Assembly: GCA_905372355.1 (NCBI GenBank)
Contig: CAJPOT010000009.1
Coordinates: 1 to 64,000 of the forward strand
Reading direction: 5' to 3'
Length of the DNA: 64,000 nt
Origin: an uncultured Selenomonas sp.
GTDB taxonomy: Bacteria > Bacillota > Negativicutes > Selenomonadales > Selenomonadaceae
Shown: in pieces, positions 1-64,000 of the stretch
How positions within the stretch are numbered: the first letter of the stretch is position 1
Layout of the letters: every line of letters begins with the position of its first letter
Notes under the pieces: generated by a model
Told to the model about the DNA's origin: nothing
Database searches by the model: none
Seen by the model: the letters and a program-made list of their open reading frames with translations, nothing else
Program-made: the position numbers and the translations under genes

Positions 1-153
1 AGTTTACCATGAAAGTCCAAGAAGTCAAGCCCGGAGGGCGCAGACTGATTGGCTCTTTCATGTAAGGGCGGCGCACAATGTCCACAAAGTGGACGTTTGT
101 GCGTGTAGCTTACCATGAAAGTCCAAGAAGTCAAGCCCGGAGGGCGCAGACTG
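1..153 (-). repeat. Dispersed repeat, about 1.4 units of the 108-bp family
   Basis: The reverse complement of this stretch matches the 108-bp tandem unit at 31501-31824, including the GTCCAC/GTGGAC inverted pair and the core in which CTGCGCCC, TTCGGGC and TTGACTTCTTGG follow one another. Two copies of the core are visible (about 5-50 and 113-153). No open frame is credible here. In this orientation the promoter-like TTGACT box would point toward lower coordinates, out of the window. Confidence 0.8.
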
Positions 154-154
154 A

Positions 155-197
155 AAAAACGCCCGCACATGCACTTTTGCACATGCGGGCGTTTTTC
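155..197 (-). terminator. Rho-independent terminator of trxB-glutaredoxin
   Basis: An inverted repeat (ACGCCCGCA with TGCGGGCGT) is flanked by A and T runs on both sides, so it could stop transcription in either direction. It lies downstream of the minus-strand trxB and glutaredoxin genes and is probably their terminator. The stretch between it and the glutaredoxin stop (198-256) holds a degenerate end of the MITE-like family (about 234-260). Confidence 0.75.
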
Positions 198-256
198 GAT
201 GCCGCCTGCGGCAGCAGTCACTTTCTTAAGAAAGCGCTGAATTGATCCGCGCTTCC

Positions 257-487
257 TTAAATACCGAGAATCGCATCGAGCTTCGCCTTGTCGAAGCTCA
301 CGACGAAGTCCTTGCCGTTGACCGTCGTCACCGGCACGATGAGATCGCCCGAAATGGCCTTGCACTCTTTGCGCGCCGCCTCGTCCTCTTCGATGTTGTG
401 CTCCTCGTAGGCGATGTTCTTCGACTTCAGATACTTTTTGACCTTGTCGCACCAAGGGCACTGCGTGATGGAATAGACCTTTACCAT
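257..487 (-). CDS. Glutaredoxin-like redox protein
   Basis: A 76-residue thioredoxin-fold protein that should act as a small cytosolic dithiol oxidoreductase. The N-terminal VYSITQCPWCDKVK segment carries a CPWC active site at residues 9-12, and the cis-proline region VPVTTV follows at about 51-56, as in NrdH/glutaredoxin-type proteins. The length is normal for the family. Its start overlaps the end of trxB by 7 nt, so the two are translationally coupled. The pairing suggests electrons pass from NADPH through the reductase to this protein. The specific partner (for example a ribonucleotide reductase or peroxidase) cannot be told from the sequence. Confidence 0.88.
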   Translation of the reverse strand: MVKVYSITQCPWCDKVKKYLKSKNIAYEEHNIEEDEAARKECKAISGDLIVPVTTVNGKDFVVSFDKAKLDAILGI

Positions 488-1419
488 GATGTTTTCCCTC
501 CTGTGATGTACTTCTCGGCGAGAAGCGCCGCCGTCGTGCCGTCGGATGCGGCAGTCGTCAGCTGATGGATCTCCTTCTCACGGATGTCGCCGGCGACGAA
601 GACGCCGGGGATATTCGTGCGGCAGTCCTCGCCCGCGACGATATGCCCTTTCTCGTTGATCTCGACCTGTCCCTCAAAGAGCGCCGTGTTCGGCTGCACG
701 CCGATGTTGACAAATATGGCGTCGACAGCAAGTTCCCGTGCCTCGCCCGCCTTCTTGTCGAAAATCTCGATAGATTCGAGCTTTCCCTCACCTCGCAGGG
801 CACGGATCTCCGTTTCGAGCAAGATCTCCGCCTTGGGATTTTCTCGGAGACGCTTCTGCGAAACTTCGTCGGCGCGAAGCTTGGAGCGATGCACGAGGTA
901 GAGCTTCTTCGCGTAACGCGAGAGGAAGTTCGCCGCATCGAGCGCCGCATTGCCGCCGCCCATGACGGCAATGATTTTATCTTGATACATGTGTCCGTCG
1001 CAAAGCTGGCAGTAGTGGACGCCGCGCCCCGCGTACTTCGCTTCCGCAGCGAGCGGCAGCTTCCTGCGGCTCATGCCCGAGGCGATGATGACGACGGGCG
1101 TCTCGTAAACAGCGCTCTCCGTCTCGACGCGCTTGACCGCGCCTTCGAGCGTAACCTTCTCAATCGCATCGAACTCGTCGACGACGGCGCCGAACTTCTC
1201 CGCCTGCTGCTGCACTGTCTGAATGAGGTCGCTGCCCGAGACGCTCAGAAAGCCCGGATAATTCTCAATGCCCGTGGCGTTCGCAATCTGCCCGCCGACG
1301 ACGGCATTCTCCAGGACGAGTGTCGAAAAATTCATGCGTCCCGCGTAGAGCGCCGCCGTCAGCCCTGCCATGCCCGCACCGATGATGACGACGTCCTTCT
1401 GTATCGTTTCCTTTGCCAT
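481..1419 (-). CDS. trxB: Thioredoxin reductase
   Basis: A 312-residue FAD- and NADPH-binding flavoprotein of the low-molecular-weight thioredoxin reductase family. The N-terminal dinucleotide fold shows VVIIGAGMAGLTAALYAGR, the redox centre is CQLCDG (about 137-142, where most homologues have CATCDG), the NADPH fold is VMGGGNAALDAA, and the C-terminal FAD motif is GVFVAGDIREK. It is followed with a 7-nt overlap by the glutaredoxin-like gene, so the pair form a reductase-redoxin operon. The Gln-Leu between the two cysteines is uncommon and may tune substrate choice. The gene is divergent from the DUF134-NifX gene. Confidence 0.95.
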   Translation of the reverse strand: MAKETIQKDVVIIGAGMAGLTAALYAGRMNFSTLVLENAVVGGQIANATGIENYPGFLSVSGSDLIQTVQQQAEKFGAVVDEFDAIEKVTLEGAVKRVETESAVYETPVVIIASGMSRRKLPLAAEAKYAGRGVHYCQLCDGHMYQDKIIAVMGGGNAALDAANFLSRYAKKLYLVHRSKLRADEVSQKRLRENPKAEILLETEIRALRGEGKLESIEIFDKKAGEARELAVDAIFVNIGVQPNTALFEGQVEINEKGHIVAGEDCRTNIPGVFVAGDIREKEIHQLTTAASDGTTAALLAEKYITGGKTSW

Positions 1420-1501
1420 GGAATCCCTCCTCTATTTTGATGGGCGATATTATTCTTTTCTCCATGAAAGGGCTAAATCCTGCCGTTTTCGTCAAAACGG
1501 C

Positions 1502-1530
1502 TTGACACACTGCTCCTTCCATGATACGAT
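1502..1530 (+). promoter_or_regulatory. Promoter of the DUF134-NifX gene
   Basis: A consensus -35 TTGACA (1502-1507) is separated by 17 nt from TACGAT (1525-1530). Just downstream, 1545-1556 is a perfect 12-bp palindrome (CGACAT/ATGTCG), well placed as a repressor operator. An AAAGGAGG Shine-Dalgarno precedes the GTG start at 1597. Confidence 0.6.
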
Positions 1531-1544
1531 GATAACACAGTTAC

Positions 1545-1556
1545 CGACATATGTCG
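1545..1556. promoter_or_regulatory. Palindromic operator candidate
   Basis: The perfect palindrome CGACATATGTCG lies immediately downstream of the -10 box of the divergent intergenic region, between trxB and the DUF134 gene. The DUF134 protein itself carries a helix-turn-helix and could be the ligand, but that is inference. Confidence 0.4.
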
Positions 1557-1596
1557 ATAACAAATCCGTAAAAATATTTTAAAGGAGGCGAGGACT

Positions 1597-2640
1597 GTGC
1601 CAAGACCGACGCGGGGGCGAAGGATCTGCGTGCGTCCCGCCTACGAGCGCTTCACGCCTGCGGGCTTTCCCGGCGGCGAGGCCGTCACCCTGCTCGTCGA
1701 AGAGTACGAGTGCATACGCAGCATCGACCACGACGGGCTAAAGCAGGAGGAATGCGCCAAACGCATGGCGATCTCGCGCACGACGGTCGCCGAAATCTAT
1801 GCCGCAGCGCGCAAAAAAATCGCCGAGAGCCTCGTGCACGGCAGACCGCTCGTCATCGAAGGCGGCTTCTACCAGCTCTGCGACATGTCCGCACCGTGCG
1901 GCAAATGCTGCCCGCGTGCCGAGGCGCGTCAAGACTATCGCTTTTCGCCCCCGAGAAAGAAAGGAGAAGGAACGATGAGAATCGCAGTCCCCTATGAAAA
2001 TGAAAACGGCACGGTGTTCCAGCATTTCGGACACTCGCAGGCATTCAAGCTCTATGACGTCAAGGAGGACGCCGTTGAGAAATCGGAGGTTGTCAGCACG
2101 CAAGGCAGCGGTCACGGCGCACTCGCCGGCTTTTTGAAGGAAAATGAAGTCGATGCGCTCATCTGCGGCGGCATCGGCGCGGGCGCGATCGAGGCGCTCA
2201 CGGATGCCGGCATCCGCGTCTATGCCGGCGTCAAGGGCGCGGCGGACGAGGCTGTCGCACAGCATCTCGCCGGTACGCTTGAGTATACGACGGAAGCAAA
2301 CTGCTCGCATCACGGCGAGGGACATGAGCACGCCGAAGGCGGCCATCGCTGCTCCCACGCGCACGGCGCGGGCGAAGGTCAGCATCGCCACGGCGAAGGT
2401 AACGGAAAAGGCCACTGTGGTCAGCACCACGGCGAAGGGCACGGCGAAGGACATGCGCATCATCATGGCGAAGGCAACGGTCACTGCGGTCAGCACCACG
2501 GCGAAGGCCAAGCGCACGCACACCGCCACGGACAGGATGCCACCATAGGTGAAGGCCGCTGTCCGCATCGCGGCAAAGGCGGCGGCCACGGCCACGGTCG
2601 CGGCGGCCACGGAGCAGGCCACGGCCCACATCAGCAGTAA
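1597..2640 (+). CDS. DUF134 DNA-binding domain fused to NifX-type domain with His-rich tail
   Basis: Residues about 1-100 are a DUF134 domain: an MPRPTRGRRI start, a helix-turn-helix around EECAKRMAISRTTVAEIY, and a cysteine cluster (CDMSAPCGKCC). Residues about 127-230 are a dinitrogenase iron-molybdenum cofactor (NifX/NifB-C) domain with GHSQAFKLYDV and ICGGIGAGAIEAL. From about 235 the protein is almost only His, Gly and Glu with several Cys, a metal-binding tail. The start is GTG with AAAGGAGG upstream. In frame, an AAAGGAG sequence at 1960-1966 precedes ATG 1975, so the NifX-His part (221 residues) may also be made alone. DUF134 and NifX are often separate neighbouring genes. The likely role is metal or Fe-S cluster handling with autoregulation (inference). 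Confidence 0.85.
   Translation: MPRPTRGRRICVRPAYERFTPAGFPGGEAVTLLVEEYECIRSIDHDGLKQEECAKRMAISRTTVAEIYAAARKKIAESLVHGRPLVIEGGFYQLCDMSAPCGKCCPRAEARQDYRFSPPRKKGEGTMRIAVPYENENGTVFQHFGHSQAFKLYDVKEDAVEKSEVVSTQGSGHGALAGFLKENEVDALICGGIGAGAIEALTDAGIRVYAGVKGAADEAVAQHLAGTLEYTTEANCSHHGEGHEHAEGGHRCSHAHGAGEGQHRHGEGNGKGHCGQHHGEGHGEGHAHHHGEGNGHCGQHHGEGQAHAHRHGQDATIGEGRCPHRGKGGGHGHGRGGHGAGHGPHQQ
1960..1977 (+). promoter_or_regulatory. Internal ribosome binding site and ATG inside the fusion gene
   Basis: AAAGGAG at 1960-1966 lies 8 nt before an in-frame ATG at 1975 (codon 127), exactly at the DUF134/NifX domain boundary. It encodes the linker residues KGEG. This looks like the relict or still active start of a formerly separate NifX-like gene. 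Confidence 0.55.
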
Positions 2641-2753
2641 CCGCAGATACGGTTTGCCTTTCTCCATCCGCTGAATCTTTATCCGTGCTTCTTCGGCACT
2701 CCCCTGCAAAATCGAACGTTCATCTTGTCGGCTTCGGCTTCGCCGCACATCTC

Positions 2754-3032
2754 CTAGAATCCCTGCCGCAGAGTTTCAAGCTCTGCGGCGATTTTTTTCG
2801 CCTTCTCGACAGCGAGGCGATTCTCATGTTCCACAGTTTCAAAGGAAGGAATCAGATATTCCGTCGTTCCTTCGATGTGCGGAGGCTTGCAGACATAAAT
2901 CTTCGCCGTAAGCGGATTCATGCTGCCGCTCCATAGCCCCATATAATCCGCAGCCGTATCGTATGCGAGGATGCAGGGCGCATCCTTCAAAAGATCGCGC
3001 AGATAGTCGTTGTATGTGTATATGCTGCTCAT
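2754..3032 (-). CDS. Small protein after HipA-like kinase, possibly AbiEi-like
   Basis: A 92-residue protein if started at the ATG giving MSSIYTYNDYLRDLL; a longer frame begins at 3083 but overlaps the kinase gene. It starts 22 nt after the kinase stop and is probably cotranscribed. The middle part (ILAYDTAADYMGLWSG, then KIYVCKP) resembles the segment of AbiEi-type antitoxins where a helix is followed by a TxxPxxVxVxxP strand, but this is a weak resemblance and the usual length there is about 200 residues. The C-terminus is a charged helix. A function cannot be assigned; a partner role with the kinase is plausible from context. Confidence 0.6.
   Translation of the reverse strand: MSSIYTYNDYLRDLLKDAPCILAYDTAADYMGLWSGSMNPLTAKIYVCKPPHIEGTTEYLIPSFETVEHENRLAVEKAKKIAAELETLRQGF
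2765..2798 (+). terminator. Terminator embedded in a convergent gene end
   Basis: The perfect stem GCCGCAGAG/CTCTGCGGC with a 7-nt loop is followed by seven T residues on the plus strand. It lies inside the last codons of the minus-strand gene ending at 2754. It would terminate the DUF134-NifX transcript about 125 nt past its stop codon. Confidence 0.6.
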
Positions 3033-3054
3033 CGGACTGCTCCCGCCATTTGTG

Positions 3055-3984
3055 TCAGCGGCTGAAGCCGCGGCTTTCCCCATCCTCGCGAGCCTGACGC
3101 TCCTGCGCTTTCTTCCATGCCGGAAGCAGCATCTGATTCAAGCGCATGGCGAGGGATTTCTTCATGTAGGTTTTGGAGATGTCGGTCATTCCCTCCGTCG
3201 TATCAATCAGCGCGTCGATGCGCGGTGCCGCGAACTTGATTCTCGGGACAATCTCCAAAATCGACCGATGCAGGTCAGCCGGAGGCGCTTTCAAGATTTC
3301 ATGGTAGAAGATTCGCTTTCCTTGATGGCGATAGACAGAACACAAGTTATACTCTGTATTTTTGAAGCTTATATCATCTTCCAAGAGTTCCTCTTTTTCC
3401 CTGTCAGACACTAGCGGCGAAAGTGCTGAACCGCAATCATATACAGGCGCGGGAGATATTTTGCCATCAGACGATGCCATCACGCCCCAATTATCCAAAT
3501 GACGATCCGTATTGCCAATAGCAGCATCCACTACAAACATTTCCCAGAAAAACTTTTTCAAGAACATCTTGTTCTTTATCGTCACATCGGTATCGATGAT
3601 ATACATAACATCGTCAATCGTAGTCTTATTCCGTTTCTGGCTGTCCGTCTCATGTAAAAAGAACTTGCTGAATTCAATGAGAATACCTTCTCTGCTCGGG
3701 GAAAATACCTCGCACGCCACAACAAGCTTCTCTTTTTCGCTGTTCGGCGGCGTAGCACGTCCCAAGAAAGTGTTTTGTGCCGGAATCCCCAGCATCTGAA
3801 ATATATGGCAGCCGATATATTCAGAGAAATGATTGTTAATGTATAGCTGCGATGTTTGTTTCGGCGCTCGATTGGGATCGGGAAACTTCACCATATAGAG
3901 CTTGTCGTTGTACTGCATCGTCCACTTGCTCTCCGAACCGCCGAAACGATTCGGCAGCCACTTCACATGCGTCAGATCAACCAT
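3055..3984 (-). CDS. HipA-like/CtkA-type serine/threonine kinase
   Basis: A 309-residue protein with the catalytic core of HipA-family kinases: an N-terminal nucleotide-binding part with KLYMVKFPD, the catalytic loop GNTDRHLDNWG (about 168-178) and the metal-binding DCGSAL (about 193-198). It lacks the separate HipA N-terminal domain, matching the shorter stand-alone CtkA-like group. The ATG at 3984 is preceded by GGAGGG and overlaps the end of the upstream 73-residue gene by 8 nt. HipA relatives phosphorylate proteins such as aminoacyl-tRNA synthetases and act as toxins; here the target is unknown. The neighbouring small ORFs are candidate cognate factors. Confidence 0.8.
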   Translation of the reverse strand: MVDLTHVKWLPNRFGGSESKWTMQYNDKLYMVKFPDPNRAPKQTSQLYINNHFSEYIGCHIFQMLGIPAQNTFLGRATPPNSEKEKLVVACEVFSPSREGILIEFSKFFLHETDSQKRNKTTIDDVMYIIDTDVTIKNKMFLKKFFWEMFVVDAAIGNTDRHLDNWGVMASSDGKISPAPVYDCGSALSPLVSDREKEELLEDDISFKNTEYNLCSVYRHQGKRIFYHEILKAPPADLHRSILEIVPRIKFAAPRIDALIDTTEGMTDISKTYMKKSLAMRLNQMLLPAWKKAQERQAREDGESRGFSR

Positions 3985-4198
3985 CAATCAACCCTCCGAA
4001 ATATGTCAGCATTTCCTCCCGGGTGCCTGATGAAATATCGCCTTCCTTCATGGCATATTTTGTTTCGGAATGAAGCCTCTGCATAGCAAGAACCATCTGG
4101 AGATGATTCCTTTCTTCATAAGCTCGATAAAATTCTTCCATATAGTCGCGAAGAAGATCTTCGTAATCTTGCGGGTTGTACTTATAGACTGCTTCCAT
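3977..4198 (-). CDS. Small helical protein, paralogue of the upstream ORF
   Basis: A 73-residue acidic, helical protein of unknown family. It shares a clear pattern with the next gene upstream (4273-4479): a KYNPxDYxDxL start, a central AxxxxNHL/AGDVFL segment and TKxAMKE near the end, so the two arose by tandem duplication. Its stop overlaps the HipA-like start, which indicates translational coupling. A role as antitoxin, adaptor or kinase partner is possible but only inferred from position. Confidence 0.65.
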   Translation of the reverse strand: MEAVYKYNPQDYEDLLRDYMEEFYRAYEERNHLQMVLAMQRLHSETKYAMKEGDISSGTREEMLTYFGGLIDG

Positions 4199-4272
4199 GA
4201 TGAATCCCTCGTTTCTTCGAACTGTCCTAGTGATTCGTATGCCATCCTATATAGAATGTCGAGCATTCGGAA

Positions 4273-4479
4273 TCAACTCGTCATAACAGAAAAGCATCTC
4301 AGCACGGTCTTTGGGAGACAGCATTCCTTCATCGCCTGTTTCGTGTCGTTGTACATACGCCGCCATGCGTGTTCCATGAGGAATACGTCTCCCGCCTGCA
4401 TCGCTTCGGCGAAAAGCGTCATGCTTTCTTCCAGATAGTCGACATAATCCTTTGGATTGTATTTGATTCGCTGCTCCAT
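4273..4479 (-). CDS. Small helical protein, first gene of the HipA-like island
   Basis: A 68-residue protein with a good Shine-Dalgarno (AAGGAGAGG) and ATG at 4479. It is a diverged tandem paralogue of the 73-residue protein downstream (MEQRIKYNPKDYVDYLEES versus MEAVYKYNPQDYEDLLRDY). No family is recognised. It heads a four-gene minus-strand cluster that ends with the HipA-like kinase and a 92-residue protein. The region 4480-4643 beyond it shows no gene. Confidence 0.65.
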   Translation of the reverse strand: MEQRIKYNPKDYVDYLEESMTLFAEAMQAGDVFLMEHAWRRMYNDTKQAMKECCLPKTVLRCFSVMTS

Positions 4480-4643
4480 GATGCCTCTCCTTTTTTCGCG
4501 AGTTCTGGGTGTGCCAAGAGTTTTGTTTAAATCATTCTTCAGGACTCAATGCGCAAAATGTTCTGTCGCGCATCCTTGACCAAGCACGCCTCACAGGAGG
4601 CTTACCAAAGCCCGTATTCCTCGCGTTTTTGAGTGTCGCACTT

Positions 4644-4673
4644 ATCTGTGTATCACGCCCGCGTGGAGAGTGA
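4644..4673 (-). repeat. Decayed CRISPR repeat beyond the trailer end
   Basis: The segment keeps CACGC, CCGCGTGG and a final GAC of the array repeat with substitutions and a deletion. It ends exactly 35 nt before the degenerate terminal repeat at 4709, the normal spacer length. It looks like a fossil repeat from an older, eroding end of the array. Confidence 0.55.
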
Positions 4674-4708
4674 CATGTGCGGAGGTTCTTCTTGTCGGTG
4701 TATTTCAG

Positions 4709-7700
4709 ATTGCAATCCACGCGCCCCGTGTGGGGCGCGACCTGTCAAACCCATAGCGATTTCGTCGAGCCAGGCATTTCAATCCACGCGCCCGCGTGGG
4801 GCGCGACAGTCGAGGCGGGGCGATGCAAGCTTGAGCTGACATTTCAATCCACGCGCCCGCGTAGGGCGCGACCAAACGCAGAAAAAGCACATATTGCACA
4901 AGGCGCAATTTCAATCCACGCGCCCGCGTAGGGCGCGACGTTTCACACCGTCAACTTTTTCCATCGCTTCCGTATTTCAATCCACGCGCCCGCGTAGGGC
5001 GCGACGATGGCAGAGTTCTATGCGGATTTCATCTCGAAATTTCAATCCACGCGCCCGCGTGGGGCGCGACGGCATCCGTGCGCCCGTCTCGTACATCCCC
5101 AGTATTTCAATCCACGCGCCCGCGTGGGGCGCGACGTTAGCCGAGAGTAGCACCTGCTTGGGTAGGTGATATTTCAATCCACGCGCCCGCGTGGGGCGCG
5201 ACCATAACCAACGTAGATCATACGTCTCAATTTTGCTATTTCAATCCACGCGCCCGCGTAGGGCGCGACGTACTGCAGGCGGCGCAGGAGGTCGACTGCC
5301 TCAATTTCAATCCACGCGCCCGCGTAGGGCGCGACTACAGGCGGTCAAAGTCAACGTGCGCGGCCTGCCATTTCAATCCACGCGCCCGCGTAGGGCGCGA
5401 CAAACACAGGTCTCCGTGCCGTTCGCGTTGCCGTTATTTCAATCCACGCGCCCGCGTAGGGCGCGACCCTGCGCGTCGATGGGCAGGTCGTCGAACCGCG
5501 CCATTTCAATCCACGCGCCCGCGTAGGGCGCGACGGCTGACCACCATCATGGTGGACGACGAGATGCATTTCAATCCACGCGCCCGCGTAGGGCGCGACA
5601 GTTATGCTGCTTAATGTAGCGTGGGATTCCACAATTTCAATCCACGCGCCCGCGTAGGGCGCGACTTTCCTTCATTGCTTTTAAGAGCGTTGCCGGCGTA
5701 TTTCAATCCACGCGCCCGCGTAGGGCGCGACTGCTTGAAAATCGTTGGCGGTATGGGTGATTCCAAATTTCAATCCACGCGCCCGCGTAGGGCGCGACGC
5801 AGCGCGACGGCATAGTAATCGCCAAGCTCCTTATTTCAATCCACGCGCCCGCGTGGGGCGCGACGCGACGATGATGCGCAGCGTTATGCTGTGACAGTAT
5901 TTCAATCCACGCGCCCGCGTGGGGCGCGACTCGCCGCATTGATCTGCTCCGCTTGCAGTGCGAGATTTCAATCCACGCGCCCGCGTGGGGCGCGACCTCT
6001 TTTTGGCGCTCTTCATCCTACATCATCCAAATTTCAATCCACGCGCCCGCGTGGGGCGCGACATAGGCAAGAGATTATTGCTGTCTAAGTGGTCGAATTT
6101 CAATCCACGCGCCCGCGTGGGGCGCGACTCAGGATCGTAGCCATAAGACATCAACTCGACAGCATTTCAATCCACGCGCCCGCGTGGGGCGCGACCATAT
6201 CCTCCCCTATCTCGGGCAAGCGGTTTTGCAATTTCAATCCACGCGCCCGCGTGGGGCGCGACTCTCCCATTTGTCTCCCAACCTTTTGCGGGAGACATTT
6301 CAATCCACGCGCCCGCGTGGGGCGCGACGAACCAACGGCGGCACGGCTCTTCACTCGACAGCATTTCAATCCACGCGCCCGCGTGGGGCGCGACGCTGGC
6401 AGTGCGCATCAATGCGGTTGGCAAAACATATTTCAATCCACGCGCCCGCGTGGGGCGCGACTGTTTTCCGACGGCTCCAACGTGGCCGTAAAAGATTTCA
6501 ATCCACGCGCCCGCGTGGGGCGCGACGGATGTTGGCGATCTTCTCTATATTATCAGATGATTTCAATCCACGCGCCCGCGTGGGGCGCGACGATATTCCG
6601 CCTCGCGCGCGTCAAAGATGTATGGATTTCAATCCACGCGCCCGCGTGGGGCGCGACACCCTCAATTCTCAGCTTATACTATATCACAGATCATTTCAAT
6701 CCACGCGCCCGCGTGGGGCGCGACGTGAAAAGCCTTTACAGACGCGTTTGATCTTCATTTCAATCCACGCGCCCGCGTGGGGCGCGACCCGACTTCCTTC
6801 GGGGCGCAAACTGTTTTATCCCATTTCAATCCACGCGCCCGCGTGGGGCGCGACTACATCAGGCTCGATGTCATCTACACGCTCAAGCCATTTCAATCCA
6901 CGCGCCCGCGTGGGGCGCGACCTGGTGCGCCCGTCTGCGTCGTGATGAACACCGAATTTCAATCCACGCGCCCGCGTGGGGCGCGACTTATAATACTTCT
7001 AAAAAGGAGGTGATTCAAATGATTTCAATCCACGCGCCCGCGTGGGGCGCGACGAGTGCCATTGTTTACTTCTCGCATACGTTATACATTTCAATCCACG
7101 CGCCCGCGTGGGGCGCGACCCGTGTCGAATCAGCTCCTTGACGATGCCGACGTATTTCAATCCACGCGCCCGCGTGGGGCGCGACAGCAGCCATTGACCT
7201 TGGGCGGCAGATCGGCAAGATTTCAATCCACGCGCCCGCGTGGGGCGCGACTCAAGCAAGAGGCAGCGCGGCTGGGGCTAGATGTATTTCAATCCACGCG
7301 CCCGCGTGGGGCGCGACTAAGGGGCACTGGGTTTTCACGGCGAGCCTACCGATTTCAATCCACGCGCCCGCGTGGGGCGCGACTGGTGCGGCGCTCAAGC
7401 TGGATCAAAACAAAAAATTTCAATCCACGCGCCCGCGTGGGGCGCGACATCGACAACGCGCTCCGGCGAACCGATCAATCCTATTTCAATCCACGCGCCC
7501 GCGTGGGGCGCGACTTCCTGCGGCTTCTTCTGTCGTGCCATCGGCAGATTTCAATCCACGCGCCCGCGTGGGGCGCGACGATAGACTTCCATATCGCCAT
7601 GCGCCCGTGCGAATTTCAATCCACGCGCCCGCGTGGGGCGCGACAGGCGTTCGCGGGCATCTGCCGACGGTCAGCGGCATTTCAATCCACGCGCCCGCGT

Positions 7701-8896
7701 GGGGCGCGACGAGCAGGCCGTTCGGCCGGTGGACAGGCGCAGACATTTCAATCCACGCGCCCGCGTGGGGCGCGACAACACTTTCATGACTTTCCTCCTT
7801 TTAGCCCCTTATTTCAATCCACGCGCCCGCGTGGGGCGCGACTTTATCATAACAAAAAAACTATGTCAATCATAATATTTCAATCCACGCGCCCGCGTGG
7901 GGCGCGACTTGATGCTCTTGCAAGATCTTTTTCTCCTTCTCATTTCAATCCACGCGCCCGCGTGGGGCGCGACAACTCTCCTTCCGCTCACCGAAGAGTA
8001 GTGCCCATTTCAATCCACGCGCCCGCGTGGGGCGCGACAGCGATACAAGCATAACCATACCTCCTCACGATTATTTCAATCCACGCGCCCGCGTGGGGCG
8101 CGACTGAGCTTCTTGCAGCTCGTCAAAGAGACGGGGCAATTTCAATCCACGCGCCCGCGTGGGGCGCGACCCCATCGCGTGACAAGGATATTGCCGATTA
8201 TCTCATTTCAATCCACGCGCCCGCGTGGGGCGCGACGCATACGGATGATGGGGACGCCGAGCTTCATGCAATTTCAATCCACGCGCCCGCGTGGGGCGCG
8301 ACGCAAACTCTTCTATCCCGAACCGAGTCTCAAGGAATTTCAATCCACGCGCCCGCGTGGGGCGCGACCGCCCTTTTTCGTCCTTTATTTCATAGGCACG
8401 GATATTTCAATCCACGCGCCCGCGTGGGGCGCGACTAAGGAACACGGTATATGCAAAAACTGCGGACAAATTTCAATCCACGCGCCCGCGTGGGGCGCGA
8501 CGATCGCAAAAGTGACCGTCGGCTATACCGCCGACGATTTCAATCCACGCGCCCGCGTGGGGCGCGACACGTGTCCAAATGGTTTCACCTCCTCTCAGCC
8601 TTATTTCAATCCACGCGCCCGCGTGGGGCGCGACCGCGACCGCAGAGGGTGTGGTATCTACCATGGCATTTCAATCCACGCGCCCGCGTGGGGCGCGACC
8701 CGAGAGCCTACCATCCTGCGTGTGCTCGTCGAGATTTCAATCCACGCGCCCGCGTGGGGCGCGACGCGAGGTCTGTGCCTCCTGCTGCCGCAAGCGCAAA
8801 TTTCAATCCACGCGCCCGCGTGGGGCGCGACGGGACGTACAGGAGTCTGGCGGCAAGTGCAGTCATTTCAATCCACGCGCCCGCGTGGGGCGCGAC
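4709..8896 (-). CRISPR. Type I-C CRISPR array, 64 repeats and 63 spacers
   Basis: The repeats are 32 bp and the spacers 32-35 bp, with a period near 66. In crRNA sense (minus strand) the repeat starts GTCGCGCCCC and ends GTGGATTGAAAT, the type I-C form. Its stem CGCGCCC/GGGCGCG has a 5-nt loop and leaves the 11-nt handle TGGATTGAAAT. Transcription runs from cas2 toward lower coordinates, so 8865-8896 is the newest repeat and 4709-4741 the oldest. The oldest repeat is degenerate but still folds (CGCGCCCC, loop GTGT, GGGGCGCG). Twelve repeats (starts 4841, 4908, 4974 and nine from 5238 to 5767) carry A instead of G at the plus-strand loop position; all others carry G. The reading frames through the array are artefacts. 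Confidence 0.98.
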
Positions 8897-9055
8897 GGTG
8901 CCTGTTTACACGGGCTTAATTACAGCGGTCGCGCTATATTTTTCGCGAACCTCATTTTTGGCCGTGCTGTTACAGGCATTTTTCGTCGCAAAGTCCTCTG
9001 TGTGATACGGGTTCGCACAGAGATTTTGCGGCCATTCTCGCGAAGGAGATGCCTG
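8897..9055 (-). promoter_or_regulatory. CRISPR leader
   Basis: This 159-bp non-coding stretch separates the cas2 stop from the newest repeat. It is where the array promoter and adaptation signals should lie. A 7-bp inverted repeat (CTCTGTG/CACAGAG, 8996-9022) may be a terminator remnant after cas2 or a leader motif. AT-rich hexamers such as TATAGC lie near 8930-8940, but no clear -35/-10 pair was found. Confidence 0.75.
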
Positions 9056-9346
9056 CTACAGCATCAGAGTTCCTTCAGCTTCATAACTTGGTTTTGCACC
9101 GACGTGCTGCGTTTTTCCTGCGTATTTATTTCCCAAGTTATAAAAACGCAGGCTGTCTTTTTCTTGGTCAATCAAATTTGTCAACTCATGCCGCAGGGCG
9201 CAGAACTGTGCTTCATCGAGAACGCATTCAAACACGGAGTTCTGCACGCGTTGTCCGTGGCGCACGCAGCATTTCGCCACTTTTCTCAAGCGTGTGCGGC
9301 CGGCAGGTGTTTCCGTATTGACATCGTATGTCACGAGAATCAACAT
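9056..9346 (-). CDS. cas2: CRISPR-associated endoribonuclease Cas2
   Basis: A 96-residue protein starting MLILVTYDVNTETPAG, the typical Cas2 ferredoxin-like opening with the conserved Asp in YDV. The segment RLRKVAKCCVRHGQRVQNSVFEC and a C-terminal strand (LRFYNLG) complete the family pattern of type I-C Cas2. A longer in-frame extension upstream to 9523 is rejected because it runs into cas1 and a GATGGAGG Shine-Dalgarno precedes the ATG at 9346. Together with Cas1 it forms the spacer-integration complex. It is the last gene before the leader and array. Confidence 0.95.
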   Translation of the reverse strand: MLILVTYDVNTETPAGRTRLRKVAKCCVRHGQRVQNSVFECVLDEAQFCALRHELTNLIDQEKDSLRFYNLGNKYAGKTQHVGAKPSYEAEGTLML

Positions 9347-9375
9347 TGCCGCCGTCCCCCTCCATCTTTCCTCAC

Positions 9376-10407
9376 TTACTTCCACAGAAACGCCGGATAT
9401 TCCTCCAAGTCGCCGCGTAAATATCGTGCCAGCAGGAGGGATTGGGCATGAGGAACCAAGCCCCAAGGGAGTTTTTCCCTGAGAAACGGATGCGTAATCT
9501 GCTCCCGCTTCTTGTCCTGCCATTCCTTGAGGACGAGCTTACGCCCAGCATCATTGAGCCAGACGGCGCCGTTCTCTTTTTTCTCAAAATGCTCCGGCTT
9601 GATGATGCGATTGTTGATCAGCGTGAGTACGAGGCGATCGACAAAAAGACTTCGCAGCTCCTCCATGAGGTCGAGCGCCAAGGATTCCCTGCCCGGGCGA
9701 TCGCGGTGCAGGAAGCCGACATACGCATCAAGTCCCACGCCTTCCAGTGCAGAGGCGCAGTCATGCGCCAGCACGGTATACAGAAAAGACAGCATGGCAT
9801 TGACGCGATCGAGAGGCGGACGCTTGAGGCGGCCTTCCAGGGAAAATGCGTCCTTGTTCTGCAAAATGAATTGATTGAACAACGAGAAGTACAGATGTGC
9901 GGCATTTCCTTCAATACCGCGCATTTCATCAAGCGACTGCACTCGATGCAAGCTCTGCAGGCTGCTTTTGAGTTCCGCGCTCACTTGCGCAAGCGCCGTC
10001 AGATCCAAGCTCAGCGGATGGTCGCGCTTCATCCTTTCGACGAGTGTGCGCGTGTTGAAGATCTTTCCGAAAAGGAAATCCGCCGCGAGTTTCGCACTCT
10101 CCGCATCATCTTCCGAGCGGCGATACTGCTCCTTGCGCAGGAGCACATTGCTTCGCACTTCCCCACAGGAGCGGGCAAGAAATCGCCCGCGCGGACTAAA
10201 AAAGCAAAGCCCGATTTTCGCTTGGGCGCACGCGCCCATCAAGGCAGGACTCGCGCCCTTATAAGTAAAGCAAAGGATATTTTCCAAAGTGAGCAGCGGA
10301 ATCCGCCCCAGCACTTTTTCTTCCTGCAGTACGACGACATTCTCATTTTCCAAAGCCACATACGCATCTTCGGTCAAAATGAACAGGGTATTGAGCATAT
10401 GACGCAT
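9376..10407 (-). CDS. cas1: CRISPR-associated integrase Cas1
   Basis: A 343-residue Cas1 of the type I-C clade. The metal ligands are visible: Glu166 in RGIEGNAA, His234 in GLDAYVGFLH and Glu249/250 in LDLMEELR. The N-terminal beta domain (residues 1-80) is followed by the helical catalytic domain. It begins 3 nt after the cas4 stop, and AAGGGGG inside the cas4 end serves as the Shine-Dalgarno. It integrates new spacers at the leader end with Cas2, with Cas4 trimming prespacers and helping choose the PAM. Confidence 0.97.
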   Translation of the reverse strand: MRHMLNTLFILTEDAYVALENENVVVLQEEKVLGRIPLLTLENILCFTYKGASPALMGACAQAKIGLCFFSPRGRFLARSCGEVRSNVLLRKEQYRRSEDDAESAKLAADFLFGKIFNTRTLVERMKRDHPLSLDLTALAQVSAELKSSLQSLHRVQSLDEMRGIEGNAAHLYFSLFNQFILQNKDAFSLEGRLKRPPLDRVNAMLSFLYTVLAHDCASALEGVGLDAYVGFLHRDRPGRESLALDLMEELRSLFVDRLVLTLINNRIIKPEHFEKKENGAVWLNDAGRKLVLKEWQDKKREQITHPFLREKLPWGLVPHAQSLLLARYLRGDLEEYPAFLWK

Positions 10408-10410
10408 AGC

Positions 10411-11070
10411 TCACACCCCCTTCAAGGCAGCTGCATAATAGTCGGAAACGCCCACCGTTTTTTGCAGCTTCGGCAGACACAGGTCTTTCAGAGAACAGTT
10501 GCGGCATTTTTTCGTCACCTTGACCTTGGGTGTCGCCCTGCGGGAATATTCCTTGTGCATTTCAGCGAGCGTATGCAGAACGAACTCTCGCAAATCTTGC
10601 GTGATTTCCACCTTCTGCCGCCGATGGATTTCATCATAGAAAAGGTAACCGACAGGGATATGACAGCAAAGCATTTCCTCAAGGCAAAGCGCCTGCAGGA
10701 CGAGCTGTGAAACATCCTCCTCGCCGTCTTTCGGCTTGCCGCGCTTGTATTCAACGGGAACGGGACGCCAAAATCCTTCCTGCCCGTGCAGCCTCGCGCC
10801 TGTCTTTTCCCTATGAAATTCCACGACATCCGAGACGCCGCTCACGCCGAGCTTTGCCGAGAAAATGCGCAGGGCACGCGCCACGAGCAAATCCCCGCGC
10901 GATTCGTGCAGGCTGCCGTCATGACATTTCTCGTGGACAATCTGCCCCTCGACTGTGCGCAAGTTTTCCTGCCATTGCTGCTCGATGTGAATGAGTGCCC
11001 ACTGCCTGCGGCAAAAGAGGAAATGCTGGATGCCGGCGACATCCAGCCACTCCTCTTCGCGATATGCCAT
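10411..11070 (-). CDS. cas4: CRISPR-associated exonuclease Cas4
   Basis: A 219-residue Cas4 of the PD-(D/E)XK nuclease superfamily. The first Fe-S cysteine lies in HFLFCRRQW (about 19), and the other three form CRNCSLKDLC (about 189-198). The nuclease core shows the conserved VEYKRGKPK strand with the catalytic Glu and Lys. Its start overlaps the cas7 stop (TGATG). In type I-C it works with Cas1-Cas2 in prespacer processing and PAM selection. Confidence 0.96.
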   Translation of the reverse strand: MAYREEEWLDVAGIQHFLFCRRQWALIHIEQQWQENLRTVEGQIVHEKCHDGSLHESRGDLLVARALRIFSAKLGVSGVSDVVEFHREKTGARLHGQEGFWRPVPVEYKRGKPKDGEEDVSQLVLQALCLEEMLCCHIPVGYLFYDEIHRRQKVEITQDLREFVLHTLAEMHKEYSRRATPKVKVTKKCRNCSLKDLCLPKLQKTVGVSDYYAAALKGV

Positions 11071-11954
11071 CAGCTCATGCGCGTGCAGGTCACGCCTTCC
11101 GGTAGATCGGCTTCGTCAACGGTGACTTCATAGTCCTGATAGCTGCGTGCCGGCTCGTCTGCCGCCTTTTTCTTGACATGAATGCGCTCAAAAAGCTTGT
11201 AGGACGGCGCATTGCCAAGCTCACTCTCGTGGCGGAAGACGATGAGCTCGCGCGTCGCCATATTGCCGCGCGCCGCCGAGCGGTCAAGCTCAAACATGCG
11301 CAGGATCGCCTGCCACAAGAGCGCCAAGTCCTCTTCGGAGAAGCCCGTCGTCTTGCGCGCGAGGTTTGCCGAGACATAGCCTTCAACTTTGTAGAGCGCA
11401 TAGGGTACGATGAACTTGCGGCCGATTTCCGTCTTCTTCGTCTGCGCATCCTTGATCGTCGTGATCGCCGTGCGCGTGATGGTGATCTCCTGCGGCAGAA
11501 TGGGATCAATGCTGCGCGCAAAGCCGAGCTGCACGGGACCGCGCACCTGCCCGCAGTTCAGCGCTCCCTGCACGAAGGTCGTCATGACGGCGCCGAAGGT
11601 GCGGATATCGAAGAAATTGCTGCACATGAAGTCGCGAATCTTGCCGTCGATTGCAGGATCTGAGGCCTTGACCTTCTTGATGTCCTTGATGCCGAGGTGG
11701 TCACAGGCCTCTTGGTCGCTTTGAGCGAGCGGCACGTTTTCCTTGATGTAAATGCGATAGCCCGGCTTCCCTTCCTGCGCCGTTTCCACGTAGTTGCGAA
11801 TCTTCCGCTTGAGGCAAACGTCAGTGACCAGTCCGTGTCCGGTCTCTTGATCGACGCGTGGCATGTTGCCCGCATCGGGATCGCCGTTCGGATTGCCGTT
11901 TTCAACATCAAAAAGAATGACAAAATCATACCGATTTTTGATTGCTTCCGCCAT
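11070..11954 (-). CDS. cas7c: Cas7c (Csd2), Cascade backbone subunit
   Basis: A 294-residue RAMP-fold protein opening RYDFVILFDVENGNPNGDPDAGNMPR, the hallmark start of Csd2/Csh2 Cas7 proteins. Several copies polymerise along the crRNA spacer in the type I-C effector. The ATG follows the cas8c stop directly (TAAATG) with GGAGG upstream, and its stop overlaps cas4. The thumb-like element that sits between RNA segments forces every sixth crRNA base out of pairing in this family. That rule matters for the crRNA-like gene at 14577. Confidence 0.97.
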   Translation of the reverse strand: MAEAIKNRYDFVILFDVENGNPNGDPDAGNMPRVDQETGHGLVTDVCLKRKIRNYVETAQEGKPGYRIYIKENVPLAQSDQEACDHLGIKDIKKVKASDPAIDGKIRDFMCSNFFDIRTFGAVMTTFVQGALNCGQVRGPVQLGFARSIDPILPQEITITRTAITTIKDAQTKKTEIGRKFIVPYALYKVEGYVSANLARKTTGFSEEDLALLWQAILRMFELDRSAARGNMATRELIVFRHESELGNAPSYKLFERIHVKKKAADEPARSYQDYEVTVDEADLPEGVTCTRMS

Positions 11955-13694
11955 TTACTTTTCCTCCTTCTTTTCGTACCGCTTCTGCTTCTGATGATAG
12001 TAACCAAGGATGAATACACCCTGCTCCTCAAGCGGCAAATGACGCGGCATATCCTTGGCGTCCAGCTTTCCCATGATCTCCGACAACTTTTTGTCCAAAT
12101 AGACTCTGGGAGCCGTCTCCAACTTTTTCAAGTGATGAAGCGCGAGCTTCTGCAGCATCGGGAACACATGCGCCGGCGTTCCACAAGCAGAATCAAAGAA
12201 ACGGTCGCGAATCGTCGCCTTGATCTCAGGGTTCGCCTTCTCCTGCACCTCTTCCAAAACGGCGAACCAGCGTCCGAGCAAATAAGCAACATCGGTCGAG
12301 TTTTCATCTAATGCCACAGCGATCTTCCTCCCTCGATTTCGCATCAAATATGCTTTCAAAAAGCCGGCGCGCCTTGCATTGATTTTCCGCTCCCCCTGCT
12401 CTGCATGAATGCGCAGCAAAATGTTTTGGAATACGGACACGGGATACTTGCCGCCGGTCAAAACGGCTCGCAGCATGGCTCCTGCCATGATGGGAGAAGC
12501 CATCTTCACCTTGGCGTTGGGATTCACCGTTTCGCGCAGGAGCTCCCACAACGGCACATTGCCGCGCGTCTCCCAGCTCGGGCGGACAATCTTCATCTGC
12601 TCCATGTGCAGGGCGAGATTCTTCAAGAAATCCCCGAAAGAACCTTGTAGGAAGAAGCGTACAGAAAGCCGCGCCGCATTGGGCGCCAGACCCAGGATAT
12701 AGAAGGGATTGGCATAGGAGATTGCCACGCCCTCGTAGTCGATCGCCGCCCCTGCCTGCACCTTTTTCAGCACGGCATCCAGCAGATCATCGGTCATCTT
12801 ATCTTCATCGCCGAAAAGCATGCCGCAAAGCAAGTCTTGTGCCGCCTCGCTCTCCTCCTCGGCCCAATAGACCATCGTCGTGTCGCCTATGATCTTCGTA
12901 TGTTCGCGATCAGCAAGCAGGGTATTGAGCGCCGTGCCATAGGCAAACGCCGCCTTCTTCGACACGGGAGCATTGCCGCCCTGCTCGCCGTCGTGACCGT
13001 AGGATTCGTAGGCATTGGCATTGAAGGAGACGAGCATGGCTCCCGTTGCTTGGGCGCCCGTGACACCCTTGAGCGCCGGATGCTTGACGGCGATCGGCGC
13101 CAATGTGCCCGTCACGAGGCAGCGGCGTTTTTCCTTAGCGCCGCTCGCATCGAGATGCGTTTCCCAAGCCTCACGCACGGCCGGCTCTTCGTGCACGAAG
13201 GTGCTCGCCACACGGAATACGAGATTCGCCCCGGCAAGAATCTCATCGGCATAGGGCGCGAGGGCCGGATGCGTGCGCAGCATCGTTTCACCGCCCTGCC
13301 AGTGCCCGAAAAAAGCGATGACAGCGCGAGCAGCGTCCGACGCAGCACTGCCCAGAATCTCCTCGTGCAGAGCCTTCGCAGCCGAAAAGCATTCTGCCGT
13401 ACGCTTGGGCTTTCCTTTCATATCGGCGCCTAAAAAATACGATGAATTATCGCAAAGGAAAAACGGGGCTATGCCAACCGTTCTCGTTTCTCCTGCCGGA
13501 ACAATAAGTTCCTGCGGTCGATCCACTTCCTTCTTGCCGCGCAAAACCTTCTGGATGAGCGGCAATACTTGAAGCAATTCTCCTTCTTTGGAAAGCAAGA
13601 GCGCAAAGGAAACATTACGCTTCTCCCAACCATCTCTGGGCAACCGTCCCTCTTTGCACTCCGTCTCATATCTTTCAACCAGTGCTTGGAGCAT
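11955..13694 (-). CDS. cas8c: Cas8c (Csd1), large subunit of type I-C Cascade
   Basis: A 579-residue Csd1-family protein. An upstream TTG at 13712 is also in frame, but the ATG at 13694 has GAGGTG before it and overlaps the cas5 stop as TGATG, so it is preferred. The length and motifs near LVSFNANAYESYGH and YWAEEESEAAQDL fit Cas8c. In the minimal I-C system Cas8c recognises the PAM. Its C-terminal part, or an internal start within cas8c, supplies the small subunit Cas11c. I did not identify that internal start with confidence. Confidence 0.95.
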   Translation of the reverse strand: MLQALVERYETECKEGRLPRDGWEKRNVSFALLLSKEGELLQVLPLIQKVLRGKKEVDRPQELIVPAGETRTVGIAPFFLCDNSSYFLGADMKGKPKRTAECFSAAKALHEEILGSAASDAARAVIAFFGHWQGGETMLRTHPALAPYADEILAGANLVFRVASTFVHEEPAVREAWETHLDASGAKEKRRCLVTGTLAPIAVKHPALKGVTGAQATGAMLVSFNANAYESYGHDGEQGGNAPVSKKAAFAYGTALNTLLADREHTKIIGDTTMVYWAEEESEAAQDLLCGMLFGDEDKMTDDLLDAVLKKVQAGAAIDYEGVAISYANPFYILGLAPNAARLSVRFFLQGSFGDFLKNLALHMEQMKIVRPSWETRGNVPLWELLRETVNPNAKVKMASPIMAGAMLRAVLTGGKYPVSVFQNILLRIHAEQGERKINARRAGFLKAYLMRNRGRKIAVALDENSTDVAYLLGRWFAVLEEVQEKANPEIKATIRDRFFDSACGTPAHVFPMLQKLALHHLKKLETAPRVYLDKKLSEIMGKLDAKDMPRHLPLEEQGVFILGYYHQKQKRYEKKEEK

Positions 13695-14350
13695 CAGCGA
13701 TACACCTCGCAATCCCTAAGGTCGAGCACGCCGTCCACAAGCTGTGCTTGGAAAAACATCGGCTGAAGATTCTTGGGATCCGAGTAGTCGATATCATAGA
13801 GCATGAAACCCAGATCTTTCGTTTCCCCATTTGTCGGCGGAAGCTCCGCTTCCTCGTACAGCCGGAAGCGCGCGGGAAACTCACGGCAGCCCAGATACGG
13901 TGCATGATAGCACTGTCCCTTGCGCGCGCGTCGGCAGAACATCTCACGGAATTTCCCCTCGTTGTCCGATGCCGATGCCTTCTCCGTCATCTCGAAATGC
14001 GCTTCAATGATGTAATGCGGTTCCTTCAAGATGGTGGCGGCACGCTGCTGGATATCCTCCTTCGTGGACTGATAGAGTTCACCACGCTCTTTCTCCGCAA
14101 AAGCCTTCACCGTACGCGCAGGAATCTTTGCCTTGAGCTCATTGCGGCGGACATTGGTAAACTGAATTCCGGATAGGATAAATATCCTATCTATGCGCCA
14201 TTTTAGGCCCGGATGCCAAAACACGGCTTCCAAGACCCCCCTCGCCGCGCTCGGCGTCATGACGGCGTAGGAAAAGCGCTCCGCCTTCAATTCCGGTCGC
14301 GTGAAGCACGCCGCTTCGCCCCAAACCTCAAGGCGAACGCCATAGGCCAT
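13694..14350 (-). CDS. cas5c: Cas5c (Cas5d), pre-crRNA processing nuclease
   Basis: A 218-residue Cas5 of the I-C type, which replaces Cas6. It cuts the repeat at the base of its hairpin and stays on the 11-nt 5' handle. The MAYGVRLEVWGEAACFTRPE opening and the GQCYHAPYLGCREFPA segment (about 145-160) are characteristic. The Shine-Dalgarno GGAGGTG precedes ATG 14350. It is the first gene of the cas5-cas8-cas7-cas4-cas1-cas2 operon, each junction overlapping or nearly so. The only long gap in the locus lies upstream of it and carries a consensus promoter and a crRNA-like RNA gene. Confidence 0.96.
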   Translation of the reverse strand: MAYGVRLEVWGEAACFTRPELKAERFSYAVMTPSAARGVLEAVFWHPGLKWRIDRIFILSGIQFTNVRRNELKAKIPARTVKAFAEKERGELYQSTKEDIQQRAATILKEPHYIIEAHFEMTEKASASDNEGKFREMFCRRARKGQCYHAPYLGCREFPARFRLYEEAELPPTNGETKDLGFMLYDIDYSDPKNLQPMFFQAQLVDGVLDLRDCEVYR

Positions 14351-14370
14351 AAAATCACCTCCATATATTT

Positions 14371-14407
14371 TTCTTTTGTTAGGAAATATTTAATTTGTAG
14401 AAAGCAT
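14371..14407 (+). promoter_or_regulatory. Predicted Cascade target site on the cas5 promoter (TTC PAM plus seed)
   Basis: TTC at 14371-14373 fits the established I-C PAM and is followed by TTTTGTTAGGA (14374-14384). This is identical to the first 11 bases of the spacer-like segment of the crRNA-like RNA at 14611. Base 12 mismatches and bases 13-16 (ATAT) match again; beyond that pairing is lost. A bound complex with a 34-nt footprint would cover 14371-14407, from the early transcribed region through the +1 site into the -10 box of the cas5 promoter. Confidence 0.7.
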
Positions 14408-14431
14408 ATCATAAAAAATTAACTCTGTCAA
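14403..14431 (-). promoter_or_regulatory. Promoter of the cas5-cas8c-cas7-cas4-cas1-cas2 operon
   Basis: On the minus strand a perfect TTGACA (14431-14426) is followed after 17 nt by TATGCT (14408-14403). This predicts transcription from about 14396, some 45 nt before the cas5 ATG. The spacer DNA is very AT-rich. The predicted Cascade site overlaps its -10 box and start point. Confidence 0.7.
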
Positions 14432-14542
14432 TTTGAAATTCTACAATTCACTAAGAAAATCGAAAAAATACATAAAAACAATAATTTCTAAATGCTCCAT
14501 AGTCACCACATTATGCGAAATCCATCAATTCTCGCCTTAGGC

Positions 14543-14570
14543 TTGACTTCTTGCAGATGCATGGTAAACT
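14543..14570 (+). promoter_or_regulatory. Promoter of the crRNA-like RNA, derived from a dispersed repeat
   Basis: TTGACT (14543-14548), a 16-nt spacer and TAAACT (14565-14570) predict a start near 14577. The stretch 14532-14572 aligns with the promoter-like end of the 108-bp repeat unit at 31501-31824. There GGCTTGACTTCTTG and CATGGTAA recur with the same spacing. The promoter therefore appears to have been recruited from the repeat family. Confidence 0.6.
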
Positions 14571-14576
14571 AACATC

Positions 14577-14670
14577 GTCGTGGAGATCATGTCTGCACGA
14601 GGATTGAAATTTTTGTTAGGACATATGATGCGCGAGTGCGGGGAGATTTTTCAGATCTCCCCGCTTTCGT
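14577..14670 (+). ncRNA. Solitary crRNA-like RNA (CreR-like cas autorepressor candidate)
   Basis: Bases 14577-14610 form a diverged CRISPR repeat. It begins GTCG, folds as TCGTG/CACGA plus an inner AGA/TCT stem around a short loop, and ends AGGATTGAAAT, which is the array handle TGGATTGAAAT with one change at its first base. The stem differs in sequence from the array repeat but keeps pairing. A spacer-like segment follows from 14611, about 27-34 nt. Its first 11 bases match the cas5 promoter region next to TTC (14371-14384). A 10-bp GC-rich hairpin (14638-14664) followed by TTTCGTCTGT ends the unit. There is no second repeat and no ORF. Family knowledge: short crRNA-like guides can direct Cascade to bind without cutting and repress cas or toxin genes (CreR, CreA). 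Assigning that role here is inference. Its own locus lacks a PAM. Confidence 0.78.
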
Positions 14671-14672
14671 CT
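14638..14672 (+). terminator. Terminator of the crRNA-like RNA
   Basis: The perfect stem GCGGGGAGAT/ATCTCCCCGC with a 7-nt loop is followed by TTTCGTCTGT on the plus strand. On the minus strand it lies 40 nt after cas3 but lacks a T run there, which favours service to the plus-strand RNA. The stem start overlaps the last bases of a 34-nt guide, so the hairpin may also set the RNA 3' end. Confidence 0.65.
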
Positions 14673-14703
14673 GTGCGGAGAAACACGATTCCATGCAGCG
14701 AAT

Positions 14704-16959
14704 CTACAGGAACATTCCTTCGCCCTCTCCAACATTACTCGACAGTCCCTTTTCTGAGTCATATACCGCCATATCAACAAGCACGGCGAGGTTTTCGTCG
14801 AGCATGCTGATCTTTCCCTGCGCGGCAAGCTGTTCGAACGGCGCTTCGGCATATCCCGTATAGACAGTCACGATGTAGCGTCCGACCTTTCGCATAAGCG
14901 AACGCGATCTCTCTCCTCGTTCCAGCCGCGCCAAGAGCGCCTGTCCCTCCTCGGTTTGCGGAATGAAGATCGGCTTGGTACGATCCTCGATCAGGCGGAC
15001 ATCGTTTGCAATATCGGCAAAGGCGAATTTTCCCGACTGCCCCATGATGTCTTTCTTGTCCAGACGATTCTTGCCGCTCAGATCGTACAGCTCTTCAAAG
15101 TAGCGGCGGATCGCTTCGGGACTTGCCAAGTCTTCGGCAAAACTCCGCGCCACATTCTTTGTGATTTCAGCTGCCAGCTGCGCATTTTTCGCCAGTTTTT
15201 CCAGAGAAAATACATGCACAACGCTTTCCTCCGCCGTCCTCCTGCCCTCGCGGTTGCAGCGGCCCGCCGCCTGCACGATGCTGTCGAGGCCGTTGATCTC
15301 ACGATAGACGCAGGGGAAGTCGAGGTCGACGCCGGCCTCCACGAGGCTCGTCGAAATGACGCGGCACGGCTTGCCATCCTTGAGCCGTGCGCGAATCTTC
15401 TCCAATACCTGCTCGCGATGCACAGGATAGAGATTCGTGGACAAGTGGTACGTTCCTTCGTCTTCCCGCAGCAAATCGAAGACACTCTGCGCCATCTTTT
15501 TCACATTGACGATGCAAAGCACCTGCTCATGAGCCGCCAGCTCTTCGGCAAGCTCCTCTTCCGTCATCACCTCTTCGCGCAGCTCGATCTTCGTGCGCCG
15601 GAAAAACGCTGCATTTTCCATGAGCGCCGGGCAGATTTCCAGCGGCTGCATATCATCGGAGAAAAACTGCCCCAAAGGCGGCTGCGTTGCCGTACAGAGC
15701 ACCGCCGTACACGCATAGTGCCGCACGAGCGCCTCGATTGCGGCAAGCGAAGGACGCAAGTAATCAATCGGAATCATCTGCGCCTCATCAAAGATCACGA
15801 TGCTCTCGGCAAGATTGTGCAGTTTGCGGCATTTCGACGGGTGATTGGAAAAAAGCGATTCGAAAAACTGCACGTTCGTCGTCACGATGACGGGCGCATC
15901 CCAGTTCTCCGTCGCCAGCCGCTTGCGATTCATATCCGTATCCTGCACATCGTCATAATCCACATTCTGATGATGCTCGACGACACTGTCCGGCCCCAGC
16001 AGATCCCGAAAGACAGCAGCATTCTGCTCGATGATCGACGTATACGGTATGACGTAGATGATGCGCCTGCGCTTCCTCTTGGCATGAGCGGCATAATGCA
16101 GGGCAAACGCCAGGGAAGAAATCGTCTTGCCTCCGCCCGTCGGTACGGTTAGCCGGTATAAATTCCCTTTTGCCTCTTTTCCTGCGTCGATGCTCTCGGC
16201 GAGGAGCGCAGAGCGTTTTTTGTTGATCGGCAATTCCAGCTTCCGCTTCTCTTTTTCCGTCTTCGGCTGCAAGAATTTCTCTTCAAGGCTCTCCTGCAGG
16301 CGTTCGAGCAAGGTTTCCACAGAAGCAAAACCTTCCCGTTCGACATTCCCCGCCGACATGAAGTCTTCCGTGTCGAGAAAGTCCGCATCGACGAGACAGG
16401 AGAAAAGCATGCGCGTATAGAGCATCGCGGAGAGCGGTGCGCGGGCGACCTGCTCCAACAAGAGCGACGGTGGCAAGGTCTGGGGCAGATCGGCCTCATG
16501 ATAAGCGCGGTAATCGGGCAGATTCCGTCGCTTGAGCCTGCCCAAAAGCGTGCCGTCTTCCGCTGTATTCGCCGTCGTACCCTGGTTCGGTATGCCGCCA
16601 TGATGCCCTGCGATGCAGAACGCCATCACCTGCGCCATGCCTCTGCCAAGCCTTCTGCTTTGCTCATCGTCCGCGCTCTGCCGCAGCCTCACGATCTCCT
16701 GCGTCCCCGCCGTCGAATGATCGATGCGCCCCCTGCGCCGTCTCTTCTCCTCCTCGTCCGCACGCAGATACGCTTGAAACTCGCGCGAATACTTGCCGAT
16801 ATCGTGATACAAGCCCAAGAGCCGCCCCATCGCCTCCTCGCCGAAAGCGACGGCAAAGCGCCCTGCAAGATCGGCAACGCCCGTCAGATGGTCGCACAAA
16901 AGCTGCTCACGCCCCGTTTCCTCATCAAGATGCCCAAGATAAGCAGAAGATTTTGTCAT
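14704..16959 (-). CDS. cas3: Cas3 nuclease-helicase
   Basis: A 751-residue fused Cas3. The HD nuclease comes first, with His24, His52-Asp53 in YHDIGKYS, His81 and a GHHGG pair at about 119-120. The SF2 helicase follows, with Walker A VPTGGGKT (about 272-279) and DEAQ at about 400. The ATG at 16959 is chosen over a TTG 15 nt upstream, because that TTG lies inside the GGAGGTG Shine-Dalgarno. Cas3 is recruited by target-bound Cascade to nick and degrade DNA. It begins 52 nt after the ADP-ribosylglycohydrolase gene with no promoter between them. It is separated from the rest of the operon by the 353-bp gap holding the crRNA-like RNA, so effector and nuclease may be controlled separately. Confidence 0.97.
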   Translation of the reverse strand: MTKSSAYLGHLDEETGREQLLCDHLTGVADLAGRFAVAFGEEAMGRLLGLYHDIGKYSREFQAYLRADEEEKRRRRGRIDHSTAGTQEIVRLRQSADDEQSRRLGRGMAQVMAFCIAGHHGGIPNQGTTANTAEDGTLLGRLKRRNLPDYRAYHEADLPQTLPPSLLLEQVARAPLSAMLYTRMLFSCLVDADFLDTEDFMSAGNVEREGFASVETLLERLQESLEEKFLQPKTEKEKRKLELPINKKRSALLAESIDAGKEAKGNLYRLTVPTGGGKTISSLAFALHYAAHAKRKRRRIIYVIPYTSIIEQNAAVFRDLLGPDSVVEHHQNVDYDDVQDTDMNRKRLATENWDAPVIVTTNVQFFESLFSNHPSKCRKLHNLAESIVIFDEAQMIPIDYLRPSLAAIEALVRHYACTAVLCTATQPPLGQFFSDDMQPLEICPALMENAAFFRRTKIELREEVMTEEELAEELAAHEQVLCIVNVKKMAQSVFDLLREDEGTYHLSTNLYPVHREQVLEKIRARLKDGKPCRVISTSLVEAGVDLDFPCVYREINGLDSIVQAAGRCNREGRRTAEESVVHVFSLEKLAKNAQLAAEITKNVARSFAEDLASPEAIRRYFEELYDLSGKNRLDKKDIMGQSGKFAFADIANDVRLIEDRTKPIFIPQTEEGQALLARLERGERSRSLMRKVGRYIVTVYTGYAEAPFEQLAAQGKISMLDENLAVLVDMAVYDSEKGLSSNVGEGEGMFL

Positions 16960-17011
16960 TTCAAACACCTCCAAGAAATCACCAGAAACTCATCGAGGCT
17001 GGAAGGTTGCA

Positions 17012-17890
17012 TCAACCTTCGCGCGCCATAACGGCTTCGTTTGCGAGATGGTCAAGGGTAGACCGAACATCCGACGAAATGCATGACACCCACCTTTGTG
17101 GAATTGCCTCAAAACCATAAACGCTCCCCGCCAATCCGCCGGTAATTGCTCCGATCGTGTCTGCGTCACCGCCTCGATTGACCGCTTCTACTACTGCATC
17201 CTCAAAAGTCCCTGTCAACATAATAGCATAAAGCGCATTTTCCATACTTGCTACTACCCACCCCGTTGGTTCTTTTCTCTCGCCATACCCTTGTACGATG
17301 CGGGTTATCTCTTGAATTGCTTGTTCCGGTGCTATCAGCGCCATTGACACGAGTCGCACATAATCCATGCAAAGAGCTGCGCTCGCCTCATTCGGATGCG
17401 TCATCCAGGCGATTGCTCTCGTAAATTCTGCTGCCACGTTTTCATCTTTGTAATAAAGTGCAGGGTATATCGTTCGCATCAATGCCCCATTTCCTGCCGC
17501 CCCCTCCTCATGGGGACGACGGACAGCTTCTCTCCAGACATCTTCCTCGCTATGACCTGTTTCGACGAGACGATCTGCCATAGCGATGGACATCCTGCAA
17601 GTGTTGCCTATATCTTTAGGATTGCTTTTATACCATTCACGGAATCGCCGTCCAATCGATACGATCGGCGACTTGGGACGCTCCACTATCCCCTCTGCCA
17701 CTGCAATAGTCATCTGCGTATCGTCAGTAATCTCGCCTGGCGCGACATTTAGCCATCCGCCCCCGACCATTTCGCACACAGCTTTTCCATATTTCTTTAG
17801 GATTTCTTCTGCCTCCATAAATTCAAGGGGCGCTCCCAAGGCATCTCCCACCGCCACACCATAAAGCGCTCCCCTAATCCTGTCCTTCAT
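17012..17890 (-). CDS. ADP-ribosylglycohydrolase (DraG/ARH family)
   Basis: A 292-residue all-helical hydrolase of the ARH/DraG family, which removes ADP-ribose from proteins, nucleic acids or small molecules using a binuclear Mg or Mn centre. The metal motifs are present: GDALGAP near residue 16, TDDTQM at about 56-61, NGALMR and the C-terminal NRGGDADTIGAITGGLAG. It directly precedes cas3 on the same strand with a 52-nt gap lacking a promoter, so the two may be cotranscribed. ARH proteins are not core I-C components. The placement may reflect phage-related ADP-ribosylation (inference) or chance. An AGGAGG Shine-Dalgarno supports the ATG at 17890. Confidence 0.92.
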   Translation of the reverse strand: MKDRIRGALYGVAVGDALGAPLEFMEAEEILKKYGKAVCEMVGGGWLNVAPGEITDDTQMTIAVAEGIVERPKSPIVSIGRRFREWYKSNPKDIGNTCRMSIAMADRLVETGHSEEDVWREAVRRPHEEGAAGNGALMRTIYPALYYKDENVAAEFTRAIAWMTHPNEASAALCMDYVRLVSMALIAPEQAIQEITRIVQGYGERKEPTGWVVASMENALYAIMLTGTFEDAVVEAVNRGGDADTIGAITGGLAGSVYGFEAIPQRWVSCISSDVRSTLDHLANEAVMAREG

Positions 17891-18050
17891 ATCATTTTCC
17901 CTCCTACAATGCTATGAGAATATACGTCTCCAAAACAGTCACTTCATTCAAAGATAGATTTTCCAGCCGATTAAAGGAACAAAACGAACACATGGCGGAA
18001 CTATGCGAAGAACCAGCGTTTTTGCAGTCTGCATGCCCCATGTGACCCGC

Positions 18051-18767
18051 TCAATCCCCAAGCGGCGTGTTAACGATCTTCTTGCGCTCGCGCCAGTCGG
18101 GGCAGAACTTGTCCATGAGACTCTTGAAGTGCACATTGTGGTAGCGCTCCCAGAGATGCGTAAGCTCGTGAATGATGATGTATTCGAGGCAGGATACCGG
18201 ATATTTGGCGAGCTGCAGATTCAGCCAGATGCGGCGCGCACGGATGTTGCAGGTGCCCCACTTCGTCTTCATGTTCTTGATGCGCCATTCGGCGGCGCTC
18301 TTGCCGACGATCGTCTCAGCTCGCGCCAAGAGCGGCGGCACGGCTCGCGCGAGTTCGCGGCGATACCATTCGTTCAGCAGAGCTTCACGCTCGGCGGGGC
18401 TGCTCTCGGCCTCCTGCGCCTTGAGACTTAGGATGAGTCGGCTGCCATCTCGCAGGACGATGTTGCAGCCACGCCCGAACTTTACGGTGAGCCGGAGCGG
18501 CTCGCCCCAGACAAAGAAGCGCTCGCCGCTTAGGAAGCGGCGAACGCTTGGCAGAGGTTTCGCGGCGATCTTCGCCTGCTTTTCCTCGATCCATGCCGTA
18601 TGCTTGGCGACGAAGCGTGCGAGCTCTTCGAGCGTCGCGCGCTTCGGTGCGCTCAGGCGCACCGTGCCTGCGGGCGGCACGACGCGCAGATAGATGTTCT
18701 TGATGGACTTTCGTTCAAGCTCGACGGGGATTCCCGCGAGCGTCGCCCGTCTCGTCGACGTTCCCAT
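18051..18767 (-). CDS. YgjP-type zinc metallopeptidase (DUF45)
   Basis: A 238-residue protein of the YgjP/DUF45 family. The signature HELTHLWERYHNVHF (about 200-214) has the HExxH zinc site and a third ligand further along. The upstream WGTCN motif (KTKWGTCNIRARRIWLN) is also diagnostic. The protein is cytosolic, with no signal peptide. Its physiological substrate is unknown. The stop of gyrA is 1 nt from its start, so it is translated from the gyrA transcript. Confidence 0.9.
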   Translation of the reverse strand: MGTSTRRATLAGIPVELERKSIKNIYLRVVPPAGTVRLSAPKRATLEELARFVAKHTAWIEEKQAKIAAKPLPSVRRFLSGERFFVWGEPLRLTVKFGRGCNIVLRDGSRLILSLKAQEAESSPAEREALLNEWYRRELARAVPPLLARAETIVGKSAAEWRIKNMKTKWGTCNIRARRIWLNLQLAKYPVSCLEYIIIHELTHLWERYHNVHFKSLMDKFCPDWRERKKIVNTPLGD

Positions 18768-18768
18768 A

Positions 18769-21198
18769 TCAGTTGTTCTTCTGCTCCATCACGGCGAACG
18801 ATGCTGCCTTGTCGCCCTCGCCGAGGCGCACGACCTTGACGCCCTGCGTGTTGCGGCTGATGACGGAAATCTCGTCGACCTTCGTGCGGATGACGATGCC
18901 GTCCGTCGTGATGAGGATCAGCTCCTGTCCCGGACGCACAACCTTGAGGCCGATGACCGCGCCCGTCTTTTCCGTGACCTTCATGTTGATGAGGCCCTTG
19001 CCGCCGCGCGTCTGCAGACGATATTCGCTCGTCGCCGTGCGCTTGCCGTAACCTTCCGCCGTGATCGTCAGAACCTCGGCATTGCGCGCGAGGTTGTCCA
19101 TGCCGACGACCACATCGCCCGCCTTCAGATTGATGCCCTTGACGCCGCGCGCCGTGCGTCCCATCGAGCGCACATCGTCCTCGGCGAAGGCGACCGCCAT
19201 GCCGCCCGCCGTACCGAGTATCACATGCTTTTCGCCGTCCGTGAACTTGACGCCGATGAGGTCGTCGTCTTCGTCGAGGTTGATCGCATTGAGCCCGCCT
19301 CTGCGGATCGACTGGAACTCGGAAAGGCTCGTCTTCTTCACGATGCCCTTCTTCGTCGCCATGAAGAGGTAGCGTTCGGGCAGGAACTCCTTGACCTGGA
19401 TGACCGCCGTGATCTTCTCCTCACTCTCAAGCTGCAGCAGGTTGATGATCGCCGTGCCCTTCGCCTGGCGGCTCGCCTCGTTGATCTCGTATGCCTTGAG
19501 ACAGTAAACGCGCCCGCGGTTCGTAAAGAAGAGGATCGTGTGGTGCGTCGTCGTGACGAGGATATTTTCGACGAAGTCGGCTTCCTTCGTGCCCATGCCC
19601 GTCACGCCGACGCCGCCGCGCTTCTGGCGACGATATGTGTCGAGCGGCATGCGCTTGATGTAGTTGTTATGCGTGAGCGTGATGACGACGTCTTCCTGCG
19701 CGATGAGGTCTTCGACGTTGATCTCGGATGTGTCGATCGTGATTTCCGTGCGGCGCTCGTCGCCGTACTTCTCGCGCACGGCAAGAAGCTCGTCCTTGAT
19801 GATCTTGTCGATCTTTCCCTCGTCGGCGAGAACGGATTTGAGCCAGTCGATCATCTTCAAGACCTCTTGGTACTCTTCCTCGATCTTCTCGCGCTCAAGA
19901 CCCGTCAGACGCTGCAGACGAAGGTCGAGGATCGCCTGCGCCTGCTTCTCACTGAGCTTGAAGCCTTCCATCAGGCGCTCACGCGCGATGTCCGCCGTGC
20001 GGCTCTCGCGGATCGTCGTGATGACGGCGTCAAGGTGATCGAGCGCGATGGTCAAGCCTTCGAGGATATGGGCGCGCGCCTCGGCTTTCGCCAATTCGTA
20101 CTTCGTGCGCCGCGTGATGACATCCTGCTGATGCTTGATGTAGTAGTGCAGCACCTCTTTCAGTGTGAGCACGCGCGGACTGCCGTCGACGAGCGCGAGC
20201 ATGATGACGCCGAAACTGTCCTGCAGCTGCGTGTGCTTGTAGAGCTGATTCAAGATGACGTTGGCGTTCGCGTCGCGGCGCACGTCGATGACGATGCGCA
20301 TGCCGCTGCGGTCGGACTCGTCGTTCAAGGCCGTGATGCCCTCGATCGCCTTGTCGCGCACGAGCTCGGCGATCTTCTCGACGAGGCGTGCCTTGTTCAC
20401 CTGATAGGGCAGCTCCGTCACGATGATGCGCGAGCGGCCGCTCGACGTCGTCTCGATGTGCACGCGCGCGCGAAGCTTGACGACGCCGCGCCCCGTCGTA
20501 TATGCCTGACGTATGCCCTCCGTGCCGAGAATCAGTCCCGCCGTCGGGAAATCCGGCCCCTTGATGACCGTCATAAGCTCCTCAACGGTAGCATCGGGGC
20601 GGTCGATGAGCATCAACGTGCCGTCAATGACCTCGCGCATATTGTGCGGCGGGATGTTCGTCGCCATGCCGACAGCAATGCCCGCCGTACCATTCGTGAG
20701 AAGCTGCGGGAACTTCGCAGGCAACACGGTCGGCTCCTTCAAGGACTCGTCGTAGTTCGGCGCAAAATCCACCGTCTCCTTGTCTATGTCCTGCAGCATG
20801 AGCTCCGCGACCTTCGACATGCGCACCTCGGTGTAGCGCATCGCCGCCGCCGGATCGCCGTCGACCGAGCCGAAGTTGCCGTGACCGTCGGCAAGCATGT
20901 AGCGCATGGAAAAATCCTGCGCCATGCGCACGATCGCATCGTAGACGGAAGTATCACCATGTGGGTGGTACTTACCGAGGACTTCGCCGACGATGCGCGC
21001 CGACTTCTTGTACGGCTTGCCCGAACCCATGCCCGCTTCCTGCATCGCATAGAGGATGCGGCGGTGCACAGGCTTCAGACCGTCGCGCACGTCCGGCAAG
21101 GCGCGGGCGACGATGACACTCATGGCGTAGTCGATATAGGAATTCTTCATCTCACTTGCGAGATTTACAGGAACGATCTTCCCCTCGCCAAAATCCAC
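18769..21198 (-). CDS. gyrA: DNA gyrase subunit A
   Basis: An 809-residue GyrA that cleaves and rejoins DNA in the A2B2 gyrase. The GTG start at 21198 gives [13 protein letters not shown], matching the usual MDFGEGKI opening; the longer frame to 21555 is spurious. The N-terminal domain shows [20 protein letters not shown], the quinolone region [17 protein letters not shown] and the catalytic Tyr in [13 protein letters not shown]. The GyrA box in the C-terminal pinwheel domain is RQKRGGVGV. Thr and Ser stand at the E. coli 83 and 84 positions, a natural variant in several taxa. gyrB is not in the window. Confidence 0.97.
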
Positions 21199-21243
21199 AC
21201 TCTCACCCCAAAAATATAGTCGAGAACAGTATCTAACCTTAGT

Positions 21244-21272
21244 AGTATAGCATTCTTTGCAGAAAAAGTCCA
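21244..21272 (-). promoter_or_regulatory. Probable gyrA promoter
   Basis: On the minus strand TGGACT (21272-21267) precedes TATACT (21249-21244) by 17 nt, about 40 nt before the GTG start. The -10 is strong and the -35 weaker. Confidence 0.45.
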
Positions 21273-21346
21273 TGCGGCGAAAGGCGGGGTTGGCGCACAT
21301 CACTTTCGTACAGTCGTTATCCCATATGCCATCGCAAATATAGCTG

Positions 21347-21387
21347 AAAGCCGATGCATGGAGACTCTTGCTCCACGCATCGGCTTT
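21347..21387 (-). terminator. Terminator after chemoreceptor 1
   Basis: A long hairpin (AAAGCCGATGC and TGGAG on one side, CTCCA and GCATCGGCTTT on the other) starts about 25 nt past the stop of the minus-strand chemoreceptor gene, with T-rich ends. Confidence 0.8.
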
Positions 21388-21412
21388 CGCTCTATATTGT
21401 CTCAGACTCTGC

Positions 21413-23383
21413 TCAAAGCCTGAACTTCGCCACCCCCTGCTGCAGCTGCTGCGCGAGATCTGCGAGCGTATGACTCGCGGCTGCGATCTCCTCGGCGGAC
21501 GCCGCCTGCTCCTCGGAGACGGCGGAAACGTCCGTCGCCTTCTGCTGCACGGCACGGGACAGGTCGCTTACCTTCTGCACCGTATCGACCGTGCTCTTGC
21601 AGTCCTTTTCGAGCGCTCCCGTGATCGTCCCGACCTTCGCGACCTGCCCAATCAGGGCACGGATGGATTCAGCGATCTTCGCAAACTTCTCGTCAGCTGC
21701 GCGGACTTCTTCCACGCTCTCTTTGACCTCTTCGTCCTGCGATTTCGTCAGCGTGAATGCGTTCTCGATCTGCGCGGAGTTCTTGCCGATGACCGCGCTG
21801 ATCTCCTGCGCCGCCTGCTCGCTCTGCTCGGCGAGCTTTCGCACCTCGTCGGCGACGACGGCGAAGCCCTTGCCCTGCTCGCCCGCACGCGCCGCCTCGA
21901 TCGCGGCATTCAAGGCGAGGAGTTTCGTCTGTCCCGAAATGTTCGTGATGACCTCGTTGATCTCCGCGATGTTCTTCGAGCCGTCGTAGAGGTTCTGCAC
22001 AGCCTCGCCGACCTTTACGGAGTTCGCCGCGAGGCTGTCGACGCCCGCGACCGCCTTTTCCAGCACAGCGCGGCCTTCGCGCGTCGCCTCAGCCGTCGTC
22101 TCAGCAACCTTCGTCGATTCACCGACCACCTTGGCGATGTCCTCGGTCTGCGCTCCCATATTGTGCGCGACTTCGTTCGCCATCTCCGCAATATCGCTCT
22201 GCTCCGCCGCGCGCTCGGCGATGTCGACAACGGCTTCTGCCGCCGACTGCGACGCATTCGCCGTCTGCGTCGAGCTTGCTGTCAACTCCTCAGAGGACGC
22301 GAGCACCTGCTCGCTGGCCTTCGAGGTGTCCTCGACCATCTTTCGGAGCGTCGTGACCATCTGACTCGAGCTCGTCTGCAGCACTCCGATCTCGTCGACG
22401 CGATCGCTCGCGGGCAATTTGTGCGTAAGATCCCCCTTGGCGATGAAACTCATCGTCTCGGACAGGATCTCGATCGGCGAAATCATGCCCGTGAGGAAAT
22501 AGTAGGTGATGCCGCCCAAAAGCGCGAGAGCAACGAGGCTGATGACAAGAATCGCATAGAGCATCTGCGTCGCCGATGCGAACGCCTCCGACTGCGGCAC
22601 CTCGATGATGATGTGCCAGCCCGTCGTGCCGATCGGCATCGATTCATAGAACTTCTGCACGCCGTTGAACTCCGCCTCGAACATCTGCGGATCCTTTGAT
22701 GTGAAGCGCGCTGCCAGATCCTTGTACTTGCCGCCATCCATCTCGTTGAGCCGCGGGTCGTCGAGCGTGAATTTCTTGTGGTAGATGAATTCGCTGTCCG
22801 GTCCCAGGACGAAGAGCGAGCCATGCTCGCCGACCTTCACATCCTTCAAAATCTCCGTCATACTATCGACGGAAGCATCCATGCCAATGACAGCGACAAG
22901 CTCGCCGTTCTTATTGTAGACCGCCTTGCTCAGCGTTATGACCCGCGTTTTGTCAGGGTCGGTCTGATAGACCTCAGAAAGCTCCACATTCTTCGAGTTT
23001 ACTGCATTCTTGTACCACGGACGCGTGCGCGGATCGAAACCTTCCGACGCCTGATCCTTCACCACGGACGAACCGTCGGGAAATCCCACGTAGAATTCAA
23101 AGACGCCGGGACGTGCCGAGATGTCAAGAACCGCCTGCTGCAGATCGTCCCCCTGCGGCAAACCGACGCTCCAATCCCGGGCGATGGTCTCCACCATCGC
23201 GCGCTTTTCCTGCACGCTGCCGTCAAGCTCCGCCGCATAACGGCCCGCGCGCTGCTCCATGCCGACTTCCACCGCGCTTTTCAACCCCGAGCTTGCCATC
23301 AGATAGATGATCGTTCCCATGAGGATGAAGATGACGATGAGCGGAATGCCGATGCTCAAAAGCATCTTCGGTTTGAGTTTCAT
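21413..23383 (-). CDS. Methyl-accepting chemotaxis protein 1
   Basis: A 656-residue chemoreceptor. The start MKLKPKMLL at 23383 is chosen over an ORF start 27 nt upstream because GGGAGGAG precedes it. TM1 spans residues about 8-32, then a periplasmic double-Cache domain ([33 protein letters not shown]), TM2 near 275-300, HAMP, and the cytoplasmic signalling hairpin with [20 protein letters not shown]. The FDPRTRPWY segment is typical of dCache ligand pockets for amines or amino acids, but the ligand is unknown. It is the first of three tandem paralogues; its C-terminal 130 codons are virtually identical in DNA to those of the other two. Confidence 0.95.
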
Positions 23384-23474
23384 TTCGTGCTCCTCCCTGT
23401 GTTCTTCCAAAACTTGTAACCTACATGCTTCTCTTCTACTCCATTTTCAAATATCCTGCAAAGATTCCTGATAT

Positions 23475-23761
23475 TTAAGGAACCGCTGATAAAAGGAAGT
23501 CGCCCAGATTTGCGCAGATGCGCTGTATCTATAGCGGTCAACGTCAGCCAATCATGCGACGCGCTTCGCGCTTGCATTCTTGGGACGTTTTCGCATACGA
23601 GCCGTTGCCCAATCGCCTGCGTCCTTCGGACTTGGCTCTTGGACGGCTCAGCAAGGAGACAAACCGGAGGCGTAGCGGTGCTACGTCGAGGATTTGTCGA
23701 CGACGAGAGGACAGCGCAGATGCGTGAAGATGGGTGGCTGAATTTATCAATGGTTCCTTAA
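23475..23761. mobile_element. MITE-like element with 19-bp terminal inverted repeats
   Basis: The 287-bp element begins TTAAGGAACCGCTGATAAA and ends with the complement of TTAAGGAACCATTGATAAA. It lies between chemoreceptor genes 1 and 2 and has no credible ORF. Inside it are a copy of a second dispersed motif (GTATGCGAAAACGTCCC in reverse, near 23585-23605) and a copy of the TTCGG/CTTGG core (about 23606-23640). A 74-bp internally deleted relative sits at 62211-62284. Confidence 0.65.
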
Positions 23762-23766
23762 CCCCA

Positions 23767-23807
23767 AGAGGTCTAGCCGAAGGTGCAGACCCATCGGCTA
23801 GACCTCT
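23767..23807 (-). terminator. Terminator after chemoreceptor 2
   Basis: The perfect 14-bp stem AGAGGTCTAGCCGA/TCGGCTAGACCTCT lies 35 nt downstream of the chemoreceptor 2 stop on the minus strand. The trailing T run is weak. Confidence 0.6.
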
Positions 23808-23841
23808 GTAAATCATGCGGATGTATGTACCGCGTCTTTTT

Positions 23842-25809
23842 TCAAAGGCGGAACTTCGCCACTCCCTGCTTGAGCTGCTGCGCAAGCTCGGAGAGCGTGT
23901 GGCTCGCGGCCGCAATCTCCTCGGCAGACGCCGCCTGCTCCTCGGAGACGGCGGACACGTCCGTCGCCTTCTGCTGCACGGCATGGGACAGGTCGCTGAC
24001 CTTCTGTACCGTGTCAACCGTGCTCTTGCAGTCCTTTTCGAGCGCTCCCGTGATCGTCCCGACCTTCGCGACCTGCCCAATCAGGGCACGGATGGATTCA
24101 GCGATCTTCGCAAACTTCTCGTCAGCTGCGCGGACTTCTTCCACGCTCTCTTTGACCTCTTCGTCCTGCGATTTCGTCAGCGTGAATGCGTTCTCGATCT
24201 GCGCGGAGTTCTTGCCGATGACCGCGCTGATCTCCTGCGCCGCCTGCTCGCTCTGCTCGGCGAGCTTTCGCACCTCGTCGGCGACGACGGCGAAGCCCTT
24301 GCCCTGCTCGCCCGCACGCGCCGCCTCGATCGCGGCATTCAAGGCGAGGAGTTTCGTCTGTCCCGAAATGTTCGTGATGACCTCGTTGATCTCCGCGATG
24401 TTCTTCGAGCCGTCGTAGAGGTGCTGCACGGCTGTGCCGACCTTCACGGCACCTTCCGCAAGATTCTCGACGCCTGCAACTGCTTTTTGGAGCGCCTCGC
24501 GGCCTTCTCTCGTCGCCTTTCCCGTCTCGTCTGCGACCTTTGTCGAGGCATCGACGACTTTGGCGATGTCCCGCGTCTGCTCACCCATGTTGTGCGCGAC
24601 CTCGTTCGCCATCTCCACGATATCGTTCTGCTCTGCCGCGCGCTCGGCGATATCGACGACGGCTTCCGCCGCAGCCTGCGACGCATTTGCCGTCTGCGTC
24701 GAACTTGCCGTCAATGTCTCGGAGGATGCAAGCACTTGTTCGGCCGCCTTCACTGTGTCTTCGACCATTTTGCGCAGCGTCGCGAGCATCGCGCTCGAGC
24801 TGTTCTGCAGCACGCCGACCTCGTCGACGCGTTCGCTCGTGGGAAGCTTGTGCGTGAGATCTCCCTTGGAGATGAAGCCCATCGACTCAGACAAAATCTC
24901 GATGGGCGAAATCATGCCCGTGAGGAAGTAATACGTGATGCCGCCGAGAAGCGCAAGCGCCGCGAGGCTGATGCCAAGGATTGCATACGACATGCGCGTC
25001 GCCGCCGCAAACGCTTCAGAGAACGGCATCTCGATGACAATGTGCCAACCCGTCGTCCCGATCGGCTCAGAACGATAGAACTTCTTGACGCCTTGAAATT
25101 CCGCTTCGAAGGACTGCGCTTCATCGGATGTGAAGCGTGCCGCAAGATCCTTGTACTTGCCGCCGTCGAGCTCATTGAGCGGCGGATCTTCAAGCGTGAA
25201 TTTCTTGTGATAAACATACTCGCTGTTCGGTCCCAAGACGAAGAGCGATCCCGTTTCGCCGACCTTGACGCCTTTAAGGAACTCCGTAATCTGATCGACC
25301 GCGAGATTCATGCCGATGACCCCGATGAGTTCGCCGTTTCTTCGCACGGCGCGGCTCAGCGTCACGACATTCGTATGATCCGACGCCGTCGGATAGACAG
25401 GGGAAATCTCCACCTTGTCGGAGGCCGCCGCATTCTTGTACCAGTCGCGCGTGCGCGGATCGTAACCCGCAGGAAGCGACTGACTCGCCGCATAGGAGCC
25501 ATCGGGTTTGCCAATATAGAACGACTGGACGCCCGGTCTGCTGCCCAGATGTGACACAACGTCCTGCAGCGCCTCGCCTTCGGGCATATTGTCTGCCCAG
25601 CTCATGGCGATTGCTTCCAGCGTCTCGCTTTTTCCCAACAAATTTCCATCGATGATCGCCGCATTGTGGCCGGAGCGCTCGGTCATGGCGATGAGTCGGC
25701 TCGTCCTGAGACCGTCACTCGCCAACAGATAGATGATGACGCCCATGACGGCAAACACGATGATCAAGGGCACGCCGATGCTCAAGAGCATCTTCGGTTT
25801 CAACTTCAT
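23842..25809 (-). CDS. Methyl-accepting chemotaxis protein 2
   Basis: A 655-residue paralogue of the flanking chemoreceptors with the same order: TM1, double-Cache sensor ([24 protein letters not shown]), TM2, HAMP and methyl-accepting hairpin. Its sensor domain differs clearly from the others, which suggests a different ligand, while the signalling tip ([16 protein letters not shown]) is identical. The middle signalling region ([28 protein letters not shown]) is its own version. No adjacent che genes are present, so it must feed a chemosensory array encoded elsewhere. Confidence 0.95.
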
Positions 25810-25858
25810 TTCATTGTCCTCCGTATAAAGATTCTTATTCGCACTGGTTTCGGCAACA

Positions 25859-25889
25859 GGAAAAGGGAGGATTCATCCCTCCCTTTTCC
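25859..25889 (-). terminator. Terminator after chemoreceptor 3
   Basis: The stem GGAAAAGGGAGG/CCTCCCTTTTCC with a 7-nt loop lies about 130 nt past the chemoreceptor 3 stop. It is close to symmetrical, so it could also act on the opposite strand. Confidence 0.65.
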
Positions 25890-26021
25890 TGCGCTCCCGT
25901 ATTCTCTTTATCGGGCATTTTGCAAAAATCTTTAGCCCAAAAGCATATTTTCACGCGAGCCTTTCAGAAGATATGTTCAGCCGCCACGCGAAGCGACATA
26001 ATTTACTTTTCCGTCCCGTTC

Positions 26022-27992
26022 CTACAGACGGAACTGCGCCACGCCCTTCTGCAGCTGCTGCGCGAGATCTGCGAGCGTGTGGCTCGCGGCTGCGATCTCC
26101 TCGGCAGACGCCGCCTGCTCCTCGGAGACGGCGGACACGTCCGTCGCCTTCTGCTGCACGGCATGGGACAGGTCGCTGACCTTCTGTACCGTGTCAACCG
26201 TGCTCTTGCAGTCCTTTTCGAGCGCTCCCGTGATCGTCCCGACCTTCGCGACCTGCCCAATCAGGGCACGGATGGATTCAGCGATCTTCGCAAACTTCTC
26301 GTCAGCTGCGCGGACTTCTTCCACGCTCTCTTTGACCTCTTCGTCCTGCGATTTCGTCAGCGTGAATGCGTTCTCGATCTGCGCGGAGTTCTTGCCGATG
26401 ACCGCGCTGATCTCCTGCGCCGCCTGCTCGCTCTGCTCGGCGAGCTTTCGCACCTCGTCGGCGACGACGGCGAAGCCCTTGCCCTGCTCGCCCGCACGCG
26501 CCGCCTCGATCGCGGCATTCAAGGCGAGGAGTTTCGTCTGTCCCGAAATGTTCGTGATGACCTCGTTGATCTCCGCGATGTTCTTCGAGCCGTCGTAGAG
26601 GTTCTGCACAGCCTCGCCGACCTTTACGGAGTTCGCCGCGAGGCTGTCGACGCCCGCGACCGCCTTTTCCAGCACAGCGCGGCCTTCGCGCGTCGCCTCA
26701 GCCGTCGTCTCAGCAACCTTCGTCGATTCACCGACCACCTTGGCGATGTCCTCGGTCTGCGCGCCCATGTTGTGCGCGACCTCGTTCGCCATCTCCGCGA
26801 TGTCGCTTTGCTCTGCCGCGCGCTCGGCAATATCGACGACAGCTTCCGCCGCCGACTGTGACGCGTTCGCCGTCTGCGTAGAGCTTGCCGTCAATTCCTC
26901 GGACGATGCTAACACCTGCTCTGCGGCTTTCGATGTACCTTCGACCATCTTCCGAAGCGTCGCGACCATCTCGCTCGAACTCGTCTGCAGCACGCCGATC
27001 TCGTCGGCGCGATCGCTTGCGGGCAACTTGTGCGTGAGGTCGCCCTTGGCGATAAAGCTCATCGTCTCAGACAAGGCTTTGATCGGCGAAATCATGCCCG
27101 TGAGGAAATAGTAGACGATGCCGCCCAAAAGCGCGAGCGCCGCGAGGCTGATGACAAAGATCGCATACGACATCTTCGTCGCTGCAGCGAACGCCTCGGA
27201 CTGCGGCACCTCGATGACGACATGCCAGCCTGTCGAGGGAATGGGAACCATCTGATAGAACTTCTGCACGCCCTCGAACTCTTCTTCGAGCATCTGCGGC
27301 TTGTCGGCCAGGAACTTCGCGGCAAGAGCCTTATATTTGCCGCCGTCCTGTTCGTTGAGCGGCGCATCGTCAAACTGAAATTTCTTGTGATAGATGTACT
27401 CGCTCTTATCTCCCAAGACAAAGATGGAGCCGTGCTCGCCAACCTTGACGTCCTTGAGCATTCCTGTCAGGGATTCGACCGAAACGTCCGTGCCGATGAC
27501 GGCGACAAGCTCGCCGTCGTGGCCGCGCACCGCCTTGCTCAGCGTCACGATGATCGCGCCGTCCGCCGCGTTCTTGTAGACATCGGAAAACACTACGCCA
27601 TCGGAAGGCGCCGCGTTCTTGTACCAATCGCGCGTGCGCGGATCATAGCCTGCGGGCATCTCTTGACTCGTCGTATATGAACCATCAGGACGCCCCACGA
27701 GGAAACCATAGACGCCATTGCAGCGTCCCAACTCATCGACCGCTGCCTGCAGATCTGCTCCTACGGGCATGCCTGCCGACCAGCTCACAGAAAGAGCCGA
27801 TACGAGAGCCGCCTGCTCACGAATGTTGCCGTCGATCTCTTCGGCGTAACGATTGGCGCGCTGCTCCATGCCGACCTCCGTCGCAGCCTTGAGCCCCGCG
27901 CTCGCCATCAAGTAAATGATGACCCCCATGACGATGAACACGACGAGCAGCGGCACGCCAACGCCCGAAAGCATCTTCGGTTTGAGTTTCAT
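26022..27992 (-). CDS. Methyl-accepting chemotaxis protein 3
   Basis: A 656-residue chemoreceptor with TM1 at about 8-31, a double-Cache sensor ([24 protein letters not shown]), TM2, HAMP and signalling hairpin. Its 3' quarter is a mosaic at DNA level. The last part (near 26160-26220) carries the same silent differences as chemoreceptor 2, while the middle (26600-26760) is nearly identical to chemoreceptor 1. This points to gene conversion among the three copies. It ends GVAQFRL where the others end GVAKFRL. Confidence 0.95.
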
Positions 27993-28047
27993 AATCCTTC
28001 CCCTCCGTAGAAATTATAGAAATTTTCCGTACATATCGCACGATAAA

Positions 28048-28079
28048 AAATGGGATGCCCACGAACACGCATCCCATTT
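28048..28079 (-). terminator. Terminator after aroF
   Basis: The stem AAATGGGATGC/GCATCCCATTT with a 10-nt loop is flanked by A and T runs and lies about 75 nt beyond the aroF stop on the minus strand. Confidence 0.75.
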
Positions 28080-28151
28080 CCTCATACGTTTCTATTCTTC
28101 TATCGTCTTTTCCACATTTTTTCTAAAGGAAAAACCAAAATTTCTTCAAAA

Positions 28152-29183
28152 TTAAATATCCATCGGCTCGATTTTCTCGTCCTGCATGAACTTCGCGAGC
28201 TTCTTGACGCCGCGCATGACTTCGTAGTAGCTCTCTGGCGTCAGCGACTGCGGGCCGTCGGAAAGTGCCTTCGCCGGATTCGGGTGCATCTCCATGATGA
28301 GTCCGTCTGCGCCAGCGGCGATCGAGGCGAACGCCATGGGGCGCACGAAGCGCCACTTGCCCGTGCCGTGGCTCGGATCGGCGATGATGGGAAGGTGCGA
28401 CAGGTGCTTGATGGCGGCGACGGCACTGAGATCGAGCGTGTTGCGCGTGTACGTCTCGTAGGTGCGGATGCCGCGCTCGCAGAAGATCACGTTCGGATTG
28501 CCCTCGTTCATGATGTACTCGGCGGCGTTCAGCCACTCATCAATCGTCGCCGCGAGGCCGCGCTTGAGCATGACGGGCTTCGTACCGCGTCCGACCTCCT
28601 TCAAGAGGCGGAAGTTCTGCATGTTGCGCGCGCCGATCTGCAGGACGTCAGCATACTCGGAAACGAGTCCAACGTTCTCGACCTCCGTGACCTCGGTGAC
28701 GACCTTGAGTCCCGTCTTCTCGCGCGCCTCAGCGAGGAGCTTCAAGCCTTCCTCTTCAAGACCTTGGAAGGAGTACGGCGATGTGCGCGGCTTGTAGGCG
28801 CCGCCGCGCAGGAACTCGGCGCCGCCCTTCTTGACGATCTCGGCAGCCTCCATGAGCTGCTCGCGCGACTCGACGGCGCACGGCCCCGCCATGACGACGG
28901 GCGTTCCCGCACCGATCTTGACGCCGTCGACATCGACGACCGTCGGCATCGGATGGAACTCACGGCTCGCGAGCTTGTAGCTCTTGGAGATGGCAACGCT
29001 CTGCTCGACGCCCGCCATCGCGTCGATCGCCAAGGAGCCCATGCGGCGCTTGTCGCCGATGACGCCGACGATCTTCTGCTGTGCGCCCTCCATGATCTTC
29101 GCCTCAAGTCCCACACCGTTGATCGCATGGATGACTTCCTTGATGTTTTCCGCCGTTGCGTCCGGATTCATAATGATGACCAT
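28152..29183 (-). CDS. aroF: 3-deoxy-7-phosphoheptulonate synthase
   Basis: A 343-residue DAHP synthase of the short beta-type with an N-terminal ferredoxin-like regulatory domain (about 1-75). It condenses phosphoenolpyruvate and erythrose 4-phosphate, the first step to aromatic amino acids. Motifs include [28 protein letters not shown], the CERGIRTYE segment and [11 protein letters not shown] with the metal-binding His. It overlaps pheA by 16 nt, so the first shikimate step and the phenylalanine branch are made together. The N-terminal domain in this subfamily commonly confers feedback control by Tyr or Phe. Confidence 0.96.
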
Positions 29184-30058
29184 AAAGATGCTCCTTTCAA
29201 ATTTGCAGCCGTCAGCACAGGAAACGCGCCGAGGGTGCGCAGCCAGATGCTCTTTTGGCGCACCGCTTCCACTGAAGCGGCAAGCCCGACGGCATCCGCC
29301 TCCAACTCAAAGAAAAAGATATACGCTCCAAGCTCCGTGCGTGCGGGGCGCGACTCGATGCGCAGCATGTTCACGCCGCGCACGGCGAACTCCTGCAAAA
29401 CCTCGCACAAGCTGCCCGCGCGCTTGCCGTCAATCTGGCAGATTACCAGGAGCTTCTCAGGCACAGGCTCATTCGAGAAACGAAGCGCCGGCGGCTTTTT
29501 CCCCGCACGCTCAACGAGAAAGAAGCGCGTGCAGTTCGCCATCGTGTCCTGGATGTCCTCGGCCACGGGATAAAGGCCATACAGTTCGCCCGCACGCGCC
29601 GTGCAGATGGCGGCTGAGCCGTCCTCAGGACGGCTCAGCGCGACGAGGCGAGCCGCCTCCGCCGTCGAGGAGACTGCAACGAGGCGAGCCGCCGCATGGT
29701 GCTCCTTCAAGTAGGCGCGACACTGCGAGAGCGGCTGCGCATGAGAGATGATGCTTCGCACCTCGGTTTTCGGGTACTTCATCATCAGCTCGTTGCGCAC
29801 GCCCCAGATGAGTTCCAAATTCACGGCGAAGGCTTCGCTCGAACTCAAGGTGTCGAGCGTGATGTTCACCGAACCTTCGAGCGAATTTTCCACCGGCACG
29901 AGCGCTCCCTGCACCTGCCCCTCCTCCACCGCCGAAAGCGCCTGAAAGATGGCAGGAAAGGGCAGAAGCTCGCGCGGCTCATCGAGAAGCCCGTTCAAAT
30001 GAAGCGCCGCCGCCTCACTGTGCGTACCCAGAGGGCCGAGAAAGCCCAACGTGTCCAT
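29168..30058 (-). CDS. pheA: Prephenate dehydratase
   Basis: A 296-residue enzyme converting prephenate to phenylpyruvate. The start MDTLGFLGPLGTHSEAA at 30058 has GGAGG upstream and is preferred to 30088. The catalytic TRF motif appears in NCTRFFLVE, and the C-terminal ACT domain carries the IESRPARTELG segment that binds phenylalanine. It is a monofunctional dehydratase with no chorismate mutase domain. It leads the pheA-aroF operon, with a promoter and a terminator-like hairpin in its leader. Confidence 0.95.
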   Translation of the reverse strand: MDTLGFLGPLGTHSEAAALHLNGLLDEPRELLPFPAIFQALSAVEEGQVQGALVPVENSLEGSVNITLDTLSSSEAFAVNLELIWGVRNELMMKYPKTEVRSIISHAQPLSQCRAYLKEHHAAARLVAVSSTAEAARLVALSRPEDGSAAICTARAGELYGLYPVAEDIQDTMANCTRFFLVERAGKKPPALRFSNEPVPEKLLVICQIDGKRAGSLCEVLQEFAVRGVNMLRIESRPARTELGAYIFFFELEADAVGLAASVEAVRQKSIWLRTLGAFPVLTAANLKGASLWSSL

Positions 30059-30117
30059 TACCCGCCTCCTTCTCCACTCAGAAAGCACGGATAAATCCCG
30101 TGCCGCCTTACGAAAAA

Positions 30118-30146
30118 GCCCCCTTGAGCAAGGACGCCAAGGGGGC
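30118..30146 (-). terminator. Terminator-like hairpin between the pheA promoter and pheA
   Basis: The stem GCCCCCTTG/CAAGGGGGC is followed on the minus strand by TTTTTCG. It may end cysK transcription. The best pheA promoter lies upstream of it, so it could also work as an attenuator in the pheA leader. A second small hairpin (GCACGG/CCGTGC) follows about 15 nt later. Confidence 0.6.
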
Positions 30147-30166
30147 AGATTGCTGAAAACGCTTCT

Positions 30167-30195
30167 ATATTATCACAGAAACGACAGCTTTGCAA
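30167..30195 (-). promoter_or_regulatory. Probable pheA-aroF promoter
   Basis: On the minus strand TTGCAA (30195-30190) and TAATAT (30172-30167) are 17 nt apart, within an AT-rich patch in otherwise GC-rich DNA. Transcription would start near 30160, about 100 nt before the pheA ATG and just before the hairpin. Confidence 0.45.
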
Positions 30196-30279
30196 GTTTA
30201 CAGTTCACGAGTTTTTCGTGTCGTGAGCGAGCGGCTCTTTTCCCGCAGGAATCTCGACACGCATCCGGCCCTTTGCCGT

Positions 30280-31212
30280 TCAATCGTTGAAAAGATCCGT
30301 CGAAAGATAGCGGTCGCCCGTGTCGGGCAGGAGAGCCACGATCGTCTTGCCCTTCGCCTCGGGACGGCGCGCAATCTCGACGGCGGCGGCAAGAGCAGCG
30401 CCCGACGAGATGCCGACGAGCGCCCCTTCCGTACGCGCGAACTCCCTGCCGTAGCGGAAAGAGTCGTCGTTCGACACCGTGATGACCTCATCGTACACGC
30501 TCGTATTGAGCGTCTCGGGCACGAAGCCTGCACCGATGCCCTGAATCTTGTGCGGACCGGCCTTGCCTTCGCTCAAGACGGGCGAATTCTCCGGCTCGAT
30601 GGCGATGACCTTCACGTTCGGATTCTTGCTCTTCAAGTATTCCCCGACGCCCGTCACCGTGCCGCCCGTGCCGACGCCCGCAAGAAAATAATCGACCCTG
30701 CCTTCCGTCGCCTCCCAGATTTCAGGCCCCGTCGTCCTCTTGTGTACGGCGGGGTTAGCAGGATTCGTGAATTGCGACGGAATGTAGGAATTCGGCGTTT
30801 CCTTCGCAAGTTCCTCCGCCTTCTCGATCGCGCCCTTCATGCCCTTCGCGCCGTCCGTCAAGACAATCTCGGCGCCGTACGCCTTCAAGAGGTTGCGCCG
30901 CTCGACGCTCATCGTCTCGGGCATCGTGAGAATGGCACGGTAGCCGCGCGCCGCTGCGACGCTCGCGAGGCCGATGCCCGTGTTGCCGCTCGTCGGCTCA
31001 ATGATGACAGAGCCGGGCTTCAGATCGCCGTTTTTCTCCGCCTCCTCGACCATCGCCTGCGCGATGCGATCCTTGACGCTGCCCGCGGGATTGAAGTACT
31101 CAAGCTTCGCGAGGATCGTCGCCTCGACGCCATGCTTCGCGCTGAAATTCTTCGCGTGCAGGAGCGGCGTGCCGCCGATGAGTTCCGTAACGCTTTCGTA
31201 TATCTTTGCCAT
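30280..31212 (-). CDS. cysK: Cysteine synthase A
   Basis: A 310-residue PLP enzyme that makes cysteine from O-acetylserine and sulfide. The PLP lysine is in [11 protein letters not shown] (about 42), the substrate loop is TSGNTGIG, and the phosphate-binding loop is [13 protein letters not shown]. The C-terminal [13 protein letters not shown] is typical for CysK. It has its own promoter and a palindrome in the leader. A CymR-like Rrf2 regulator lies 650 bp away; in other Firmicutes CymR acts with CysK to control sulfur genes, but a link here is inference. Confidence 0.97.
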
Positions 31213-31247
31213 GATATTTCCTCCTCAAGTTCAAATATCGTTATTTC

Positions 31248-31262
31248 ATATCTGTTTGATAT
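31248..31262. promoter_or_regulatory. Palindrome in the cysK leader
   Basis: ATATC and GATAT flank a 5-nt centre just downstream of the predicted -10 of cysK, between it and the start codon. The position suits a repressor such as the nearby Rrf2 protein, though the sequence does not clearly match a known CymR box. Confidence 0.35.
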
Positions 31263-31267
31263 GTTAT

Positions 31268-31296
31268 ATACTACATCGTTTTTCCTAGCGTGTCAA
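31268..31296 (-). promoter_or_regulatory. cysK promoter
   Basis: On the minus strand TTGACA (31296-31291) is 17 nt from TAGTAT (31273-31268). The -35 is perfect. Confidence 0.6.
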
Positions 31297-31500
31297 TAGG
31301 CTTTTTGAAAAATTGTTCGCAGCGGCGAATCTTTACACTCGCCAACCGCACAGTCACAATCCCGAAGCTCTGCAGGGCTGCCTCTTCTGATGCACCTTAT
31401 TAAGGAAACACGAATAAATGCAGCACTTCCCTAAGGAATCGCACGACAGAAAACACATTTCATTGCTATGCAATTGACAAATTCGCGATTTCCTTATAAG
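31297..31500. other. Non-coding stretch with a degenerate MITE end
   Basis: No credible gene is seen. A fragment at about 31399-31432 (TTAAGGAAACACGAATAAA) resembles the end of the 23475-23761 element. The rest is unremarkable AT-rich DNA leading into the 108-bp tandem repeats. Confidence 0.4.
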
Positions 31501-31824
31501 CTACACGCACAAACGTCCACTTTGTGGACAAAAGTGCGCCGCCCTTACAGAAACCTAGCCAATCAGTCTGCGCCCTTCGGGCTTGACTTCTTGGGGTTTC
31601 ATGGTAAGCTACACGCACAAACGTCCACTTTGTGGACAAAAGTGCGCCGCCCTTACAGAAACCTAGCCAATCAGTCTGCGCCCTTCGGGCTTGACTTCTT
31701 GGGGTTTCATGGTAAGCTACACGCACAAACGTCCACTTCGTGGACATTGTGCGCCGCCCTTACAGAAACCTAGCCAATCAGTCTGCACCCTTCGGGCTTG
31801 ACTTCTTGGGGTTTCATGGTAATA
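31501..31824 (+). repeat. Three tandem 108-bp repeat units
   Basis: Units begin at 31501, 31609 and 31717. The first two are virtually identical; the third differs slightly (GTCCACTTCGTGGAC and a deletion after it). Each unit holds a GTCCAC/GTGGAC inverted pair, a TTCGG core and TTGACT, then 16 nt, then TAAGCT, which is promoter-like. Inverted copies open the window (1-153), and partial copies lie at 14532-14572, 23606-23640, 33584-33630, 40663-40700 and 46443-46545. Open frames on both strands here just repeat the unit. Confidence 0.9.
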
Positions 31825-31825
31825 T
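31798..31825 (+). promoter_or_regulatory. Promoter of the Rrf2 gene supplied by the last repeat unit
   Basis: TTGACT (31798-31803) inside the last repeat unit is 16 nt from TAATAT (31820-31825), created where the repeat ends and unique DNA begins. The Rrf2 gene starts 40 nt further on. Confidence 0.5.
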
Positions 31826-31864
31826 AAATACATATATAAACTGTATGAAAAGAGGTATTCCTTT

Positions 31865-32311
31865 ATGAAAATTTCCGCCAAAGGGCGCTACGGACTGGCT
31901 GCCATGGCGTTCCTCGCGCGAATCGGCCAGGCGAACAGCCCGACGACGATCCTCACGATCTCTGAGAACCTCGGCATATCCAAGATCTACCTGGAGCAGG
32001 TATTCTCCCTTCTGAAGCACGCGCGGCTCGTGACCTCAAGCAAAGGTTCGCAGGGCGGCTACCATCTCGCTCGCGCGGCGCAGGAGATCACGGCGTGGGA
32101 CGTACTCGCCGCCATCGAACTGCCGCTGACGGAGAAGGCAGGGCCTGCGACAGGAGATGCACAGGAGGATCTTGAACAGGCGTTGACGAACTGCGTCTAC
32201 GATCCTCTGGACGCCGCCATACGACAATCGCTTCAAGGCGTGAACCTCTGCGCTATCCTCGAAGAAGCCGACCGACAAAAGTCTCAGGAAAACATCATGT
32301 ATTTTATCTAA
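31865..32311 (+). CDS. Rrf2-family transcriptional regulator, CymR-like
   Basis: A 148-residue winged-helix regulator. MKISAKGRYGLAAMAFLAR is the standard Rrf2 opening, and the recognition helix and wing are in NLGISKIYLEQVFSLLKHARLVTSSKGSQGGYHLAR. Of the three cysteines that bind an Fe-S cluster in IscR-type members only two Cys (TNCVYD and NLCAIL) are present, and not in the IscR spacing, so it is more like CymR. It lies near cysK in opposite orientation. Regulation of sulfur metabolism is the best guess. Its promoter seems to come from the upstream repeat. Confidence 0.88.
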   Translation: MKISAKGRYGLAAMAFLARIGQANSPTTILTISENLGISKIYLEQVFSLLKHARLVTSSKGSQGGYHLARAAQEITAWDVLAAIELPLTEKAGPATGDAQEDLEQALTNCVYDPLDAAIRQSLQGVNLCAILEEADRQKSQENIMYFI

Positions 32312-32418
32312 GCGCAAAAATTTCTTTTTCCACTCAAGTATATTCGGTGTTCCTCTATTACTCGCCTTCCTTTATCTTCCATTGTTTTTAGGACTTTTCA
32401 GCGGGAAACAGAAAAACC

Positions 32419-32446
32419 TTGCAATTTTTGTCCGATGGTGTATAAT
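32419..32446 (+). promoter_or_regulatory. Promoter of the 76-residue gene
   Basis: TTGCAA (32419-32424), 16 nt, then a perfect TATAAT (32441-32446). The resulting leader is about 100 nt and contains a small hairpin (AAGAAC/GTTCTT near 32461-32479). Confidence 0.55.
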
Positions 32447-32551
32447 GGGCGTGAGATTCGGAAGAACGGTGTTTCGTTCTTTCCATCTTGTTTCGAGGAA
32501 GTCCTTCAAATGGATTTCCGGTACGGTTGCAACACCGCTGGAGGGATTTTT

Positions 32552-32782
32552 ATGACGATTGACAATGTCACCGTCATCATCGAGAGCGGCGCTCTTTCTG
32601 CTAAGGAAGCGGAGCGCTACATCCGTAAAATCCAAAGGCACTCGAAAGGTCGCACGCTCAAGCGTGTTTCATTCAGGTTGGCTGACGGACATTTGGATTT
32701 GCGCTATGCATTCGAGGGTATCCCCTTCGAGCGCATCCGCCGCATCTCGCATGAGACGCCAAAAGAGCGCAAGGCTGTCTGA
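32552..32782 (+). CDS. Small conserved-looking protein of unknown function
   Basis: A 76-residue basic protein (MTIDNVTVIIESGALSAKEA opening, then YIRKIQRHSKGR). The ATG at 32552 has GGAGGG 7 nt upstream and is preferred to an earlier ATG at 32435, which lies before the predicted -10. It has its own promoter, an unusually long leader and a strong terminator, so it is probably a real monocistronic gene. No family is recognised. It looks like an alpha/beta fold with a helix at residues 15-30 followed by two strands. Confidence 0.6.
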   Translation: MTIDNVTVIIESGALSAKEAERYIRKIQRHSKGRTLKRVSFRLADGHLDLRYAFEGIPFERIRRISHETPKERKAV

Positions 32783-32800
32783 CCACCGCCGAATCGCACG

Positions 32801-32842
32801 AAAAAAAAGCCGCTGTCGAGGAAACCCGACAGCGGCTTTTTC
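32801..32842 (+). terminator. Bidirectional terminator
   Basis: The stem AGCCGCTGTCG/CGACAGCGGCT has eight A residues before it and five T residues after it. It serves the 76-residue gene on the plus strand and mop on the minus strand. Confidence 0.9.
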
Positions 32843-32874
32843 ATTATGTGCAGTTCCTGAACGCCAAGGGGCGC

Positions 32875-33087
32875 TCAGTCGTCCACGCCGACCATGACGG
32901 AAGTCGCCTTGATGACGGCGTAGGCTTCCTTGCCGATCGCAAGACCGAGCCGCTCGACAGAGCCCATGCTGATGGTCGCCGTGACGACGTTGCCGCCCGC
33001 GATCTCAATACCAACGATGGCATTGACCGCACCTTTCTCGATGGATACAACCTTACCCTTGAACTGATTTCTTGCACTGAGCTTCAT
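32875..33087 (-). CDS. mop: Molybdenum-pterin-binding (TOBE/Mop) protein
   Basis: A 70-residue single TOBE domain (MKLSARNQFKGKVVSIEKGA, then AVNAIVGIEIAGGNVVTATIS and AVIKATSVMVGVDD). Mop proteins form hexamers that store molybdate or tungstate in the cytosol. The length is typical for a stand-alone Mop. No molybdate transporter is adjacent in the window. Confidence 0.93.
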   Translation of the reverse strand: MKLSARNQFKGKVVSIEKGAVNAIVGIEIAGGNVVTATISMGSVERLGLAIGKEAYAVIKATSVMVGVDD

Positions 33088-33139
33088 TTCTTCACTTCTC
33101 CTTCACAAATAGACAAAACCCTTCCCTCTGCACTGAACC

Positions 33140-33475
33140 TTAAAAGAGCGCAGTCAATGCAGTAGTCAAACCGAAGACGATTCCCGGGGAGTTGGCGATG
33201 ACGATCGGCCAATCGCGCTGCTGCTTGAAGAAGCCGTACGCCACCCAGATCGTGCAGTTGATGAACGCGACGAACGGCTGAATCCAATCGCCCGGATGTC
33301 CGGACAGATTGCCGATGATCTGCGGGATATAGGAGACATACATGCACACGGACAGAATGGATCCGATCGTTCCGACGACCTTCATCTTATCCTGCACGGC
33401 GCTCTTCCCGAGATTGGCAGCCTTCTTCTCCACATGCTCTGACTCGGACTCCATTTTTTTCAGCGGTGTTTCCAT
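33140..33475 (-). CDS. SemiSWEET sugar transporter
   Basis: A 111-residue membrane protein with three predicted helices (VVGTIGSILSVCMYVSYIPQI, PFVAFINCTIWVAYGFF and WPIVIANSPGIVFGLTTAL). The PQ motif in YIPQI identifies the SemiSWEET/PQ-loop family, which dimerises into a sugar channel. A hydrophilic N-terminal tail of about 30 residues precedes TM1. It lies 52 nt upstream of mop on the same strand, but no functional link is evident. Confidence 0.9.
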   Translation of the reverse strand: METPLKKMESESEHVEKKAANLGKSAVQDKMKVVGTIGSILSVCMYVSYIPQIIGNLSGHPGDWIQPFVAFINCTIWVAYGFFKQQRDWPIVIANSPGIVFGLTTALTALF

Positions 33476-33583
33476 TAGGTAAACTTCCTTCCTAAAATAT
33501 TACAAGTATCGCTTCGCTGCTCATACTAAAAGAGTGCCCGCCAAAAGTCAAGAGACAATCTCAAAATCTTTCCGTTGGTATTT

Positions 33584-33630
33584 TAGCGTGAAAATCCAAG
33601 AGCTCAAGCCGAAGGCGCAGACCGATTGGC
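33584..33630 (-). repeat. Partial copy of the dispersed repeat core
   Basis: TGAAAATCCAAGAGCTCAAG followed by GAAGGCGCAGACCGATTGGC is a diverged copy of the core at 5-50. It lies between the SemiSWEET gene and the next secreted-protein gene. Confidence 0.6.
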
Positions 33631-33639
33631 GAACTTTCC

Positions 33640-34176
33640 TTAACCGAAAATGACCTGATGCACGCCAATCTCCTCGATCAGACCCGCCTCATCCACCGTG
33701 AAACTCACGCTTCTCGCCTCATCGAACCAATATACATGCTTCGAACCGCTTACCTCGCCCTTGCCGTACATCGCCTCAACCTCCTCGAAGGCGTCTCCGA
33801 CGCGAAAGCCCGACGGAGTACGGAACTCCGCACTCCTGCATTCGATGAAAACGATGGGCGCCTCACCCGGCGGGCGCTTGTCACTCTTCTGCATCTCGCC
33901 GCAGAACGTGATTTCAGGGTACTTGTAATATACGAGCCGTAAGGATTCGATTGCTTTTTCCTCCTCGTCGAAGCCGCTGCCCAAAAAATCCTCGGCATAT
34001 TGAAGCGGCATTCCGACGCCAAACTCGATCACGCCCGCCCCGTCCCCGCCTACGGCGTCACAGAGCAGCCCCCATTCGGAATCGGGCATCGTATGCGCGC
34101 TCGCCGTACCACTAACAAAGACGAGAGCAACGAGCAGCAGCGCACCACAGAAAACAGTCTGGAACAGATGTTTCAT
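33640..34176 (-). CDS. Secreted protein of unknown function, paralogue 1
   Basis: A 178-residue protein with a Sec signal peptide ending near SGTASAHTMPDSE. The ATG at 34176 follows GGAGG by 8 nt. It shares with the next gene the mature start (SAHTMPDSE), a GMxLxxxEdxLGS segment, RPxGExPxxxIEC, the motif TPSGFRVG and an AMYGxGEVS motif, and ends with a VSFTVDxAxxI strand. The pattern resembles small periplasmic proteins with repeated beta-alpha units. No known family is recognised. Confidence 0.75.
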   Translation of the reverse strand: MKHLFQTVFCGALLLVALVFVSGTASAHTMPDSEWGLLCDAVGGDGAGVIEFGVGMPLQYAEDFLGSGFDEEEKAIESLRLVYYKYPEITFCGEMQKSDKRPPGEAPIVFIECRSAEFRTPSGFRVGDAFEEVEAMYGKGEVSGSKHVYWFDEARSVSFTVDEAGLIEEIGVHQVIFG

Positions 34177-34263
34177 TTTCAAAACCTCCTTGCTGATGCC
34201 ATCGCCAGAAACGGTGTCAAAAGCAACTCCTGCCGCTCTGCTTCACGGCTGAACATATGAAGT

Positions 34264-34803
34264 TCATACATCGCCCGCTATAATAGTGATTTTCGTGATG
34301 CGATCCGCATCATCGACGGTGAAGCTCACGCTCCGATAGGATGGAAGCGTATAGATGCGCTCGCCCGGGGCATATTTCGACACTTCGCCCTCGCCGTACA
34401 TCGCCGCGACGTCCGCATAGTTGCCGCCGACGCGAAAGCCTGACGGCGTATGGAAGTACGGGCTTTGGCACTCGATGCTTCTGACCGGGATCTCACCTGT
34501 CGGCCGCGAATCGTTCCTGCCGACGGTCGCACCGAATGCGATGTTGCCATACGTATAGCGCACGATGCGAAACTCATAACATTTATCCTGCAATTCAAAA
34601 TCGCTGCCCAAGACAGCCTCGACCTCGTCGAGCGACATGCCGCATTGGAATTCGACCGTGATATCCATGCTCCCTTGCGCACGCGGATAGAGAAGCACAG
34701 CCTCGGAATCAGGCATCGTATGCGCACTCGCGACGCTGCCCGCAAGGACGCTGCCTGCGAGCACCAAAGCACAGGCGAAAAAGAACCGGAACACATTTTT
34801 CAT
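34264..34803 (-). CDS. Secreted protein of unknown function, paralogue 2
   Basis: A 179-residue tandem paralogue of the gene downstream, 87 nt away on the same strand. The signal peptide (FFFACALVLAGSVLAGSVASA) is followed by HTMPDSE. It keeps GMSLDEVEAVLGSDF, SRPTGEIPVRSIEC, HTPSGFRVGG and YRSVSFTVDDADRI. The exact start is uncertain: ATG 34803 or ATG 34812, with AAGGAGG just upstream. Similarity is about 35-40% by eye. Both proteins have two Cys and may be stabilised by a disulfide. Confidence 0.75.
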   Translation of the reverse strand: MKNVFRFFFACALVLAGSVLAGSVASAHTMPDSEAVLLYPRAQGSMDITVEFQCGMSLDEVEAVLGSDFELQDKCYEFRIVRYTYGNIAFGATVGRNDSRPTGEIPVRSIECQSPYFHTPSGFRVGGNYADVAAMYGEGEVSKYAPGERIYTLPSYRSVSFTVDDADRITKITIIAGDV

Positions 34804-34970
34804 TTTCCTCATCTCCTCCTTGTTTCCCAAAAAGTTTCAAGCAGGACTTTCTTCGCTCGCTTCATATTATATATTATACTATAGGAACGTCTCTTTGTGA
34901 CCCGTATAAAATGACCTATCAGAGAAATTTCTTCAAAGAAAACAAACGCCCATTCCTAAAGAATCCATTC

Positions 34971-34999
34971 TTGACTAACTCTGTAACATCGCATATAAT
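34971..34999 (+). promoter_or_regulatory. livK promoter
   Basis: TTGACT (34971-34976), a 17-nt spacer and a perfect TATAAT (34994-34999), about 50 nt before the livK ATG. Confidence 0.75.
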
Positions 35000-35053
35000 A
35001 GGGAAAGTTATCGTGCTGTGCACGTTTTCTAAGCATTTCGGAGGGGGATTTTC

Positions 35054-36226
35054 ATGATTTTCAGCAAGAAGAGCCTGCGGCTCGCCTGCGCCGTTCTCGG
35101 AGCGACGCTCTTGAGCAGCGTCTTTGCAGGCTGCGGCTCGAAGGAGTCGGGCGATACGATCAAGGTCGGCGCGAACTTCGAGCTTACGGGCAACGTCGCG
35201 AACTACGGCAACGCCACGATCGAGGGCCTGCAGCTCGCAATCGACGAGGCGAATGAGGCCGGCGGCATCAATGGCAAGAAGATCGAGCTTGTTTCCGTCG
35301 ACGACAAGTCGGAAGCGGCGGAGTCGATCAATGCGGCGACGAAGCTCATCTCTGACGACGACGTCAAGGTCATCGTCGGCCCTGCGACGACGGGTCTCGT
35401 GCTCGCCGAGACGCAGACGGCGACGGACGCGAAGGTGCCGATCATCGCACCTTGCGCGACGAGTCCCGAGGCGACGGTGGAGAACGGCAAGGTCAAGCCC
35501 TACGTCTTCCGCAGCTGCTTCATCGACCCGCAGCAGGGCGAAGTGATGGCAACCTTCGCCGCGAAGGAGCTCAAGGCGAAGACGGCAGTCATCTACGTCG
35601 ACAACAGCTCGGACTACTCGAAGAACCTCGCGAAGGTGTTCAAGGAGAAGTTCGAAGCGGCAGGCGGCAAGGTCGTCATGGAAGAAGCCTTCCTGCAGAA
35701 GGATCAGGACTTCAAGGCGACGCTCACGAAGCTCAAGACGGCGAACGCTGACGTCATGTTCGTGCCCGCTTACTACGAGGAAGTCGGCAAGATTGTCAAG
35801 CAGGCGCGTGAGATGGGCATCAATTCTGCGATCCTCGGCACGGATGGCTGGGACGACACGAAGGTCGTCGACATCGCCGGCGCGGACGCGCTGAACAACA
35901 CCTTCTTCAGCACGCATTACTCGGAGAAGGACGCCGAGGTGCAGGGCTTCATCGAAGCGTACAAGAAGAAGTACAACCGTGCACCGAACGTCTTCGCGGC
36001 TCTCGGCTACGATGCTGGCAAGATGCTCGTCGATGCTCTGAAGCGTGCGGGCAGCGGCGATACGGAAAAGATTCGCGAGGCGCTTGAGGCGACGAAGGAT
36101 CTCAAGGTCGGTACGGGAACCATCTCTATGGACAAGAACCACAACCCGATCAAGACGGCGGTCATCCTTGAGATGAAGAACGGCGAAAAGGAACTCAAGG
36201 CGAAGATTGCGCCGGAGGGGAACTGA
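35054..36226 (+). CDS. livK: Branched-chain amino-acid ABC transporter substrate-binding lipoprotein
   Basis: A 390-residue type I periplasmic binding protein. The lipobox LLSSVFAGC (Cys about 25) predicts a lipoprotein. Key segments are IKVGANFELTGNVANYG, GGINGKKIELVSVDDKSE and the VIVGPATTGLV ligand loop typical of LivJ/LivK-type binding proteins. It has its own promoter and a partial terminator before livH, so more binding protein than permease is expected. Ligands of this family include Leu, Ile and Val, but related members bind other amino acids or amides. Confidence 0.93.
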   Translation: MIFSKKSLRLACAVLGATLLSSVFAGCGSKESGDTIKVGANFELTGNVANYGNATIEGLQLAIDEANEAGGINGKKIELVSVDDKSEAAESINAATKLISDDDVKVIVGPATTGLVLAETQTATDAKVPIIAPCATSPEATVENGKVKPYVFRSCFIDPQQGEVMATFAAKELKAKTAVIYVDNSSDYSKNLAKVFKEKFEAAGGKVVMEEAFLQKDQDFKATLTKLKTANADVMFVPAYYEEVGKIVKQAREMGINSAILGTDGWDDTKVVDIAGADALNNTFFSTHYSEKDAEVQGFIEAYKKKYNRAPNVFAALGYDAGKMLVDALKRAGSGDTEKIREALEATKDLKVGTGTISMDKNHNPIKTAVILEMKNGEKELKAKIAPEGN

Positions 36227-36245
36227 TTCCGCTTCCAGGCAAGGG

Positions 36246-36272
36246 AAAAGACCGCAGAAATGCGGTCTTTTC
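36246..36272 (+). terminator. Intercistronic terminator after livK
   Basis: The stem AAAAGACCGCA/TGCGGTCTTTT with a GAAA loop lies between livK and livH. It probably lowers expression of the downstream genes. Confidence 0.75.
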
Positions 36273-36315
36273 TATACTTGGAGAAAATTTCGTTTCACAA
36301 AAGAAAGGAGAAATC

Positions 36316-37203
36316 ATGGAGCTTTCGGAGCAAATCGCCCAGCAGCTCATCAACGGCGTGTCTCTCGGCAGCATCTACGCCTTGATCGCGCTCGGCTATA
36401 CCATGGTCTATGGTATCATCAAGCTCATCAACTTCGCGCACGGCGACATCTACATGGTCGGCGCATATCTCGGCTTCTTCGCCGTGACGAACCTCGGGCT
36501 TCCCATCGTGCCCGCGCTCATCCTCGCGATGATCATCACGGGACTCTTGGGCATCGTCATCGAGAAGCTCGCGTACAAGCCGCTGCGCCATGCACCGCGC
36601 ATCTCAGCGCTGATCTCGGCGATCGGCGTCTCGCTCTTCTTGGAGTACGCGATGATGTACTTCGTCTCGCCGACGCCGCGCACCTTCCCGCCGCTCTTTC
36701 AGGACGTGGCCTTCAGCGTCGGCTCTCTCGTCATCAACGGACAGCAGATGCTCATCTTGGGCATCACATGCTTCCTCATGGTCGTCCTGACCTACATCGT
36801 GCAGTACACGAAGATCGGCAAAGCGATGCGCGCCGCGTCCTATGATACCGAAACGGCGCAGCTTATGGGCATCAATGCCGACCGCGTGATCTCCTTCACG
36901 TTCTGGATCGGCTCGTCGCTTGCGGCTGTCGCGGGCGTGCTCGTCGGCGTCTACTACAACTCGATCGACCCCTTGATGGGCATCATGCCCGGCATCAAGG
37001 CGTTCGTCGCAGCCGTGCTCGGCGGCATCGGCATCCTGCCGGGCGCCGTCGCAGGCGGGCTCATCCTCGGCATCGTCGAGGCGTTCGTCTCGGGCTTCGT
37101 TTCCTCGACGTTCCGCGATGCGGCGGCTTTCGCCATCCTGATCCTCGTCCTCCTCTTCAAACCTGCGGGGCTTTTCGGCAAAAACACCCGCGAGAAAGTG
37201 TAG
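36316..37203 (+). CDS. livH: Branched-chain amino-acid ABC transporter permease LivH
   Basis: A 295-residue inner-membrane permease with about eight helices. QLINGVSLGSIYALIALGYTMVYGI is the standard LivH opening, and NFAHGDIYMVGAYLG and KAMRAASYDTETAQLMGI (the cytoplasmic coupling region) follow. AAAGGAG precedes the ATG. It pairs with LivM encoded 8 nt downstream. Confidence 0.95.
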   Translation: MELSEQIAQQLINGVSLGSIYALIALGYTMVYGIIKLINFAHGDIYMVGAYLGFFAVTNLGLPIVPALILAMIITGLLGIVIEKLAYKPLRHAPRISALISAIGVSLFLEYAMMYFVSPTPRTFPPLFQDVAFSVGSLVINGQQMLILGITCFLMVVLTYIVQYTKIGKAMRAASYDTETAQLMGINADRVISFTFWIGSSLAAVAGVLVGVYYNSIDPLMGIMPGIKAFVAAVLGGIGILPGAVAGGLILGIVEAFVSGFVSSTFRDAAAFAILILVLLFKPAGLFGKNTREKV

Positions 37204-37210
37204 GTGCGGC

Positions 37211-38164
37211 ATGAATTTACGCAAGCAGGATCTCATCTTCTTCCTCTTCGGGCTCATCCTCTTTGCCGTTCTGCAGGGACTGATCACGGGGCGCGTCATC
37301 GGCTCCTTCTGGCAGCTGAACCTCCTGTTCCTCGGCATCAACATCATCCTGACGGCGAGCCTCAACCTCATCAACGGCTATACGGGACAGTTCTCGCTCG
37401 GCCATGCAGGATTCATGGCGGTCGGCGCCTATGTTGCCGCCATCCTGACGACGAACTTTCATGTGCCGTTTCCCCTCGCGCTCCTCGCAGGCGCAATCGC
37501 TGCAGCTTTCCTCGGCGTGCTCATCGGTCTGCCGACGCTGCGCCTTCGCGGCGACTACCTCGCCATTGCCACCTTGGGCCTCGGTGAAATCATCCGCGTC
37601 GTGCTCATCAACATCGACTACGTCGGCGGTGCGGCGGGCTTCAAGGGCATCGCGCGCGACACCAACTTCGCCTGGGTCTTCTTCGCCGTGTTCGTCACCT
37701 TGTTCTTCATCAAGAACTTCGTGAACTCCACGCACGGCCGCGCCTGCATCGCGATCCGAGAGGACGAGATCGCCGCCGAGGCCATGGGCATTCCGACGAC
37801 GCGCTACAAGGTCATGGCGTTTGCCATCGGCGCAGGATTCGCAGGGCTCGGCGGCGGGCTCTTCGCGCACACGCTGACATATCTGAATCCGACGTCGTTC
37901 ACGTTCATGCAGTCCTTTTTCTTCCTCATCATGGTCGTCTTGGGCGGCATGGGCTCTCTGACCGGCTCTGTCGTCGGCGCATTCTTCGTCACGATCCTGC
38001 AGGCGGCGCTCGCAGACTGGCCGGAATTTCGTATGATCATCTTCGCCGTCGCCTTGATCCTCTTCATGCTCTACCGCCCCAAGGGAATCTTCGGCTATGT
38101 GGAACTCACGGCATTCGGCCCGTTGAAGCGCATCTTCGGCAAAGGAGGTCAGACGAATGGCTGA
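37211..38164 (+). CDS. livM: Branched-chain amino-acid ABC transporter permease LivM
   Basis: A 317-residue permease. NLINGYTGQFSLGHAGFMAVGAY and IREDEIAAEAMGIPTTRYKV are typical of LivM. The C-terminus overlaps livG by 8 nt. It forms the membrane channel with LivH. Confidence 0.95.
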   Translation: MNLRKQDLIFFLFGLILFAVLQGLITGRVIGSFWQLNLLFLGINIILTASLNLINGYTGQFSLGHAGFMAVGAYVAAILTTNFHVPFPLALLAGAIAAAFLGVLIGLPTLRLRGDYLAIATLGLGEIIRVVLINIDYVGGAAGFKGIARDTNFAWVFFAVFVTLFFIKNFVNSTHGRACIAIREDEIAAEAMGIPTTRYKVMAFAIGAGFAGLGGGLFAHTLTYLNPTSFTFMQSFFFLIMVVLGGMGSLTGSVVGAFFVTILQAALADWPEFRMIIFAVALILFMLYRPKGIFGYVELTAFGPLKRIFGKGGQTNG

Positions 38165-38924
38165 ATTACTGAAAGCGGACGGTCTCGCGCAAGTCTTCGG
38201 CGGTCTGCGCGCCGTGTCAAACTTCAACATGGTCATCGAAAAGGGTGAACTCATCGGTCTCATCGGGCCGAACGGCGCGGGCAAGACGACGGCGTTCAAC
38301 ATGATCACGGGCGTCTACCGTCCGACCGAGGGCGAGCTTACCTTCAACGGCAAGAGCATCGTCGGCAAGAAGCCCAGCGAGATCACGGCACGCGGCATCG
38401 CACGCACCTTCCAGAACATCCGCCTTTTCTCCGAGTTAAGCGTCCTTGAAAACGTCAAGATTGCCTACCACACGCGCACGAAGTACACGGTCGCCGAAGC
38501 CGTGCTTCGCCTTGGCAGGTATTTCAAAGAAGAGCGCGAAATAGAAGAGAAGGCGATGAAGCTTCTCGCCATCTTCCACCTCGAAAAGCAGGCGCACGAA
38601 CTCGCGAAGAACCTGCCCTACGGCGCACAGCGGCGCCTTGAGATCGCGCGGGCTCTCGCCGCGAAGCCCAAGCTCCTCCTCTTGGATGAGCCGGCGGCCG
38701 GCATGAATCCGCAGGAGACGCAGGAACTCATGGAAATGATCCGTTGGATCAAGAAGGAATTCGGCTTGACGATCCTCCTCATCGAGCACGACATGAGCCT
38801 CGTCATGGGAATCTGCGAGCGCATCTACGTCCTCGAATACGGCGAAATCATCGCCGAGGGCACACCGAAAGAAATCAAGGAAAATCCCGAAGTCATTCGT
38901 GCCTATCTCGGCGGGGAGGCGTAA
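38157..38924 (+). CDS. livG: Branched-chain amino-acid ABC transporter ATPase LivG
   Basis: A 255-residue ATPase with Walker A GPNGAGKTTAFN, a signature region that reads NLPYGAQRRLEIARAL, Walker B LLLLDEPAAGMN and the LivG-specific TFQNIRLFSELSVLENV segment. The usual LSYGxQR form of the signature is conserved in substance. It works as a heterodimer with LivF. Confidence 0.96.
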   Translation: MAELLKADGLAQVFGGLRAVSNFNMVIEKGELIGLIGPNGAGKTTAFNMITGVYRPTEGELTFNGKSIVGKKPSEITARGIARTFQNIRLFSELSVLENVKIAYHTRTKYTVAEAVLRLGRYFKEEREIEEKAMKLLAIFHLEKQAHELAKNLPYGAQRRLEIARALAAKPKLLLLDEPAAGMNPQETQELMEMIRWIKKEFGLTILLIEHDMSLVMGICERIYVLEYGEIIAEGTPKEIKENPEVIRAYLGGEA

Positions 38925-38926
38925 AG

Positions 38927-39643
38927 ATGGCAGAAATCATGCTGAAAATCGACAACATCCACGTCTACTACGACGCGATCCACGCGCTGAAGGGCGTGAG
39001 CCTCGAAGTCCATAAGGGCGAGATCGTCACGCTCATCGGCGCGAACGGCGCGGGAAAGTCCACGACGCTGCGCACGGTGTCGGGACTGCTCGCGCCCAAG
39101 AGCGGCGGCATCTCCTTCCTCGGGGAAAACATCGCGGGCATGCCCGCGCACGAGATCGTCAAGCACGGCATCTCACAGGTGCCTGAAGGGCGGCGCATCT
39201 TCGCTGAGATGAGCGTGCAGGAAAACTTGGAGATGGGCGCTTTCACGCGCAAGGACAAGGCGGGGGTAGAAAAAGACTTCGAGATCGTCTACAACCGCTT
39301 CCCTCGCCTCAAGGAACGCCGCAAGCAGCAGGCGGGCACGCTCTCGGGCGGCGAGCAGCAAATGCTCGCGATGGGACGCGCCCTCATGAGCCGCCCGAAG
39401 CTCCTCCTCTTGGACGAGCCGTCGATGGGCCTTGCGCCGCTCCTCATCAAGGAGATCTTCTCCATCATCGAGGACATCAACCGCGAGGGCACGACCGTCC
39501 TCCTCGTCGAGCAGAACGCCAACATGGCGCTTTCCATCGCGCACCGCGCCTACGTCATGGAAACGGGCAGGATCACGCTCCAAGGCGCGGCAAAGGAACT
39601 CGCAGCGAGCGAAGATGTGCGAAAAGCCTATTTGGGCGGCTGA
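38927..39643 (+). CDS. livF: Branched-chain amino-acid ABC transporter ATPase LivF
   Basis: A 238-residue ATPase. The ATG at 38927 comes 2 nt after the livG stop with GGGGAGG upstream; the longer open frame from 38744 is an overlap artefact. It has Walker A GANGAGKSTTLR, signature LSGGEQQMLAMGRAL and Walker B LLLLDEPSMGLAP, with the VPEGRRIFAEMSVQENL element of LivF. Confidence 0.96.
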   Translation: MAEIMLKIDNIHVYYDAIHALKGVSLEVHKGEIVTLIGANGAGKSTTLRTVSGLLAPKSGGISFLGENIAGMPAHEIVKHGISQVPEGRRIFAEMSVQENLEMGAFTRKDKAGVEKDFEIVYNRFPRLKERRKQQAGTLSGGEQQMLAMGRALMSRPKLLLLDEPSMGLAPLLIKEIFSIIEDINREGTTVLLVEQNANMALSIAHRAYVMETGRITLQGAAKELAASEDVRKAYLGG

Positions 39644-39692
39644 AACAGAGGAAAATCCGTTATCCGCGCTTCCTAAAGAAAGGATGCTGACA

Positions 39693-40343
39693 ATGTTTGT
39701 AGCAAACCGCATGGCAAAAAACCCCTTCACCGTCACGCCGGACACGAAGGTCTCGGCCGCGAAGGATTTGATGAAGAAGCACCGCTTCCGCCGCCTGCCC
39801 GTCGTCGATGAAGACGGCAAGCTCGTCGGCTTCTTGAGCGACCGCGACATCATGCGCGTCTCGCCGTCGCCCGCGACGACGCTCTCGCGCTACGAGATCA
39901 CCTCGCTCTTGGCGAAAATGTGCATCGGCGAAATCATGCAGAAGGAGGTCGTCTCCGTCAAGGATGACGCGACCATCGAGGAAGCCGCGCTCATCATGTA
40001 CAACCACAAGATCGGCGGCCTGCCCGTCGTGTCGAGCGTCGGCGCCGTCGTCGGCGTCATCACGGAAACCGACATCTTCAAGACCTTCGTCGACGTCATG
40101 GGGCTGACGCACGGCAAGACGCGCTTCACCATCGCCGACGTCGGCGACAAAGTCGGCGTCGTGCGCGACCTCGGCGGCATCATCGCCGACTGCGGCTGCA
40201 ACATCGACAGCCTCGTCACCTGCCAGCAGGACGACGGCAGCTACGAAATCGTCGTGCGCTTCGACACGACGGACAGCGAAGCCGTGAAAAAGAAGCTCGA
40301 AGAAAACGGCTTCCACGTCTCCCACGTCGTGAAAATCGGCTGA
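39693..40343 (+). CDS. CBS-domain and ACT-domain protein, AcuB-like
   Basis: A 216-residue cytosolic protein with two CBS motifs (MAKNPFTVTPDTKVSAAKDL and IMQKEVVSVKDDATIEEAAL) and a C-terminal ACT domain (VGVVRDLGGIIADCGCNIDSLVT). CBS pairs bind adenine nucleotides and ACT domains bind amino acids, so it is probably a regulatory sensor. The start at 39693 has AAAGAAAGGA upstream. It follows livF by 49 nt and may be cotranscribed. AcuB is the closest named relative in architecture, but acetoin metabolism genes are absent. Confidence 0.88.
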   Translation: MFVANRMAKNPFTVTPDTKVSAAKDLMKKHRFRRLPVVDEDGKLVGFLSDRDIMRVSPSPATTLSRYEITSLLAKMCIGEIMQKEVVSVKDDATIEEAALIMYNHKIGGLPVVSSVGAVVGVITETDIFKTFVDVMGLTHGKTRFTIADVGDKVGVVRDLGGIIADCGCNIDSLVTCQQDDGSYEIVVRFDTTDSEAVKKKLEENGFHVSHVVKIG

Positions 40344-40351
40344 TTGGGTAA

Positions 40352-40436
40352 CGGCTCGTATGCGAAAACGTCCCAAGAACGCGAGCCAGCGGCGAAGCGC
40401 GATTGGACGACGTTGACCGTTGCTAACTTGACTTCT
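40352..40436 (-). repeat. Dispersed repeat with GTATGCGAAAACGTCCC motif
   Basis: The motif GTATGCGAAAACGTCCCAAG, then GACGTTGACCG 60 nt later, recurs in reverse at 23536-23605 (inside the MITE-like element) and in the same sense at 46486-46552. A diverged partial copy lies near 40710-40785, in the leader of the toxin-like gene. Confidence 0.65.
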
Positions 40437-40447
40437 ACTCGAAAAAT

Positions 40448-40476
40448 TTGACGAGTTTCAGACTGTATTGTATAAT
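40448..40476 (+). promoter_or_regulatory. Promoter of the antisense antitoxin RNA
   Basis: TTGACG (40448-40453), a 17-nt spacer and a perfect TATAAT (40471-40476). It fires toward the 3' end of the hydrophobic peptide gene. Confidence 0.65.
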
Positions 40477-40482
40477 AAGCAT

Positions 40483-40580
40483 GGAAAAGGTGCTGTCGGT
40501 AAACGGTCAGCCCCTAAACGTTAGTGGAAGAATACCCCGCCTAAGTTGGAGACTGCAGGCGGGGCATTCTTATTTTGCCT
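40483..40580 (+). ncRNA. Candidate antisense antitoxin RNA
   Basis: The RNA starts near 40483 from a near-consensus promoter and ends at a hairpin (40528-40571, AAGAATxCCCCGCCT paired with AGGCGGGGxATTCTT) followed by ATTTTG. It contains no ORF with a ribosome binding site. Its 3' part is complementary to the terminator and last codon of the convergent 23-residue peptide gene. This is the arrangement of type I antitoxins such as RatA, SR4 or RNAII of par. About 100 nt is a usual size. Confidence 0.6.
40528..40571. terminator. Shared hairpin terminator of toxin and antisense RNA
   Basis: A 15-bp stem with one mismatch and a 14-nt loop. The toxin stop codon (40572-40570) is at its base. Both convergent transcripts would end in it and be complementary over it. 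Confidence 0.65.
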
Positions 40581-40641
40581 TTAGCGCAACGACGCAGATC
40601 GTCACGCAGAAAACGAACGACAAAAAATCGTACAGTTCCAT
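40570..40641 (-). CDS. Candidate type I toxin, 23-residue hydrophobic peptide
   Basis: The peptide MELYDFLSFVFCVTICVVAL ends in KAK: an acidic and aromatic start, a single hydrophobic helix of about 16 residues and a short basic tail. This is the usual form of small membrane toxins (TxpA, BsrG, Fst and related holin-like peptides). A strong AAAGGGGG Shine-Dalgarno ends 8 nt before the ATG. The predicted mRNA starts near 40817, giving a long leader of about 180 nt, also typical. A convergent RNA overlaps its 3' end. No sequence family can be confirmed by eye. Confidence 0.6.
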   Translation of the reverse strand: MELYDFLSFVFCVTICVVALKAK

Positions 40642-40823
40642 AAGCAACGCCCCCTTTCAGACCTATCCAAGAAGCAGCCCCGAAGGACGTGGCCGATTGG
40701 AAAAACAGGTCTAGTGCGAAAGCAACCCAATCATCGACGCGCAAATCGCATCGCACGATTGGTTGCCATTGACCGCTCAGGGGCTAAGAATTGACCGCCT
40801 ACCGTTTTGGCAGCACCGCTTGT

Positions 40824-40834
40824 ATTATAGCATA
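40824..40834 (-). promoter_or_regulatory. Extended -10 promoter of the toxin-like gene
   Basis: On the minus strand TGC precedes TATAAT (40829-40824), an extended -10 without a good -35. The transcript then begins near GGTGCTG, the same heptamer found at the start of the antisense RNA. Confidence 0.45.
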
Positions 40835-40923
40835 ATATGTTAGACTATGGTTGACTTTCTGTTACTATTTTCCCGTACATCGTTCAATATTTTAGGTCAT
40901 CCTTATCGAAAGGGGCGTTACCT

Positions 40924-41211
40924 ATGAACAAGAATGATACACTGCAAGATGATGCGATTTCCTATATCGATTCTTTTCTGACCCCCGAAGAAATCGCCGA
41001 GAGCAATCTGCGCGTCGCCTTGATCGGCGAACTCATCAAGGCGCGCACCGAGCGGGGTGTCACGCAGAAGCAGCTTGAAGAGATGAGCGGCGTCAGCCAG
41101 CCTGTCATCGCACGCTTGGAGCGCGGCACGACGAGTCCGAACATCTCGACCGTCATGAAGCTTCTCGCCCCCTTGGGCAAGAAGCTTGCCATCGTTCCCT
41201 TGGAAAGCTAG
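40924..41211 (+). CDS. XRE-family helix-turn-helix protein, HigA-like
   Basis: A 95-residue protein with an N-terminal helix and an XRE domain (LIKARTERGVTQKQLEEMSGVSQPVIARLERGTTSPNISTVMKLL). It resembles HigA-type antitoxins and small repressors. No RelE-like toxin gene is adjacent, so it is an orphan. Its ribosome binding region (GAAAGGGGCGTTACCT) is nearly the same as that of the toxin-like peptide on the opposite strand (GAAAGGGGGCGTTGCTT). Confidence 0.85.
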   Translation: MNKNDTLQDDAISYIDSFLTPEEIAESNLRVALIGELIKARTERGVTQKQLEEMSGVSQPVIARLERGTTSPNISTVMKLLAPLGKKLAIVPLES

Positions 41212-41239
41212 AGAACACTGATACATTCAGAGCTGCCCT

Positions 41240-41289
41240 AAAAAACCGCCCGCAGCAGAAGCAAAAGCTCCTGCTGCGGGCGGTTTTTC
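41240..41289 (+). terminator. Strong bidirectional terminator
   Basis: The stem AAAAACCGCCCGCAGCAG/CTGCTGCGGGCGGTTTTT serves the XRE gene on the plus strand and the convergent DUF488 gene on the minus strand. Confidence 0.9.
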
Positions 41290-41297
41290 TCTTCTTT

Positions 41298-41672
41298 TCA
41301 TTCCTGCCCCATCGCATCAAGCAGCCACTGCCGCAGTACGAGGACGTGATTTTCTACGGCATTTTTGTTGGCGTAGACGAGCGTCACGGGGGATTCCTGC
41401 AACCAATCCCGGCACTTCGCGGCGAAGGCGGCGGCTTCGGGGCTTTTTTTCAACTCTTCGAGGTATGCCTTTCCGAAGAGATCGAAGTTCATCTCGCCGC
41501 TGTGGTAAAGCTTGCGCAGTTCGGGCGACGGCGTGACTTCCTTCGCCCACTCGCTCAATGCAGCACGTTCCTTCTTCATGCCGCGCGGCCACAGACGGTC
41601 GACAAGGATGCGCCTGCCGTCCGTCGGCGCAGGCTCTTCGTATATGCGCTTCATTTGCAGTTCGTATGCCAT
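41298..41672 (-). CDS. DUF488 family protein
   Basis: A 124-residue cytosolic protein. MKRIYEEPAPTDGRRILVDRLWPRGMKKE is the diagnostic opening of the YeaO-like DUF488 group, followed by WAKEVTPSPELRKLYHSGE and VTLVYANKN. The start at 41672 has GGAAGGGAG upstream. No biochemical function is established for the family. Confidence 0.88.
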   Translation of the reverse strand: MAYELQMKRIYEEPAPTDGRRILVDRLWPRGMKKERAALSEWAKEVTPSPELRKLYHSGEMNFDLFGKAYLEELKKSPEAAAFAAKCRDWLQESPVTLVYANKNAVENHVLVLRQWLLDAMGQE

Positions 41673-41714
41673 CGTGAAGACTCCCTTCCTTTGTACGGTC
41701 AAAAGCTACGTACC

Positions 41715-42077
41715 TTATCCTTTAAAATTTTCTATCCACAAATAGGCTTTGTAGAGCAATTTATCCAAATTAACCTGCTTCCAAGGACCCGGCAATTGAG
41801 TCACAAAATACGACCGCCCATACCAATTGCTCACGTCAGGCTGAAATTCATACTTTTTGATATCAACTAACTCGCCCGTATCACGTACAATAGACTTAAC
41901 ACGCATCGCCTTGTAATCTGTCCGATAGATAATACTATCACCATCTACATAATAATCCACATTTCCAACAGCTTTAAAGTTCATCGTCTCATAATAATAA
42001 TCTGTTGCTTCGCCACTTCCCTGCCATAAGAACAAAACCAATACAAGAAAACATAAAGAACGAGCTTTCTGTTTCAC
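41715..42077 (-). CDS. Small secreted protein of unknown function
   Basis: A 120-residue protein with a signal peptide (SLCFLVLVLFLWQGSG) and a mature part rich in Tyr and Asp (VDYYVDGDSIIYRTDYKAMRVKSI). The layout vaguely recalls surface-adhesin E-like small proteins, but this is weak. Its DNA is much more AT-rich than its neighbours, which suggests recent acquisition. The 248 bp between it and the permease gene hold no recognised riboswitch or gene. Confidence 0.65.
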   Translation of the reverse strand: MKQKARSLCFLVLVLFLWQGSGEATDYYYETMNFKAVGNVDYYVDGDSIIYRTDYKAMRVKSIVRDTGELVDIKKYEFQPDVSNWYGRSYFVTQLPGPWKQVNLDKLLYKAYLWIENFKG

Positions 42078-42325
42078 TGTTCACACCTCCATCATAAAAA
42101 CTGACGTTGCATACTTCTATTCTCCAATCTATATTCCTGCCTACCTCTCAAGATTTTTATTAAGATTTCTGTATGCCCGAAGCTTTTCAAAATATCAAAC
42201 AGAATCGCCGTCATCCACCTCACTCGCGAAGAAAGTCCCTGTGTTACGCCTTGCTATCTCCTGCTGTTTCCGCTAGAATAAAAGTGTCATTCATCAAATC
42301 TTCCCAAGGAAAAGGAGACAATCCG

Positions 42326-43696
42326 ATGGAAAAAATGCTGGAAAACGTGTTTCACTTGAAGGAAAACCGCACGACGGTGCAGACGGAGCTTCTGGCGGGG
42401 CTTACGACGTTCATGACGATGGCGTACATCCTCGCCGTGAACCCGCTGATCTTGAGCGCTGCGGGCATGGATGCGGGCGCGGTGTTCACGGCGACGGCGC
42501 TCGCTTCGGGCATCTCGTGCGTCCTCATGGCGTCATTCGCCAACCTGCCGTTCGCGCTGTCTTCCGCGATGGGACTCAACGCCTTCTTCGCCTACACGGT
42601 CGTCGGGCAGATGGGCTACTCGTGGCAGCTCGCATTGACAGCGGTTCTCGTCGAGGGTCTGATCTTCATCGCACTCTCCGTGACGAATGTGCGTGAGGCA
42701 CTCTTCAATGCGATTCCGCTGACCTTGAAGAGCGCCGTCACCGTCGGCATCGGCTTCTTCATCACATTCATCGGCCTGCAGAACGCGCATGTCGTCGTCG
42801 CAGGTCCGAAGCTCGTCGCGCTCTTCTCGTTTCCCAAGGCGATGGCAGAAGGAACGTTCCACTCCGAGGGAATCACCGTCCTCCTCGCGCTCTTCGGCAT
42901 CCTCCTGACCGCCGTGCTCGTCATAAAGAACATCAAGGGACACATCCTCATCGGCATCTTCGCCACCTGGGGGCTGGGCATCATCCTGGAGCTTCTCGGC
43001 ATCTACATCCCCGATCCTGCACGCGGCTACTTCAGCCTCATGCCTTCGGGCATCATCGCGCCGCCCGTGTCGCTCGCGCCGACCTTCCTGCAATTTGACT
43101 TCCATGCAATCCTCTCGCTTGATTTCATCGTCGTCATCTTCGCCTTCCTCTTCGTCGACCTCTTCGATACGCTCGGCACGCTGATCGGCTGCGCCTCGCG
43201 CGCCGACATGCTCGACGAGAAAGGGCGTCTGCCGCGCGTCAAGGGAGCGCTCCTCGCCGACGCCTGCGGAACGGCGCTCGGCGCATGTCTGGGCACATCG
43301 ACGATCTCGACCTACGTCGAGTCCTCGGCAGGCATCGTCGAAGGCGGGCGCACGGGACTGACAGCCGTGACAACGGCGATCTTCTTCCTCGTCGCGCTCT
43401 TCTTCTCACCGCTCTTCCTCGCCGTGCCGGGCTTCGCGACGGCGCCGGCGCTCGTCATCGTCGGCTTCCTCATGATGCAGCAGGTCGCAAAGATTCCTTG
43501 GGCGGACATCACCGAGGCGATCCCCTCTTTCATCTGCATCGCCGTCATGCCGTTCGCCTATTCCATCGCCGAGGGCATTGCATTCGGCATCATTTCCTAC
43601 ACACTGCTGCACGTCGCCTCAGGCAAGTTCCGCAACGTGACATGGCTCATGTACATCCTGACCGTGCTCTTCATCTTGAAATACGCTTGGCTCTGA
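42326..43696 (+). CDS. NCS2-type purine permease (AzgA/PbuG-like)
   Basis: A 456-residue inner-membrane permease of the AzgA branch, with about 12-14 helices. RTTVQTELLAGLTTFMTMAYIL and LPFALSSAMGLNAFFAYTVV are the family N-terminal motifs, and the loop ending LGTSTISTYVESSAGIVEGGRTGLTA is diagnostic. AAAGGAGA precedes the ATG at 42326; the longer frame from 42173 has no ribosome site. Substrates are probably adenine, guanine or hypoxanthine. No purine riboswitch was seen upstream. Confidence 0.92.
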   Translation: MEKMLENVFHLKENRTTVQTELLAGLTTFMTMAYILAVNPLILSAAGMDAGAVFTATALASGISCVLMASFANLPFALSSAMGLNAFFAYTVVGQMGYSWQLALTAVLVEGLIFIALSVTNVREALFNAIPLTLKSAVTVGIGFFITFIGLQNAHVVVAGPKLVALFSFPKAMAEGTFHSEGITVLLALFGILLTAVLVIKNIKGHILIGIFATWGLGIILELLGIYIPDPARGYFSLMPSGIIAPPVSLAPTFLQFDFHAILSLDFIVVIFAFLFVDLFDTLGTLIGCASRADMLDEKGRLPRVKGALLADACGTALGACLGTSTISTYVESSAGIVEGGRTGLTAVTTAIFFLVALFFSPLFLAVPGFATAPALVIVGFLMMQQVAKIPWADITEAIPSFICIAVMPFAYSIAEGIAFGIISYTLLHVASGKFRNVTWLMYILTVLFILKYAWL

Positions 43697-43712
43697 GATA
43701 TATCAACGTCAG

Positions 43713-43759
43713 AAAAAGGGCGGCGCATCCATCAAAACCGGTGGATGCGCCGCCCTTTT
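43713..43759. terminator. Bidirectional terminator between permease and dapF
   Basis: The long stem AAAAGGGCGGCGCATCCA/TGGATGCGCCGCCCTTTT serves the convergent permease and dapF genes. Confidence 0.9.
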
Positions 43760-43766
43760 CCCATAT

Positions 43767-44606
43767 TCATTCATACCTTCCGGCAAAGACCTTCTCGGCA
43801 GGCCCCGTCATGTAGACATGATTGTTCGCCGCCCACTCGATCTGCAGCCTGCCGCCGTCGAGCTGCACCTCGGCTTCTCTCTTCGTGCGTCCCGTGAGCG
43901 CGGCGGCGACAAGCGTCGCGCATGAGCCCGTGCCACACGCGAGCGTCACGGCAGCGCCGCGCTCCCAGACGCGCATGCGGATGTGGGAAGCGTCCTTGAT
44001 TTCCGCAAACTCCACGTTTGTCTTCTTGGGGAACTTCTCGTGCCGCTCAAGGAGAGGCCCGAACTTTTCCATCGGCACGGCTTGTGCATCCTCGACGAAA
44101 ATCACGCAGTGCGGGTTGCCCATGGAAACGCAGGTCATGGAAAACGTCTCGCCCTCCGCCTCGATCGGCTGCTCAATGACGCGTGATGCGCCAAAGCCCA
44201 GGACAGGAATGCGCTCGCCTTCAAGGATCGGCTCGCCCATATCGACGCGCACGCCCGTGAGCCTGCTGCCCGCAAGCTGCAGGCGCGGCACGAGGACGCC
44301 CGCGCCCGTCTCGACCGTGAATTCCGCCTCGTCGCTCAACCCTTCCGCATGGACAACGCCCGCGAAGCAGCGGATGCCGTTGCCGCACATCTCCGCCTCC
44401 GTGCCGTCCGCATTGAAGATGCGCATGCGAAAGTCCGCCTGCTGCGACGGCAGCACGAGAATCAGCCCGTCCGCGCCGATGCCGTAGTGACGGTCACAGA
44501 CCCTTCGCGAGAGCGCCGCAAGGTCATCCGGGAGCTGCTCCCGAAAGCCGTTCACAAGGACGAAATCGTTGCCGCAGCCCTGCCATTTCGTAAAGGAAAA
44601 CGCCAT
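43767..44606 (-). CDS. dapF: Diaminopimelate epimerase
   Basis: A 279-residue epimerase that makes meso-diaminopimelate from the LL form for lysine and peptidoglycan. The two catalytic cysteines are in EMCGNGIRCFA (about 74) and LACGTGSCATL (about 225). The start MAFSFTKWQGCGNDFVLVNG at 44606 is standard. It begins 4 nt after the stop of a 67-residue ORF and would be transcribed with it from the CsoR-type promoter. Confidence 0.96.
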   Translation of the reverse strand: MAFSFTKWQGCGNDFVLVNGFREQLPDDLAALSRRVCDRHYGIGADGLILVLPSQQADFRMRIFNADGTEAEMCGNGIRCFAGVVHAEGLSDEAEFTVETGAGVLVPRLQLAGSRLTGVRVDMGEPILEGERIPVLGFGASRVIEQPIEAEGETFSMTCVSMGNPHCVIFVEDAQAVPMEKFGPLLERHEKFPKKTNVEFAEIKDASHIRMRVWERGAAVTLACGTGSCATLVAAALTGRTKREAEVQLDGGRLQIEWAANNHVYMTGPAEKVFAGRYE

Positions 44607-44610
44607 ATTC

Positions 44611-44814
44611 TTACCCCCAGGAATGTTTTGCGAGGAAAGACCAGAAGGACGCGCCGAAAACTCGCTCCTTTTGGCGGCTTTCCTCCAGCACGCGCGCATC
44701 TGCCGCCATGCAGTTTTCCTTCATTGTAGCGAAGAACGAGCGCTTTGCCAAGCCTTTTTTGCCCGTCATGCCCTTGTGCAGCGACAACGGAGCGCCTTTT
44801 CCCAAAACATTCAT
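44611..44814 (-). CDS. Small 67-residue protein upstream of dapF
   Basis: A basic protein (MNVLGKGAPLSLHKGMTGKK opening) with one Cys and an aromatic C-terminus (FWSFLAKHSWG). An AAAGGGGG Shine-Dalgarno ends 6 nt before the ATG, and the stop is 4 nt from dapF, so the reading frame fits the transcript closely. No family is recognised. It could be a functional small protein or a leader ORF. The strong promoter and paired operators upstream are the best evidence that it is expressed. Confidence 0.55.
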   Translation of the reverse strand: MNVLGKGAPLSLHKGMTGKKGLAKRSFFATMKENCMAADARVLEESRQKERVFGASFWSFLAKHSWG

Positions 44815-44828
44815 AACGATCCCCCTTT

Positions 44829-44875
44829 GCAGATACCCCTATTGGTATTTTCATTATACATATAGGGGTATCTGC
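44829..44875. promoter_or_regulatory. Paired CsoR-type operators around the -10 box
   Basis: Perfect 14-bp inverted arms (GCAGATACCCCTAT at 44829-44842, its complement at 44862-44875) flank the -10. Each arm begins a half-palindromic site: ATACCCCTATTGGTAT on the left, ATACATATAGGGGTAT on the right. ATACCCC/GGGGTAT sites are typical of CsoR/CstR/RcnR-family repressors that sense copper, persulfide or other thiol-reactive signals. No csoR gene is in the window. Confidence 0.6.
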
Positions 44876-44881
44876 TGTCAA
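44853..44881 (-). promoter_or_regulatory. Consensus promoter of the small ORF-dapF unit
   Basis: On the minus strand a perfect TTGACA (44881-44876), a 17-nt spacer and a perfect TATAAT (44858-44853). Such a strong promoter usually implies tight repression, in line with the operators that overlap it. Confidence 0.75.
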
Positions 44882-45086
44882 GAAAAAGCTCTTCGCGTCT
44901 TCATAGTGCCGACAAGCAGATGGAAGTCCTGCCACATATGAGAACCCATTCCTCGTCTGTAACTATGTATACATAATACCTTAGCAAAACAGTATACTTT
45001 TTCTGCCATTTGCGTTATTATATATGAGTGCTTAGCCGCACGATAGTTTTTTCTTATGAAGTTTCAAAGCAAAGGGGTAATCACGC

Positions 45087-46436
45087 ATGACGGAAATGCA
45101 GCAGTATGTAGAGGACATCCTCGCCTCTATCGAAAAGAAGGATCCGCAGGAGAAGGAATATCACAACGTGGTCAAAGAAGTCCTGACCTCGATCGTGCCT
45201 GTCCTTGAGCAGCATCCCGAGTACAAGAAGCACAAGATCCTCGAGCGCATGGTCGAGCCGGAGCGCGTCGTCATGTTCCGCGTGCCTTGGGAGAACGACA
45301 AGGGCGAGGTTCAGGTCAACCGCGGCTACCGCGTGCAGGCGAACAGCGCCGTCGGCACCTACAAGGGCGGCCTGCGTTTCCATCCGAGTGTGACGCTCTC
45401 CATTTTGAAATTCCTCGCTTTCGAGCAGACGTTCAAGAACTCTTTGACGGGGCTTCCCATCGGCGGCGCCAAGGGCGGCTCGGACTTCGACCCGAAAGGC
45501 AAGAGCAACAACGAGGTCATGCGCTTCTGCCAGAGCTTCATGACGGAGCTCTATCGCCACATCGGCTCGATGGTCGATACGCCGGCAGGCGACATCGGCG
45601 TCGGCGGCCGTGAGATCGGCTACCTCTACGGTCAGTACAAGCGCATCGTCAACTCCTTTGATTCCGCTGTCCTCACGGGCAAGGGACTCGGCTACGGCGG
45701 CAGCCTCGCACGCACGGAAGCCACGGGCTACGGACTCCTCTACTTCATGAAGGAGATGCTCGAAGACAACGGCAAGAGCCTTGAGGGCAAGACCGTCGTC
45801 GTCTCCGGCTCGGGCAACGTCGCGACGTATGCGATTGAAAAGGCCATCGAATTCGGCGCAAAGCCCGTGACCTGCTCCGACTCGAACGGCTACGTCTATG
45901 ACCCCGAGGGCATCGACCTCGCGCTCGTCAAGGAGATCAAGGAAGTGCGCCGCGGCCGCATCAAAGAATACGTCGAAAAGCGTCCGAACGCCGAGTACCA
46001 CGAGGGATGCCGTGGCGTCTGGACGGTCAAGTGCGACATCGCCTTGCCGTGCGCGACGCAGAGCGAACTTGACATCGAGGGCGTCAAGGCGCTCGTGGCG
46101 AACGGCGTCATGGCCGTCGGCGAAGGCGCGAACATGCCGACGACGCTCGACGCGACGGAATACCTCTTGGAAAAGGGTGTTCTCTTCGCCCCCGCGAAGG
46201 CGGCAAACGCTGGCGGCGTCGCCGTCTCCGCGCTTGAAATGAGCCAGAACTCCGAGCGCCTGCACTGGACGTTCGAGGAAGTCGACAATCGCCTCAAGGG
46301 CATCATGAAGAACATCTATCAGAACTCCAAGAAGAACGCGGAGAAGTACGGCATGAAGGGCAACCTCATCGCCGGCGCCAACATCACAGCATTCCTCCAC
46401 GTCGCAGATACGATGGTCGCACAGGGAATTGTCTAA
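45087..46436 (+). CDS. gdhA: Glutamate dehydrogenase (NADP type)
   Basis: A 449-residue hexameric-type glutamate dehydrogenase. The active site segment reads GTYKGGLRFHPSV and PIGGAKGGSDFDPKG with the catalytic lysines, DTPAGDIGVGGREIGYLYG follows, and the Rossmann motif is VSGSGNVATYA. The length and the GSGNVA fingerprint fit NADP-dependent GdhA. It assimilates ammonia into 2-oxoglutarate or runs in reverse during amino-acid fermentation. AAAGGGGT precedes the ATG; a hairpin at 46577-46615 ends the transcript. Confidence 0.96.
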   Translation: MTEMQQYVEDILASIEKKDPQEKEYHNVVKEVLTSIVPVLEQHPEYKKHKILERMVEPERVVMFRVPWENDKGEVQVNRGYRVQANSAVGTYKGGLRFHPSVTLSILKFLAFEQTFKNSLTGLPIGGAKGGSDFDPKGKSNNEVMRFCQSFMTELYRHIGSMVDTPAGDIGVGGREIGYLYGQYKRIVNSFDSAVLTGKGLGYGGSLARTEATGYGLLYFMKEMLEDNGKSLEGKTVVVSGSGNVATYAIEKAIEFGAKPVTCSDSNGYVYDPEGIDLALVKEIKEVRRGRIKEYVEKRPNAEYHEGCRGVWTVKCDIALPCATQSELDIEGVKALVANGVMAVGEGANMPTTLDATEYLLEKGVLFAPAKAANAGGVAVSALEMSQNSERLHWTFEEVDNRLKGIMKNIYQNSKKNAEKYGMKGNLIAGANITAFLHVADTMVAQGIV

Positions 46437-46442
46437 TACTGA

Positions 46443-46552
46443 CCTATCCAAGAAGCAAGCCCGATGGGCGCAGCTGATTGGCCAATAGGCCGTATGCGAA
46501 AACGTCCCGTAGGTCAAGTCCGAAGGGCGCAGATGCGCAGCTGACGTTGACC
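46443..46552 (-). repeat. Mosaic of two dispersed repeat motifs
   Basis: CTATCCAAGAAGCAAGCCCG (near 46443) belongs to the core seen in the 108-bp family. GTATGCGAAAACGTCCC and GACGTTGACCG (46489-46552) belong to the second motif. A very similar stretch, including CTATCC and AAGAAGC, lies in the leader of the toxin-like gene at 40663-40690. Confidence 0.65.
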
Positions 46553-46576
46553 GACACTGAGGCTTCTATGAAAATA

Positions 46577-46615
46577 ACAACAGCCCGATGGGAATCTTCC
46601 CGTCGGGCTATTGTT
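46577..46615 (+). terminator. Terminator after gdhA
   Basis: The stem ACAACAGCCCGATGGG/CCCGTCGGGCTATTGT has one or two mismatches and is followed by TTG and C-rich DNA. It lies about 140 nt after the stop, beyond the repeat mosaic. Confidence 0.65.
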
Positions 46616-47066
46616 TGCTCTGTTGCCTTATCCTTTGAACTTGCCATGACAATGCCGCTACCTTTCCAATCGTACACCTGGGAAACACTTTCCCTTCCGT
46701 GTCGAGCACAGCAAAGCCATGAATCACGCAATGCTATAGCTGTGCAAGTCTTGTATCGTCCCAAGCTTTCACGGCAGCATGAACATGAAATTCCATAAAG
46801 ACGATTCTTCAAAAATCTCAGAAAGTCTTATTCAGTTTTTATATAATTACAAACATTTTGTGTGCATAGCGTAGACAATAAATTTTTATAATGAATAATA
46901 GTTGATTGAAGTTTCTCCGTAGGACTTTTTCTCTCGTTTCCGCGATGAACAAGCAAGACACATACAAACTTTCCTGCAGGGCTTTTTTTTTTCATGCCTT
47001 TACGATATAATAAAGAAGAAAATGAAAAAGTGAACCACATTCGTAATTTGGAAGGACTCTCAAGAT
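46616..47066. other. AT-rich intergenic region before the heme operon
   Basis: No supported gene is seen in these 450 bp. The short open frames lack ribosome sites. A perfect TATAAT at 47006-47011 lies about 55 nt before the first heme-operon gene and is its likely -10, with no good -35. Confidence 0.4.
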
Positions 47067-47720
47067 TTGGACATGTATCCGATGGGCCTGCGCCTTGAAG
47101 GGCGCGCCGCGCTTGTCGCCGGCGGCGGGGCGGTGGCGCATCGAAAGGTGCGCGGGCTGCTCGCAGCAGGAGCGGCTGTGACCGTCGTCGCGCCCAAGCT
47201 TTCGCCGCCCTTGGTGGCACTTGCAGCCGACGGGCGCATCACTTGGCTCGCGCAGCTTGCGACGGCGGAGGTTTTCGCATCGCTGCCGCGTGCGCTCCTC
47301 GTCTTCTGTGCGACCGACGACCGTGCGGCGAACGCCGCCTTCGGCAAGGCGGCGAAAGAGGCCGGCGCGCTCGTCAACGATGCGACCGCGCCCGAGCTTT
47401 GCGACTTCTTCCTGCCGGCGGCTTTGCGAGACGGCGATCTCCTCGTCACGGTATCGACGGGCGGCGCATCGCCCGCACTCGCCCGCACGCTGAAGAAGCG
47501 GCTCGCCGCCCGCCTGGGCGCGAGCTGGGGCGACTGGCTCGAAAGGCTCGCCGGGCTGCGCGAGGAAGCGAAGGAACGCATCGAAGGAAGTGCAGGACGC
47601 GAGACGTTTTGGCGCGCGGCTCTTTCGGAGCATATTTTGAATCTTGTCGAAGAAGGCAGACTGGATGAGGCGGAGGCAGAGATAAGACATGCACTTGATT
47701 GTTTTGGGACTGAATCATAA
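47067..47720 (+). CDS. Precorrin-2 dehydrogenase / sirohydrochlorin ferrochelatase-type protein
   Basis: A 217-residue protein of the CysG N-terminal/Met8-like family. It oxidises precorrin-2 to sirohydrochlorin with NAD, and some members also insert iron. The Rossmann motif is GLRLEGRAALVAGGGAVAHRKV, and the second motif reads VNDATAPELCDFFLPAALRDGDLLVTVSTGGASPALA. The start is TTG 47067 (10 nt after GGAAGGA) or ATG 47073. It heads the tetrapyrrole operon and overlaps hemA by 32 nt. With the CobA part of the fourth gene it gives a siroheme branch. Confidence 0.9.
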   Translation: MDMYPMGLRLEGRAALVAGGGAVAHRKVRGLLAAGAAVTVVAPKLSPPLVALAADGRITWLAQLATAEVFASLPRALLVFCATDDRAANAAFGKAAKEAGALVNDATAPELCDFFLPAALRDGDLLVTVSTGGASPALARTLKKRLAARLGASWGDWLERLAGLREEAKERIEGSAGRETFWRAALSEHILNLVEEGRLDEAEAEIRHALDCFGTES

Positions 47721-49008
47721 GACGGCGCCCGTGGATGTGCGCGAGCGGTTTTCCATACCGAAGGACGCCATCCGCAAGGGGTTCCAGCATCTGGCGGAGT
47801 ATGCCGATCTCCTTGAAGCGGTCGTGCTCTCGACGTGCAACCGCAGCGAGATCTACGCGGTGACGGCGGACGATGCACATGCGGGCGAGACCGTGCGCCG
47901 CTTTTTCTTCGACCTCACGGGAAACGACGAGGACGTCGAAGAATACCTTTACATGCACGAGGACGAAGAATGCATTCGTCACCTCTTCCGCGTGGCGGCG
48001 AGTCTTGATTCGCTCGTCCTCGGCGAGGGGCAGATTCTCTCGCAGGTCAAGCAGGCGTACGCGCTCGCACTCGAAGGCCACGCGACGAGCACCGTGCTGA
48101 ACACGCTGTTTCACCGCGCGATTGCGACGGGAAAGCGCGTGCGCACGGAGACGCGCATCGCATGGAGCGCCGTGTCCGTCAGCTACGCGGCGGTCGAGCT
48201 GGCGAAGGACATCTTCGGCACGCTCGACAAGTCGAGCGTCCTGATCTTCGGCGCGGGAAAGATGGCGGAACTGACGGCCGAGCATCTCGTCTCGCACGGC
48301 GCGAAGAAGCTCTACATCGCGAATCGCCACATGGAAAAGGCCGAGGACTTTGCCGCTCGCTTCGGCGGCGAGGCCGTGCCATTTGAGCGCGCGATGGAAA
48401 AAGCCGAGGACGTCGACGTCGTCGTGACCTCGACGGGCGCGCCGCACTACGTCGTCAAGGCGTGGGAGACGCGCCACCTCATGACCCAGCGGAAGGGGCG
48501 GCCGCTCGTCTTCATCGACATCGCCGTGCCGCGCGACGTCGATCCCGAGGTCGAGGAAATCAAGGGCGTGAAGCTCTTCAATATCGACGCCTTGGAAGCC
48601 GTCGTCGACGATCACATGGAGGAGCGCAAGCAGGAGGCGGTCGAGGCCTCGCGCATCGTCGAGGAGGAGATTGTTTCCATCGAGAAGCGCTTCCAATACC
48701 TCTCGTGCCGCCCGCTGATGGCGCTCCTCTCCGAGCGCTGCGAGCGCATACGATGTCGTGAGATGCAGCGTGCGCACACGAAACTGCCCGAACTCACGGA
48801 GGAGCAGCAGCGTGCCGTCGACCACATGACGCGCATGATCGTCCGAAAGATCCTGCGCACGCCGATGATGAAGCTCAACGCATCGGCGGGGACGACGGAC
48901 GAGGCATTCTACATCGAGGCGATGCGAAGCCTCTTCAAGCTTGATACGATAGGGGAGACGGGAACTTGTGAAGAAAGACACCATCGTTATAGGTACGCGC
49001 AGCAGTAA
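47689..49008 (+). CDS. hemA: Glutamyl-tRNA reductase
   Basis: A 439-residue enzyme that reduces glutamyl-tRNA to glutamate-1-semialdehyde, the first committed step of the C5 heme pathway. The catalytic Cys is in VVLSTCNRSEIYAV (about 50), followed by the GQILSQVKQAYALA and GAGKMAELTAEHL (NADPH) motifs and a C-terminal dimerisation helix. It overlaps the genes on both sides (32 and 41 nt). Confidence 0.96.
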   Translation: MHLIVLGLNHKTAPVDVRERFSIPKDAIRKGFQHLAEYADLLEAVVLSTCNRSEIYAVTADDAHAGETVRRFFFDLTGNDEDVEEYLYMHEDEECIRHLFRVAASLDSLVLGEGQILSQVKQAYALALEGHATSTVLNTLFHRAIATGKRVRTETRIAWSAVSVSYAAVELAKDIFGTLDKSSVLIFGAGKMAELTAEHLVSHGAKKLYIANRHMEKAEDFAARFGGEAVPFERAMEKAEDVDVVVTSTGAPHYVVKAWETRHLMTQRKGRPLVFIDIAVPRDVDPEVEEIKGVKLFNIDALEAVVDDHMEERKQEAVEASRIVEEEIVSIEKRFQYLSCRPLMALLSERCERIRCREMQRAHTKLPELTEEQQRAVDHMTRMIVRKILRTPMMKLNASAGTTDEAFYIEAMRSLFKLDTIGETGTCEERHHRYRYAQQ

Positions 49009-49903
49009 GCTTGCGCTCTGGCAGGCGGACTATATAGAGGCGAAGCTCCGGGAGAGATACCCGGAGCTTCATGTCGTACAAAAGCGCATGACGACGAAGG
49101 GCGACCGTGTGCTCGACGCGCCGTTGGCGAAGATCGGCGGCAAGGGACTTTTCACGAAGGAGCTTGAGCAGGCGATGCTCGCGGGAGAGATCGACCTCGC
49201 CGTGCACAGCCTCAAGGACATGCCGACGGAACTGCCCGAAGGACTCATGCTCGCCGCTGTGACCGAGCGTTTCGACCCCGGCGACGCCGTCGTGAGTCCG
49301 CGCTATCAAACACTCGCGAACCTTCCGCAAGGCGCGAAGGTCGGCACGTCGAGCCTTCGCCGCCGCGCACAGCTCCTCGCCAAGAGGCCCGACCTTGAGA
49401 TCGTCAGCCTGCGCGGCAACGTGAACACGCGGCTCAAGAAACTCGAAGAGGAAAACTTCGATGCCATCATCCTCGCCGTCGCGGGACTCAAGCGCCTGGG
49501 CTTCCATGACCGCATCACCGAGGTTCTGTCGCGCGAAATCTGCCTGCCCGCCGTCGGACAAGGCGCACTCGCCATCGAGGCGCGTGCGGACGATGAGTCG
49601 ACGCTCTCCCTGATCGCCTTCCTCGACGACGCGTCGACGCGTGCGGCTGCGAGAGCGGAACGCGCCTTCCTTGCACGCGTCGAGGGCGGCTGCCAGGTAC
49701 CCGTCGGCGTCTACGCCGAGGCTGCGGACGAGGCGCTCGAAATGGAGGCGGTCATCGCCTCCATCGACGGCGAGCGCCTCTATCGCAAGAAGAAGGCGGG
49801 CAGCGCCCTTGACGCCGAGAAAATCGGCCGTGCGCTCGCCGAGGAACTGCTCGCCATGGGCGGCAAAGAAATCCTGCAGGAACTCGGCCTGCTGCAACCG
49901 TAA
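48968..49903 (+). CDS. hemC: Hydroxymethylbilane synthase (porphobilinogen deaminase)
   Basis: A 311-residue deaminase that joins four porphobilinogen units. The opening IVIGTRSSKLALWQAD, the KGLFTKELEQAML and VHSLKDMPTELP motifs, the SSLRRRAQL substrate loop and the cofactor Cys in EGGCQVPVG are all present. The start is GTG within the hemA end. Confidence 0.96.
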   Translation: MKKDTIVIGTRSSKLALWQADYIEAKLRERYPELHVVQKRMTTKGDRVLDAPLAKIGGKGLFTKELEQAMLAGEIDLAVHSLKDMPTELPEGLMLAAVTERFDPGDAVVSPRYQTLANLPQGAKVGTSSLRRRAQLLAKRPDLEIVSLRGNVNTRLKKLEEENFDAIILAVAGLKRLGFHDRITEVLSREICLPAVGQGALAIEARADDESTLSLIAFLDDASTRAAARAERAFLARVEGGCQVPVGVYAEAADEALEMEAVIASIDGERLYRKKKAGSALDAEKIGRALAEELLAMGGKEILQELGLLQP

Positions 49904-49919
49904 GGAGGAAAGCGAAGCT

Positions 49920-52399
<2,480 letters not shown>

Positions 52400-52412
52400 A
52401 AAGGAGCGAAAT

Positions 52413-53729
52413 ATGCTGAACTTAGAAAAATCCCTGGAAGCGTTTGAAGAAGCGAAGACCCTCATGCCGGGCGGCGTCAACAGTCCCGTGCGCTCCTACA
52501 GAAACGTCGACTGCAATCCGCCCTTTATCGCACGCGGCGAAGGCGCGCACATCTTCGACATCGACGGCAACGAGTACGTCGACTATGTGCTGTCGTGGGG
52601 GCCGCTCGTCGCCGGACACGCGCATCCCGCCGTCGTCGCCGCGCTCGCTGACGCCGCCGCACGCGGCACGAGCTACGGCGCGCCGACGACGCTCGAATCC
52701 GACCTCGTGCGCCTCGTGCAGAAGGCTTATCCTTCGATGCAGCTCGTGCGCATGGTCAACTCGGGCACGGAAGCGACGATGAGCGCCCTGCGCCTTGCAC
52801 GCGGCTTCACGGGACGCTCGAAGATCGTCAAGTTCGTCGGCTGCTACCACGGCCACAGTGACAGCCTGCTCGTCGACGCAGGCTCGGGGCTTGCGACCTT
52901 CGGCGTGCCGTCGAGTCCCGGCGTGACCGAGGGCGTCGCCAAGGACACAATCACCGTGCCGTTCAACGATGCGGACGCCATCACGCGCGTCATGACGGAA
53001 TACGGCAAGGACATCGCCTGCATCATCGTCGAGCCTGTCGCGGGCAACATGGGCTGTGTCCTGCCCGAAAACGGCTATCTCGATACCTTGCGCACGCTGA
53101 CCGAAAAGCACGGCGCACTCCTCATCTTCGACGAAGTCATGTGCGGTTTCCGCGCCTCCTTGGGCGGCGCGCAGGCTGCCTACGGCATCACGCCCGATCT
53201 CACCTGCCTCGGCAAGATCATCGGCGGCGGCCTGCCGTGCGCGGCCTACGGCGGCCGCCGTGACATCATGGAGCAGATCGCGCCCGCAGGCCCCGTCTAT
53301 CAGGCGGGCACGCTCTCGGGCAATCCGCTCGCCATGACGGCGGGCATCGAAACGCTCAAGCTCATCTTGAAAGAGCCCGAACCAGGAGAAGCCGATGCGA
53401 GCCGTGCGCTCACGCTGAAGACGAAGAATCTCGTCCTCGGTCTTGAATCCGCCGCACGCGAGACGGGAGTCAAGATTCAGGCGCACCAGGCCGGCTCGAT
53501 GTTCAGCATATTCTTCAATGAGGGCAAGGTCAAGGACTACGCAAGCTCCGCCGCTTCGGATCAGGAAGCCTTCAAGGTTTGGTTCCGCGCCATGCTCGAA
53601 CAGGGCATCTACCTCGCCCCCTCGCAGTTCGAGACGCTCTTCCTCTCGCTCGCCCACACGGACGAAGACATCAACCGCACGATTGCTGCAGCGGAAAAGG
53701 CGTTTGCACAGGTCAAGTCGAAAAAATGA
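52413..53729 (+). CDS. hemL: Glutamate-1-semialdehyde 2,1-aminomutase
   Basis: A 438-residue PLP-dependent aminomutase producing 5-aminolevulinate. Motifs are LMPGGVNSPVRSY, MVNSGTEATMSALRLARG, GCYHGHSDSLLV and the PLP lysine in LGKIIGGGLPCAAYGG. The conserved FDEVMTGFR is FDEVMCGFR here, a minor variation. It ends the heme operon; a palindromic terminator follows at about 53742. Confidence 0.96.
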   Translation: MLNLEKSLEAFEEAKTLMPGGVNSPVRSYRNVDCNPPFIARGEGAHIFDIDGNEYVDYVLSWGPLVAGHAHPAVVAALADAAARGTSYGAPTTLESDLVRLVQKAYPSMQLVRMVNSGTEATMSALRLARGFTGRSKIVKFVGCYHGHSDSLLVDAGSGLATFGVPSSPGVTEGVAKDTITVPFNDADAITRVMTEYGKDIACIIVEPVAGNMGCVLPENGYLDTLRTLTEKHGALLIFDEVMCGFRASLGGAQAAYGITPDLTCLGKIIGGGLPCAAYGGRRDIMEQIAPAGPVYQAGTLSGNPLAMTAGIETLKLILKEPEPGEADASRALTLKTKNLVLGLESAARETGVKIQAHQAGSMFSIFFNEGKVKDYASSAASDQEAFKVWFRAMLEQGIYLAPSQFETLFLSLAHTDEDINRTIAAAEKAFAQVKSKK

Positions 53730-53741
53730 TATTGTACGAAA

Positions 53742-53850
53742 TGAACTAGGAAAAAAACGCGGTTTTTTCCTAGTTCATTTCACAACTAAGAAAAATATGC
53801 TCTTTTTTCTCAGTTCATTCTACACCTAAGAAAAAATCTGCTTTTTTTCC
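53742..53850. repeat. Three tandem AT-rich palindromes before fic
   Basis: The first (53742-53776) is a perfect hairpin, GAACTAGGAAAAAA with TTTTTTCCTAGTTC, and can end the hemL transcript. Two diverged copies follow at about 40-nt spacing (ACTAAGAAAAA with TTTTTTCTCAGTT, then CCTAAGAAAAAA with TTTTTTTCCC). They may be iterated operators or hairpins that control fic. Confidence 0.6.
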
Positions 53851-53873
53851 CGTGTCATACGAGGTGATGATCT

Positions 53874-55118
53874 ATGCCGACACCCATCCTGCTAAAGCAA
53901 TATCACCAAAATGAACCCAAAAGCCAAGAGCTTTACCACAGTTTGTACAATTCCGTCCTGGCACATCACATCGACATACCGATTAAGCATCTGAATGCTT
54001 CTCACGAATTTACCTCCTTTTATTACTATACGGAAGACATCATGCAAATTCTCTCCTCCATCATGCTTGAACTCCGTCAATTGACAAGCATTACAGCAAC
54101 ACTTCCTCACATAGCGATTGAATCCTTCCGTCGAGCCTGTCTAATCGAAGAGATCCAATCCAGCAACGCCATAGAAGGTGTTCGCAGTACACGCAAAGAA
54201 ATCAAAACAGCTATCGATGAGCAAGATTCTACAGATTCTCATCATCGCCCCCGTCTCTGGAGTACTGTCAACAAGTATCTGAAACTTCAGCAGCAGGAAG
54301 AGATTTCTTTTCGTTGTAGTCATGACTTGCGTAAATTCTACGACGAATTTTTAGCAGACGAAATCAAAAGAGATGATCCTGCTAATCTTCCCGATGGCAA
54401 AATCTTTCGGAAAGAACCTGTCGATGTATGGTCCAAATCGAAAGTCATCCATCGCGGCATCATTCCAGAGGAAAAAATTATTCTCTCTATGGAAACTGCA
54501 TTAAAAACTTTACAGAATGAACAAATCCCGGGATTAATACGTATTTCCATCTTCCATTATTTCTTTGGTTACATCCATCCCTTCTATGATGGAAACGGCC
54601 GGACCTCACGCTTTATTACATCATATTACCTTGCCAAAATATTACACCCATTGGTCGCAATCCGTCTCTCCATTACCATCAAAAAGTCCCTTCGCGTATA
54701 CTATAAATTATTTGAAGATACTAATCATCCAGGAAACTACGGAGACTTAACACCATTTATTACCGGTTTCCTTTGGCTGATTCAGAAAAGTACCACTCGT
54801 GTCAATGAGATTTTACAGGAACGGCGAAAAAAACTTGATGCTTTGGCTCAAGCTCTTGAAATCCACTACTTCGGGACAGCAAAAAACAAAGCCGACTGGA
54901 AAATTTATTTTGTACTGCTGCAAGCATATCTTTTTTCAGATGACGGAGCAACCTTAAAAGAGATTGCGAGCACGGTTGGGCAAAGCGCAAAAACAATTCA
55001 GACACATATCAAACGCTATCCCGCTGATCATATCACGATGAACACAACACGCAGAGCCCACAGATATAAACTATCTACAGATTTTATAAAAAAATTGGAA
55101 ACTCTTGCATCAAAATAA
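53874..55118 (+). CDS. Fic-family AMP transferase
   Basis: A 414-residue Fic protein that would transfer AMP (or another nucleotide) to a target protein. The Fic motif is HPFYDGNGRTSR (about 236-247). An inhibitory-helix motif SSNAIEG (about 97-103, S/T-xxx-E-G/N) lies N-terminal to it, as in class II Fic enzymes that are held inactive in cis. A C-terminal winged helix is likely (TLKEIASTVGQSAKTIQTHI). Its DNA is strongly AT-rich compared with hemL and thrS on either side, so it is probably horizontally acquired. The role could be regulatory or defence-like, and the target is unknown. Confidence 0.9.
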   Translation: MPTPILLKQYHQNEPKSQELYHSLYNSVLAHHIDIPIKHLNASHEFTSFYYYTEDIMQILSSIMLELRQLTSITATLPHIAIESFRRACLIEEIQSSNAIEGVRSTRKEIKTAIDEQDSTDSHHRPRLWSTVNKYLKLQQQEEISFRCSHDLRKFYDEFLADEIKRDDPANLPDGKIFRKEPVDVWSKSKVIHRGIIPEEKIILSMETALKTLQNEQIPGLIRISIFHYFFGYIHPFYDGNGRTSRFITSYYLAKILHPLVAIRLSITIKKSLRVYYKLFEDTNHPGNYGDLTPFITGFLWLIQKSTTRVNEILQERRKKLDALAQALEIHYFGTAKNKADWKIYFVLLQAYLFSDDGATLKEIASTVGQSAKTIQTHIKRYPADHITMNTTRRAHRYKLSTDFIKKLETLASK

Positions 55119-55175
55119 AGTTCCTCCTCATCCAATCCGCCAGATGTGCCTCGAATCCCCGCATGCAAGAGTTTC

Positions 55176-55204
55176 GTGACAGATTGCACATTTTGCCTTA
55201 TAAT
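55176..55204 (+). promoter_or_regulatory. thrS promoter
   Basis: GTGACA (55176-55181), a 17-nt spacer and a perfect TATAAT (55199-55204). The leader of about 70 nt contains a GC-rich partly self-complementary stretch, but no T-box was recognised. Confidence 0.65.
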
Positions 55205-55279
55205 AGAAGAAACTGTGCAAGCTGCCGCTCGCCTCATTTGTGCTGCGGCTGCACAAATGTCCAACAAAGGGGAAACATC

Positions 55280-57061
55280 ATGGATAAAGAACAATTCCTG
55301 CACGTCTATCGCCACTCGTTGGCACATGTGCTTGCAAAGGCCGTTATCGAAGTCTTCGGCAAGGAGACGCAGTACGCCATCGGGCCGGAGATTGCCGACG
55401 GCTTCTACTACGACTTTCTCTTGCCGCGCCCAGCGACGAACGACGACCTCAAGACCATCGAGGAGAAGATGAAGGAAATCTTGAAGCGCAAGGAAGATTG
55501 GAAGCGCGAGGAGATTTCCAAGAAGGCGGCGCTCGAACTTTTCAAGAATCAAAAGTTCAAGGTCGAGCTCATCGAGGATCTGCCCGACGACGAGATCCTC
55601 ACGACATACCGCACGGGCGATGACTTCGTCGACCTGTGCCGTGGGCCGCACGTCGAAAACTCCGCCGCACTATTGTCTGCCGCTTGGCAGCTTCGCTCCA
55701 TGTCCGGCTCCTACTGGCGCGGCGACGAGAAGCGCGACCAGCTCACGCGCATCTATGCCTACGCCTTCCCGACGAAGGAGGAGCTCAAGGCGCACCTCGC
55801 GTTCATCAAGGACGCGCAGGAGCGCGACCACAAGAAGATCGGGCCGCAGCTCGACCTCTTCATGTTCGATGAAACGGCGCCCGGCATGCCCTACTGGCTG
55901 CCGCGCGGCTGGAAGCTCTTCAACGCGCTGCTGGAATTCTGGCGCGGCATTCACGAGGCGCATGGCTATCAGGAAGTTTCCGCACCCGTCATCAACAACA
56001 AGCGCCTGTGGGTCACGAGCGGCCACTGGGCGCACTACAAGGAAAACATGTTCCTGATTCCCGGCGCGGACGGCGACATCGAAGCGGACGACACCTTCGC
56101 GATCAAGCCGATGAACTGCCCGAACGCCATCAAGATCTACCAGCGCAAGACGCGCTCCTACCGCGATCTGCCGATTCGCTACAACACGGTCGACGTCATC
56201 CACCGCAAGGAGAAGTCGGGCGAGCTCAACGGCCTTTTCCGCGTGCAGCTCTTCCGTCAGGACGACGACCACACCTTCCTCATGGAAGACCAGATTGCCG
56301 CTGAGATGGGCGACATCATGGATATCGCTGACGAGATCTATTCGACCCTCGGCATGAGCTGCAAAGCGGAGCTTTCGACGCGCCCCGACGACTTTATGGG
56401 CGACATCGAGACGTGGAATATTGCAGAAAAAGAGCTCAAGGAGATCCTCGACCGCAAGTACGGCGAAGGCAATTACGAAGTCAACGAGGGCGACGGCGCC
56501 TTCTACGGCCCGAAGATTGACCTCAAGATGAAGGACGCGCTCGGCCGCGAGTGGCAGGTCGGTACCTTGCAGCTCGACTTCCAGCTGCCGCAGAACTTCG
56601 ACCTCAAGTACATCGCCAAGGACGGCAGCCACAAGCAGCCCGTCGTGCTGCACCGCGCCATCTTCGGCTCGATGGAGCGCTTCATCGGCGTCCTCATCGA
56701 AAACTTCAAGGGCGCATTCCCCTTCTGGCTCAGCCCCGTGCAGGTCGGCATCGTGCCGATCCGCCCCGAGCACAACGACTACGCCAAGAAGGTCGCGCAG
56801 AAGCTCTTCAAGAGCCGCGTGCGCTTCGAGGTCGACTACGCCGACAAGAACATGCGTGAGAAGATCAAGGGCTTCAAGCACTACAAGGATCCCTACATCC
56901 TCGTCTTAGGCGACAAGGAAGCCGAGGAAAACACCGTCTCCATCAACGTGCGCGGCACGAACGAGCAGCTCAAAGATGTGCCGCTCGACACCTTCATCGA
57001 AATGTGCCGCACGATGAACGAAGAGCACAGCCTGGAGCTTCTGACGAAGATTCCCGGGTAA
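55280..57061 (+). CDS. thrS: Threonyl-tRNA synthetase lacking the TGS domain
   Basis: A 593-residue class II synthetase charging tRNA-Thr. The start MDKEQFLHVYRHSLAHVLAKA at 55280 (after AAAGGGG) opens directly with the N2 editing domain (HSLAH), so the usual N-terminal TGS domain of about 60 residues is missing. Zinc ligands are kept: Cys in KPMNCPNAI, His in DDDHTFL and His in VVLHRAIFGSMERF. Motif 2 is unusual (HRKEKSGELNGLFRVQLFRQDD where most have HRYEPSGALHGLxRVRGFTQDD). It may be one of two ThrRS forms in the cell. Confidence 0.93.
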   Translation: MDKEQFLHVYRHSLAHVLAKAVIEVFGKETQYAIGPEIADGFYYDFLLPRPATNDDLKTIEEKMKEILKRKEDWKREEISKKAALELFKNQKFKVELIEDLPDDEILTTYRTGDDFVDLCRGPHVENSAALLSAAWQLRSMSGSYWRGDEKRDQLTRIYAYAFPTKEELKAHLAFIKDAQERDHKKIGPQLDLFMFDETAPGMPYWLPRGWKLFNALLEFWRGIHEAHGYQEVSAPVINNKRLWVTSGHWAHYKENMFLIPGADGDIEADDTFAIKPMNCPNAIKIYQRKTRSYRDLPIRYNTVDVIHRKEKSGELNGLFRVQLFRQDDDHTFLMEDQIAAEMGDIMDIADEIYSTLGMSCKAELSTRPDDFMGDIETWNIAEKELKEILDRKYGEGNYEVNEGDGAFYGPKIDLKMKDALGREWQVGTLQLDFQLPQNFDLKYIAKDGSHKQPVVLHRAIFGSMERFIGVLIENFKGAFPFWLSPVQVGIVPIRPEHNDYAKKVAQKLFKSRVRFEVDYADKNMREKIKGFKHYKDPYILVLGDKEAEENTVSINVRGTNEQLKDVPLDTFIEMCRTMNEEHSLELLTKIPG

Positions 57062-57084
57062 GCTCTCGCACAAACACATAACAC

Positions 57085-57128
57085 AAAATGCCCCACCCGC
57101 CGCAAAATGCGGCAGATGGGGCATTTTT
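57085..57128. terminator. Bidirectional terminator between thrS and comF
   Basis: AAAATGCCCCA and GCCGCA pair with TGCGGC and TGGGGCATTTT around a short loop. It serves convergent thrS and comF. Confidence 0.85.
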
Positions 57129-57179
57129 ATATGCTTGCGCAGCTGAATCATGCATCAACACGATGCAAGCATCCCTATT

Positions 57180-57869
57180 CTAGCTTCGGTCGCTCGCCAG
57201 CGCCAGTGCATACACAGAGCCTGCGCCCGCCTTTTTCAGCACGGCGGCGCAAGACGTGAGCGTCGCCCCCGTCGTCAGGATGTCGTCGAGCAGCACGATG
57301 CTTTTCCCCGCAAGTTCTCCCGCGCCGCCTTTCCCCGCCTCGGAGAGGGAGAACGCGCCGCACACATTTTTCCTGCGCTCCTTCTCACCCAAGCCGTACT
57401 GCGGCGCAGTCGAGCGCATTCGCGTCAGCAAGGGGCGTGCGGGGATGCCCTTCGTCTTGAGCCAAGCGGCGAAGATCAGCTCGGCCTGATTGAAGCCGCG
57501 CTCCTTCTCGCGTGCTTCATGGAGCGGCACATAGACGGCAAGATCGGCGGCGAGAAATTGCTCCGGCAATTTCGCCGCCGCCAGAGCCGCATGGATGTAG
57601 GGCAGGACGCCGCGCCTGCCGCGATACTTGAGGTCACGAACGAGCGTGCCGAGCGCGCCGCCGTAGAAGCCGACCGCCCACGCATCATCGAGCGCGGCGA
57701 GCGCTTCTGCCGAAAGTGCGAGGCGATGCGGTCGCACCGTGCGCGAAAGGCAGGGCGCGCACCAGCCGCCGCGCCTCTCGCAGTAAGCGCCGCAGGACGG
57801 GCAGCGCGCGGGAAAGACGACGGAAGATACGGCGTCCGCCAAGGCGGCGAGCCATGCCGCGCCCCTCAC
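57180..57869 (-). CDS. comF: ComF-family phosphoribosyltransferase-like protein
   Basis: A 229-residue protein with an N-terminal zinc ribbon (CPSCGAYCERRGGWCAPC) and a type I phosphoribosyltransferase fold (RGFNQAELI, then VLLDDILTTGATLTSC). ComF proteins help single-stranded DNA uptake in naturally competent bacteria. It starts 4 nt inside the end of recD2, forming an ATGA overlap, so the two are coupled. A competence link is inferred from the family only. Confidence 0.9.
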   Translation of the reverse strand: MRGAAWLAALADAVSSVVFPARCPSCGAYCERRGGWCAPCLSRTVRPHRLALSAEALAALDDAWAVGFYGGALGTLVRDLKYRGRRGVLPYIHAALAAAKLPEQFLAADLAVYVPLHEAREKERGFNQAELIFAAWLKTKGIPARPLLTRMRSTAPQYGLGEKERRKNVCGAFSLSEAGKGGAGELAGKSIVLLDDILTTGATLTSCAAVLKKAGAGSVYALALASDRS

Positions 57870-60049
57870 GAGAGCAGCGGACTCTCGCCGCCCGCGCCCG
57901 CAAGCCTCTCGGCGAGCAATGTGTAGCGCCTGCGCGTCTTGTCGTTCGATACCGCCGTGAAGACAGCCGCCTTCGAGCCGAGCAGCACGACCTTCTTCTT
58001 CGCACGCGTCACCGCCGTATAGAGGAGGTTGCGCTGCAGCATGATGTGATGCGCGGCGACGAGCGGCAAGACGATCACGGGGTACTCACTGCCCTGGCTC
58101 TTGTGCACGCTCATGGCGTAGGCGAGCGTGAGCATCATGAGTTCGTTCGGCTCGTAGTCCGCTGTCAGTTCGTCGGAATAGCGCACCTTGACGCCGTCCG
58201 CCGACACCTCGCGGATGAAGCCGATGTCGCCGTTGAACACGCCCTTCGTGTAGTCGTTCTTCGTCTGCATGACCTTGTCGCCGACCCGGAATGTGAGCGT
58301 GCTGTTACGAAACTCCGCCTTTTCGGGCGCGGGCGGGTTGAGCGCCGCCTGCAGGAGGCGGTTCAGATTGTCGACGCCGCACGGCGTGCGGTGCATGGGC
58401 GACAGCACCTGCACATCCTCCAAAGCGTTGAATCCCTCGCGCGGCAATTCCTCGCGGCACAGCGCGACGATGCGCCGCGCCGCCGCCTCCTCGTCGGGCA
58501 TCTCCAGGAACTCGAAATCGCCGCCCGCAGTGAACTGCGGCATGCGCCCGCGATTGATCGCGTGCGCGTTCAGGACGATCGTTCCCTCGCCGCTCTGGCG
58601 AAAGACTTCCTTCAAGCGCACGCTCGGCACAGCGCCCGAGCGCAGGATGTCCTTGAGGACGGAGCCGGGACCGACGGCAGGAAGCTGGTCGACATCGCCG
58701 ACGAGTATGACGCGTGCGCCCTCGGGCACGGCTTCGAGGAAATGCTCCATGAGCACGATGTCCATCATCGACACCTCGTCGAGGATGATAGCGTCGGCGT
58801 CCAGAGGATCGTCCGCGTCCTTCTCGAATACGGGCGAGCCGTCGGCCTCTATGCCGCCCTGTGCGCCCAGAAGCCGATGCACCGTCTCCGCCTTGCGCCC
58901 CGTCGCCTCTGCGAGCCGCTTCGCTGCGCGCCCCGTCGGCGCACCGAGGAGCACGGAGAGCCCCTGGCTCTCAAGAACTGCGATCATGCCGCGCACGACC
59001 GTCGTCTTGCCCGTGCCCGGGCCGCCCGTCAGCACGAAGACCGCATGGTCGAGCACGGCGGCGACAGCCTGCTGCTGCTCTGCGGCGAGCGTGATGCCCG
59101 CCGCCCGCTCCCAGTCGGCGACGATGGCCGCCGCCTTTTCTGCAGGCAGCACGGCAGCCTTCTGCTGCAGGAAGAAAAGCATCTGCGCCGTGCGCTTCTC
59201 CGCGCGGTAGAGCCACGGCGGATAAATGAGCGTCTCCGCGCCGATCTCCTCGAAGGCGAGCCTTTCGGCGGCCAAGGCTTCCTTCAAGACCTCGCGCACC
59301 TCCTCCGTCGGCGTGCCGAGGAGCTTCGCCGCACGCTCCGTCAAAGCGGGCGCAGGGATGCAGCAATGCCCCTGCTGGGAGACGGTGAGGAGCGCGTGGC
59401 CTAGCCCTGCCTCGATGCGTTCCTTGCTGTCCTCGGCGATTCCTGCGCTCTTGGCAATCGCATCCGCTGTCAAAAAGCCGATGCCGGCGACGTCGCGTGC
59501 CAGACGGTACGGATGCTTTTCCATGACCTCGATGGCAAAGGAGCTGTACGTCTCGAAGATGCGTGCGGCATACGCGCCCGAAACGCCGTGCATTTCGAGC
59601 CACAGCATGATCTCTCTGAGCTCCTCCTTCTCCATGTAGGAAGAGTGGATCTTCGCCGCCGTCTTCTTGCCGACGCCCGCGACCTCGGTGAGGCGCGAGG
59701 GCTTCTTCTCGATGATCTCAAGCGTCTCCTTGCCGAACTTCTGCACGAGGCGGTGCGCCATCGCCTCGCCGACGCCCGCGATCGCGCCCGACGCAAGGAA
59801 GCGCTCGATGCCCGCGAGACTCGTCGGCGCAGAAACGCGAAGCGTCGCCGCCTTGAACTGCTCACCGAAGCGCGGGTGCTGTACCCATTCGCCCGAAAGC
59901 GCAATCTCCTGCCCCACGAGCGGTGCGGGCGCGTTCGCCGTCACCGTCACGAGTCCACGCCGCCCCGATGGCCGCAGGCGAAAGACCGTGAACCCCCCCT
60001 CGGGCGCGGCAAAGACGACGCTTTGTGCCGTCCCTTCGAGCGTTTCCAT
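57866..60049 (-). CDS. recD2: RecD2-type 5'-3' DNA helicase
   Basis: A 727-residue SF1B helicase of the RecD-like group that acts without RecBC. It has an N-terminal OB-like domain, helix-hairpin-helix repeats (ASGAIAGVGEAMAHRLV and EVAGVGKKTAAKIH), Walker A LTGGPGTGKTT (about 345), Walker B ILDEVSMMD, GDVDQLPAVGPG and C-terminal SVHKSQGSEYPVIVLPL. ATG 60049 opens METLEGTAQSVVF. It probably functions in DNA repair or recombination. Confidence 0.95.
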   Translation of the reverse strand: METLEGTAQSVVFAAPEGGFTVFRLRPSGRRGLVTVTANAPAPLVGQEIALSGEWVQHPRFGEQFKAATLRVSAPTSLAGIERFLASGAIAGVGEAMAHRLVQKFGKETLEIIEKKPSRLTEVAGVGKKTAAKIHSSYMEKEELREIMLWLEMHGVSGAYAARIFETYSSFAIEVMEKHPYRLARDVAGIGFLTADAIAKSAGIAEDSKERIEAGLGHALLTVSQQGHCCIPAPALTERAAKLLGTPTEEVREVLKEALAAERLAFEEIGAETLIYPPWLYRAEKRTAQMLFFLQQKAAVLPAEKAAAIVADWERAAGITLAAEQQQAVAAVLDHAVFVLTGGPGTGKTTVVRGMIAVLESQGLSVLLGAPTGRAAKRLAEATGRKAETVHRLLGAQGGIEADGSPVFEKDADDPLDADAIILDEVSMMDIVLMEHFLEAVPEGARVILVGDVDQLPAVGPGSVLKDILRSGAVPSVRLKEVFRQSGEGTIVLNAHAINRGRMPQFTAGGDFEFLEMPDEEAAARRIVALCREELPREGFNALEDVQVLSPMHRTPCGVDNLNRLLQAALNPPAPEKAEFRNSTLTFRVGDKVMQTKNDYTKGVFNGDIGFIREVSADGVKVRYSDELTADYEPNELMMLTLAYAMSVHKSQGSEYPVIVLPLVAAHHIMLQRNLLYTAVTRAKKKVVLLGSKAAVFTAVSNDKTRRRYTLLAERLAGAGGESPLLS

Positions 60050-60132
60050 GCTGCACCTCCTGTCCCTTGGCGGCTCTTTTCCTTCCTGCGCTTCGCTCCG
60101 CGCAAAGGCTCAGTCTCGCCGCGGGCATTTCC

Positions 60133-62145
60133 CTAGTCGGCGAGCGCTTCCCAACGCGCGTAGCGCTCCTCGATCTCCTGCTCCTTCGCCGCATACAATT
60201 CGGCGATTTCCGCGCTCTTTTCGGGATCGCCCTGCACCTCGGGTCGGTTCATCTCGAACTCCAATCCCTTGAGTTCCGCCTCCGCCATGGCGATCTCCGC
60301 CTCGGCGCGTGCGAGCATCTCGGTGCGCTTGGCGTCCGACAGAGATGCGAGGCGGCGCTGCTCCTGCTCCTTGCTCCGAGCGGCGCTTTCCTCTGCCGTC
60401 TTAGAAGCAGCTGCACCGCTCGCCGCGCCTGCGGCAGAGCCTGCCGGCTTCGGCGACGCGTCCGACGCCGCACCTGCCGCCCGCCGCCCGACGGAAGCCG
60501 CGCTCTTTTTTGCCGCCTTTTTCGCGCCGCCCGCCCTTTCTTCGGCAGCTTCGGCGGCTTCTTTCTCCTCGATTTCCTTCTTCATGCGGTAGTAGCTGTA
60601 GTTTCCCTCGTACTCGCGCAAACTTCCCGCCGCAAGCTCCGCCGTCGTATTCGCGACCTTGTCGAGGAAGTAGCGGTCATGCGAGACGACGACGAACGTG
60701 CCGGGAAATGCCATCAGCGCCTCTTCGACCGCTTCGCGCGCAGGAATGTCGAGATGGTTCGTCGGCTCGTCGAGCACGAGGAAGTTCGCGCCCGTGAGCA
60801 TGAGCTTGAGGAACGCCAAACGCGCCTGCTCGCCGCCCGAGAGATCGCCAATGCGGCGAAAGACCTCGTCGCCGTGGAAGAGGAACGCGCCGAGGTACTT
60901 GCGCGCCTCGTCCTCTGCGATACCGAAATCGTAGTTGAGCTCGCCAACCAAGGTATTCTCGGGATTCAGCCCCTCATGCTGCTGCGAGAAATAGCCGATC
61001 TTCACGCGGCTGCCGATCTTCACGCGCCCCGTCTGCGCTGCAAGCTCGCCCAGAAGCACGCGCAGAAGCGTCGTCTTGCCCGCGCCGTTCGGGCCGACGA
61101 TGGCGATACCGTCGCCCTTGCGGACCAGCAAGGAGAGATGCGAAAACACGGCGCGGCTGCCAAAAGCGAAGGTCACATCCTCCAATTCCGCCACGCGGTC
61201 GGCGCACTCGGCAGGCGGATGAAAGGCGAAGTAGCTGAAGCTCGCCTTCTCCGCCGGCAGCACGATGCGTTCCATACGGCGCAGTTGGCTCTCGCGCCCG
61301 CGCGCCTGCTTCGCCTTGATGCCCGCGCGATAGCGGCGGATGTACTCCTCCGTGCGCTTGATGTGCTCCTGCTGCTTCTCGTAGGCGGCGAGCAGCGACT
61401 TCTGCCGCTCGGCATGCACCTTCTGAAAGTAGCTGTAATTTCCCGCGTACGCGGTCACCGTGCCGCCTGAAAGGTCGAGGATGTGCGTCGCCACGCGGTC
61501 GAGGAAGAAGCGGTCATGCGAGATGATGATGACGCCGCCCGCATACTCCTGCAGGAAGCCTTCGAGCCACTCGATCATCTTGATGTCGAGATGGTTCGTC
61601 GGCTCATCGAGAAAAAGGAAATCCGGCTCGCGCAGCAGCGCCTTCGCGAGACATATTCGCGTCCTCTGCCCGCCCGAGAAGTGATGCACATCCTTCTCGA
61701 AGTCTTCCGCCGTGAAGCCTAGGCCGAAGGCAACGCGGCGGATGCGGCTCTCGAACGAATAGCCGCCGAGCCGCTCGAACTCGTCGACGACGCGCCCGTA
61801 GAGTGCGAGCTTCTCCTCGCTCGATGCGGCGGCAATCTCCTTTTCCAATGCACGCTTCTTCTCGCCGAGGTCGATGACGTCGGCAAAGGCACGGCGAAAC
61901 TCCTCGTAGAGCGTGCCCTCGCCGAACGCCGCCTGCTGCTCGACGTAGCCGATCGCCGCGCCGTCGTCGAGCTGCACGCTTCCGGCATCCGCCTCTTCCT
62001 CGCCCAGGAGGCAGCGCATCAAGGTCGTCTTGCCCGCGCCGTTCGCGCCGACAAGACCCGCGCGTTCGCCGCGGCGCACCTCAAAGGTCACATCATGGAA
62101 AATCTCTTTCACGCCAAACGATTTGGCAAGCCCGACTGCCTTCAC
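60133..62145 (-). CDS. ABC-F family ATPase
   Basis: A 670-residue soluble protein with two ABC domains (Walker A GANGAGKTTLMR and GPNGAGKTTLLR; signatures FSGGQRTRICLAKALL and LSGGEQARLAFLKLML; Walker B LFLDEPTNHLD and LVLDEPTNHLD). A P-site tRNA-interaction linker lies between them, and a C-terminal Ala/Glu/Lys-rich coiled coil (about 530-670) follows. ABC-F proteins act on ribosomes as translation factors or antibiotic-protection factors. The layout is closest to YdiF/Uup housekeeping types. Confidence 0.93.
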   Translation of the reverse strand: MKAVGLAKSFGVKEIFHDVTFEVRRGERAGLVGANGAGKTTLMRCLLGEEEADAGSVQLDDGAAIGYVEQQAAFGEGTLYEEFRRAFADVIDLGEKKRALEKEIAAASSEEKLALYGRVVDEFERLGGYSFESRIRRVAFGLGFTAEDFEKDVHHFSGGQRTRICLAKALLREPDFLFLDEPTNHLDIKMIEWLEGFLQEYAGGVIIISHDRFFLDRVATHILDLSGGTVTAYAGNYSYFQKVHAERQKSLLAAYEKQQEHIKRTEEYIRRYRAGIKAKQARGRESQLRRMERIVLPAEKASFSYFAFHPPAECADRVAELEDVTFAFGSRAVFSHLSLLVRKGDGIAIVGPNGAGKTTLLRVLLGELAAQTGRVKIGSRVKIGYFSQQHEGLNPENTLVGELNYDFGIAEDEARKYLGAFLFHGDEVFRRIGDLSGGEQARLAFLKLMLTGANFLVLDEPTNHLDIPAREAVEEALMAFPGTFVVVSHDRYFLDKVANTTAELAAGSLREYEGNYSYYRMKKEIEEKEAAEAAEERAGGAKKAAKKSAASVGRRAAGAASDASPKPAGSAAGAASGAAASKTAEESAARSKEQEQRRLASLSDAKRTEMLARAEAEIAMAEAELKGLEFEMNRPEVQGDPEKSAEIAELYAAKEQEIEERYARWEALAD

Positions 62146-62210
62146 CTAAAACTCCCTTTTCCCCATGGCGCACGCATACGTTTCGCCCCCATCTGCACAC
62201 AGCGAGGGAC

Positions 62211-62284
62211 TTTAGGAATCACTGATAAATTCAGCCATCCATCTTCGCACATCTGAACGACCTCATTTTATCAGCGTTCCTTTT
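62211..62284. mobile_element. Internally deleted MITE-like element
   Basis: The 74-bp segment starts TTTAGGAATCACTGATAAAT followed by TCAGCCATCCATCTTC and ends ATTTTATCAGCGTTCC. Both ends match the 287-bp element at 23475-23761 (in reverse) while the centre is gone. It lies between the ABC-F and LCP genes. Confidence 0.6.
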
Positions 62285-62324
62285 CATCCGTGCTTCCCTG
62301 ACAACAATGATTTGCAAAATAATC

Positions 62325-63647
62325 TTATCGCTTCACATAATCCCTGCCGATGTTCACGAGCGCCTCGTCCTTCGCGCCGCCCTCCATGAGGATGCACGGA
62401 AACGGCATGCCGTAGAAGAGGTCTACCGTCCTGCCGGCCGCCGTGATCGTCGTCTGCGCTCGGTCGCTCCTCTTGCCCGTCTCGACGCTGCGGATGACGA
62501 AGCCCTTCGCCTGCAGGATCGCCGCGACCTCCGCTCCCGCGCCCGTGATGCCGCTCGAATTGACGACCGTGACGACGACCGCGCTCGGTGCGGGCGGCTT
62601 CGTCGGCTCTTCCTTCTTCTTTGCCGCGCTCTCGCCCGCTGCATCGCCGCCCGCCGCTTTTTCGCCCGACTGCGGCCCGGCATCGTCGAAGCGGAAGCCC
62701 TCGGGCATTTCCGCCTTGTACTTCGCCGCATAGCTCTCAGCGCGCTCCGCCGCCTCGCCTGCAAACGGGACGCCCGCCGCGCGCGCCGCCATGCGGCGGA
62801 TCTCCACGATGTCGGGAATCCAATAGCTGACGCCCTTGAACCAAGCGGGATTGCCCGGCGCCATCTCCGCCGTGAGTCCCTGCTCCTGCACCTTCTTCAT
62901 GATCTGCAGGAACTTGATCATGTCGCTCGTGTCGAGGTCAGTCTTGACGCTCTTCGCCACTTCGCTCACGATCTCAGGCAGCTTCGCGAAGATCTCGGGC
63001 GTGGTCACCTTCTGCAGAACCGCACGCATGAAGCGCTGCTGGCGGCGAATGCGCCCGATGTCGCCCTCCATGTCACGATAGCGCACATACTCGATTGCTT
63101 TCTTGCCCGTCATGTGCTGCATGCCCGGGTAGATGTCGATGACGAGTCCACCATCGTCATCCCAAGGGTCTTCGTAGTACATGCGCTTCTCCACGTCGAT
63201 GTCGATGCCGTCCAAGGCGTCGATGATGCGCTCGAAGGCATGCACGTCGATGAGGATATAATAGTCCATCGGCACGTCAAGCAGCTGCTCAAGCGTCTTC
63301 TTCGTCAGCGCGTAGCCGCCGTAGGCGTAGGCAGCATTGATCTTGTCGTAGCCCGCCCCCTCGATGGCAACGCGCGTATCGCGCGGAATCGAAAGCAGCG
63401 ATGCCGTCCCCTTCTCGGGATCGACCGTCGCGACCATCAAGGTGTCGCTTCGCCCCACATCGTCCTTTCGCTCATCGACGCCCAAGATCATCACGTGGAT
63501 CTCGGAACTTCCTGCGATCATGCCGTCCGCCGTCGTGCGGCGCGCAAGACCGCCGCCGAAAAAATGCACCGCAGCCGCCGCGACTGCAGCGACGAGCAAG
63601 ACGGCAACGAGGATCCCAATGCGCCGATAACTGCGCTTCTGCTCCAA
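62325..63647 (-). CDS. LytR-CpsA-Psr (LCP) family protein
   Basis: A protein of about 440 residues with a short cytosolic tail, one TM helix (IGILVAVLLVAAVAAAAVHFF) and an extracytoplasmic LCP domain (VMILGVDERKDDVGRSDTLMV, SIPRDTRV, the Arg pair in YVRYRDMEGDIGRIRRQQRF). A LytR C-terminal domain follows (VVVTVVNSSGITGAGAEVAAIL). LCP enzymes transfer glycopolymers from lipid carriers to the cell wall. The chosen TTG start at 63647 follows GGGGAA; ATG 63707 is an alternative without a ribosome site. A start at 63764 lies upstream of the predicted promoter and is unlikely. Confidence 0.88.
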   Translation of the reverse strand: MEQKRSYRRIGILVAVLLVAAVAAAAVHFFGGGLARRTTADGMIAGSSEIHVMILGVDERKDDVGRSDTLMVATVDPEKGTASLLSIPRDTRVAIEGAGYDKINAAYAYGGYALTKKTLEQLLDVPMDYYILIDVHAFERIIDALDGIDIDVEKRMYYEDPWDDDGGLVIDIYPGMQHMTGKKAIEYVRYRDMEGDIGRIRRQQRFMRAVLQKVTTPEIFAKLPEIVSEVAKSVKTDLDTSDMIKFLQIMKKVQEQGLTAEMAPGNPAWFKGVSYWIPDIVEIRRMAARAAGVPFAGEAAERAESYAAKYKAEMPEGFRFDDAGPQSGEKAAGGDAAGESAAKKKEEPTKPPAPSAVVVTVVNSSGITGAGAEVAAILQAKGFVIRSVETGKRSDRAQTTITAAGRTVDLFYGMPFPCILMEGGAKDEALVNIGRDYVKR

Positions 63648-63722
63648 AACTTCCCCTGCTTTCCTTATCGAATACAGACAGCTGCCGCCGTCTGCCTTCA
63701 TACTCATATAGTTCAATACAGC

Positions 63723-63751
63723 AGTATAGCAAAAAAAGCCCGAAGCCGCAA
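63723..63751 (-). promoter_or_regulatory. LCP gene promoter
   Basis: On the minus strand TTGCGG is followed after 17 nt by TATACT (63728-63723). This gives a start near 63716. Confidence 0.5.
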
Positions 63752-63775
63752 TAAAAGGGCGCAAGAGGAGAAATG

Positions 63776-63804
63776 TTGACCAATTATCAATTAATTGCTA
63801 TAAT
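63776..63804 (+). promoter_or_regulatory. Promoter of the surface-protein gene at the window edge
   Basis: TTGACC (63776-63781), a 17-nt AT-rich spacer and a perfect TATAAT (63799-63804). AAAGGAGGA lies just before the ATG at 63865. Confidence 0.75.
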
Positions 63805-63864
63805 GAATCCAAAAGTCCAAATTATGCAAAAGTCTTGGGTTTTTAGTCCTAAAGGAGGAAAATA

Positions 63865-64000
63865 ATGTTCAACAAAAAATCTTCGCGTCCTTCGCTGGCG
63901 CTTTTCGTCGCGCTCGCCCTCGGCAGCGGCGCGTTGCTTGCACCATCAGCGGCGGGCGCTGCCGATGTCAATGGGCAGAATGTGGAGATTGACGATGCAC
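63865..64000 (+). CDS. N-terminus of a secreted surface protein (cut by the window)
   Basis: The first 45 codons encode MFNKKSSRPSLALFVALALG, then a signal peptide that ends around PSAAGAAD, and a mature start DVNGQNVEIDDA. A strong promoter and Shine-Dalgarno indicate high expression. Similar leaders precede large autotransporter or adhesin-like proteins in Selenomonas relatives, but the body of the gene is outside the window. Confidence 0.75.
   Translation, partial: MFNKKSSRPSLALFVALALGSGALLAPSAAGAADVNGQNVEIDDA

Follow-up and report, generated by a model that had tools for sequence, protein, structure and literature searches.

Stand-alone CRISPR repeats whose spacers partly match cas promoters, called mini-arrays, were reportedly described in type I systems by Shmakov et al. 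in 2023 (NAR). Closest to the element presented here are the CreR RNAs, among which a two-repeat mini-CRISPR form is common. A CreR is a crRNA-like RNA encoded in a cas locus, with limited complementarity to a cas promoter (PMC12737573, accessible text), and such cas-regulating RNAs have been reported for subtypes I-B, I-E, and V-A (PMC13131331, accessible text). In subtype I-B, CreA acts through a TTC and the pairing of bases 1-5 and 7-11, as demonstrated by mutation, and the creA of H. hispanica has one degenerated repeat that ends in a terminator; the accessible part of the same report describes one-repeat guides as less abundant than two-repeat ones (PMC8501985). In subtype I-C, Cas5 processes the crRNA, and the prophage-encoded inhibitor RacrIC1 carries a solitary I-C repeat on one transcript with acrIC5 (PMC10651486, accessible text). 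In Xanthomonas, TTC is found at the 5' end of I-C targets (PMC8406640, accessible text).

We analyzed a window of 64,000 nucleotides (the whole stretch of Selenomonas DNA studied here) and found a predicted solitary-repeat RNA gene in the gap between cas3 and cas5 of its type I-C locus. We consider it very likely that this single-repeat crRNA-like RNA loads into Cascade and represses its own cas5-cas2 operon, forming a feedback loop. Judged by its sequence, the element is a well-supported candidate for a CreR-type regulatory guide RNA in subtype I-C, and its seed shows unusually clear natural covariation. Like CreR, it lies in a cas locus apart from the array, has a repeat-derived handle, and its guide partly matches a predicted cas promoter next to a PAM (TTC, 10/10 seed bases, and bases 13-16). 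It differs in its subtype and in having one repeat plus a terminator, and its autorepression is a prediction. It resembles the mini-arrays of Shmakov et al. in combining a stand-alone repeat with a guide that partly matches a cas promoter.

The two-repeat mini-CRISPR arrangement was not seen for this element and is not taken as required, since a one-repeat creA exists (PMC8501985, accessible text); the lower abundance of one-repeat guides in I-B was counted against the autorepression reading. With CreA of the I-B CreTA system, our element shares the TTC PAM, the seed of bases 1-5 and 7-11, and one degenerated repeat with a terminator (PMC8501985, accessible text), whereas CreA targets a toxin promoter and the window guide a predicted cas5 promoter. 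With RacrIC1 it shares the solitary I-C repeat; the accessible text on RacrIC1 reports no guide-target logic (PMC10651486), and our element sits in the cas locus, on a single 2.6-Mb contig in the congeners G001 and G002, rather than on a phage or plasmid. No report of a CreR in I-C was found in the literature searched, which did not cover the Shmakov 2023 mini-array survey. The novelty is smaller than the initial annotation implied, because CreR-type autorepression has been reported in other subtypes.

A full set of type I-C genes lies on the - strand of the window, in the order cas3, a 353-nt gap, cas5c-cas8c-cas7-cas4-cas1-cas2, and the array, whose repeat reads GTCGCGCCCCACGCGGGCGCGTGGATTGAAAT along cas transcription:

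14704..16974, - strand: cas3 (TIGR01587/TIGR01596), upstream; convergent with the RNA gene
13694..14350, - strand: cas5c (TIGR01876), first gene of the operon presumed repressed
9056..13712, - strand: remainder of the operon, cas8c, cas7, cas4, cas1, and cas2 (TIGR01863, TIGR02589, TIGR00372, TIGR03640, TIGR01573)
4776..8896, - strand: main CRISPR array with 62 spacers and 63 repeats, of which 51 are identical and 12 carry one change

Within cas5c, the window differs at about 14150-14235 from both congeners, whose sequences are alike in that stretch, and the remainder of the gene is nearly identical; a local replacement in the window is possible. Directly upstream of cas3 and on its strand, an ADP-ribosylglycohydrolase-like gene occupies 17012-17890 (best NCBIfam match TIGR02662, below the cut-off). 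Farther away, at 21413-25809, two tandem chemoreceptor-like genes have a common 300-nt stretch that is 93% identical, which suggests a recent duplication or gene conversion.

The RNA gene itself consists of the following parts:

14543..14570, + strand: predicted promoter of the RNA gene (TTGACT-16-TAAACT, 9/12 of the consensus, TG before the -10 box)
14577..14610, + strand: solitary diverged CRISPR repeat (hairpin and handle), GTCGTGGAGATCATGTCTGCACGAGGATTGAAAT
14600..14610, + strand: 11-nt handle, AGGATTGAAAT, 10/11 of the array handle TGGATTGAAAT
14611..14637, + strand: guide, with bases 1-11 and 13-16 identical to the promoter site
14638..14667, + strand: predicted intrinsic terminator of the RNA gene (12-bp hairpin at 14638-14664 and a short T tail)

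Folded in silico, the solitary repeat forms a stem of 5 bp plus 4 bp, whose letters differ from those of the array repeat and of G002 with the pairing intact. No second repeat was seen beside it in the window, where the terminator stands instead, and an Rfam search returned four matches, all far below the gathering scores. Two features were counted against the autorepression reading: the single mismatch between the solitary and the array handle is at the first base, where it may affect Cas5c, and in the fold of the full RNA the handle and the seed are partly paired, which could hinder loading.

The proposed target lies at the other end of the gap:

14371..14373, + strand: TTC PAM of the target, adjoining the seed match
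14374..14389, + strand: partial protospacer where the cas5-cas2 operon is predicted to start (sequence match at 15 of 16 bases)
14403..14431, - strand: predicted cas5-cas2 promoter (TTGACA at 14431-14426, 17 nt, TATGCT at 14408-14403; 10/12 of the consensus, TG-extended)

The start of the guide at 14611-14621, TTTTGTTAGGA, is repeated at 14374-14384, directly after the TTC; base 12 is mismatched, bases 13-16 match, and base 17 is mismatched. Since the best promoter-like site for cas5 within the gap is the one at 14431-14403 on the - strand, the pairing would fall just downstream of the likely transcription start, and a 34-nt footprint counted from the PAM would extend to the -10 box. The initial annotation had described a diverged repeat at 14577-14610 with 10 of the 11 handle bases, a stem that differs from the array repeat and still pairs, a promoter and terminator of its own, and the return of the 11 bases after the handle at 14374-14384 behind TTC (base 12 mismatched, 13-16 matched), in the start region of the cas5-cas2 promoter. 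All of these descriptions agree with what we found, with promoter and terminator standing as a promoter-like site and a terminator-like hairpin.

Chance is a poor account of the match. Taking the seed as guide positions 1-5 and 7-11 (10 bases), dinucleotide shuffling of the 353-nt gap gave TTC plus a 10/10 seed in 0 of 20,000 shuffles and 9/10 in 18, the 64-kb window has one match against 0.01 expected, and none of the 62 array spacers exceeded 7/10 against the gap. Genome-wide, the TTC plus seed string occurs once in G001, and once in its own version in G002, both times at this site.

Covariation in the family points the same way. G001 is 98% identical to the window over the compared stretch; near the target, G002 reaches only 74% identity. 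In that genome, guide and TTC site before cas5 are again the same (guide TTGTGTTTGGT, target TTGTGTTTGGT): guide positions 3, 8, and 11 have changed relative to the window, and the target has the identical three changes. All of positions 12-15 are mismatched in G002, which therefore lacks the 13-16 match of the window, and this was counted against the autorepression reading. In another genus of the family (G037), the pair is TTATGGTTGCT and TTATGTTTGCT, which differ within positions 1-11 only at position 6 and match poorly in the 13-17 block as well, likewise counted against this reading. Two further loci (L096 and L039) share one guide and one target between them. The covariation of seed and target in relatives, proposed by the initial annotation as a test, was observed in G002, G037, and other Selenomonadaceae loci, where both had changed together; the independent drift that it named as refuting did not occur. 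Maintenance of pairing in evolution, as expected of a CreR RNA, holds for the seed and less so for the 13-17 block.

More widely, we scanned the regions upstream of cas5 for 102 loci, made up of the window, 80 named contigs, and 21 further loci; 98 of them had at least 300 nt. The 80 contigs came from 98 relatives, the other 18 not being kept. Also left out were L102-L110, with partial or weak matches; seven of these nine genomes later returned with fuller Cas5 matches. Candidates were picked by the handle alone, which had to be exact, outside long arrays, and at most 1600 nt upstream of cas5; the counts omit the regions shorter than 300 nt (L015, L053, L062, L071) and the array loci L003 and L005. 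The 44 exact handles, from 42 loci, had TTC plus a 10/10 seed in 28 cases, 9/10 in 8, and 8 or fewer in 8, the last group being counted against the autorepression reading. When guides were swapped between loci, none of 4016 combinations reached 10/10 and 24 reached 9/10. Replacing TTC by other trinucleotides gave at most one match each among the 44 handles, with AAT and AAC set aside, whose matches were taken as the handle matching itself. Shifting the guide start by one base gave no match, and other steps gave 0 or 1.

The 28 unique 10/10 pairs contain 25 distinct seeds. Pairs were found in Selenomonadaceae, Lachnospiraceae, Oscillospiraceae, two Gastranaerophilales MAGs, Pseudovibrio, and one Rhodobacteraceae MAG; the pattern recurs across I-C loci of several families and phyla. 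L057 and L058 carry a second handle close by, forming a mini-array, and therefore not every module is of the one-repeat kind. Rescanning 16 pairless loci under looser rules added only L047, with TTT as PAM.

In that locus, the match lies about 93 nt upstream of cas5 and covers 15/15 bases of the three blocks (1-5, 7-11, and 13-17), with TTT for TTC. In L005, a spacer of the true array finds TTC plus a 10/10 seed far off within its own locus (about 4.1 kb upstream of cas5); we read it as chance or self-targeting, a reminder that single matches can arise in other ways. Candidates near -600 in L020 and L063 were discarded, having handles with two mismatches and a guide that matched itself, as was L133 (one handle mismatch, ATC); L082, with one handle mismatch and a 9/10 seed, was scored as none. 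On plasmids, 54 records had a match, and among the ten I-C loci examined a Tistrella locus (L143) had a 9/10 pair and nine had no pair. The plasmid I-C locus of N. vulgaris DP4 has a cas3-cas5 gap of 13 nt with no handle in it.

In Cascade, every sixth guide base is flipped out. Positions 6 and 12 onward played no part in the selection of pairs, and across the 28 unique 10/10 pairs guide and target agreed at position 6 in 7 and at position 12 in 4, at positions 13-17 in 20, 24, 21, 26, and 16, at position 18 in 8, and at later positions in 2-11. With agreement dropping at 6, 12, and from 18 on, the match is organized in blocks of five bases and weakens around base 17. This bears out the appeal of the initial annotation to a TTC PAM and an every-sixth-base logic: TTC is favored, and agreement is at background for 6, 12, and 18 onward. 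Related pairs were joined in a minimum spanning tree of 32 edges, and changes on both sides with the match kept were compared with all other changes; the seed had 58 kept double changes against 10 others, all one-sided. The corresponding counts were 0 against 41 for positions 6 and 12, 9 against 173 for positions 18-24, and 21 against 51 for positions 13-17, the last counted against the autorepression reading. The seed counts of the tree are conditioned, the pairs having been chosen by their seed match, and the swap control tests the point more cleanly.

An ordinary antisense small RNA, pairing with the leader of the cas5 mRNA and using its repeat-like 5' part only as a stabilizing hairpin, would explain the complementarity between the window guide and the predicted 5' leader of that mRNA. 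The orientation of the guides is mixed, however, and differs from family to family: 23 of 36 unique pairs have a guide in the sense of the cas transcript, unable to pair with the mRNA, which argues for DNA targeting. The need for TTC, the drops in agreement at positions 6, 12, and 18, and a handle that is that of the array also speak against an antisense RNA, and we regard it as improbable.

The anatomy of the module is conserved as well. We compared 40 unique pairs, the wider set being extended by L006, L039/L096, and L046 (one handle mismatch) and by L047 (TTT). A stem of at least 4 pairs next to the handle was present in 29 of 40 (194 of 1000 random windows), and a terminator-like hairpin in 23 of 40 (88 of 1000). 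The 29 stem-bearing pairs have 16 different stems, as counted from the printout, and in each of the 29 a -10-like box precedes the stem by 6-13 nt, a figure that stands without a shuffle control. The protospacer overlaps the best promoter-like site in 11 of the 12 unique pairs with the orientation of the window, and in only 22 of 40 overall, the latter counted against the autorepression reading.

For its placement we used 132 loci, the 102 above plus 30 class-level loci; 8 could not be classed. The class-level search had matched 70 genomes, from which 30 places were taken as loci, and then 20 more. Of the 36 loci whose gap before cas5 measured at least 100 nt, 28 carried the module (8 had no pair under the rule used), as did 14 of 18 with an ORF of 130-170 codons before cas5 (4 had no pair); it was found in none of 70 where a long ORF ends less than 100 nt before cas5. 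The pairless loci of the first two classes were counted against the autorepression reading. This short-gap absence concerns the region next to cas5: L063 and L036 each have a 10/10 pair about 3.8 kb ahead of cas5; the one in L063 lies beyond a long cas3-like ORF, and L036 was scored as none in the 132-locus count. In L031, a 10/10 pair lies 3.1 kb upstream of cas5. A further search matched 107 genomes, of which 30 loci were taken, and a second occurrence of G001 was excluded from the fresh count. Fresh loci with a gap above 200 nt carried the module in 4 of 4 (L152, L193, L196, L200) under a looser rule that allowed one handle mismatch and a 9/10 seed, and in 1 of 4 under the strict rule; it was found in 0 of 4 at measured gaps of 100-160 nt and in 0 of 40 below 100 nt, and one contig was too short. 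The module therefore goes with room for a separate cas5 promoter.

Several Lachnospiraceae I-C loci have the module upstream of a DUF3990 gene and cas5. At L024:5292-6183 and L045:3407-4343, two ORFs lie between module and cas5, the first being DUF3990 (PF13151), which we take to be related to ADP-ribosyltransferases, and the second (147-148 aa) having no Pfam match. By eye, the same first gene is found in six of 14 loci viewed (L009, L024, L027, L033, L042, L045). Given their position, the DUF3990 gene and the 147-148-aa ORF may share the control of the module.

These genes bring up a CreTA-like addiction antitoxin, whose guide would silence a toxin and not the cas genes. Its anatomy would be that of the one-repeat creA (PMC8501985, accessible text), and the module does occur in 14 of the 18 loci with a 130-170-codon ORF, with DUF3990 as the preceding gene in the two tested, L024 and L045. 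In the window, the PAM is about 20 nt ahead of cas5, with no room for an intervening gene, and we find this explanation marginally less plausible even than an antisense RNA. A Racr-like decoy repeat, left by a phage and tying up Cas proteins with an irrelevant guide, is very improbable. The repeat is solitary and of the matching type, and a type I-C Racr is known (PMC10651486, accessible text), but a decoy would need no covariation between seed and target; moreover, the element lies in the cas locus across many genera, and a scan of a phage collection for one exact pattern, this handle with this seed, returned 0 viral contigs. A relic of a second, decayed array whose match arose by chance would fit a solitary repeat diverged from the array repeat, and has a negligible probability in view of the shuffles (0/20,000), the swaps (0/4016), the conserved stem and terminator, and the covariation.

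The reading of the RNA as a cas autorepressor, put forward by the initial annotation, is therefore supported at the sequence level, while expression, Cascade loading, and repression are inferred. A promoter-like site, a repeat hairpin, a handle, a guide, and a terminator-like hairpin are seen in the sequence, as is the match of TTC plus bases 1-5 and 7-11 at the predicted cas5 start region, which covaries in relatives and in the window extends by bases 13-16. Cas5c is predicted to cut at the handle, and the RNA to assemble into Cascade. By analogy with CreA and CreR, the resulting R-loop would be too short for Cas3 cleavage and would block RNA polymerase at the cas5 promoter. Repression would ease with falling Cascade levels and, as the CreR analogy predicts (PMC12737573, accessible text), under competition from array crRNAs or once an anti-CRISPR occupies Cascade.

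The covarying pairs are a natural data set in which the kept guide bases (1-5, 7-11, and more loosely 13-17) are visible without experiment. They tie the module to the cas3-cas5 gap, and indicate which base swaps would be decisive. Should repression be confirmed, genome tools based on I-C would gain a built-in control point, and induction of the cas genes would be expected from anti-CRISPRs that act on I-C Cascade. A tentative and rather doubtful generalization is that a Cascade-guided thermostat of this kind is a general feature of I-C loci that have a separate cas5 promoter, and that in several Lachnospiraceae it also gates the DUF3990 gene. If DUF3990 is toxic, Cascade failure would release it along with the cas genes. 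Should both the thermostat and the DUF3990 reading be true, a phage factor that disables the I-C Cascade would raise the Cas proteins and a putative toxin together.
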